From Myxococcales bacterium (GTDB lineage: Bacteria; Myxococcota_A; Polyangia; Polyangiales; Polyangiaceae), in the NCBI GenBank assembly GCA_023248735.1, contig JAHFDY010000029.1:1-34156 (forward strand): 34,156 nucleotides of DNA. Reading direction: 5' to 3'. How positions within the stretch are numbered: position 1 is the first letter of the stretch; every line of letters begins with the position of its first letter. Shown here in pieces: positions 1-34,156 of this stretch. The translations under genes and the position numbers were made by a program. The notes under the pieces were generated by a model that had not been told where the DNA came from, searched no databases, and was given only the letters and a program-made list of their open reading frames with translations.

Positions 1-36
1 CTAGCCAGAGGCCCGGCGCCCGACTATGAGGGCCCC

Positions 37-1056
37 GTGAAGTTCGTCGATTCGTGCAAAGTCAAGGTAGTTGCCGGCAATGGCGGTAACGGTTGCGTGG
101 CGTTCCGCCGGGAACGATTCATTCCGTTCGGCGGGCCATCGGGGGGCGACGGCGGCAAGGGTGGCGACATCGTGTTCGAAACCGATCCCGGCATCTCGAC
201 CTTGCTCGACTTGAGTTACGCGCACACGCTGCAAGCCGACAAAGGCGAGAACGGCATGGGCCAAGACTGCTACGGCCGTGGCGGCGCCGACCGCTTCGTG
301 AGGGTTCCTGTTGGAACCCAGATTTTCGACGCTGCGGCAGACGCGTTGCTCTTCGATCTCGACCAACCGAACACCCACACGATCGTCGCGAAAGGCGGCC
401 GAGGCGGCCGAGGCAACATTCACTTCTCGACGCCCGATGACCGCGCACCTCGCCGAGCCGAGCCAGGCGAAGATGGTCAAGAACGTGAACTACGCCTCGA
501 GCTGAAGGTCATGGCTGACGCCGGCCTGCTCGGCTTCCCCAACGTCGGAAAGAGCACGTTCATCCGCGCAGTCTCGCGCGCGCGCCCAAAGGTCGCCGAC
601 TATCCGTTCACGACCCTTACCCCTCACCTCGGTGTGGTGGCTCTGACCGGCGACGCGCACTTTGTGATCGCCGATATCCCCGGTCTCATTCCTGGGGCAT
701 CCGAGGGCGCTGGCCTCGGCATTCGTTTCTTGAAGCACGTGGAACGCACGCGCGCTCTCTTGCACCTCGTTTCCCTCGATCCTGCCGAAGATCGCGAGCC
801 GCTCAAGGACTACGACGTGATCATGGCCGAGCTCAAGGCATTCGATCCCGAGCTTGCGGCAAAACCGCAGGTGGTCGCGCTTACCAAAGGTGACTTGCCG
901 GAAGTGCGCGAGGCGTACCCAAAACTCAAGACGCGATTCAAGAAACGCGGTGTCGAACTGCATCTCGTTTCGGCGCCGACCCAAGAAGGCACACGCGAAC
1001 TGCTCTTTGCGCTCTACCATCGCGTAAAAGGGATCATGCCAAGTAACGAATGGTAG
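37..1056 (+). CDS. obg: Obg/CgtA family GTPase
   Basis: Essential P-loop GTPase of the Obg family, which binds the 50S ribosomal subunit and links ribosome assembly to growth. The 339-aa product has the glycine-rich Obg fold at residues 1-158 (for example FIPFGGPSGGDGGKGG), then the G domain: G1 GFPNVGKST at 166-174, G3 DIPG at 213-216, G4 as TKGD at 283-286 and G5 around VSAP at 311. The GTG start at 37 gives the family-typical MKFVDSCKVKVVAGNGGNGC. There is no C-terminal Obg (OCT) extension, as in many shorter family members. Odd point: the G4 motif is TKGD where Obg proteins normally have NKxD. A gene on the same strand follows after 24 bp. The identification is firm; only the consequence of the G4 change is uncertain. 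Confidence 0.96.
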   Translation: MKFVDSCKVKVVAGNGGNGCVAFRRERFIPFGGPSGGDGGKGGDIVFETDPGISTLLDLSYAHTLQADKGENGMGQDCYGRGGADRFVRVPVGTQIFDAAADALLFDLDQPNTHTIVAKGGRGGRGNIHFSTPDDRAPRRAEPGEDGQERELRLELKVMADAGLLGFPNVGKSTFIRAVSRARPKVADYPFTTLTPHLGVVALTGDAHFVIADIPGLIPGASEGAGLGIRFLKHVERTRALLHLVSLDPAEDREPLKDYDVIMAELKAFDPELAAKPQVVALTKGDLPEVREAYPKLKTRFKKRGVELHLVSAPTQEGTRELLFALYHRVKGIMPSNEW

Positions 1057-1080
1057 CCGAACTTCGACGGTGAATTGTCG

Positions 1081-2112
1081 GTGAGCGAGAAGACAGAAGA
1101 AGCCACGCACAAGCGCCAGCAACGCGCGCGCGAAGACGGTGATAGTGGCATAAGTGCGAACCTCGCGCATGCCGCGGCGTTCGCCGTCGTGGTCATGTTG
1201 CTCCCAGCGTGGGCTGGCGCGTTCGTTGAATTTGCGGCGCATGGCATTCGCTCTGCGATGGCGCACCCACACGTGGACCCGCCATCGGCGATGCAACTTG
1301 GCGCAAGCGTACTGCTGCTGACACTGCCGCCTCTGCTCGTGGTTGCAGCGACGAGCACGGTCGTCCACCTTTTGCAGACCGGCGGGATTGTGAGCGCAGG
1401 TCGACTCGCTCCAAACTTTGGAAAGTTGAATCCCTTTGAAGGCGTGAAGCAACTTCTCACAAGGACCCGCTTATTCTCCGTTGTGCGTGCTCTCGTCTTT
1501 GCGGCGGTGATCCTCTACTGGACCTTCACTGGCCTTCGCGACCACGCAGTCGACATCGCTCGCACTTCGGGTCGAGCAGGTGCTGTTCTCCCCGTCGTGG
1601 GTCCAATCTTGCGCACGCTTCTCCTTAAGACCGCGGCGCTCGGCCTCGCTCTCGGCGCGTTCGATTTCGCAATCAATCGCGCCTCGTGGCGAAAGCGCCT
1701 CAAGATGTCCAAAGACGAAGTGCGTCGCGAGCACAAGGAGAGCAACGGTGATCCGGAGCTGAAGGCCGCCCGTGAACGCGCGCATCAAGAAGCGCTCTTC
1801 TCGACCCAGCTCGCGAACGTCAAGAAGGCCACCGTCGTGATCGTCAACCCGATTCATGTTGCGTGCGCGCTTCACTACAAAGATGGTGAAGACGACGCAC
1901 CGACGCTCGTCGCCTCTGGCGCGGGCGACAACGCGGCACGCATCGTCGCTGCAGCGCGTGCGGCAGGTATCCCCGTTGTACAAGACGTGCCCCTTGCGCG
2001 CGCTCTCTATCAATTGTCAACCGACGAGACCATTCCGGAAGCGCTCTATGAAGCGGTCGCTGAAGTGATCCGCGCGGTGTGGGAAGAGGAGCAGGCGAGC
2101 ACCGTCCGCTGA
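1081..2112 (+). CDS. SctU/FlhB-family type III secretion export-gate protein, NPIH variant
   Basis: Integral membrane component of a type III (flagellar or injectisome) export apparatus, the family that switches substrate specificity by self-cleavage. The N-terminus MSEKTEEATHKRQQRARE matches the family opening, so the GTG at 1081 is preferred over the TTG at 1075. About four hydrophobic segments fill roughly residues 28-200. A basic linker follows (RASWRKRLKMSKDEVRREHKE), then the cytoplasmic domain with the cleavage site N256-P257-I258-H259 (343-aa numbering) where NPTH is usual. The rest of that domain is well kept (APTLVASGAGDNAARI, VPLARALYQ, IPEALYEAVAEV). No other secretion gene is in the window. 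It may be an orphan, or part of a dispersed apparatus as seen in non-flagellated myxobacteria. Confidence 0.93.
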   Translation: MSEKTEEATHKRQQRAREDGDSGISANLAHAAAFAVVVMLLPAWAGAFVEFAAHGIRSAMAHPHVDPPSAMQLGASVLLLTLPPLLVVAATSTVVHLLQTGGIVSAGRLAPNFGKLNPFEGVKQLLTRTRLFSVVRALVFAAVILYWTFTGLRDHAVDIARTSGRAGAVLPVVGPILRTLLLKTAALGLALGAFDFAINRASWRKRLKMSKDEVRREHKESNGDPELKAARERAHQEALFSTQLANVKKATVVIVNPIHVACALHYKDGEDDAPTLVASGAGDNAARIVAAARAAGIPVVQDVPLARALYQLSTDETIPEALYEAVAEVIRAVWEEEQASTVR

Positions 2113-2131
2113 CTGCGGCGCGTGCGTGGGC

Positions 2132-2404
2132 TTACCCCTCATCCACGTCCACGCCCCTCACGCTGCCGTCCGCTTCGATGCGCACTGCGTAGACGCCGCC
2201 ATCGCCCCTCACGCTGCCGTCCGCTTCGATGCGCACTGCGTAGACGCCGCCGCGCAGCAAGCCGCGCAAGTGCATCAGCACGAGCGCAAACGTCGGTTGC
2301 GCAACCACGCGGTACTTGATCAGCAAGGACTTGGACAGAACGGTGGTTCCGTCGCGCCAGTCGTCATTAGACCCACGAGAGATTCCATCATTGGGTCCGG
2401 CCAC
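2132..2404 (-). CDS. Small uncharacterised protein with a C-terminal 17-aa tandem duplication
   Basis: A 90-aa reading frame that begins with GTG just one base beyond the TAG stop of the preceding gene, which suggests translational coupling; no separate ribosome site is obvious. The body (SLLIKYRVVAQPTFALVLMHLRGLLR) looks like folded protein. The C-terminus holds two copies of GGVYAVRIEADGSVRG, encoded by a 51-bp direct repeat. Because 51 is a multiple of three, the duplication keeps this frame open, which supports coding. I do not recognise the family. It is the last gene of a unit with pspA and the cyclase-like gene, and converges on the sctU gene with about 20 bp between stops. The start could lie further inside. 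Confidence 0.55.
   Translation of the reverse strand: MAGPNDGISRGSNDDWRDGTTVLSKSLLIKYRVVAQPTFALVLMHLRGLLRGGVYAVRIEADGSVRGDGGVYAVRIEADGSVRGVDVDEG
2152..2251. repeat. Tandem direct repeat, two 49-bp identical copies with 51-bp period
   Basis: Copies at 2152-2200 and 2203-2251 are identical, separated by 2 bp, giving a period of exactly 51 bp (17 codons). The repeat lies at the 3' end of the small minus-strand gene and duplicates its sequence in frame. Perfect identity implies a recent slippage or unequal-crossover event. Confidence 0.95.
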
Positions 2405-2405
2405 G

Positions 2406-3242
2406 CTACGGAACGAGCAACTTCTCTACCTCGGCGCGCTTTCCCGCTCCGGCGTAAATTTTCAAGATGAGTGCGTTGCACGCAGTCACCGCGCGCGGAT
2501 GTCCTTCTTGACGAGCGGTCGCAAGTGCTTCCATGGCCTCCACCAACGCCTGCGCGCCCTGGCCCAAACTTGCATAGGCGAGCGAAAGCGCCATCGACGC
2601 GCGAACAGCCGCGAGACCACTCGTCCGCGACTTGTCAGCCAGGAGCGTGAGCATCACCTCTTCGGTCATGTTTCCATCGCTGTCGCCGCCACCGAGAGCC
2701 GCGACTTTTGACATCAGTGCATAATGCACGCGTTGCCCGGAGCGAATGGAAGGGCGGCTCGTCCAAGGCTGCGATAGGTCGCAAAAGTGAGCGACATACT
2801 GCTCGCTGCCCAAGAAGATAATCGCCGGTTCACCGACGGTCACGAGCTCGCCGCGTCGCACGGCATCTGCGCTTCCGTCGACGAGCAACTGCTTCGGACC
2901 GCACGCTTCCGCCAAAGCCTCCGCCACGCTGAGTGGCGTCCCCACCGCGAGCGCCTCTGCCGCGCCCTTTGCGTCGGCGAAGAGAGGCACGAGTGACCCT
3001 TGGCTCAGGCCGAAGCTCAAACCGAAGTAGTCGCCATCGTCGCGCGTGGCATCGATCGTCAACCCGATCGCTTCTTCGACGCCTTCATCCATCCAGGCAA
3101 AGGCGACCACCGCGGGGCTTAGCGCGACGAGCCTCGCCCCGCGCACCTCCGCGCGTGAGCACAGCGCGCGCACGTAGTGGGCGTACGCAGCAGGCTCTTG
3201 CTCCGCAAACGTCGCCGAGCGTACAGCTAAGACGATCGCCAA
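2406..3242 (-). CDS. Degenerate nucleotide-cyclase-like domain protein with C-terminal helical (TPR-like) tail
   Basis: A 278-aa protein starting with TTG 4 bp after the pspA stop, so probably made from the same message. Residues about 1-140 follow the order of a class III adenylate/guanylate cyclase fold: a first strand MAIVLAV, a helix containing YAHYVRAL, VVAFAWMDEGVEEAI, FGLSFGLSQGSL, then AEALAEACGPKQLLVD. The metal-binding Asp motifs (LFADI, GDG) are not visible, so catalysis is unlikely and a regulatory or scaffold role is inferred. Residues about 205-275 (AVRASMALSLAYASLGQGAQALVEAMEAL) look like helical TPR-type repeats. The cyclase relationship is a pattern-based inference; a structure-based search could overturn it. 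Confidence 0.8.
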   Translation of the reverse strand: MAIVLAVRSATFAEQEPAAYAHYVRALCSRAEVRGARLVALSPAVVAFAWMDEGVEEAIGLTIDATRDDGDYFGLSFGLSQGSLVPLFADAKGAAEALAVGTPLSVAEALAEACGPKQLLVDGSADAVRRGELVTVGEPAIIFLGSEQYVAHFCDLSQPWTSRPSIRSGQRVHYALMSKVAALGGGDSDGNMTEEVMLTLLADKSRTSGLAAVRASMALSLAYASLGQGAQALVEAMEALATARQEGHPRAVTACNALILKIYAGAGKRAEVEKLLVP

Positions 3243-3246
3243 CGGC

Positions 3247-3948
3247 TCACACTCGGATGCGCTTTTTCAGCGCTGCAAGCTCGTCGTCGATGGCTGCATC
3301 AGCGGCTGACGCTCCCCCCGAAGTGCCGCGCTCGAGATCGCGAAACTTCGCTTCGAGGTCGCGATCGCTTGGTCCATCTTTAAGCGCGGCCTCAACCTCG
3401 GCCATCGCCGAACCTTCGGCTTCGCGACCCTCGATCGAGTCTTCGAGCTTTCGAAAATTCTCGAAGGCGCTTGACCCTCCTTTGGTGCCAAGTTCGCCGC
3501 TCGTCGAACGTGCTTGTTGCGCGCGATTCACGATGGACCCCTTGCGCATCTTCAGCTCTTCGAGCTTGGCCTTCATGCGATCGAGCTCATCTTTCATCTT
3601 CAGCGCGACGTCTCGTTGCTCGACACGCGCGCGATCGGCCGCCTGGAGCTCCTCGGTGGCGCGCTTCTTTTGCTTCAGCGCCTCTCGAGCCAGCGCCTCG
3701 TCGTTCGTCTTGAGCGCGAGCTCCGCACGTTTCTCCCAGCGCTCTTGGTTTGCGCGAAGATCGTCAACTTTCTTGCGCAATTGCTTCTCGCTCGCAAGCG
3801 CCGACACGACCTCTTCGTGGCCCGATTTGATCTGTTGATCCATCTCTTCGAGATTGAGCTCGACGAGCTTCTTGTCGTCCTCAGCACGATCGAGCAGTGA
3901 ATTCACATTGCTCGAGATGACCTTACCCATCCGATCGAAGATTCCCAT
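3247..3948 (-). CDS. pspA: PspA/IM30 (Vipp1) family membrane-stress protein
   Basis: Peripheral inner-membrane coiled-coil protein of the ESCRT-III-like PspA/Vipp1 family, which forms oligomers on damaged membrane and helps keep the proton gradient. The 233-aa product starts MGIFDRMGKVISSNVNSLLD, the hallmark amphipathic helix. It then runs as a long charged coiled coil to about residue 150 (EEMDQQIKSGHEEVVSALAS, KMKDELDRMKAKLEELKM), and ends in an acidic, Gly/Ser-rich linker with a last helix. ATG at 3948 is chosen because AGGAG lies 8 bp upstream; an in-frame GTG at 3957 would overlap that site. It heads a three-gene unit. No pspF-, pspB- or pspC-like gene is seen, so control is unknown. 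Confidence 0.93.
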   Translation of the reverse strand: MGIFDRMGKVISSNVNSLLDRAEDDKKLVELNLEEMDQQIKSGHEEVVSALASEKQLRKKVDDLRANQERWEKRAELALKTNDEALAREALKQKKRATEELQAADRARVEQRDVALKMKDELDRMKAKLEELKMRKGSIVNRAQQARSTSGELGTKGGSSAFENFRKLEDSIEGREAEGSAMAEVEAALKDGPSDRDLEAKFRDLERGTSGGASAADAAIDDELAALKKRIRV

Positions 3949-4044
3949 CGTGTCCACTCCTGAGAAGAGGCGTAGGCTTCAGCGTATCATCGCGGCAAGA
4001 CGAGAGCCTCATTTGGCTGTAAACACGACAAAAAAAGGATGCCC

Positions 4045-4221
4045 ATGCCTACTTGCAAAGAATGCGACAGCGAAGTCGACCAACTGGTGAGCGTGAAGGT
4101 TGACGGCAAGGCAAAAAAACTCTGCGAGGACTGCGCCGACCGGGCCCGCGAAACCGCTGAGATTGCCGAAGCGAGCGAAGGCGCGGTGCAGCAAATGATG
4201 GGGTTCAAGGGTCGCAGGTAG
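4045..4221 (+). CDS. Small zinc-ribbon protein
   Basis: A 58-aa acidic protein starting MPTCKECDSEVDQLVSVKVD. Two CxxC knuckles, C-K-E-C near residue 4 and C-E-D-C near residue 28, form a probable zinc ribbon, followed by a helix (RARETAEIAEASEGAVQQMM). An AAAAGGA ribosome site lies 5 bp before the ATG at 4045; the ATG at 4039 overlaps that site and is less likely. It is divergent from pspA across about 96 bp and convergent with lpdA. Its function is unknown; a nucleic-acid or protein-binding adapter is plausible. Confidence 0.82.
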   Translation: MPTCKECDSEVDQLVSVKVDGKAKKLCEDCADRARETAEIAEASEGAVQQMMGFKGRR

Positions 4222-4238
4222 ACCCCACCTTTTTCCGT

Positions 4239-4251
4239 CGCGGACACCGCG
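4239..4251. terminator. Short hairpin between convergent genes (weak terminator candidate)
   Basis: CGCGG-ACA-CCGCG lies in the 34-bp gap between the stop of the zinc-ribbon gene and the stop of lpdA. A T-run (CTTTTTCC) is present but precedes the stem on the plus strand, so this is not a textbook intrinsic terminator in either direction. Confidence 0.25.
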
Positions 4252-4255
4252 AGCC

Positions 4256-5677
4256 TTACCGATTCATCACGTGAACGGCATGCCCTAGCGCGTGCATGCT
4301 GGCTTCCATGAGGCCTTCGCCCAGCGTTGGGTGCGGATGAATCGTGAGGCCGATGTCCTCAAGAAACGCGTGCATCTCGACGGCCAGCGCGCCCTCACTG
4401 ATGAGGTCGGTAGCCGACGGACCGACGATGTGGACGCCGAGCACTTCGTGCGAATTCTTGTCCGCCACGACCTTGATGAAACCGTCAGTTTCGTTGACGG
4501 CCATCGCGCGACCGAGCGCCGAGAATGGGAACTTCCCAACGCGAACGTCAATCCCCTTCTCTTTCGCTTGCGTCTCGCTCAACCCGACGACGGCCACTTC
4601 GGGATCCGTAAAGATTGCGCCCGGAATCGAGACCCAGTCCTTCGCGGCCTTGTGACCCGCGATGACCTCTGCGACAACCTCACCCTCCTTGCTCGCTTTG
4701 TGCGCGAGCATCGGAACGCCACTCACGTCGCCGATCGCGTAGATGGTTGGAACGTTGGTGCGGCCCAAGGTGTCGGTCGGAACGAACCCACGTTCAACTT
4801 TGACCCCAACCTCTTCGAGACCAAGCCCCGCGCCATTTGGCCTCATGCCAACCGCAACGAGAACGACGTCCGTGACGATCTTCTCCAGCTTGGCGGAACC
4901 GTCAGGCGCCTTGACTTCAACGCTGACCGAAAGTGATCCGTCTTTGTTACGTTCGTAACCCTTTGCGAGCGCGTTCTTCATGATGACCGCGCCGCGCTTG
5001 ACGAGCGCCTTCTCGACGACGGCGGTGCAATCGGCGTCGACACCAGGGAGGAGCCCCGCCGTGGCTTCGACAACCGTGACCACCGACCCGAACTTTTGGT
5101 AGACGCAACCAAGCTCAAGACCAATCACGCCGCCACCGATTACAAGAAGACGCTTCGGTATTTCCTTCAGGCTCACGGCTTCACGAGCACCGATGACCTG
5201 CCGTCCGTCGAATTTGAACGTGGGGATCTCGATGGTCGACGACCCGGTGGCGATGACGATCGCTTTCGCCTCTACGACTTCGGTCGTGCCCTCCTTCGTC
5301 TTGATCTGAACGCGATTCGGACCGACGACGCGCGCATCGCCAAAGACGAGCTCTGCTCCGTTGCCCTTAAGAAGACCGCGCACGCCAGTGGTAAGTTTCT
5401 TGACGATGCCGTCCTTCCACCCCTGCATCTTCGGAACGTCAATTCGAAGGTTGTCGGCCAAGAGGCCGATGGATGCGCCATGCGCTACCTTCTCGAAGGT
5501 GTGGCTGGTCGCGATCAGCGCCTTCGAAGGGACGCATCCCCAGTTGAGGCAGACGCCCCCCACTTCTTCCTTTTCGACGCAGAGAACCTTCTGCTTGAGC
5601 TGCCCAAGACGAATGGCGCAAACATACCCACCGGGGCCGCCGCCGATCACAACCGCATCGTAAGTCTTCGTCGTCAT
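4256..5677 (-). CDS. lpdA: Dihydrolipoyl dehydrogenase (E3 of 2-oxoacid dehydrogenase complexes)
   Basis: Flavoprotein that reoxidises dihydrolipoamide with NAD+, as the E3 subunit of pyruvate, 2-oxoglutarate or branched-chain complexes. The 473-aa product shows the FAD-binding motif IGGGPGGYVC at 11-20 and the redox-active disulfide GGVCLNWGC (C43/C48). It also has the NAD-binding motif VIGGGVIGLELG near 178-190, the FAD motif AIGDV near 315, and the catalytic dyad in HPHPTLGE at 447-454 (H449, E454). The ATG at 5677 has GGAG 5-6 bp upstream. It follows the E1-alpha gene by 102 bp on the same strand, which supports a 2-oxoacid dehydrogenase role. Length and motifs are fully normal. Confidence 0.97.
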   Translation of the reverse strand: MTTKTYDAVVIGGGPGGYVCAIRLGQLKQKVLCVEKEEVGGVCLNWGCVPSKALIATSHTFEKVAHGASIGLLADNLRIDVPKMQGWKDGIVKKLTTGVRGLLKGNGAELVFGDARVVGPNRVQIKTKEGTTEVVEAKAIVIATGSSTIEIPTFKFDGRQVIGAREAVSLKEIPKRLLVIGGGVIGLELGCVYQKFGSVVTVVEATAGLLPGVDADCTAVVEKALVKRGAVIMKNALAKGYERNKDGSLSVSVEVKAPDGSAKLEKIVTDVVLVAVGMRPNGAGLGLEEVGVKVERGFVPTDTLGRTNVPTIYAIGDVSGVPMLAHKASKEGEVVAEVIAGHKAAKDWVSIPGAIFTDPEVAVVGLSETQAKEKGIDVRVGKFPFSALGRAMAVNETDGFIKVVADKNSHEVLGVHIVGPSATDLISEGALAVEMHAFLEDIGLTIHPHPTLGEGLMEASMHALGHAVHVMNR

Positions 5678-5714
5678 CTCTGCTCCAACCGTGAAACCAC
5701 CCTGCGTTACTACA

Positions 5715-5732
5715 GGTAGGGCCGAACCTACC
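5715..5732. other. 6-bp stem hairpin between the E1-alpha and lpdA genes
   Basis: GGTAGG-GCCGAA-CCTACC is a perfect 6-bp stem with a 6-nt loop in the 102-bp gap between the two genes. There is no U-run on the minus-strand transcript. It could be a processing or weak attenuation element, or chance. Confidence 0.25.
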
Positions 5733-5779
5733 GAATGGCTAGGCGGGCGTGAAGCTTCGATTTCTTGTGCTAGGGCGCT

Positions 5780-6886
5780 TCAGTGCGCAGCAGGCGCAGG
5801 CGGAAGCGACAATAGCTCGGCTCGCTGCTCCACGAGGTGCCACGGCAACTGTGCGTAGACATCGTCGAAGAGGGTTTCGCGCGGCATCATCGGAAGCGCT
5901 TCGACGCGGTTGACCGCATCCGCAATCTCGCGCGTGAGCTCTGCTTCGAGCTCCGCATCCTGCTTGTCACTGAGCCAGCGCTCGTGCATGAGCGCCTTGC
6001 GCAGGCGGTCGAGCGGATCTTTCTTCGCCCATGAATCGACTTCGGCCTGGCTACGGTAGCGCGTTGGATCGTCACTCGTAGAGTGGGCGCCCATACGGTA
6101 CGTCACCGCCTCAACAAACGTTGGCCCGTCGCCACGACGCGCGCGGTCGCATGCTTCGGTGAGCACGGTGTGAACGGCGATGAGATCGTTGCCATCAACG
6201 CGCACACCTGGCATCCCATAGGCGATGGCCTTTTGCGCGATCGTCTCGGACGCGGTCTGGCGCGACGTCGGAACGCTTATCGACCAACCGTTGTTCTGGC
6301 AAACGAGAACGGCCGGAACCGCAAAGACGGCCGCGAAATTCATGGCCGCGTGAAAGTCTCCCTGGCTCGTCGCTCCATCGCCAGCAAATCCGATCGCAAT
6401 CGATGAGGCCCGACGCAGCTTCATCGCCCAAGCCGCGCCGACTGCGTGGGGAAGCTGGGGTCCGATGCACGAGGACCAACTCACTTGGTTAACTTGCTTA
6501 CCCGATTGGTGGCTCGGCATCTGCCGACCCTTCTGCACGTCACCACTGTTGCCAAACACCTGCGCAACAAACGCGTCGAGCGAGAACCCACGCACGAGCA
6601 TCACGGACTGTTCGCGTAGCGCCGGGAACACCCAATCGTCTTCCTTCAGCACAAGCCCCGTAGCGATTGGTACAGCTTCTTGACCATGTGCCGCACCATA
6701 GAAACCGATTCGCCCCTGACGTTGCAGAAGGATCATGCGCGCATCGAGCACACGAAGGCGCTTCATTTCGCGGTACGCACGCAAGCCAAGTTCGCGCGTG
6801 AACGTCGGCGCGAGCGACCAGTTGGCCTTTGAGCGATCGTCGAGAACGCGAAACAACCCGAGGGCACGATTTTCAGCTTCCGGCAT
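5780..6886 (-). CDS. Thiamine-diphosphate-dependent 2-oxoacid dehydrogenase E1 component, alpha subunit
   Basis: Alpha subunit of the heterotetrameric E1 that decarboxylates pyruvate or branched-chain 2-oxoacids with thiamine diphosphate. In the 368-aa product the TPP motif runs from GDG at 169-171 to NN at 198-199 (GDGATSQGDFHAAMNF, then CQNNGWSISVPTSRQ). The active-site loop is RMGAHSTSDDPTRYRS, near 268-283. HSTSDDPTRYR favours a branched-chain (BkdA-like) enzyme over pyruvate, but sequence alone does not settle it. The matching beta subunit and the E2 acyltransferase are absent; only lpdA follows. Its upstream region is occupied by the IS5-like mini-element, whose left end is 38 bp before the ATG, so its promoter lies in that short stretch or inside the element. 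Confidence 0.92.
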   Translation of the reverse strand: MPEAENRALGLFRVLDDRSKANWSLAPTFTRELGLRAYREMKRLRVLDARMILLQRQGRIGFYGAAHGQEAVPIATGLVLKEDDWVFPALREQSVMLVRGFSLDAFVAQVFGNSGDVQKGRQMPSHQSGKQVNQVSWSSCIGPQLPHAVGAAWAMKLRRASSIAIGFAGDGATSQGDFHAAMNFAAVFAVPAVLVCQNNGWSISVPTSRQTASETIAQKAIAYGMPGVRVDGNDLIAVHTVLTEACDRARRGDGPTFVEAVTYRMGAHSTSDDPTRYRSQAEVDSWAKKDPLDRLRKALMHERWLSDKQDAELEAELTREIADAVNRVEALPMMPRETLFDDVYAQLPWHLVEQRAELLSLPPAPAAH

Positions 6887-6920
6887 GGGTCCCCGACTCT
6901 ATCCGAACGCGGTAGAGGTG

Positions 6921-6924
6921 CTAG
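6921..6924. repeat. CTAG, left putative target-site duplication of the mini-IS
   Basis: CTAG abuts the left terminus (GGTC) and is matched by CTAG at 7214-7217 next to the right terminus. CTAG fits the YTAR target consensus of IS5-group elements. Confidence 0.6.
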
Positions 6925-6939
6925 GGTCCCTTATTTCTC

Positions 6940-6964
6940 ATCCGTAAACGTGCCCGTGCCCGAA
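6940..6964 (+). repeat. Left 25-bp inverted repeat arm of the mini-IS
   Basis: Exact reverse complement of 7167-7191. It contains CGTGCCCGTGCCCG. It is separated from its partner by 202 bp. Confidence 0.95.
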
Positions 6965-7021
6965 AATCGGTGCAGCAAATTTTGCCATGATGGCGTGAAT
7001 GTGAGCAGTGGCGCTGCCACG

Positions 7022-7126
7022 ATGGTTCGACTTCAACTCAACGACAGGCAGTGGACGAAGGTCGCTGCGATCCTGCAAAGCAAGCGGAGAGCTGGGCGGC
7101 CTATCGAGCCGCTCGTGGTCCAATAG
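7022..7126 (+). pseudogene. Truncated IS5-family-like transposase N-terminus
   Basis: The frame encodes 34 aa and then a TAG stop. It begins MVRLQLNDRQWTKVAAIL and has a GRP turn (KRRAGRPIE), matching the usual opening of IS5-type transposases (an LTDxQW element followed by a GRP turn). It lies about 97 bp inside the left end of the mini-element, where a transposase gene normally begins. The DDE catalytic region is absent, so it cannot be active. The similarity is short, and chance remains possible. Confidence 0.5.
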
Positions 7127-7166
7127 CATGCGGTGCAATCGGCCCGTCCACCACGAAGGTTGCGTC

Positions 7167-7191
7167 TTCGGGCACGGGCACGTTTACGGAT
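7167..7191 (-). repeat. Right 25-bp inverted repeat arm of the mini-IS
   Basis: Exact reverse complement of 6940-6964. It is followed by an outer part that ends in GACC next to CTAG at 7214-7217. Confidence 0.95.
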
Positions 7192-7213
7192 CAGAAAAAT
7201 ACGAGGACAGACC

Positions 7214-7501
7214 CTAGGGGGCCGAAGCGGGTGGAGAAGGCGCGACCGCCGATGCCGACTCGGCGGGAACCGCTGGAGCGCCATCGCGCCGAAACCGAAA
7301 TCGAGGGCGTGTATGTCCGCCAAACGGATCGCCGGCGCCTCCTGCGGCCCCGCCCGAAGCCGCGAGCGGATCGACGGCTACCGTCGCCGCATCAGGCTTT
7401 GAGGGCTCCCCCGACGTTTCGCAACCCGCGCATCCCGCCACCGGGACAAGCACGACTGCCACCGCGAACGTGAACGCGAACCGACTGATCAAGTTTGCCA
7501 T
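7214..7501 (-). CDS. Small Ala/Pro-rich lipoprotein, unknown function
   Basis: A 95-aa predicted lipoprotein. The signal peptide MANLISRFAFTFAVAVVLVP is followed by the lipobox VAGC (C24 acylated). The mature part is low-complexity, rich in Ala, Gly, Pro and Ser, and ends in PSPPASAP, as expected for a flexible surface or periplasmic tail. It starts 13 bp after the stop of the 270-aa lipoprotein on the same strand, so the two are probably co-transcribed. Its TAG stop lies inside the CTAG flanking the mini-IS. No enzymatic motif is seen. Without a conserved domain this call rests on the signal peptide and the spacing. Confidence 0.65.
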   Translation of the reverse strand: MANLISRFAFTFAVAVVLVPVAGCAGCETSGEPSKPDAATVAVDPLAASGGAAGGAGDPFGGHTRPRFRFRRDGAPAVPAESASAVAPSPPASAP

Positions 7502-7514
7502 GATTGCACCAGGC

Positions 7515-8327
7515 TCAGTTCATCCCGCAGAAGATGCCGAAGAAGCGCTCGGCATATTGGTAGTAGTCGGCCTCTTCGCTCGGATTCTTGTCGGTCTCTT
7601 CCGGCAAGCCGTTCACACACTCTTCCCATGACTTTACATAATCCTCGCCGCCATCGGGACGCATGATGACGCCGCCGTCGACGCCATAGTTGACCGCACA
7701 CTTGTTGAGCGCTTCGCTCGCCGTGTACTTGCCACACGCACCGTCGGCTTTGCCCGCCTTGTCACGACACGCAACGTAAGCGGTGACCGTCGGATCGTTC
7801 GCAGCAGCATCTTTTGGAACCAACGCTTGGCAAGCGGTGCATGCGTAGTCGAGGCACGCGAATGCATCATCGGTCGCTTGTGGGCATCCGACTGCAGCCC
7901 CGCGAAGCTCGAGACAACCTGCCAAATTCAAGCCGCGGTCGTTCTGCCCGTCCAGCAAATAGGCGCTCCACTCTGTGTCGCTGACGTCGCCAACCGCGCA
8001 CTTGACGCATGCAACGTTCGCGTCCTCTACCGCCCACGTCTTGTAGTTAACCTTCGAGTTCTTATTGAAGCCTGCGTCCACGAGAGTCTTGATCTGCTCT
8101 TTCGTGCACGCTTGCTGCTTGCGCGCTTTCACGACCGTACGCGAAGCAAAGCCAGAGATGCTTGGGTCGCACACATCTGCGGGCCCAGCCTTCGCGTCGG
8201 CATCGGCCTTGACCGTGCTGCTGTCTTTGCCCGCATCGGCCACGCTGCTCGTGGACGAACAGCCGTAGACCGCAGAAGCAATCGCACCGGCGAGTGACAA
8301 CACCGAAATGGAGCGAACAACGAACAT
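7515..8327 (-). CDS. Cysteine-rich lipoprotein, unknown function
   Basis: A 270-aa predicted lipoprotein with the signal segment ISVLSLAGAIASAV and lipobox VYGC (C23). After an Asp/Ala/Lys-rich linker the mature protein has many Cys in spaced pairs (CVKC, CLDYACTAC, CGKY, ending FCGMN), pointing to a disulfide-rich exported domain of the kind common in Myxococcota. The ATG has a strong AGGAGGG ribosome site 6 bp upstream (8334-8340). It is divergent from the large STAND regulator, and its likely promoter overlaps a perfect dyad, so it may be a target of that regulator (inference). No catalytic motif is recognised. Confidence 0.88.
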   Translation of the reverse strand: MFVVRSISVLSLAGAIASAVYGCSSTSSVADAGKDSSTVKADADAKAGPADVCDPSISGFASRTVVKARKQQACTKEQIKTLVDAGFNKNSKVNYKTWAVEDANVACVKCAVGDVSDTEWSAYLLDGQNDRGLNLAGCLELRGAAVGCPQATDDAFACLDYACTACQALVPKDAAANDPTVTAYVACRDKAGKADGACGKYTASEALNKCAVNYGVDGGVIMRPDGGEDYVKSWEECVNGLPEETDKNPSEEADYYQYAERFFGIFCGMN

Positions 8328-8353
8328 CGCGCACCCTCCTGGGACGTCGGGCT

Positions 8354-8383
8354 AAAATAACACGTTTCAACGTGCGTTTTCGA
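8354..8383 (-). promoter_or_regulatory. Candidate sigma-70-type promoter for the lipoprotein pair
   Basis: On the minus strand a -35-like TCGAAA (8378-8383) is followed after 18 bp by a -10-like TATTTT (8354-8359), each matching four of six consensus bases. A start about 7 bp further on would leave a roughly 20-nt leader containing the AGGAGGG ribosome site. The spacer contains the dyad at 8361-8374. This is a prediction from matching only. Confidence 0.35.
8361..8374. promoter_or_regulatory. Perfect dyad CACGTT-TC-AACGTG (operator candidate)
   Basis: Six-base perfect inverted repeat with a 2-nt centre, placed between the candidate -35 and -10 boxes of the lipoprotein promoter. A protein bound here would block RNA polymerase. 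It lies about 90 bp upstream of the divergent STAND regulator gene. Confidence 0.4.
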
Positions 8384-8396
8384 CCCCGCAAGCACT

Positions 8397-8414
8397 CTTA
8401 CTTGAACAGGTAAG
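8397..8414. promoter_or_regulatory. Imperfect dyad CTTACTTG-AA-CAGGTAAG (operator candidate)
   Basis: Eight-base inverted repeat with one mismatch around AA, in the same divergent region and 45 bp before the regulator's ATG. It could be an autoregulatory site. It is unrelated in sequence to the dyad at 8361-8374. Confidence 0.35.
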
Positions 8415-8459
8415 CGAAAGTAGACGCAAGTTCGATGCGAGAGATACCCTCGCTAACCG

Positions 8460-11321
8460 ATGTCGCAAGGTTCGACGGCTATCCCTCTCCGTTATCGATT
8501 GGTTAACCCACCACAGATGATCGGTCGAGGCGACCTGTCGGCCCGACTCGCGCGTGCGCTTGAACGCGAACCCGTTTACGTGGTGTGGGGTCTCGGTGGC
8601 CTTGGCAAAACCGCGCTCGTCGCGCACACGTTGCACGACTCGTTCCCACAGATGATCGAACGAACGCTCTTCGTCCGCGCATCCAGCGAAAGCGAAGACC
8701 TAAGGCACGAGATTCTACGCGCAATAGCCACGGCTCTCGGACTCGAGCTCGACTGGTCGCTTCTCCTGCGCGATGTCGAGGGTGCGTTGGCAACGGCTAT
8801 CGATCTCGCCGAACGCGGCCCGTACTTTGTGGTCGTCGACGATGTGCACCGCGGAGACGCACAGCAAGTGCATGACACGCTCCTCTTGCTCTCGAAGTAT
8901 GCGAGATCGTCGCGTTGGATCTTCACTTCCCGCACCGATCCACACGTCGCCGAACTGCGAGCATCAACGATGATGCTCGTGCCGATGAGCGAGCAAGAGC
9001 TCGTCGAGCTCGCGATGTCGCTCGTCCCTAAGACCTCACCCGATCGAGCGCGGCGACTTTCCGAACTCGCAGCAGGTTCACCATGGCGCCTGAAGCAGCT
9101 TGTGCTCGCCGCCGATGGCGCGGAGAGCATTGGTCAAGGCGAGGACGTCCTCTCCGGACTCGATGATCAAACTGTCCACTGGCTGCGGTGTCTCGCAACG
9201 GTCGAACATCGGATTCCGATCGACACGCTCTCGGCGGTTGCGCCCAAACCGTCCGCTGAAACGCTGAACCTGCTCGAACGACGTGGACTCATCGAACGCG
9301 CGGCAAGCGAAGCGCGAGTGCACGACGTTGCGCGCCCATTGCTACGAGCGTCCTTGCGGCGTGAGCAGACGGAGGTCCTCAACCGAGCGATGGCAGCCGT
9401 GCTCGCAAAGAGCGACTCACCCGGCGCCATCCTCGAAGCGCTCGGTTTGTGGTTCGGCCACGGCAACTTTGTGGAAGCGAAAGAACTGCTTACGAGAGCG
9501 CTCCCAAAATTGATCTCATGTGGTTACGTATCAGAAACATTCAAGATTCTTGACCGTTATCTCGACGAATCGCTCGTCGGAGAACATCTCGAGGTTGCTC
9601 TCGAACTCGGCAGCACCGAGGTGCTCGAGCGCATCGTCCGTCCTGCCGTGCCCACCCCAGCACAAGAGCTTCTTTGGGCGCGCGCATCCCTCCTGCGCCT
9701 TCGCCTTCAAGAGGCGATTAACTCCGCACGGGTAGCGCGTGAGCGAGATCCGGCGCTTGCATTCGAAGCGGCTCTTGTCGAGGCGCGAGCGCAGGCGACC
9801 GCAGGCAATTTCTCTGAAGCCTGCGACCTCCTGAAGAGCATGAACCCCAAAGACGACGACGCTCGCGTTCGTCGCGACATGCTCTACATGAGAACGCTCG
9901 TCTTTACGGGCGACCTTACCGAAGCCCTCGATCGTCTCGAGCTCGCGCGGCGATCACTCGAACGCCTTTCTCCTGCCACGCGAAGGCAGGTCGGCGCCGA
10001 CATCGTCGTCACGCTTATCGGGCTCGGTCGCATTCGTGCCGCATCCGAAGCGTTCCGTGCGTGGGTTGGTCGTGACGACGAACCGGCGATCGAGCTGCTT
10101 CACGCGCAAGAGCGCCTCCATGTGGAAGCGCGCCTCGAGATCGAGCTTGGCCGCATGCCGCAAGCTGCGCACATCATCAAACAGTTATTTACGATTCGCT
10201 CGAGCCAAAGCCTCGCCGCTCACGAACTCGACATTCGCCGCGCGCTCATCGCTGGCGACTTTGAAGGACTCGATAGCCGCATCGATGTGTTCATCGAAGA
10301 AGCGCTTCGCACGAAGCACGTGGACCTCGCTCTCCTCGGGTTCCACCACCGCATCCGCGTCGCGATGTTCTACGCGCGTCGTGACATTGAGCTTTCGCAG
10401 CTACCCATGATGATCCACCCCGTTCGGGCGATCATCGAGGGTTGGTGGGCGGATCTTCAGGTGCGCTACGGAATCGACACCAAGTTGAGCGAGGCCAACT
10501 TCCCGTGGACCATGCTCCACGAAGCGGTCAAGGTCGTCTTCCTCGGCGCAGAAGCGAATCAGGCGTTGGTCAATGGTGATGGCGAGCAGGCACGTCGCAA
10601 GACTCAACAAGGTGTCGAGATTGCGCGCCAGCATGGCCTTGTGACCTTCGAACTTCCCGCGCTCTCCGCGCTCGCGGACGTCTTGGTTTGCGAACGCAAG
10701 GAGGACGAGGCACTCCGCACGGTTGACGAGCTTGCGGGTCTTGCAACGCGGTGCGATTCGATGAGGCTCCTCGGTGAAGTGAGTTTGTATCGTGCGCTTC
10801 TCGGTCCGCACCTTCTTACGCAAGAGTTGCTGACGGTCGCCGCAACCACGTGGTGGTCGGCACCTGTCGCGTGTCGACGCGCACGTGCGCTTCTTGGTGG
10901 ACAGGTCGAACTCGACCGCATCGACGAACGCGTGCTCGCGTCCGTGCGCACACGGCATAAGCTCGAAGTGCGAAGGCCTGTGCCGGGCGCTCCCTTCGAG
11001 GAAGCATGGGTGATCGATTCCGCTCGTAAGCAGGTCTATTTCGCGCAGGGGGCCGCGCTCGACCTCACTTCAAAGGCGCTGCTCCTTCGCATCCTCGAAG
11101 TACTCGCGGAGAGTGGTGGCCGCGCCACCAAGGAAGAGCTCGCGACGCGCGTCTGGGACCTGCGTAGCTACCACGCCCTACGTGACGACAAGCGCATGCA
11201 GGTCGCGATTCGCAAGTTGCGCCTTCTGCTCGAGGTTGACCCGAGCGATCCGACCCGCGTCGTCACGACCGACGAAGGGTACGCCCTCGGTGAGGGTGCA
11301 AGTTGGCTACGGTCGCGGTGA
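8460..11321 (+). CDS. STAND ATPase/TPR transcriptional regulator with C-terminal OmpR-type winged helix
   Basis: A 953-aa signal-transduction ATPase. Residues 16-60 carry the NB-ARC/AAA-like nucleotide site (MIGRGDLSARL, then Walker A GLGGLGKTA at 44-52). Walker B is VVVDDVH at 124-130 and an Arg sensor lies in TSRTD near 160. A winged-helix-like region follows to about 300. A long helical TPR-type solenoid runs from about 310 to 830 (for example ELLWARASLLRLRLQEAINS). The C-terminus, from about 855 to 945, is an OmpR/PhoB-type DNA-binding wing: LDLTSKALLLRILEVL, TKEELATRVWDL, MQVAIRKLRLLLEVD and a final TTDEGYAL. This order is the reverse of SARP/AfsR regulators, whose DNA-binding domain is N-terminal. 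It probably senses a ligand through the repeats. The target is unknown; the divergent lipoprotein genes are the nearest candidates. Confidence 0.88.
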   Translation: MSQGSTAIPLRYRLVNPPQMIGRGDLSARLARALEREPVYVVWGLGGLGKTALVAHTLHDSFPQMIERTLFVRASSESEDLRHEILRAIATALGLELDWSLLLRDVEGALATAIDLAERGPYFVVVDDVHRGDAQQVHDTLLLLSKYARSSRWIFTSRTDPHVAELRASTMMLVPMSEQELVELAMSLVPKTSPDRARRLSELAAGSPWRLKQLVLAADGAESIGQGEDVLSGLDDQTVHWLRCLATVEHRIPIDTLSAVAPKPSAETLNLLERRGLIERAASEARVHDVARPLLRASLRREQTEVLNRAMAAVLAKSDSPGAILEALGLWFGHGNFVEAKELLTRALPKLISCGYVSETFKILDRYLDESLVGEHLEVALELGSTEVLERIVRPAVPTPAQELLWARASLLRLRLQEAINSARVARERDPALAFEAALVEARAQATAGNFSEACDLLKSMNPKDDDARVRRDMLYMRTLVFTGDLTEALDRLELARRSLERLSPATRRQVGADIVVTLIGLGRIRAASEAFRAWVGRDDEPAIELLHAQERLHVEARLEIELGRMPQAAHIIKQLFTIRSSQSLAAHELDIRRALIAGDFEGLDSRIDVFIEEALRTKHVDLALLGFHHRIRVAMFYARRDIELSQLPMMIHPVRAIIEGWWADLQVRYGIDTKLSEANFPWTMLHEAVKVVFLGAEANQALVNGDGEQARRKTQQGVEIARQHGLVTFELPALSALADVLVCERKEDEALRTVDELAGLATRCDSMRLLGEVSLYRALLGPHLLTQELLTVAATTWWSAPVACRRARALLGGQVELDRIDERVLASVRTRHKLEVRRPVPGAPFEEAWVIDSARKQVYFAQGAALDLTSKALLLRILEVLAESGGRATKEELATRVWDLRSYHALRDDKRMQVAIRKLRLLLEVDPSDPTRVVTTDEGYALGEGASWLRSR

Positions 11322-11330
11322 ACGCACCGC

Positions 11331-13544
11331 TCACTTAATTGTCTTCCACTGCACGAGCACCTTGCGCAAAGCCTCAGGCTCGTTCGTCGGCAACTCGCGT
11401 CCCTTTTGATCCTTCGAACTGAGTCCGTGACAGACCGCGCACACGCGCACTTCGCCGGGTTGAAACGTGACCCAGTAGCGCTCGCGTATCACCGGAGTTC
11501 CCGTCGCATCATTGATTTGCCAGCTCAAAGCCCGGCGCGCCGGCACGAATGCGGCGGTAGAACCGTCCGCCTGTATGGTCACCGCGCCGGGTTGGGTTCC
11601 GGTCGTGTTGAAACTTGTGGCCGACGTATCGTGTAGCAGTTGGGCAAGAACGCGACGTCCGCTCGAATCTGCGATGCCGCGAATCATGTCGCCCTGCACA
11701 AACTGGAGCTGCGAAATGGCGTACGTCTTGCCGGTCGTCAGCGTCTCAGCGGTGCCGTTGGCTACCTTCAAGTTGTACGGCTGCTGCTTGTCCAAAAAGT
11801 CTCGCACAGTTACATTTCGGCTGACCAAGAGCGCAAGATTGCGATCGACCATCCACTTCTGAAAATCGGCAACGTTCACTTCTGCCGAACTGAACACTTT
11901 CGATTCCGGATCGCCGAGCGGTGTTGTGCGGCGCGGGGGGATCGAGCGCGGATAAATCTCGACCGGATCGAGCTCCCACAATTCACCGCTGAACGACACC
12001 TTTTGATCCGGTGACCAGTACTCGATCGACTTCTTGAGACCGTCGGTGAGCTTCGCTCCGGGCGCGTAGTAGGCCTCGCCTTTCTTGAGAGTCACCAAGC
12101 GGAACCCGTAATTCGAATGCTTGATGCCTTCCGTCGTCACGAGCCCTTCTTGTTCGATTGACGGCGAGTAGGTCGCAACGAGCGACCCATCAGTGAGCGG
12201 CGTCGGAGACCGAAAGTGCCCCATGGGTTTGTCCGGCGTGAGATCGCGGGTGCTCGGGTCCGTGATGTACTCAACGACCATTCCATCAGCTGGCGCCTTG
12301 TCCGGCAATGAAAGCGCCGCGATCATCCCCGCTGCAGCCGTACCGAACTCGGGAGACTCAATGAACAGGAACCGTCCCGGCTGCTTCGGATCTTCTCGAA
12401 GTTGGTGCACGGTCTCGATGAAGTTCGTATTCGTTCGCTTTGACGTCTCGGAGACAAAATCGATCAGCGCCGGGTCGTCCGTGAACACTGGCGTGAAGTA
12501 CCGATTGAGTTCGTGGCGACCGATGTGATTGAGCGTCTCGAGCTCCGTGCCATCCTCGTTCATTTGCCAAGGCATGAAGAGGTTCATCGCGTGGCCAACA
12601 AGATTGGTGCCCGCGAGTTGATCGGTGCGCTTCGTACGAGGCTCGGGAAAGATCTCGGTGCGCGAAGTGGTCTTCTTGGCGCTCGATGTTTCGTCCGAGT
12701 AGTTAAAGCACCCGTACTTGTTGCTGGTGTCGTCGTTCTGTTGATCGCGCATGAGGTGATCCCATCGCGAAAAAATAACGCGACCTGCACTGTCGATCGA
12801 GGGATCAAAGGCACCCGACGGCGCATGGTCAAGTAGCTTGAGATCTCCGTTCGTCGTGTCGAGGCTGTAGATGCCCGTGTTCGTGGCGGCGGACTCGTAT
12901 TCGTCAAGCTGTGGATACAAATGTGCTTGACCGTCGCGGGGCCGATCAGACGTAAAGAGAACGCGATCGTCGGTACCGTATATTGGACTTACATTGTTGT
13001 AGGACTCAGGCTGATTGGCGACCTTCGTGATGGTCGCTTTCGCGCCTTGGGTGAGCCCTGTCACTTCATAGAGCTGCCACCGGAACTCGCGTTGTTCGTA
13101 CTGCTTGAGCGGCGCGCCAACAACCATGCTGAAGATAGCCTTCGCGCCGCTCCAGTGGGCGGCCGGTTGCCGCACAGCGATCGCGTTGCCAAGTTGCATG
13201 CCCGCGTTGCCGAAACCAGCTTCTTCGGTAAGGTTGCGCAACGTGCCTTCCGGATAGCGAATCCATAGATCGCCACCACGCGGCGCATTCGCAATCTGCG
13301 GAAGATGATTGCCGAAGACGGTACCGATGCTTGAGAAGCTTGGAGCTTGAGGAACCTGCGTTACAAAGAGCACCGCGTTCACACCCGCTTCGCCTGGTTT
13401 TGCGATCGGCAGGTCGGAAGGTAATGGTCCAGCGGGCAGAGCGGCGTCGGGCTGCTGCCCAAGAGGCGCGCCGATACTGCCATTGCAGCTCGCGCCTGCT
13501 GCAAGCGCTACCGCAGCTACAATCGCCAGACCGAGTCTTCGCAT
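11331..13544 (-). CDS. Exported lipoprotein with PD40-like propeller repeats and one c-type heme motif (HzsA-like)
   Basis: A 737-aa predicted lipoprotein. The start chosen is ATG 13544 because it gives a clean signal peptide, MRRLGLAIVAAVALAAGASC (acylated C20), with AGGAG 11 bp upstream; the frame is open for 27 further codons. Residues 100-300 contain TolB/PD40-like propeller repeats (NNVSPIYGTDDRVLFTSDRP, SGAFDPSIDSAGRVIFSRWD). The middle resembles the hydrazine-synthase alpha-subunit middle domain family, widespread in Myxococcota without hydrazine metabolism (from memory). A single CxxCH heme site, CAVCH at 702-706 (codons 11427-11441), lies near the C-terminus. A periplasmic electron-transfer role is inferred; the substrate is unknown. 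Its stop is 9 bp from that of the convergent STAND gene. Confidence 0.82.
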   Translation of the reverse strand: MRRLGLAIVAAVALAAGASCNGSIGAPLGQQPDAALPAGPLPSDLPIAKPGEAGVNAVLFVTQVPQAPSFSSIGTVFGNHLPQIANAPRGGDLWIRYPEGTLRNLTEEAGFGNAGMQLGNAIAVRQPAAHWSGAKAIFSMVVGAPLKQYEQREFRWQLYEVTGLTQGAKATITKVANQPESYNNVSPIYGTDDRVLFTSDRPRDGQAHLYPQLDEYESAATNTGIYSLDTTNGDLKLLDHAPSGAFDPSIDSAGRVIFSRWDHLMRDQQNDDTSNKYGCFNYSDETSSAKKTTSRTEIFPEPRTKRTDQLAGTNLVGHAMNLFMPWQMNEDGTELETLNHIGRHELNRYFTPVFTDDPALIDFVSETSKRTNTNFIETVHQLREDPKQPGRFLFIESPEFGTAAAGMIAALSLPDKAPADGMVVEYITDPSTRDLTPDKPMGHFRSPTPLTDGSLVATYSPSIEQEGLVTTEGIKHSNYGFRLVTLKKGEAYYAPGAKLTDGLKKSIEYWSPDQKVSFSGELWELDPVEIYPRSIPPRRTTPLGDPESKVFSSAEVNVADFQKWMVDRNLALLVSRNVTVRDFLDKQQPYNLKVANGTAETLTTGKTYAISQLQFVQGDMIRGIADSSGRRVLAQLLHDTSATSFNTTGTQPGAVTIQADGSTAAFVPARRALSWQINDATGTPVIRERYWVTFQPGEVRVCAVCHGLSSKDQKGRELPTNEPEALRKVLVQWKTIK

Positions 13545-13561
13545 CCTTGAGGAATCTCCTC

Positions 13562-13575
13562 CGCGGGTTCCCGCG
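13562..13575. other. GC-rich dyad in the leader of the heme lipoprotein gene
   Basis: CGCGGG-TT-CCCGCG is a perfect 6-bp inverted repeat 18-31 bp before the ATG at 13544. It may affect translation or be chance in GC-rich DNA. Nothing else is recognised in 13545-13707. Confidence 0.25.
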
Positions 13576-13707
13576 CGCGGTTCGCGCTCAGGAAGGCACC
13601 ATTGTAGCGGAGTGGCGCCCTGCACCGGTAACGGACGATCGGCAGCCTTGATTAAGACGCCAATTTGACCTCAGTCTACGACAACTCCGCACGCGCGGTC
13701 AGCAGCG

Positions 13708-14511
13708 TCAGTCCTTCGGCATGGCGGCAATGGCGGCGCGTGCTCGAGACAGGTGGGCGGAGGATGCACCAGCGGCTTCGAGGCCTGAAAGAGCGGCTTG
13801 CGCGCCGGAACGATCGCCTGAGCGGACGAGCGTTTGGACGCGGAGCACGAGCTCTTCAATCTTCAACACACCCGTACCGTCTTGAGCATGCTTGTTGAGG
13901 ACCGCGAGCGCCGCAGCTTGATCGCCTCGCTTTGATGCCACGCGCGCGCGCTCAAGCATCTTGAGCTCTTCGGCCAGATGCTGCGCGTCGACAGCCGCGG
14001 GTGTTGGCTCCGCGGGTTCCACTTTGGCAGGCTCGGCCGCGACCACCTCGGGTGAGGCAGGAACCGCGATAGGTCTAATGCGTGCTGCAGGCGCGGAACG
14101 TGGAACATTGAGTCCGGCACTCTCATCCGACATGCGCGCTTCTGCGGCAAGTGGCGCTACGGCAGTGGTTGCACGATCCGAAGTCCAATCCGACGGTCGC
14201 ACGATTGGCGCGACGTGCTCAAACACCTGCATCTTCGCGCTCGTCGGCTCTCCCACCTTCATCAGCACGGATCCAATCGCGACAGCGCCAACGCTCGCGA
14301 GCACAAACCATTTGGCGATCGCGCCACCAGACCACTTGACCGTCAGGGGTGCACCCGTGCCAATCGCCCCCGCAAGACCGAGACCCGCAAGGAGGGCATC
14401 GCGTGATCCCGCGCTTGGCTCATCCGACTTCGCGGATCGAAGCACCGATTGGAGAAACGCATCTTGCGTCGAATCAACGAGCCTTCGCGGCATGTGATCA
14501 ATGTCGCTCAT
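13708..14511 (-). CDS. One-TM TPR-type protein encoded with an ECF sigma factor (putative anti-sigma/regulator)
   Basis: A 267-aa protein whose ATG overlaps the sigma-factor stop by 4 bp (14508-14511), so the two are translationally coupled. A soluble N-terminus of about 60 aa (VLRSAKSDEPSAGSRDALLAGLG) would be cytoplasmic. A single membrane helix lies near 65-85 (AKWFVLASVGAVAIGSVLM). A Pro/Ala/Glu linker follows, then a C-terminal pair of helical repeats (HLAEELKMLERARVASKRGD, AALAVLNK) outside the membrane. Proteins of this shape commonly follow ECF sigma factors in Myxococcota. No zinc anti-sigma motif (HxxxCxxC) is seen, so anti-sigma function is inferred from position only. Confidence 0.78.
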   Translation of the reverse strand: MSDIDHMPRRLVDSTQDAFLQSVLRSAKSDEPSAGSRDALLAGLGLAGAIGTGAPLTVKWSGGAIAKWFVLASVGAVAIGSVLMKVGEPTSAKMQVFEHVAPIVRPSDWTSDRATTAVAPLAAEARMSDESAGLNVPRSAPAARIRPIAVPASPEVVAAEPAKVEPAEPTPAAVDAQHLAEELKMLERARVASKRGDQAAALAVLNKHAQDGTGVLKIEELVLRVQTLVRSGDRSGAQAALSGLEAAGASSAHLSRARAAIAAMPKD

Positions 14512-15107
14512 GGAGCACCTTCACCAGACGAGGATTGCAGCCGCTTCAACACCAGGGTGACTTCTTCGCGCGCGCGCCGAAGTCGAGACGCAACAGTCCC
14601 GCTCGGAATTCCGACAACCTCTGCGACTTCCGCCCCCGTGAGCTCTTCGAGCTCAAAGAGAACAAAGACTTCGCGGAGTTCGGGCGTGAGCGAATCAAGC
14701 GCCATGTCGAGCATGGCGCGCGCGTCGCGTCGTTCGAGCTCACGATGCATCGAGTCATCGGCGGGACCATCAACACCCATGTCTTCGATGGGCGCTTCGC
14801 GCTTGCGCATGGCGCTTCGTCGTTCGTTGGCGGCGATGCGGGTCGCGATCGCAAAGAGGAATGCCTTTTCGCCGCCAACACTGACGTCAACGAGTTTGCG
14901 AGATAGCGTCATAAAGACCTTTTGCGCAGCGTCATCGACGTCCGCTTCACGCACCCCGAGGCGCCGAAGCGACCGCCAAACAAAGCCGTGGTGCGCGGAA
15001 ACAACCGCACGCAAGCGCACCTGGTCAACCGCAACGGAAACGGGCGCGGCAGCCCTCTCGGCACCGACGGTCGTTGGGTGTGCGGCAGCGGCTTCGAACA
15101 TGCTCAT
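14508..15107 (-). CDS. ECF-type RNA polymerase sigma factor
   Basis: A 199-aa sigma-70-family ECF factor with region 2 at about 30-95 (VWRSLRRLGVREADVDDAAQKVFMTLSRKL) and region 4 at about 138-190. The latter has LTPELREVFVLFELEELTGAEVAEVV followed by the recognition helix in GTVASRLRRAREEV. The ATG at 15107 is used; MFEAA at 15101 is an alternative. It is preceded by an outer-surface-type protein (59-bp gap) and overlaps the one-TM TPR gene downstream, forming a likely envelope-signalling cassette. Target promoters are not predictable here. Confidence 0.92.
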   Translation of the reverse strand: MSMFEAAAAHPTTVGAERAAAPVSVAVDQVRLRAVVSAHHGFVWRSLRRLGVREADVDDAAQKVFMTLSRKLVDVSVGGEKAFLFAIATRIAANERRSAMRKREAPIEDMGVDGPADDSMHRELERRDARAMLDMALDSLTPELREVFVLFELEELTGAEVAEVVGIPSGTVASRLRRAREEVTLVLKRLQSSSGEGAP

Positions 15108-15166
15108 AGGTTAGTGTCTGGCGTAAGGCATCTTGATCATGGCGGCTACTCAAGGTCCCGCTTTCG

Positions 15167-16012
15167 TCATCGCGGGGTCCATCGGAGCTGCGCACCCACG
15201 GAGAATCCCAGTAGCTCAGTTTGGTGCACCAGTTCGTGGCGGACGAAAAAGGTGTCTTGGTTGGCGTTGACACCCGCAAACCCGTTCAGGTCAAGCCAAA
15301 CCGCATCACCCACCCGCGCCGACGCCCGCAGGCTTGGGCCGAGCGCGACCCACGGGCGCTCGAGATAAAAAAGACCTGATGCTAACCTCGCGCCAAATTG
15401 GCCTTCGGCGCAGGGAAAGAGCGCGAACCTCTCGGCGAATAAGCCCCACGGACATGCCCCTACGGCCGCGCCGACCAGACGGAAAGTCGCAACACCCGTA
15501 CTCGCAGCCCTGTCACCGCCAAACGTCACTACGGGTGCTACGAAGAGCATTCTCGCGAGATTTTTTCGGTGCCAAACAACCCCGAGTTCAAGGCGAAGAT
15601 ACGGCACGACATCGGGCGCGATCGACGTCGCGGCTCCAATTCCAGCTCCAAACGACCAGACCCGTTCGAAGCCGACGGCGGGCGGAGGCCCTGGGTCAGG
15701 GTCGGCAATCGCTGGCTTTGTGGGAATCGGCAGCGTTTCGGGCTTGGTGCGGACGATCGCTACGGCGAACGCGAGAACCATTGCAACTTCCTCGCAACTC
15801 GCCCCTTTGACGGCACGGTTGAGCTCGCCTTGTGTAACGTTCCCAAGCCACCCTCCATCGGATTCTTTGATGACGATGCGCAGCTCGCCCGCCGACGCCA
15901 GCTCCTCGCGGCTTGCGCCCTTGCGCTCGAGCTCACGAACGAACGCCGCTTGGGCCGGGCATTGGTCGAGATCGACGTCGTAAGAGATAGGGAATCCGGC
16001 GAAATCCGCCAT
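15167..16012 (-). CDS. Putative outer-membrane/periplasmic protein upstream of the ECF sigma factor
   Basis: A 281-aa protein. The first ~90 residues (ISYDVDLDQCPAQAAFVREL, ASCEEVAMVLAFAVAI) match a layout I have seen in Myxococcota proteins encoded beside ECF sigma factors: a first strand, a Cys, a helix and a second Cys, perhaps a disulfide. After a Pro-rich linker (PDPDPGPPPAVGFERVW), residues 120-281 alternate short hydrophobic strands with glycines (WSFGAGIGAATSIAPDVVPY, ending FSVGAQLRW), suggesting a beta-barrel. Odd: no signal peptide is visible before MADFAGFPISYDV, although the protein appears exported. The in-frame upstream codons do not supply one, so the start may be missed or a frameshift may exist near 16013-16070. 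Confidence 0.65.
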   Translation of the reverse strand: MADFAGFPISYDVDLDQCPAQAAFVRELERKGASREELASAGELRIVIKESDGGWLGNVTQGELNRAVKGASCEEVAMVLAFAVAIVRTKPETLPIPTKPAIADPDPGPPPAVGFERVWSFGAGIGAATSIAPDVVPYLRLELGVVWHRKNLARMLFVAPVVTFGGDRAASTGVATFRLVGAAVGACPWGLFAERFALFPCAEGQFGARLASGLFYLERPWVALGPSLRASARVGDAVWLDLNGFAGVNANQDTFFVRHELVHQTELLGFSVGAQLRWTPR

Positions 16013-16090
16013 CGCCGCGGGATAGCACCGACCGGAGCCGAAGCGAGTGAATAGACACGCATCGCGCCCAACACTGGCCGCCGCGTTTCC

Positions 16091-16867
16091 TCAGAACGTC
16101 CACCACAGAGCGGCCGATGGAGCGATGGAAAATCCCTCGAGCGACACCGATTCTGCGCCGTATCCCCCCCAAATACGCTGATAAGTCGCGCTGAGTTCGA
16201 TCGCGACGTGCAGCGGCCTTAGACCCGCTGCAAGGCCGATGAGGGGCCCGCCCCAGAGCCTGTTGCCCATGAGCTTCGGATCCGGGGTCGACGCCGTTGT
16301 GGCAAAAATGCCGCCGGCCTCTACGTGTTCGTATCCAGCCCGGCCCCCAGCCCAAAAATGGTACACGCCCGCCCGCGACTCCCACCCGAAAAGGACCGGA
16401 AAGTCGACGCCTCCGCCCCGAAGTTGGTGAAACGAGGCGTTCGCGCTCGCCCAATCGCCGCCCGACAGAACTGCAGAAGCACCGAGGCCGAGCGACATAT
16501 CCCATTTTCCAATAGAAAAGGCCCTTCTAGCGTCGAGACGCACCCCACGCCCGAAGTAGGTCAGGCCCGCTTCAAACCGGCTCGCAAGACCGACCCTGGC
16601 AGCCACGAGGGGCGACACGCCAGGAGCGACGGATGCGGCAGCCACCTGCGTCTCAACCCTCGCCGGATCTTGCGAGAGCGCTTTGGCGAGCGGCCCCGTC
16701 GCGACTTGCGACGTTAGGCCTCCCGTGAGGCGAACCTTTCCGGGCAGCAAAGTGCGTGCAGGATGCATCAATGGTCCGCCCCCAGCGCAGCCCGTGAGGC
16801 ACACAGCGCAGATCGCAGATACGCGCCATGCGCTGGCGCGGCGCAGCTTGGCTCGCACCTTAGGCAT
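16091..16867 (-). CDS. Outer-membrane-type lipoprotein, unknown function
   Basis: A 258-aa predicted lipoprotein. ATG at 16867 lies 4 bp after the ferredoxin stop, with AGG just upstream, so translation is coupled. An in-frame frame continues upstream inside the ferredoxin gene but is its shadow. The signal is MPKVRAKLRRASAWRVSAIC with lipobox LTGC (C27). The mature part has repeated Gly-rich amphipathic strands (LVAARVGLASRFEAGLTYFG, MSLGLGASAVLSGGDW, FWAGGRAGYEHVEAGG) and ends in WWTF, as for beta-barrel proteins with a terminal aromatic. The function is unknown. Confidence 0.78.
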   Translation of the reverse strand: MPKVRAKLRRASAWRVSAICAVCLTGCAGGGPLMHPARTLLPGKVRLTGGLTSQVATGPLAKALSQDPARVETQVAAASVAPGVSPLVAARVGLASRFEAGLTYFGRGVRLDARRAFSIGKWDMSLGLGASAVLSGGDWASANASFHQLRGGGVDFPVLFGWESRAGVYHFWAGGRAGYEHVEAGGIFATTASTPDPKLMGNRLWGGPLIGLAAGLRPLHVAIELSATYQRIWGGYGAESVSLEGFSIAPSAALWWTF

Positions 16868-16871
16868 CCTG

Positions 16872-17177
16872 CTATTTGCGGAAGCGGGACGGGAAATCGT
16901 TCGCGGCCGCCTTCGTTTGGAGAACCTGATCATCCGGATGGAGACGAATCGCGCGCTCGAGCAGCATCGGCTCCGCTTCAAGATGCCCCGGGTCCGGAAG
17001 GCAGCATTCGACGGGACATACTGCCTGGCAGGCCTCGTGATCGTGAAACCCCACACACTCGGTGCAAAGCTCGGGATCGATCACATAGATCTCGTCGCCT
17101 TCGCTGATGGCTTCGTTCGGGCACTCTGGCTCGCACGCGCCACAGTTGATGCAATCGGAAGTGATGTAGGTCGCCAT
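16872..17177 (-). CDS. YfhL-type 2[4Fe-4S] ferredoxin
   Basis: A 101-aa low-potential electron carrier. Cluster 1 uses C9, C12, C15 with C19 before Pro (CINCGACEPECP). Cluster 2 uses C38, C41, C50 and C54, with the eight-residue insertion between the second and third Cys (CVGFHDHEAC) that marks the YfhL/Allochromatium group. Further Cys occur at 58-59. The tail (LLERAIRLHPDDQVLQTKAA) is helical. The ATG is 75 bp after the stop of the four-helix membrane protein. The redox partner is unknown; neighbours include a lipocalin-like protein and a membrane protein. Confidence 0.93.
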   Translation of the reverse strand: MATYITSDCINCGACEPECPNEAISEGDEIYVIDPELCTECVGFHDHEACQAVCPVECCLPDPGHLEAEPMLLERAIRLHPDDQVLQTKAAANDFPSRFRK

Positions 17178-17252
17178 ATCGGTCTTGATGCAATAAATGA
17201 GGTTGCCGTAGGACGCAAACGCGGACTGGTCACCGCGTACAGGTGACGTCGC

Positions 17253-17810
17253 TCATTTTGTGCCGATGGGTCCAGCCGAAGCCGGAACTGAGCCGGGGAT
17301 CGGGCACGACTCGGACCAAGCCACGATCCCAATGTAAGCCAGCAGCAAGCCGACCTCGATCTTGCCGCTTGCCTCTGCCCACCCGTGAAGTCGAGCAAGC
17401 GTTTCGCCGAGAGTCCCCAAACCACGCACGGCACCATTCCGATGCAGGCTCGCGATCGCGGGAGCGAGCCAAGCGGCTTCGATAAGACGTGAGACGAGCG
17501 CCGCAGAAGCGAGCAACACGCGCCATGTTCCAAGCAGATTCGGCGCCTGCAACGCCGCGCGCGCGTTGAGCGCCGAGGCGATCTCGACCGCAAGGAGCAT
17601 GATCCCCGAAGCAACGGCAAAGCGATCGAAGCGCATGAAAACAAGCGTCATCGCGTCAGCGCTCGTAGGCGCGGGCACGTTCCGAAAGATGAGCGGCGCG
17701 ACGTTCGTTCCGAGCAGCACTAACCCGCCCAGCCAAATCGAAACCATGACGTAGCGCACGACGTACAGCAACGTTCGCGCGAGCCTCACCGAACTATGCG
17801 AATCGTTCAC
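17253..17810 (-). CDS. Four-helix integral membrane protein (DUF4149/TMEM205-like)
   Basis: A 185-aa inner-membrane protein with about four hydrophobic helices: LYVVRYVMVSIWLGGLVLLG, RFAVASGIMLLAVEIASAL, a third near 95-115, and one near 150-168. The opening WLGGL...AP.IFR and the arrangement resemble the DUF4149/TMEM205 fold (from memory). The ATG overlaps the stop of the lipocalin-like gene by 4 bp (17807-17810). No catalytic residues are evident. The biochemical role is unknown; the operon context suggests lipid or envelope work. Confidence 0.75.
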   Translation of the reverse strand: MNDSHSSVRLARTLLYVVRYVMVSIWLGGLVLLGTNVAPLIFRNVPAPTSADAMTLVFMRFDRFAVASGIMLLAVEIASALNARAALQAPNLLGTWRVLLASAALVSRLIEAAWLAPAIASLHRNGAVRGLGTLGETLARLHGWAEASGKIEVGLLLAYIGIVAWSESCPIPGSVPASAGPIGTK

Positions 17811-18817
17811 ACGTACATCCTGATGCCGTGGTCTTCTTCGAGCGTCCCAATTTCGAGCGCGGCGCGCTGCGTGGTGACGACAAAGGGTGCACGACCTTCC
17901 AACGTGACCTTCATGCGACCATGGGCGATCTTGCTGTTAAGGCAGTGGGTAGGCGTCCCCTTGGGATTGGCGTAAAAGAGCCCCACAAAATCGGTCGTAT
18001 CAGCCCAAAACTCGCCTTCGATGGCACACCACGGATTCTTCGCCTCGATCGTCCAGCGGCGGGGCGAGATGTAGGCTCGGGAGGTGAGCATCGTGACGAC
18101 CGAGTTGAGCGCGTAAGTCACCCCACGATAGCGCAAGACCAACGTCGAGAGCCGGGGCGTGCGAAAGTCACCGACGGCGACGCGCGCGGATACGCCCTCG
18201 AAAATAAGATCGACCGGGTTACCCTTTTCGTCAACGCACTGGTTGACGTGCACCCAAGCATATTCGGGTGCGTGACGCTTGCCCCAGTTGTGACCAAGCA
18301 TGCCGCGCCACCCATCGACGTGCCACGTTTCGCCATTTACGGTGACCACGCCGGTGACGTTCGCGTCAGCGATTGGTGAAGCGAGCTTCGAACTGGGGAA
18401 CGGTGCATTATACATCCAGTCGTAGGGAAGCGGCCTCAAGTCGCCGCCCTCGGGCGCGAGGTCGAGCCTCCAGGCTATCGATCGATCAGCCGTGGAAATC
18501 GTGCCGCTTGTGCGCGTGCGCGTGATCGAGCAACCGGCGACCTGTGCGTCGATCCCGTCGCGCGAGAAACGCGAATCGGCGATCGGCTCTGAAGCCTTAA
18601 CGGCAACATGGCCACGTTCACGATCGAAAGCGATCGCCCACGCTTCGCCCACAGCGGCGTGCGCCTCGTTTTTTTTGGGCGCTGGAGAGAAAACGGTAAC
18701 TTTGATCCACAGCGCGCGATCGAGCGTGGGGTGATTGGCCTTGATGAAGTAACTCTCGACGTGCGGACGAGGTTCGCCGTGATAGCGCGCACCTTCAACG
18801 TTGCTTCGGTGGCTCAT
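17807..18817 (-). CDS. Lipocalin-like protein of the CrtC/tocopherol-cyclase-like superfamily
   Basis: A 336-aa soluble protein. The central signature GMLGHNWGKRHAPEYAWVHV (GHNWG at 175-179, W188) is the kind of G..HNWG...W motif seen in carotenoid hydratases (CrtC), AttH-like and tocopherol-cyclase-like proteins, which have two lipocalin-type beta-barrels. The N-terminal half (HVESYFIKANHP, ALWIKVTVF) and the late RRWTIEAKNPWCAIEGEFW also fit. No signal peptide is visible. It overlaps both neighbours by 4 bp (18814-18817 and 17807-17810), showing a true operon. A hydrophobic or isoprenoid-like substrate is inferred; whether it is an enzyme or a binding protein is unknown. Confidence 0.72.
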   Translation of the reverse strand: MSHRSNVEGARYHGEPRPHVESYFIKANHPTLDRALWIKVTVFSPAPKKNEAHAAVGEAWAIAFDRERGHVAVKASEPIADSRFSRDGIDAQVAGCSITRTRTSGTISTADRSIAWRLDLAPEGGDLRPLPYDWMYNAPFPSSKLASPIADANVTGVVTVNGETWHVDGWRGMLGHNWGKRHAPEYAWVHVNQCVDEKGNPVDLIFEGVSARVAVGDFRTPRLSTLVLRYRGVTYALNSVVTMLTSRAYISPRRWTIEAKNPWCAIEGEFWADTTDFVGLFYANPKGTPTHCLNSKIAHGRMKVTLEGRAPFVVTTQRAALEIGTLEEDHGIRMYV

Positions 18818-19836
18818 TGATTCTCCTCCCCGAGCGCAGGCAGGTGAGCGAGGGCCTCAGTGCGCAGCGTCTCATCGATGCTCCCGTTCGGTAGAGCGAC
18901 AATGCGATCGCGACTCGCCGCGACGCGCGCTCGGCCAAGCGCCACAACCGCTGCCTCTCTCACCTCACGTCGTGTTGATGCGAGGTCGGCAAATAGTTCT
19001 GTGGTTGCGCGCACATGACCCAGCGCCGCGAGCGCAATCTTCGCGTGCCACGGGTGCGTTTCCTTTGCAAAGCGAAAGAGGCCCCACGCGCGGCGCTCGA
19101 GATCACCCGCGAGTTCGCTCATGCCAAGCCGCCCCACAGCCTCGATAGCCGCTTGCTCATCCTCGGTCTCGGGCGTGCGTAGGGTTCCTTTCACGACTTC
19201 CGCAAGAAGAGCACGTCCTCGAACATCGTTGCCTGCGATCAGAAGCGCAGCGGCGACTCTCACGCGTGGATCCGCGTCAGCGAGGGCGCGACATCCTGCA
19301 TCGCGAATCATTTGTAACTCACGTAGACTCATTTCATCGGCGACGCGCAGGGCGATGTACCGCACGTGCACGTCGTCGTCGGCGATGCGTGCCGCAAGCT
19401 CGGCCTCGGCTTCTGCGCGGGTCGAGAGCTTGCCGAACGCGATGACGGCCTGGTAGCGAATTTCCGGCCGCTCATCGGTCAGCGCTCGGACTACGCGCGG
19501 CAGAGCCCGATCATCGCCAAGACGCCCCAGCGCGTCCATCGCCATCTGTCGCACCATCGTGTGTGGATCTTCGAGCGCGACCAAGAGCCTAGGCACAAGC
19601 TCGATACACGCAACTTCACCGGCAACGATCGCCGCGATTTCGCGCACTTTCGCAGACGCGTCGGCGAGCGCCACTCCGAGCGCTGAGGCGCCTCGCGCAC
19701 GACAGGCGGAACCATCTTCGGTCAGGAGATGCCGTCCGAGATCGCTGAGCGCCGAGACGCGGACGCTCTCCGTCTCGGACGACAAATCGCGAAAGGTCGC
19801 TTCAAGGGTTCGCGGCAGCAGCGGCGGGGCAAACAT
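18814..19836 (-). CDS. HEAT-repeat protein
   Basis: A 340-aa all-helical solenoid with tandem HEAT/PBS-lyase-type repeats of about 30 residues (VRVSALSDLGRHLLTEDG, VREIAAIVAGE, VRQMAMDALGRLGDDRALPR, IRYQAVIAFGKL, VREAAVVALGRARVAASRDR). Such proteins are binding scaffolds. ATG 19836 (MFAPPLLPRTL) is preferred; ATG 19881 would overlap the previous gene by 13 bp and adds 15 residues. Its stop overlaps the start of the lipocalin-like gene by 4 bp, so it opens the operon. Partner and function are unknown. Confidence 0.85.
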   Translation of the reverse strand: MFAPPLLPRTLEATFRDLSSETESVRVSALSDLGRHLLTEDGSACRARGASALGVALADASAKVREIAAIVAGEVACIELVPRLLVALEDPHTMVRQMAMDALGRLGDDRALPRVVRALTDERPEIRYQAVIAFGKLSTRAEAEAELAARIADDDVHVRYIALRVADEMSLRELQMIRDAGCRALADADPRVRVAAALLIAGNDVRGRALLAEVVKGTLRTPETEDEQAAIEAVGRLGMSELAGDLERRAWGLFRFAKETHPWHAKIALAALGHVRATTELFADLASTRREVREAAVVALGRARVAASRDRIVALPNGSIDETLRTEALAHLPALGEENQ

Positions 19837-19868
19837 GTGTAAACGTTCTTTACCATATCCCCACTCAC

Positions 19869-21011
19869 TCACTTGACGCATGCATCAAGCGCCGCCTTGG
19901 CAGCAGTATTGGGCAGCGCCACAGGATTGCCGTTCGTCGGGAAGTGCAGCTTCGTGTCTGTCTGGAACGGCTCTTTCGGGAAGGTCACATTGACCCGCGT
20001 TGAAAGCGTCAAATCGGCGAGCTCATACGCGCCGCTTATCGCCGCGCGCACCGCGAGTTGTTCATCTTGCGCAGTGCACGCCTCGGTGAAGTCTTGCCAA
20101 TAAATCCACACGGACCCATCCGGGTAGGTCGTTGAATCGGGCACGCTCGCTTTGTCAACCATCCTGACCGGCGCCGTCCAAGTCAGAAGGTCCTTGCTGG
20201 TCGATCGATAGATGCCGCGAGCGCACAGTTCGCACAGACCCGTGCCCGTGCATCCCGCGGAGGTCGGGTATCCCTTAACAAAAACCACCCAAGTACCGTC
20301 GGCACGCCGCGCAATGCCCGAGTCGCTGAGCAAGAGCCCCGTCGCGAGCGTCTTGCTCATCACGAGCATCGATTCTCCCCAAGCGAGATCGTCGAATTTT
20401 GTGGGAGCGGTTTCCCTCACGCAGAGCGATTGTATGTCGGTCGCGGCGTGCGTGCCGTCGGTGAGGCGCGTCAGGTAAAGCTCACCTTCCATCGCTGAGA
20501 AGACGTAGTTGCTACCGTTCACGTCGAAGAGCTGCGAGGTCTTGCCACTCGTCACGCTTTTCGCGTTCTTGCAACCGGTTGCGGTCTTGGCGCTCCACAC
20601 CTTGACGTCAGCTTCAACGACTTTCGGACAAGCACCCTCGTAGTACATGATCTGTCCTGACCCATGTGGGTCTTCAAATCCTGTCCACGCGGTCATCGCC
20701 CAGCGGCCATTCGACAGGCGCATAAACGTGGGATCGCCGTACGATACCTTGCTCGTCCCCTTCGTCGTCTTGAGCGCGTCGAAGTTGTAGATATCGACAA
20801 CCTTACCGTCGGCCGTTGTGCCGATACGGTTGTTGTTCGTGTTCTGCCCAACGTCTTGGTAGAAGAACGCGGAAGGCTGACCGGTCTCTTGCGCACCGTC
20901 GACGGCAGACGCGGCGTCGCCGGCATCAAGGGCGCCAGTCCCCGCGTCAGTCGCGCTACTTGATGCACAGGCGACGAATGCAATCGCAGCCAACACCTTG
21001 AGAGTCCGCAT
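19869..21011 (-). CDS. Lipoprotein with a predicted beta-propeller (glycosidase-like) domain
   Basis: A 380-aa predicted lipoprotein with the signal MRTLKVLAAIAFVAC (lipobox FVAC, C15). The frame is open for hundreds of codons further upstream, but only this start gives a signal peptide. An Asp/Ala-rich linker precedes a domain with repeated blade-like strands (GDPTFMRLSNGRWAMTAWTG, SDSGIARRADGTWVVFVKG, YRSTSKDLLTWTAPVRMVDK, YPDGSVWIYWQDFT). Phrases of the type DGTW.VF and SKDLLTW are typical of five-bladed glycosidase-fold (GH43/32/68-like) proteins. Catalytic acids are not assigned, so enzyme activity is unproven. Its ATG is 23 bp after the DppC-type stop. Confidence 0.78.
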   Translation of the reverse strand: MRTLKVLAAIAFVACASSSATDAGTGALDAGDAASAVDGAQETGQPSAFFYQDVGQNTNNNRIGTTADGKVVDIYNFDALKTTKGTSKVSYGDPTFMRLSNGRWAMTAWTGFEDPHGSGQIMYYEGACPKVVEADVKVWSAKTATGCKNAKSVTSGKTSQLFDVNGSNYVFSAMEGELYLTRLTDGTHAATDIQSLCVRETAPTKFDDLAWGESMLVMSKTLATGLLLSDSGIARRADGTWVVFVKGYPTSAGCTGTGLCELCARGIYRSTSKDLLTWTAPVRMVDKASVPDSTTYPDGSVWIYWQDFTEACTAQDEQLAVRAAISGAYELADLTLSTRVNVTFPKEPFQTDTKLHFPTNGNPVALPNTAAKAALDACVK

Positions 21012-21034
21012 TGTCGAAGCGTATCGCGACGAGG

Positions 21035-21838
21035 CTAGCGGTGTCGACGAACGTGTGACCCGCGAACACTCTGGAACGCGCGGCCCGACACGAGCAACGC
21101 CGCATTCGTGGCGACCAACACAAGAACGGTGGCCACAAGCACGTGCGGCGCGCGCGTCATCGCGAATAGTCCCTGCTCGAGAAGCGCCCCTAGCGAAAGG
21201 CCGTCGCGCGGGCCGAGACCGATGAAGGCAAGGGCCGCCTCGCCGATCACGACGGCAGCGGCCGACGATCCGAACTGCACGCTCGTTGGCGCCAACACAC
21301 CGGGGATCAGATGCACGAGGAGGACGCGCGTCCTCGACGCCCCGAGCGCCTCCGCGGCCTCGATGTAAGACGCGCGGCGCAGGACCCTCGCCTCCGCAAG
21401 AGCGAGGCGAGCAAACGGAACCCAAGCGGTCACGCAAAACACGACCGCCACGTGCATACGTGTCGGAGTGCGCACCGCGGCGAGGACACTCATCGCGAAC
21501 AAGAATGTCGGAAACGCCTGAACCAGATCGCTCGTTCGGGAGACGAGGCGCTCGGCCACTCCGCCCCGATACGCGGCCCATGTTCCGAGCGGCGTCCCGA
21601 TGACCCAACCAAAGAGCGCGACCGTCGCGCCCATGAAGAGCGCGCGCGTCGTCGCATTCGCGATCGCAGCCAGCAAGTCGATGCCTCCGTCGCCGCACCC
21701 AAGCCAGTGGCTTCGTGATGGGGAGAGCCATGCGTGCTCTGGCACAAGAAAGCGTGGGTCGAAAGCCGACGTGACCATGGCCAACAGGGCCACCACAAGC
21801 AGCGCAAATAGGGGAAAGAGAGCGAGAGCTCGTTTCAT
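21035..21838 (-). CDS. ABC transporter permease, DppC/OppC type
   Basis: A 267-aa inner-membrane permease of the dipeptide/oligopeptide/nickel class. The start MKRALALFPLFALLVVALLAM at 21838 overlaps the DppB-type stop by 4 bp. The frame stays open for 247 more codons upstream, but that part is the shadow of the neighbour. The lumenal HWLGCGDGGIDLLAA is the usual HWLGTDxxGRD block. The EAA loop YIEAAEALGASRTRVLLVHLIP contacts the ATPase. The ending IGEAALAFIGLGP is also standard. No ATP-binding subunit or substrate-binding protein is in the window. The substrate is unknown; a peptide or metal is possible. Confidence 0.9.
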   Translation of the reverse strand: MKRALALFPLFALLVVALLAMVTSAFDPRFLVPEHAWLSPSRSHWLGCGDGGIDLLAAIANATTRALFMGATVALFGWVIGTPLGTWAAYRGGVAERLVSRTSDLVQAFPTFLFAMSVLAAVRTPTRMHVAVVFCVTAWVPFARLALAEARVLRRASYIEAAEALGASRTRVLLVHLIPGVLAPTSVQFGSSAAAVVIGEAALAFIGLGPRDGLSLGALLEQGLFAMTRAPHVLVATVLVLVATNAALLVSGRAFQSVRGSHVRRHR

Positions 21839-22779
21839 GCACGGCTCTTTGTGCGCTCTGGGCGAGCGCGTGGATCGATAAGAAGGTGCACGCCCGTCGC
21901 TGCCGCCTGCGCCATGACAAATAGCGCACCTGAAGCTACAATTGCGCCCTCGAGAACGGGCAAGTCGCGGGACGCGTACGCTTCGAGCATCAGAGACCCG
22001 AGGCCAGGTCGCGCAAAGAGCCGCTCGACAACCACCGCCCCGCCAAGGAGCGCGCCAAGTTGAGCCGCAACAGTCGTCACCACCGGACCCATCACCGTGG
22101 CGAGCGCGTGCACAAACCAAACGCGGAGAGCCCGACCACCCTTCGCGCGCGCGGTCGTGAGGTAGAGGGCGCGTGACACCTCGGCGAGACTTCCACGCGC
22201 AACCCGACCAACGTGCGCACCCAGCGGAACGGCGAGCAGAGCGGCTCCGAAAAGGAGCGCGCTCGGTCCCGATTCGACGTCCGACGGCAGCGCACACGCA
22301 TGAAAGCGGACGGCGAGGAGCCACGTGAGGAGCGGCGCGAGCGCAAGAAGCGGCACCGCCGCGAGCGCAGTCAGCACCCACTCGACAAGCCGAAAATACC
22401 GTCCCAGCCACGGACCCGATGCGAGCACGGCCGCTCCCGTCCCGAAAATCGCACCGAGCAAGGTCGACGTCACCGCGAGTTCGCTCGTCGGCCGAAGCGC
22501 CAGAAGCACGCGCGTGCGAGCCTCGCTGCCAGGCCACCGCAAGGACTCGCCAAAGTCGAACGTCAAGAGCCGGAAACAAAAACGTGCATACTGCACATGA
22601 AGCGGTTCGTTGAGATGCAGCTGCGCACGCACGTGAGCAAGGGCTTCTGGCGACGCTTGGTCACCAAGGATGAGCAGCGCCGGATCGCCCGGGAGAAGGC
22701 GAAGGGCGAAAAATGTAATCGAAGCAACGACGAATACGACGAGAACCGACTCGAGCACGCGCAGGAAAAGAGCGCGCAC
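21835..22779 (-). CDS. ABC transporter permease, DppB/OppB type
   Basis: A 314-aa permease. GTG 22779 is chosen: it lies 4 bp after the lipoprotein's TAA and gives the usual opening VRALFLRVLESVLVVFVVASITFFALRLLPGDP. A longer frame, to about 22902, overlaps the lipoprotein tail and reads the Asp/Ala repeat in another frame, so it is a shadow. It shows the family loop near LYLTTARAKGGRALRVWFVH, the GGAVVVERLFARPGLG block, and several membrane helices. It pairs with the DppC-type gene (4-bp overlap). The ATPase and binding protein are absent. Confidence 0.88.
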   Translation of the reverse strand: MRALFLRVLESVLVVFVVASITFFALRLLPGDPALLILGDQASPEALAHVRAQLHLNEPLHVQYARFCFRLLTFDFGESLRWPGSEARTRVLLALRPTSELAVTSTLLGAIFGTGAAVLASGPWLGRYFRLVEWVLTALAAVPLLALAPLLTWLLAVRFHACALPSDVESGPSALLFGAALLAVPLGAHVGRVARGSLAEVSRALYLTTARAKGGRALRVWFVHALATVMGPVVTTVAAQLGALLGGAVVVERLFARPGLGSLMLEAYASRDLPVLEGAIVASGALFVMAQAAATGVHLLIDPRARPERTKSRA

Positions 22780-22783
22780 TGAC

Positions 22784-23416
22784 TTAGCCGGCGTCTGCGC
22801 TTCCAGCTTCGGCGCCAGCATCCGCGCCAGCGTCGGAGCCAACGGAAGCGTCGGCATCGGGTGCGGCGTCGGAGCCAACGGAAGCGTCCGCTGCGGCGCC
22901 ACCGTCTATGGGCGTCCAGGGGGGAGAGGCGTCGAGTGTCGGAACAACGGGACCGGTGGCGCTGCAAACGGGCGGCGTCGAGCTTGTCGGCGAAACCGAT
23001 GTTTGCTTCGACGACGGGATACAAACCCTTTTGTCTTGCGCGTCGTCGAGAATAAGGGCCCGCCACGGATCGCCTTTCGGATCGGCGCAAATGTACCCTT
23101 CGCGACAGTTCTTATCGGCCTGACAGCTAACCATGCAAAACGAGCGTGCGGTGCGGCCCGGCGCGCGATCGTCATACGGGCATCCGGCGGGGGCAGCGTT
23201 GAAGAGCACGCAGGCGGCGTTTTCGGGACAACTGTTACCACCACAGTTACGAATCGTGCAATAGCCCAACGGTTGGGACGAATCGCACACGCGATCGCCA
23301 CGCACCGAGCAATCGGTCGAGAGGTTGCACGCGTCACCAATGCTCGGAGTGCACCCGCACACACCGAGTACCGAAACCGCAAATGCCAAGAAAAGCCACC
23401 GGCTTTGGACAACCAT
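22784..23416 (-). CDS. Cysteine-rich lipoprotein with an Asp/Ala repeat tail
   Basis: A 210-aa predicted lipoprotein with signal MVVQSRWLFLAFAVSVLGVC and lipobox VCGC (C22). The mature domain contains about twelve Cys in spaced pairs (CNLSTDC, CTIRNCGGNSCPENAAC, CMVSCQADKNC), a disulfide-rich surface module like those in other Myxococcota lipoproteins. After a Ser/Thr/Pro linker the tail repeats ASVGSDA units (12-aa period). It is followed, 4 bp after its stop, by the DppB-type permease, so they probably share a message. It could be a ligand-presenting partner of the transporter, but that is inference. No solute-binding-protein fold is visible. Confidence 0.82.
   Translation of the reverse strand: MVVQSRWLFLAFAVSVLGVCGCTPSIGDACNLSTDCSVRGDRVCDSSQPLGYCTIRNCGGNSCPENAACVLFNAAPAGCPYDDRAPGRTARSFCMVSCQADKNCREGYICADPKGDPWRALILDDAQDKRVCIPSSKQTSVSPTSSTPPVCSATGPVVPTLDASPPWTPIDGGAAADASVGSDAAPDADASVGSDAGADAGAEAGSADAG
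22830..22888. repeat. Two 23-bp direct repeats with a 36-bp (12-codon) period
   Basis: Copies at 22830-22852 and 22866-22888 are identical. They lie in the lipoprotein gene tail and encode repeated ASVGSDA units. The period is a multiple of three. Confidence 0.9.
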
Positions 23417-23507
23417 ACGGGGCAGACCGTACTCCGAAACCGTCCATCACACCACTCTCTCTTGGCCCTTGTGGCGGGACCTGCGATCGAGTGATGTTCG
23501 GCGCGTC

Positions 23508-25658
23508 ATGCCACGCAATCGCTCACTCTGCCTGCTCTTTGGGTTGCTCTCGTCGTTTACGCTCGGTTGTGGAGACCCGCCGCCACCGCTCGCAGTTGCC
23601 CACGTGGAAGGGCAGCCCGCAGCCGATGGTGGATCGGTCGCGCCGTCGAAGGCATCGGCTGTAGACGAGGCCGCACTCGACAAGTCCATTTCCCCGTGCG
23701 GCGACTTTTATGCATTCGCATGCGGGGGCTGGAAACAGGCAAACCCGATACCGGCCGAAGAGGCCGCCTTCTATCGCAGTTTTCACGGAATTCGTAACCG
23801 CAACGAGATCGTTTTGCACCAGTTGCTCGAAGAGTTTGCTGCGGGCAAGCGAACCGACGAGCCATTCGCAACTGAACTTGGTGCATTTTACGCGAGCTGC
23901 CTCGACGAAGGGAGAATCGAAACGGACGGGCTCAAGCCGCTCGAGCCAATTTTCACGGTCATCGATGCCGTCAGCGACAAGAAGACGCTCACGGCCGCGC
24001 TCGCGCAGCTGGCGGCGAACGGACTCTCGCTCCCCTTCGACTTTTCGTCGAGCCAAGACTTCAAAGACACGACACGCGTTATCGCCGAGATCGATCAGTC
24101 GGGCCTGGGTTTGCCTGACCGCGAGTACTACTTCCCAAAGGAGTCTGGGAAAGCGCCGGTTGCAACGAAAGAGAAGGCCGCAAAAGAGCGCGCGCAGGAG
24201 TCACCCGCAAGAACAATTGCCGACCAATACAGAGCGCACGTGGGGAAGATGTTCGAGCTCACCGGGCTCTCGGCGAAGAGCGCTTCGAGCAGCGCCAACG
24301 TCGTCTTTGCCTTCGAACGTGAGCTCGCCGGCGCATCGATGAAAAAGGAAGAGCTGCGGGAACCCGAGAAGCTCTATCACTTGATGGACAAGGCCGGCGT
24401 TGAGAGCGCTCTTTCGAACCTCTCGGTCACGGAGTATCTGAAGGCGATTGGAGCTGGCGACGCGCTCGCGTTCAATGTCGCTCAGCTTGCATTCATCAAG
24501 AAGGTCAACACGCTTGCCAATGGCGATTTTGCGCGGTGGAGGACGTACCTCAAGTGGCAAGTGCTTCACAAACTTGCGTCGCGTTTGCCCGCCGCTTTCG
24601 TCTTGGAGAACTTCAAGCTCGCGCAAATTCTTCAGGGAGCGAAAGCGCTGCCCGATCGCTGGAAGCGATGCGTGCGCTCAACAGACGGTGCAATGGGCGA
24701 GGCGCTTGGTCACGCGTTCGTCAAAGCAACGCTCGGCGAAAAAGGTAAAGAAGATGTACAGTCGCTCATCGCGGCGATCGAACACGAAATGAACATCAGT
24801 CTGACCAAGCTCCCTTGGATGGACGACGCAACGCGTTCCGCTGCGCTAACGAAGCTCGTTGCGATTGACAATAAGGTCGCTCACCCCGAGGTGTGGCGGC
24901 CATACACTGGCATCGGCATCACGAAGGGCTCCTACGCAACGAACACTCTTGCCGCCAACAAGTTCGAATTCGCTCGCCAGATCATGAAAATAGGTAAGCC
25001 GGTTGACCGCAAGGAATGGCTCATGTCGCCACCGACCGTCAACGCGTACTACGAACCGCTGAAGAACGAGATGGTGTTTCCCGCGGGCATCTTGCAGCCT
25101 CCATTTTACGATATGGGGCGCACTTCCGCAGGCAACTTTGGGAGCATCGGCATGGTCATGGGCCACGAGCTTACCCACGGCTTCGACGACGAGGGCAACC
25201 AGTTCGACGCGAAGGGGAACCTGCGCAACTGGTGGTCTGCGTCGGTGAAAAAGGAGTTCGAGACCCGCGCCGCGTGTTTGCAAAAGCAATACGATAGCTA
25301 CGAAGTGGCGAAGGATGTCCACGTCAACGGCAAGCTCACACTCGGCGAAAACATCGCGGACCTCGGCGGACTCAAGCTTGCGTACCTCGCGATGAAAACA
25401 CAACTTGAGAAGGAGCAACCTCTCGTGGAGGGGCGGTCTCCCTATTCGCCGCAGCAAGAGTTCTTCATCGCGTTTGCCCAAGGATGGTGCGCAAACGAGC
25501 GCGACGAGTTCCTAAGACAACAGGTCGCAACCAATCCGCACTCACCTGCAAGGTTCCGCGTGAATGGTCCCGCATCCCACTTCAAGCCGTTCGCAGAGGC
25601 GTTCTCATGCAAAGACGGCGATGCGATGGTTCCGAAAGATCGCTGCGACATTTGGTGA
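23508..25658 (+). CDS. M13-family (neprilysin-like) zinc metallopeptidase lipoprotein
   Basis: A 716-aa exported zinc endopeptidase. The start at 23508 gives signal MPRNRSLCLLFGLLSSFTLG with lipobox TLGC (C21), while the frame stays open for 61 codons upstream in a shadow. The M13 N-terminal domain is clear (SISPCGDFYAFACGGWKQAN). The catalytic motif HELTH is at 553-557 (GHELTHGFDDEGNQFD) and the third zinc ligand is in ENIAD at 614-618. The NAYYEPLKNEMVFPAGIL block before the zinc helix and the late FRVNGP are family signatures. It likely degrades small peptides in the periplasm or at the cell surface. The oxygenase-like gene starts 7 bp after its stop. The gene is complete. Confidence 0.95.
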   Translation: MPRNRSLCLLFGLLSSFTLGCGDPPPPLAVAHVEGQPAADGGSVAPSKASAVDEAALDKSISPCGDFYAFACGGWKQANPIPAEEAAFYRSFHGIRNRNEIVLHQLLEEFAAGKRTDEPFATELGAFYASCLDEGRIETDGLKPLEPIFTVIDAVSDKKTLTAALAQLAANGLSLPFDFSSSQDFKDTTRVIAEIDQSGLGLPDREYYFPKESGKAPVATKEKAAKERAQESPARTIADQYRAHVGKMFELTGLSAKSASSSANVVFAFERELAGASMKKEELREPEKLYHLMDKAGVESALSNLSVTEYLKAIGAGDALAFNVAQLAFIKKVNTLANGDFARWRTYLKWQVLHKLASRLPAAFVLENFKLAQILQGAKALPDRWKRCVRSTDGAMGEALGHAFVKATLGEKGKEDVQSLIAAIEHEMNISLTKLPWMDDATRSAALTKLVAIDNKVAHPEVWRPYTGIGITKGSYATNTLAANKFEFARQIMKIGKPVDRKEWLMSPPTVNAYYEPLKNEMVFPAGILQPPFYDMGRTSAGNFGSIGMVMGHELTHGFDDEGNQFDAKGNLRNWWSASVKKEFETRAACLQKQYDSYEVAKDVHVNGKLTLGENIADLGGLKLAYLAMKTQLEKEQPLVEGRSPYSPQQEFFIAFAQGWCANERDEFLRQQVATNPHSPARFRVNGPASHFKPFAEAFSCKDGDAMVPKDRCDIW

Positions 25659-25665
25659 TGTGCGT

Positions 25666-26508
25666 ATGCCGGGGCTCAATGGCATCTGGGGACACCCTTT
25701 TCTCGATCTCGAGCGGTATTTTGACCTGTCGGTGCTCCCTCTTTTGCACGAGGAAATTTGCCTCGGGCTCGCGCATGTCGCGCCGTCATACACAGGTGGC
25801 AGCCTTAAGTGGATGAAGGTCGTCTCGCCCTCGGCGTGGACCGATCCGTACCTTGACTATGGGCACGTCATCGGGCGATTTTCGCTCGATGAGTTCGATC
25901 GCTTCGTCAAGTTGGCTGACAATCACGAGCGCTTCGACCGATCGCGCTTCAAGGAGTACGCGTTCGGGGATGAAACGGACCATCCGCTCAACTACGCGCA
26001 GATGAAGTATTTGAAGTACCGGTACGGCGTTTACTTCCCGTGGAAGGTCGCGTTTCACTTTGTTGAAAACGACAGCTGGGAAGACAAGCATCGCGGAAAA
26101 GGTAAGCGCTTCTCGAAGGCATCCGAGGAGTACTTTCCGAAGACGGTCGCATTTCTGAGGGCGTTACCGTTTCGCGAGATCGGCCGATGCCTCGTCTTCG
26201 GTCTCGAGGCAAACGACCATGCCCCGTTTCACCGCGATACCGAACCGAGATCGAGACACGACGTTGAACACACAATGACGATTTGCCCAAACGGCGACAA
26301 ACGTTTCGTGCTGACTGACGAGACCGAGAGTGACTTCTTGATTGTGCCGACGCGCGCGTATTGGTTCAACGATATGGATTTCCACGGCGTCGCACCCGAT
26401 CCGTTTTTTCGGTACTCGATCCGCATCGACGGCGTCTACGAGGATTGGTTCTTCGAGCGATTACGGAACGACTGGGGCGCGGGAAAAGTTCACCAAGTTG
26501 ACTGGTAG
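25666..26508 (+). CDS. Putative Fe(II)/2-oxoglutarate-dependent oxygenase (aspartyl/asparaginyl-hydroxylase-like)
   Basis: A 280-aa soluble protein. ATG 25666 (MPGLNGIWGH) is 7 bp after the M13 stop; GTG 25660 is an alternative. The C-terminal third carries the jelly-roll facial-triad pattern: H189-x-D191 (APFHRDTEP), the distal H240 (FNDMDFHGV), and R249 or R253 in FFRYSIRIDG as the probable 2-oxoglutarate carboxylate ligand. HTMTICPNGDKRFVL and IVPTRAYWFND fit the strands between. The N-terminal ~170 aa (EEICLGLAHVAPSYTGGSLK, KYLKYRYGVYFPWKVAFHF) are unrecognised and may bind the substrate. Coupling with a peptidase suggests a peptide or protein substrate (inference only). The fold call rests on the triad pattern. 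Confidence 0.68.
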   Translation: MPGLNGIWGHPFLDLERYFDLSVLPLLHEEICLGLAHVAPSYTGGSLKWMKVVSPSAWTDPYLDYGHVIGRFSLDEFDRFVKLADNHERFDRSRFKEYAFGDETDHPLNYAQMKYLKYRYGVYFPWKVAFHFVENDSWEDKHRGKGKRFSKASEEYFPKTVAFLRALPFREIGRCLVFGLEANDHAPFHRDTEPRSRHDVEHTMTICPNGDKRFVLTDETESDFLIVPTRAYWFNDMDFHGVAPDPFFRYSIRIDGVYEDWFFERLRNDWGAGKVHQVDW

Positions 26509-26644
26509 GAGCGGGTCCGACGTGAGGCCTCGCGTTCACACTCGCCGACGCGTGCAGTGGCACATCTGGCACACGCTAAAGCGCAAAATATAGGACGAAA
26601 GGGCTATAGAGTTCAGCGGCACGCGCGTTGCTAGGTGTGGGTTC

Positions 26645-28759
26645 ATGATGAACAAGCTCGCCCTCCCGGTCTTCGTCGCGGGCCTGGTGCTCGCGCCCGG
26701 TTGCAGCAACGGTGACCAAGCCGTTTACGACGCCTGCGTCGAGTCCGTTCCCACGTGGACGTCCACGTCGACGAGCACGGTCGCCGTTTCGCTCTCGCCA
26801 ACCGATTCCGCGCGACTCGAAGAGACACTCCGGCAGCGCGAAAGAGTCAGCATGCGAGAAGCGGTCGAAAGCGCCCGGAGAACATCGATCATCGATGCCA
26901 GATGTTCGCAGTATCGTCCACGATCAGGCGGTGACATCGCTTTGGTCGCCGCCGCGGCGGTACCCCAAGCACGCGAGTCGACCTCAGCGGCGTCGCAAAC
27001 CTCTTCGACCAACAACCAGGTCGCTGGGGTCGACGAAGCCGACTTCGTCAAGAACGACAACAAGTACATCTACGTCGCAAGTGGCGCGACGTTCCGCATC
27101 GTCGAAGCATGGCCAGCGGCAACGATGCACGAGGTCGCAAACGTTGCCGTGCCTGGCCAAGCCAAGAAGCTCTTCGTGTCGGATGGCCGCGCACTCGTGT
27201 ACTCGTCGGTCAAGCGGCAAAGCTCGTCGTATTCAGGCGGGTACTACGGCTACAGCGAATGCACTTATGGCTACCAGTGTTCCTTCCGTGGTGATGGCAC
27301 CGGCACCGTAATCTCACTTTTCGACATCAGTGACGTGACCTCCCCGAAGCTCATGCGCACAATCGAAACGGACAGCTCGCTCATCGCGGCGCGAAGGATT
27401 GGAACGACCGTTCATACCGTGGTGTCGCGCGCATCTGACCACCCAGCTTGGAACCTCTATGGCGGTGGCTACAACTACTATGGCGCGGGATCGGACGAAG
27501 TAGCCATCAACCGTTCGTTTGACGCAGCCATCGTCGCAAACGACAAGATCATTGACGGAACAAAATACACTGTCCCAACGTTGACGGACTCGCTGAAGGT
27601 ACTTTCGATCGCAACGCTCTATCAAAGTGCGATGACCGACGGGGTGGACTTTACGACGCTCGTTTCGCTCGATCTCCTCGACGAGAAGGCCATCAAGTCC
27701 ACGAGCGTCTTGAGCGGTGCAGGCGCGGTGTATGCGTCCGCGGACTCGCTCTACATGGCGGTACCACACGAGCAAAGCGGATTTGGCTGGTTCGCAGGCG
27801 TAGGCGAGGCGCAAGCGTCGTCCGTACACAAATTTAGCTTGGGCAAGAATCCGCTCGATTCGACCTACGTTGGCAGCGGCATCATCAAGGGAAGCGTCCT
27901 CAATCAGTTTGCGATGGACGAATTCGGCGGCAACCTCCGCATCGCCACGACGACAGGGCATGTTCCGAGTCCAAACGTACACTCCACCCTGGCGGTCATG
28001 CAGCAAGATGGCACGGCGCTGAAGACCATCGGCCTCGTCGACAAGATCGCGCCGAAGGAGGACATCCGATCGGTTCGATTTGATGAAAATCGCGCATACA
28101 TGGTTACATTCAAGAAGACCGATCCGCTCTACGTTTTCGACCTCTCGCTTCCGACGAGCCCGATCGTTCTTGGCGAGCTAAAAATCCCTGGCTTCTCCAC
28201 GTACATGCACTTGATGGACGATACCCACTTGCTCACCATCGGATACGACGCAGCCGATCACGATTCGTTTGCGTATTTCACCGGGGTCCTGTTGCAAATC
28301 TTCGACGTATCGAATCCACAAGATCCGAAGCTCCTTCACAAGCACGTCATCGGAACGCGCGGCTCAAGCTCCGAGGCGCTGACCAATCACCTCGCATTCA
28401 ACTACTACGCGCCGAAGAGCATCCTCGCGCTACCGATGACAGTGTGCGAAGGCGGCGACACCAACGGCGGTTTCGGGAGTTCGATGACATTTAGCGGCCT
28501 GATGGTGTTTGACACGACGACGAGCAATGGCTTTTCGCTCCGCGGTCAAGTGGCGCACCCAACCTCTGTGGACGCCAGCTGTAGCAACTGGTGGACGAAC
28601 GCTTCGAGCGAAGTCCAACGGAGCATCGTGATGGACAACCTCGTTTACAGTGTGTCGAAGACGCGCATCAAGGCGAACGAGCTGTCATCGCTTGGCAGCG
28701 ACGTGAAGCAAGTGCTTATTGGTGATCCGAACGCTCCGATGGATCCGTACGGGAACTGA
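26645..28759 (+). CDS. Beta-propeller domain lipoprotein (PF09826-like)
   Basis: A 704-aa predicted lipoprotein with signal MMNKLALPVFVAGLVLAPGC (C20). The hallmark TNNQVAGVDEADFVKNDNKYIYV opens the C-terminal propeller typical of secreted proteins with this domain (usually NNQV.GVDEAD.VK.DG.YIY). Propeller-type strands follow (AGVDEADFVK to VFDLSLPTSPIVLGELKIPG, DDTHLLTIGYDA, LQIFDVSNPQDPKLL). No catalytic residue is known for the family; it is exported and probably surface-bound. The ATG follows AGGTGTGGG by 3 bp. The 136-bp gap before it has no obvious strong promoter. It converges on the GltJ-like gene across a hairpin-rich spacer. Confidence 0.9.
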   Translation: MMNKLALPVFVAGLVLAPGCSNGDQAVYDACVESVPTWTSTSTSTVAVSLSPTDSARLEETLRQRERVSMREAVESARRTSIIDARCSQYRPRSGGDIALVAAAAVPQARESTSAASQTSSTNNQVAGVDEADFVKNDNKYIYVASGATFRIVEAWPAATMHEVANVAVPGQAKKLFVSDGRALVYSSVKRQSSSYSGGYYGYSECTYGYQCSFRGDGTGTVISLFDISDVTSPKLMRTIETDSSLIAARRIGTTVHTVVSRASDHPAWNLYGGGYNYYGAGSDEVAINRSFDAAIVANDKIIDGTKYTVPTLTDSLKVLSIATLYQSAMTDGVDFTTLVSLDLLDEKAIKSTSVLSGAGAVYASADSLYMAVPHEQSGFGWFAGVGEAQASSVHKFSLGKNPLDSTYVGSGIIKGSVLNQFAMDEFGGNLRIATTTGHVPSPNVHSTLAVMQQDGTALKTIGLVDKIAPKEDIRSVRFDENRAYMVTFKKTDPLYVFDLSLPTSPIVLGELKIPGFSTYMHLMDDTHLLTIGYDAADHDSFAYFTGVLLQIFDVSNPQDPKLLHKHVIGTRGSSSEALTNHLAFNYYAPKSILALPMTVCEGGDTNGGFGSSMTFSGLMVFDTTTSNGFSLRGQVAHPTSVDASCSNWWTNASSEVQRSIVMDNLVYSVSKTRIKANELSSLGSDVKQVLIGDPNAPMDPYGN

Positions 28760-28801
28760 GGGGGGCCTCGCGCTGGCGCGCTTGGCTTGGGGCGCTGGGG
28801 G

Positions 28802-28873
28802 GATCCTTCTCGCTGCGCGCCGGTCGCTGAGGCGCTTTGCGCTCAGGATGACGCTGGGCTTGCGCCCAGTGTC
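28802..28873. repeat. Palindromic intergenic repeat / terminator region
   Basis: The 112-bp gap between convergent genes holds GATCCTTC (28802), then GCTTTGCGCTCAGGATGAC (28834-28852). This is reminiscent of dispersed bacterial intergenic palindromes of the GATCCTTCGCT...GCTCAGGATGAC type. It contains a bulged stem CTGAG-GCGC-TTT-GCG-CTCAG and, at 28850-28873, a 10-bp stem, GACGCTGGGC-TTGC-GCCCAGTGTC, with one G-T pair. The second hairpin reaches into the stop codon of the minus-strand gene. No T-run follows either stem. Confidence 0.5.
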
Positions 28874-30341
28874 ACTTCGGCTTCTTCTTCACCGAGTTCT
28901 TCATCATGCAGGCGAGATCGCCGCCACAAGGATCGCCTGATGGTGGCTTCTTCACGACTGGGGCTGGTGGCGGGGTGTCGGGTGTTCCGGCGCCTGGGTC
29001 TGGCTTGGGGCCGCCGCCTGCGGGAGCGGGCACGCCTGATTTTCCGAATGCACCGACCTTCTTCTCGTTGGGATCGTCGAGAGACACGGTGGTCGCGACG
29101 GGCGGCGGTGGTGTCGACGGATCGGCAACTTCCTTGACCTTTGCCGGTGGCTCGGCAGTTGTGGTGGCGATGGGCTCGGCGGGCTTTGGCGGCGGAGGAG
29201 ACCTCAAGACGACCACCGCTACCACCGCCCCCCCGGCGAGGACGAGCCCCGCGCTGGCGAGCGCGATGAACGCACCGAGGCCACTCTTTCGGCGCGCAGG
29301 ATCGAGCGGCTGCGCTGTCACCGGCTGGTCAACTGACGACGGAGCAATGGCAAACAGCGGAACGATCGGCGCGTCGGTTGCCTCGACGGCGGGGGTCGCC
29401 CTCTCGTCGTTGGATGCCACGAGGGCTCGCAGGTCGATGATCCCCGAGTCTTCTTTGGAGGGAGCTTCGGGTTGCTTGACCGCGAGTGAACCGACGTTGA
29501 ACAGAACCGAACTCTCACTGCGTTCGCCGGTGAGGCCGGGCGACGGCGGCGTAGGACGTGCGGCCCTCGCGTCTGCTGACGCGATATGTTGTGACGACGA
29601 CGGGAAGGCAAACGGATCGCTGCCGACCGGGGCAGCAAACAAATCGCGCCCTTCGCGCGCATCATCGCGACGAACGCGGCGCGCTTCCACAGGCGCGCCG
29701 TCGCTGGCCGGCGCGGACCCAGACGCAGCCGGAGCAAACGAGCCGATGCCGTTGGACGCCAAAGATCCTGCCGAAGATCCTGCCGAAGGTCCTGAAGGGC
29801 TCGGTGCGAAAAGCGGTGACACGGGATGGGATGGAGCGGGCGCGGCGGCACGCGAGGGCTGAGACGACAGCGACCCTGACGGAGATCCCCCCGACGGAAA
29901 TCCCATTGGGTCATCCGAAAGAGAGCGGCCCGAGAGAGACTGCGTCGACGGCATCACCGATGCGAGCGGCGACTCTTGGCGGAGCGCCGATGCGATGGCT
30001 TCGACCTGCTCGAGTGGTGCCCAATCGGCCATGCCCTCGGTCCATACGTACATCTCACCCGTCAGCCACCCAGCACGACAGCCTTCGACGAGTTCGTTCA
30101 TCCGCAATTCGCGCTGATCGTTTTCGGCGACGTTCACGTGATAGAGCGCTTCGCCTTGGGGTGGCGACGCGCCCGACTGACTCTGTTCATTTGCGCTGGG
30201 CGCAACAGCTGCCGAGGCCGATTTGTTGTTCACCAAGATGACGTTGCTGCATTTTTTGCAACGGATCTTGACGGTCTTGCCTTGGACCTTTTCGTCGGCC
30301 ACGTTGTACTTGGCGCCGCAGGAATCGCAGGTGATTCGCAT
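28872..30341 (-). CDS. Zinc-ribbon/GYF membrane protein, GltJ/AgmX-like (gliding-motility family)
   Basis: A 489-aa protein. An MJ0042-type zinc ribbon opens it (MRITCDSCGAKYNVADEKVQ; C5, C8, C28, C31). A GYF-like domain lies near 66-120 (MYVWTEGMADWAPLEQVEAI). A long Pro/Ser/Ala-rich linker follows. One membrane helix, ALASAGLVLAGGAVVAVVVL, lies near 355-385. Beyond it a Pro-rich segment ends in GDPCGGDLACMMKNSVKKK. This matches Myxococcus GltJ/AgmX, whose zinc and GYF domains bind the cytoplasmic polarity switch MglA, but the periplasmic TonB-like C-terminus of GltJ is missing. It may be a truncated paralogue or an anchoring relative. The gene is divergent from the 213-aa unknown gene. Confidence 0.8.
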   Translation of the reverse strand: MRITCDSCGAKYNVADEKVQGKTVKIRCKKCSNVILVNNKSASAAVAPSANEQSQSGASPPQGEALYHVNVAENDQRELRMNELVEGCRAGWLTGEMYVWTEGMADWAPLEQVEAIASALRQESPLASVMPSTQSLSGRSLSDDPMGFPSGGSPSGSLSSQPSRAAAPAPSHPVSPLFAPSPSGPSAGSSAGSLASNGIGSFAPAASGSAPASDGAPVEARRVRRDDAREGRDLFAAPVGSDPFAFPSSSQHIASADARAARPTPPSPGLTGERSESSVLFNVGSLAVKQPEAPSKEDSGIIDLRALVASNDERATPAVEATDAPIVPLFAIAPSSVDQPVTAQPLDPARRKSGLGAFIALASAGLVLAGGAVVAVVVLRSPPPPKPAEPIATTTAEPPAKVKEVADPSTPPPPVATTVSLDDPNEKKVGAFGKSGVPAPAGGGPKPDPGAGTPDTPPPAPVVKKPPSGDPCGGDLACMMKNSVKKKPK

Positions 30342-30437
30342 GTCGATCGGAGTGTAGCACGCACATCAGCCGACGCGTTCGTCTCGGAACAATTGCAACG
30401 CTTGCGTTCGCCGGTCGAGGCGCGTAGCGAACGGCCA

Positions 30438-31079
30438 ATGAAGCCCAAGCGTGTGACGGAACAGCTTGCCTCGAGCGAAGAACTCCACGAAAATGACCCC
30501 GAACGGGCCTCGGTAATCGCCTGCGCAAGGCGGTTCAAGTCAAGTTGGGTCGAACTCGCCGCCGAGCTTAGCCACGTCAAGCGTGAGCGCACGTGGAAAA
30601 GGTGGGGGTTTCCGTCATTCGAGGACTACGGCCGCATCGAGCTGCACATGCGCCGCGAAACCATGGAAAAATTGACGGGATCGTTTGCGTTCCTGCAACG
30701 CCGAGCGCCGCAAATGCTTGAAAACAGGTCCCTTGAGACCAAGCTGCCGAGCTACCAAGCGGTTGACTGGCTGCGGCGTGCCGAAGCGTCGGATCTGCCC
30801 GCGGCGACTAAAGAGGAGGTTCGGCGCATGGTCGTCGAGGAGGGCGCACCCGTCCACCGGATCCCCCGAGAAGTCCGCGAGGTCGTGACCCCGATGGACC
30901 CCGACGTGAGGGCCAAACGTGCGTCGGCCGGGTTGCGCAACGTTGCAACACGCCTTTCTGAACTCCTTAGTGAAACTGCCGACGACGGCGCCGTGCCACC
31001 CCAGGTTCGAGAGGCGCTCGTGCGAAACCTCGCGGCGCTCCTCCGGGCCCTCGAAAAGGCGGAGGCGGTCGCTGCATAA
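30438..31079 (+). CDS. Unknown helical protein, 213 aa
   Basis: Start ATG 30438 (MKPKRVTEQLASSEELHEND) is the most natural; the frame stays open upstream inside the antisense of the GltJ-like gene, which is a shadow. The protein is charged and predicted helical. The first half (SSWVELAAELSHVKRERTWKRW, FEDYGRIELHMRRETMEKL) looks like a DNA-binding or DNA-associated helical region. The second half ends in a short amphipathic helix (VREALVRNLAALLRALEKAEAVAA). I do not recognise the family. It precedes the surface protease by 41 bp on the same strand. Function unknown. Confidence 0.6.
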   Translation: MKPKRVTEQLASSEELHENDPERASVIACARRFKSSWVELAAELSHVKRERTWKRWGFPSFEDYGRIELHMRRETMEKLTGSFAFLQRRAPQMLENRSLETKLPSYQAVDWLRRAEASDLPAATKEEVRRMVVEEGAPVHRIPREVREVVTPMDPDVRAKRASAGLRNVATRLSELLSETADDGAVPPQVREALVRNLAALLRALEKAEAVAA

Positions 31080-31120
31080 GGAACGTGGCGGACGCGCAAA
31101 CACCGCGCTAAGAAACCCGA

Positions 31121-32587
31121 ATGCGGACTTCCTTTCTTTGGGTTGCGGGTGTCGTTGTCGCGTGTTCGTCCGCATCACAACAGAGCGGCGTTGGTTCTGT
31201 TTCAGAGCCGATCATCAATGGCACCAAGGACACGACCCACGACGCCGTCGTGTTCATCTATGGCTCGCTGGGCAAAGGCAGCGGCGCCGCTTGTACAGGC
31301 ACGATTGTCAAGACGGACCCCGCATCCAAAATTGGCTGGGTCCTTACCGCCGCTCATTGCGTCTCGACGACGCCGCCACTCGTTGCGATACAGGGCGCGA
31401 ACATTGGCGACACCTCAACGCTGCAGTTCTCGGTTCTCGACTACCTCGCGCACCCGAGCTACGACGGCCAAGTCGCGTCAGCCAACGACGTCGCAGTCAT
31501 CCGCATCCTGGGCATCGACGCTGCTACTCCGTCAATTTCATTGACCACTGCATCCGATGGCGTCGCCGTGGGATCGAGCGTCACGAGTGTCGGCTACGGG
31601 CGAACAGAAACTTCGACGGAGCAAAATCCAAACGAGGACCGACGCTCCGTAACCAAGACACTGAGTACGGTCTCAACGACTCACGTCGGCTACTCGTTGT
31701 CGGGTAGTGGCATCTGCCAAGGCGACAGCGGCGGACCCGTTCTCTTCAAGAGCGGCAACGTGGAGCGCGTCGTCGGAGTGCATTCCTACGTGTCGGGCGG
31801 ATGCACGGGAGAAGGCTCCGGAACCGGATACAGCGTTCGCGTTAGCCCCCACCTGGCGTGGATCGAATCGAGGCTTGCCCTCGCGGCGCCCGCCGCTTCG
31901 TGCGACCTTTGCAAGAAGACCTCGAACTCCGGCGGCCAATTGTGCGCCGTTGCGTATCGGACTTGCGAGGCGAACACAGAGTGCAAGTCGCTCTACGACT
32001 GCGTGCTCGGGTGCGCTTCGGCTTCCGCGTGCCTTGACGCCTGTTACGTCAAGTATCCAAAGGCAACGGGGCCATTTTTGTACGCCACGTATTGTGCGTG
32101 CGAGCAAGCGTGCACAAGCGAGTGCAGCTCGAGCTGCATCACCGTGCCAACGTGCGGCCATACGTTTGGAAAGGCGAAGACTTGCAACGCCTGCCTCGAC
32201 GGCGCGTGCTGCAAAGAGGGCCTCGACTGCACAGCCGATGGTGAGTGCTACTCGTGCTGGGACACGAACGATCAGGCCAGCTCTTGCGCGAGCAACGCAA
32301 AGCGAAAAGCGCTGCTCAAGTGTCAGAGCACAAACTGCGCGAGCAAGTGCGATCCGGCCGCCGTCCCGGACGGAGGCACGCCGGACGATCCACCAGCGGA
32401 GGAACCGCCCGTTGACGAACCGCCTGTGGCAGACCCGCCCGCTGACGTCCCACCGGCGAGTACGGGCTGCAGCGTTGTGGCGACACCCATCCGCGGAAGC
32501 GCGTGGCCCATGCTCGTCGCGGGACTTCTCTTGTTGCGACGATCGGCGGGAAAGTCACGGAGCCTTCGCGCGGGCAAACCCGGTTAG
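31121..32587 (+). CDS. Trypsin-like serine protease with MYXO-CTERM-like C-terminal anchor
   Basis: A 488-aa secreted protease. The signal is MRTSFLWVAGVVVAC. The chymotrypsin fold shows the activation-like IING at 31-34, H79 in LTAAHC, D123 in ANDVAVI and S203 in GDSGGP, a complete triad. A Cys-rich region (roughly 255-395) with many CxxC-like pairs follows, then a Pro/Asp stalk (PPAEEPPVDEPPVADPP). The C-terminus, from about T448, has TGCS, a hydrophobic stretch (WPMLVAGLLLLRR) and a basic tail. This matches MYXO-CTERM sorting signals, which are processed for surface anchoring. Its TAG stop overlaps the TAA of the next gene by 4 bp on opposite strands. Substrate and target are unknown. Confidence 0.9.
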   Translation: MRTSFLWVAGVVVACSSASQQSGVGSVSEPIINGTKDTTHDAVVFIYGSLGKGSGAACTGTIVKTDPASKIGWVLTAAHCVSTTPPLVAIQGANIGDTSTLQFSVLDYLAHPSYDGQVASANDVAVIRILGIDAATPSISLTTASDGVAVGSSVTSVGYGRTETSTEQNPNEDRRSVTKTLSTVSTTHVGYSLSGSGICQGDSGGPVLFKSGNVERVVGVHSYVSGGCTGEGSGTGYSVRVSPHLAWIESRLALAAPAASCDLCKKTSNSGGQLCAVAYRTCEANTECKSLYDCVLGCASASACLDACYVKYPKATGPFLYATYCACEQACTSECSSSCITVPTCGHTFGKAKTCNACLDGACCKEGLDCTADGECYSCWDTNDQASSCASNAKRKALLKCQSTNCASKCDPAAVPDGGTPDDPPAEEPPVDEPPVADPPADVPPASTGCSVVATPIRGSAWPMLVAGLLLLRRSAGKSRSLRAGKPG

Positions 32588-33252
32588 CCGAGGCCTAGAC
32601 TTAGTAGGCGTCGCCTTGCCACAAATGCAGCGACACGCAATGCAGCGGCGCCGACGCTCAGAACGAGGAACGGCCAGTAGTAAATCGCCGGAGGAATTCC
32701 GGCCACTGCCTCCGAGACGAGCTCTTCGTACGGGCGACTGAACGACTCGCAAAAGCAATAGATGAACACGCCCATGACGTAGTAGCTGCCATAACGGTGC
32801 AGGCGTTCCCACCACGTGCGGCCAATGACACGAGCAACCCAACCAAACGACGTCGCGAGCATCGCGTACACGAGGAGGATCCCTGGGATGCCGCCGATGA
32901 TCTCGAAAAGAGGAACGGGATGATCGGCGTCGACGATCGGTGCGGCGCGATACACAGCGAAGATGAGCGCAACGTGCGTCAAGAAAGCCGCAGGAAACGC
33001 GGCTCCGATGAATTGACGACGCTCTAGCAACCATGCCGTGACCTTCCCTGGCCACAGCGTATGAAGCGATGAAGCGGTGAAGGCGACGACGAACCACAGA
33101 AACGCAACGCGCGCAGTAGCCCGAAGGGCGAGCTTGACGCCTTCTTCGGAAGTTCCGACGTATCGCAGCACGACCGCAGCAAGAATGAAGTTCGTTATCG
33201 CCGCCATCGCAACGAACCAAGCGCGACCCCACGTCCACTCTTTGATCAACAT
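32584..33252 (-). CDS. Ferric-reductase-like (b-type heme) transmembrane protein
   Basis: A 222-aa integral membrane protein with about six helices. Candidate heme-binding His are H64 (SSLHTLWPGK), H93 (LTHVALI) and H152 (WERLHRYGS). The block LLERRQFIGAAFPAAFLTH and the later WERLHRYGSYYVMG fit the ferric-reductase/YedZ-like transmembrane family. It has no flavin or NAD(P)H domain, so it would accept electrons from another partner. The ATG lies 19 bp after a bidirectional hairpin that probably ends the upstream regulator transcript. Enzymatic substrate unknown. Confidence 0.8.
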   Translation of the reverse strand: MLIKEWTWGRAWFVAMAAITNFILAAVVLRYVGTSEEGVKLALRATARVAFLWFVVAFTASSLHTLWPGKVTAWLLERRQFIGAAFPAAFLTHVALIFAVYRAAPIVDADHPVPLFEIIGGIPGILLVYAMLATSFGWVARVIGRTWWERLHRYGSYYVMGVFIYCFCESFSRPYEELVSEAVAGIPPAIYYWPFLVLSVGAAALRVAAFVARRRLLSLGLG

Positions 33253-33271
33253 CGGTTACCAACTTGGATCA

Positions 33272-33302
33272 GAAAAAGTGGATCGAAAAGGTCCACTTTT
33301 TC
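33272..33302. terminator. Bidirectional intrinsic terminator
   Basis: Perfect 11-bp stem GAAAAAGTGGA - 9-nt loop - TCCACTTTTTC, with A-tract and T-tract on the outer sides. The U-tract is part of the stem, so this is an A-stem-U terminator. It lies 20 bp before the ferric-reductase-like gene and 20 bp after the regulator stop on the minus strand, and would separate the two. Confidence 0.75.
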
Positions 33303-33322
33303 ATGAAATCGTAGGGCCACTT

Positions 33323-34156
33323 CTAGGACGTACGTGGGCGCGATGCTCGCTTCTTCCTCTGCCCCTGCACACTCGCAAACGCTGCTGCAAGACGACGAAC
33401 GCCTTCGCGGATACCCCTGTCGTCCACCAACGTGTAGCCAAGCAGGAGGCCGCAGCGATCCGGCTCGCCAAGGTAGTAAGGCGCAGCCGAGTGGACGCCG
33501 ACGTCTTGCGCACGCGCTTGTTCGACGACCGCCTCGAGCGCTTGCGGTGTGACACCGTCGAACCAAGCCATCATGTGAAGGCCCGCGTGAGAGTCCGCGA
33601 CCGACACGGCGTCGCCAAAGTGGAACCGTAACGCGTTGCGAAGCGACGCATGGCGTATCGCGTACCTCGCGCGGAGTCGACGCAAGTGCCGGTCGAAGTG
33701 CCCTTCCCTCATGAATTGAGCGATCGTTCCCTGCTCGAGCGTGGGCGTGCACCAATCGGCGATCCACTTCGCGGAGCGGAAGACGGGCATGAGCTCGGGT
33801 GGCGCAACGACGTACCCAATGCGGAGTCCAGGAAACAGCACCTTCGAGAAGGTGCCAACGTAGATCACCCTGCCCTGCTGATCGAGGGCTTGGAGCGATT
33901 CGAGCGGACGGCCTGCGTAGCGCAACTCACTGTCGTAGTCGTCCTCAACGATGTAGGCGGCGCGTCGGTTCGCCCATGCGAGAAGGTCCATGCGACGGCG
34001 CAGCGAGAGAACCGATCCAGTGGGAAACTGATGCGACGGTGTAACGTACGCGAGCACACCGCGATCAAGCGCACTCGCCGCCACGCCCGCGAGGTTCGCA
34101 CCGTCATCATCAATTGGAACCGGCACGATGTCCGCACCCGCGGCAAGAAACGCGTT
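33323..34156 (-). CDS. MocR/PdxR-type (GntR family) regulator, aminotransferase domain; partial at the window end
   Basis: The 3' part of a MocR-type regulator: a pyridoxal-phosphate aminotransferase fold joined to an N-terminal GntR winged helix, which would lie beyond 34156. The visible 277 codons include YVTPSHQFPTG (the substrate/PLP-proximal YVTPSHQ), EDDYDSELRY (the family's EDDYD), and the PLP lysine in GTFSKVLFPGLRIGY. The frame is open to the window edge, so the annotated start is not real and the gene continues. MocR-type proteins control B6 or amine metabolism; the target is not in the window. Only the C-terminal piece is seen. Confidence 0.92.
   Translation of the reverse strand, partial: NAFLAAGADIVPVPIDDDGANLAGVAASALDRGVLAYVTPSHQFPTGSVLSLRRRMDLLAWANRRAAYIVEDDYDSELRYAGRPLESLQALDQQGRVIYVGTFSKVLFPGLRIGYVVAPPELMPVFRSAKWIADWCTPTLEQGTIAQFMREGHFDRHLRRLRARYAIRHASLRNALRFHFGDAVSVADSHAGLHMMAWFDGVTPQALEAVVEQARAQDVGVHSAAPYYLGEPDRCGLLLGYTLVDDRGIREGVRRLAAAFASVQGQRKKRASRPRTS

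Follow-up and report, generated by a model that had tools for sequence, protein, structure and literature searches.

A probable IS5-derived mini-element with the first codons of two convergent genes beside the E1-alpha gene of a Polyangiaceae bacterium

The window analysed here, a stretch of 34,156 nucleotides (positions 1-34156), contains on its minus strand a gene for E1-alpha (5780-6886; PF00676, E 2.6e-88) and a small lipoprotein-like gene (7214-7501). Between the two, a pair of CTAG tetranucleotides (6921-6924 and 7214-7217) encloses 289 bp (6925-7213). The E1-alpha start is separated from the left CTAG by 34 nt and from the enclosed element by 38 nt, and the right CTAG holds the TAG stop codon of the lipoprotein-like ORF. 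Within the element an inverted repeat (6934-6964 and 7167-7197) is complementary at 30 of 31 positions, with its arms 202 nt apart; no second inverted repeat of more than 24 nt was found in the 34-kb window at an arm distance of up to 400 nt. The original prediction had described a CTAG-flanked element of this extent, its position relative to both neighbouring genes and a perfect 25-bp repeat core (6940-6964 and 7167-7191), all of which are borne out, the core being contained in the longer arms. CTAG itself occurs 14 times in the window, as compared to approximately 31 occurrences expected from trinucleotides; such scarcity is common in many bacteria.

The left CTAG is presumed to be a target-site copy, and CTAG also starts the copies found in the source genome and in relatives. 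It is followed by a left IS5-type end, GGTCCCTTA (6925-6933, plus strand), and by the left repeat arm (6934-6964, plus strand), which contains the hexamers GTAAAC (6944-6949), GTGCCC (6950-6955) and GTGCCC (6956-6961). The right arm (7167-7197, minus strand) contains GGGCAC (7170-7175), GGGCAC (7176-7181) and GTTTAC (7182-7187) and borders the right IS5-type end (7198-7213, minus strand), which reads GGTCTGTCCTCGTATT inward and matches the GGCCTGTCCC / GGCGTGTCCC ends of full-length relatives. Compared with the terminal inverted repeats common to these full-length elements, the right end is matching and the left end is shortened, by ~8 nt relative to the right. The inverted repeat had been taken for terminal arms; the repeat itself stands, but it does not form the IS terminus, being an inner pair of hexamer arms that is absent from plain insertion sequences of this type.

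Between the arms, an ATG at 7022 opens a plus-strand frame that continues to a TAG at 7124-7126 and encodes the 34-aa peptide MVRLQLNDRQWTKVAAILQSKRRAGRPIEPLVVQ. Codons 1-27 of this frame (7022-7102) constitute a remnant of an IS5-family transposase, which meets a second gene remnant at ~7100-7103. The latter comprises, on the minus strand, the first nine codons (MLLDHERLD; 7103-7129) of a four-helix-bundle (4HB) gene, as judged from homology to TIGR02436-type genes and from the matching place in relatives, and is accompanied by a 4HB-side leader (7130-7166, minus strand) common to right-hand ends in the genomes G043 and G013. The transposase remnant had been recognized in the original prediction, but the derivation of the right half from this second, convergent 4HB gene had been missed. 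The minus-strand peptide LDHERLD can be aligned with the first codons of 4HB genes in relatives, and the DNA of 7104-7188 resembles 4HB-side right ends in G013 (77%, E 9.9e-5, over 7104-7164) and G043 (80%, E 2.6e-6). Taken alone, the nine 4HB codons gave no profile match, and the 34-aa peptide reached E 0.06 against PF13340, as compared to about 7e-5 to 1e-28 for its relatives. Because the window peptide alone is weak, the identification leans on homologous sequence in these relatives.

Homologues of the peptide were identified at the left ends of elements in nine of 108 family genomes, including the source genome. The single-contig genome G035 contains four copies that start with CTAG (or TTAG) and GGCCTGTCCC, close with the mirrored end and CTAG, and encode a transposase in two overlapping frames. 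In profile searches, parts of these copies matched PF13340 (9.5e-29), PF01609 and, above cut-off, NF033580 (transpos_IS5_3). They share with the window element the CTAG flanks, the GGCCTGTCC-type ends and the transposase start MxVRRQLNDxQW, and the IS5 affinity proposed earlier is upheld by this homology of the peptide to the N-terminus of full-length, profile-matching transposases. In contrast to these plain copies, which contain neither hexamer arms nor a 4HB gene, the window element has both arms and a 4HB remnant, retains only 27 transposase codons and is 289 bp long. CTAG is present on both sides of the window element, of its sister copy in the source genome and of most relatives, and a few copies carry TTAG or CTAA on one side.

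Other relatives carry the two genes together. In G114, a composite element of 1360 bp between CTAGs starts with an IS5-type end and a (GTGCCC)n arm, continues with a two-frame transposase and a convergent gene, and closes with a (GGGCAC)n arm and the mirrored end. The convergent gene encodes a four-helix bundle (TIGR02436, 1.7e-17; PF05635, 4e-19; PDB 2GSC, 4.8e-12). The same layout is found in G111, partially in G043 and G134, and in decayed form in G112, and inverted hexamer arms of the GTGCCC type sit just inside the IS ends in G114, G111 and, in part, G043. An intact transposase was not found in any of the 4HB-bearing copies; by reading, tnpB of G114 has lost one base and tnpA of G111 contains an in-frame TAG. 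Separate deletions, similar to that of the window element, account for the mini-elements in G043 (L047) and G032 (L026/L032). The G114 composite is absent at the same site in its congeners, whose spacers are too diverged to read a duplication. Our literature search, which covered few subscription journals, found no earlier description of the pairing of IS5 with 4HB genes or of mirrored hexamer arms, and the only relevant prior work on 4HB/TIGR02436 genes with repeats concerned 23S rRNA IVSs (PMC4990558).

The source genome (G000) is a draft of 4.39 Mb in 254 contigs with 88% completeness. The original prediction had called for a search for further copies, and in addition to the full-length relatives this search recovered a second two-ended copy (C15:17031-17215) and a solo right end (C170:18473-18521) in the source genome. 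The C15 copy is flanked by CTAG on both sides, is 96% and 98% identical to the window element over two common parts, lacks the region corresponding to ~7033-7143 and has the same shortened left end. The right end, a 49-nt sequence, occurs exactly three times in the source genome, with no occurrence of the reversed control pattern, which places it beyond chance; it is absent from 19 other genomes at up to three mismatches. The convergent gene pair that flanks the C15 copy is present in the congener G001 without the element, an empty site that identifies this sister copy as an insertion, and the counterpart spacer in G001 is too diverged for a base-by-base reading of CTAG duplication. The shortened left end common to both two-ended copies suggests that this form could still move or was copied. 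No NF033580 match was obtained in the source genome and no intact one in the genus, which is weak evidence for the absence of a helper transposase, since copies or a helper may be missing from the draft.

At the solo right end (L011, ~2473-2521), an antitoxin-like (Phd-like) gene is fused in frame, at its 3' end, to the element sequence, and its product terminates in GHGHGHVYGSEKYEDRP. The element sequence also abuts the TAG stop of a gpsA-like gene in convergent orientation; both gene names were assigned by eye. After partial removal of redundant loci, an ORF stop occurs within 12 nt of 24 of the 47 element ends, as compared to 266 of 813 other CTAGs. A preference for stop codons was rejected, as this background attributes most of the effect to where CTAG occurs.

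Based on the homologous sequences, we consider it highly probable (about 0.87) that the 289-bp element arose by internal deletion from a composite IS5-family insertion sequence and is a MITE-like, non-autonomous derivative of it. The ancestral composite would have had CTAG and an IS5-type end at either side, with a hexamer arm inward of each end, the right-hand end and arm mirroring the left; the arms would have enclosed a two-frame DDE transposase and, to its right, a convergent 4HB (TIGR02436) gene. A single deletion would have excised all sequence separating transposase codon 27 from 4HB codon 9. The ends could then have moved solely in trans, as long as a helper supplied an IS5-family transposase, and into CTAG targets; in the source genome, such targets often coincide with TAG stop codons. 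We infer this movement in trans and this order of deletion and insertion, together with present immobility, the last because no helper was seen and the left end is shortened. The non-autonomous, MITE-like character had been anticipated correctly, as the element contains no complete transposase and the family also includes full-length elements whose CTAG ends match. Like MITEs that arise by internal deletion of insertion sequences, it is short, has paired ends and is present in several copies per genome. Unlike them, it retains the 5' portions of two genes that converge and has a shortened left end, and only two two-ended copies were seen. The retention of two gene starts makes this IS5-derived mini-element an unusual one.

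Derivation from a plain IS5 element, in which LDHERLD and the hexamer arms are incidental and the ancestor never had a 4HB gene, would be in keeping with the mere nine 4HB codons left and with the existence in G035 of a plain IS5 free of arms and 4HB. This alternative is disfavoured and improbable, since arms are present at both ends of the window element and at neither end of the G035 type, accompany the 4HB gene in relatives, and the DNA similarity to the right ends of 4HB-bearing copies spans 7104-7188. As a short palindromic repeat in an intergenic position, the element could also be likened to REP/BIME-type elements moved by a RAYT (Y1) transposase, which we regard as scarcely credible: the full-length relatives encode a DDE transposase (PF13340/PF01609) rather than a Y1 (HUH) enzyme, and the ends and CTAG flanks follow IS5.

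The original prediction had further suggested that the element brought or altered the promoter of the E1-alpha gene. This was not supported, as neither a sigma-70-like promoter nor a terminator was found inside the element, and the congeners G001 and G003 keep the same order of lipoproteins, E1-alpha and lpd with unrelated spacers of ~200 nt. These spacers contain other CTAG-flanked repeats and hence offer no clean empty site for the window locus; the flanking CTAGs of the predicted target duplication are real, and the duplication itself is presumed. The repeat in the G001 spacer (L125) is one of a ~140-bp family that gave 14 matches over all four genus genomes, including one member in the source genome (C165:4712-4832), and is unrelated to the window element. 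Several members of this family adjoin apparent tRNA 3' ends. The repeat in the G003 spacer (L124, G003:C115:10186-10290) is a CTAG-flanked palindrome of ~75 bp with three matches, all in G003. As the repeats of G001, G003 and the source genome differ, the E1-alpha spacer has acquired different small repeats in the three species.

Hexamer arms were also surveyed at 4HB loci elsewhere, in family and public genomes, and bracket 4HB genes in several phyla. After removal of units with identical ORF stretches, 126 units had enough flank, and a strict flank scoring (mismatch -2, threshold score at least 16) was adopted after a looser scoring had given high background. Upstream and downstream flanks were complementary at or above this threshold in 44 of 126 units, as compared to 2.5 upon flank swapping between loci and 6 in direct orientation; the figures ignore relatedness and come from loci selected for their resemblance to a single 4HB subfamily, and one high-scoring pair (L187) represents a host-gene duplication. 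In 16 loci, both flanks contained exact hexamer runs of 18 nt or more, with reverse-complement units in 14 and direct units in none. With flanks swapped, mirrored loci averaged 2.0 and never exceeded 7 in 2000 permutations, and control windows away from the 4HB gene, examined with a slightly different length cut, contained no mirrored pairs (0/297). The 14 mirrored loci comprise nine different units, such that the unit varies between loci and matches within a locus. Arm-bearing hosts include isolate genomes, e.g. Roseiconus and Neorhodopirellula, which argues against a pure binning artefact. One locus (L144), from a MAG labelled Klebsiella pneumoniae, contains a 4HB gene 64% identical to a Polyangiaceae one and is probably a mislabelled or mixed bin. 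4HB genes often occur in pairs of opposite orientation, separated by a few hundred bp (G129:C1, G013, G050).

The genes of this family are otherwise known from 23S rRNA IVSs, which are bounded by inverted repeats, contain S23p/4HB ORFs and, in Coxiella, have tandem heptamers ahead of the ORF (PMC4990558). The window element could accordingly be a 23S-rRNA-type IVS or another RNA-processing element, with RNase III cutting the long stem from transcripts, and its predicted fold is very stable on both strands (z -8.0 and -7.2). We consider this very improbable, as any inverted repeat yields a stable fold, the element lies between protein genes and not in a 23S rRNA gene, Rfam gave no match to the whole window, and the IS5 ends and CTAG flanks would not be accounted for. 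Mismatches in 43 arm pairs showed no excess of G:U over A:C (65 vs 69), and RNA-level pairing of the arms was rejected on this basis. Descent from the composite IS5 element remains the preferred reading, with the S23p/4HB systems of Coxiella and Leptospira (PDB 2GSC) as relatives that share the same TIGR02436/PF05635 family within inverted repeats and tandem repeats ahead of the ORF. In contrast to these IVSs, the 4HB gene is here part of an IS5-family element between protein genes, and its hexameric repeats flank it on either side as mirror images. In diversity-generating retroelements, the accessory protein Avd (4HB) is a four-helix bundle of the same fold class; unlike in Avd systems, no reverse transcriptase was seen in the loci inspected by eye.

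Our preferred guess is that the 4HB protein may bind the arm pair of the unit encoding it, and this would account for units that are mirrored yet locus-specific. More tentatively, and with considerable doubt, we propose that stand-alone S23p-like 4HB genes in Polyangia, Planctomycetota and some other phyla may be at the centre of a separate class of small mobile units bounded by inverted hexanucleotide arrays, which might have merged with IS5 in Polyangiales, the window element being a relic of that merger. If true, locus-specific mirrored units would need a process of copying or co-selection between the two arms. The origin and spread of the 23S rRNA IVS gene family have been debated since the 1990s, with an origin by transposition among the proposals (PMC4990558). 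The window element itself is ordinary genomic debris, but an IS5 element carrying a gene of the 23S rRNA IVS family is less ordinary, and if the mirrored arms hold in a larger survey, they would provide a testable handle on the binding partners of 4HB proteins and on the spread of their genes.
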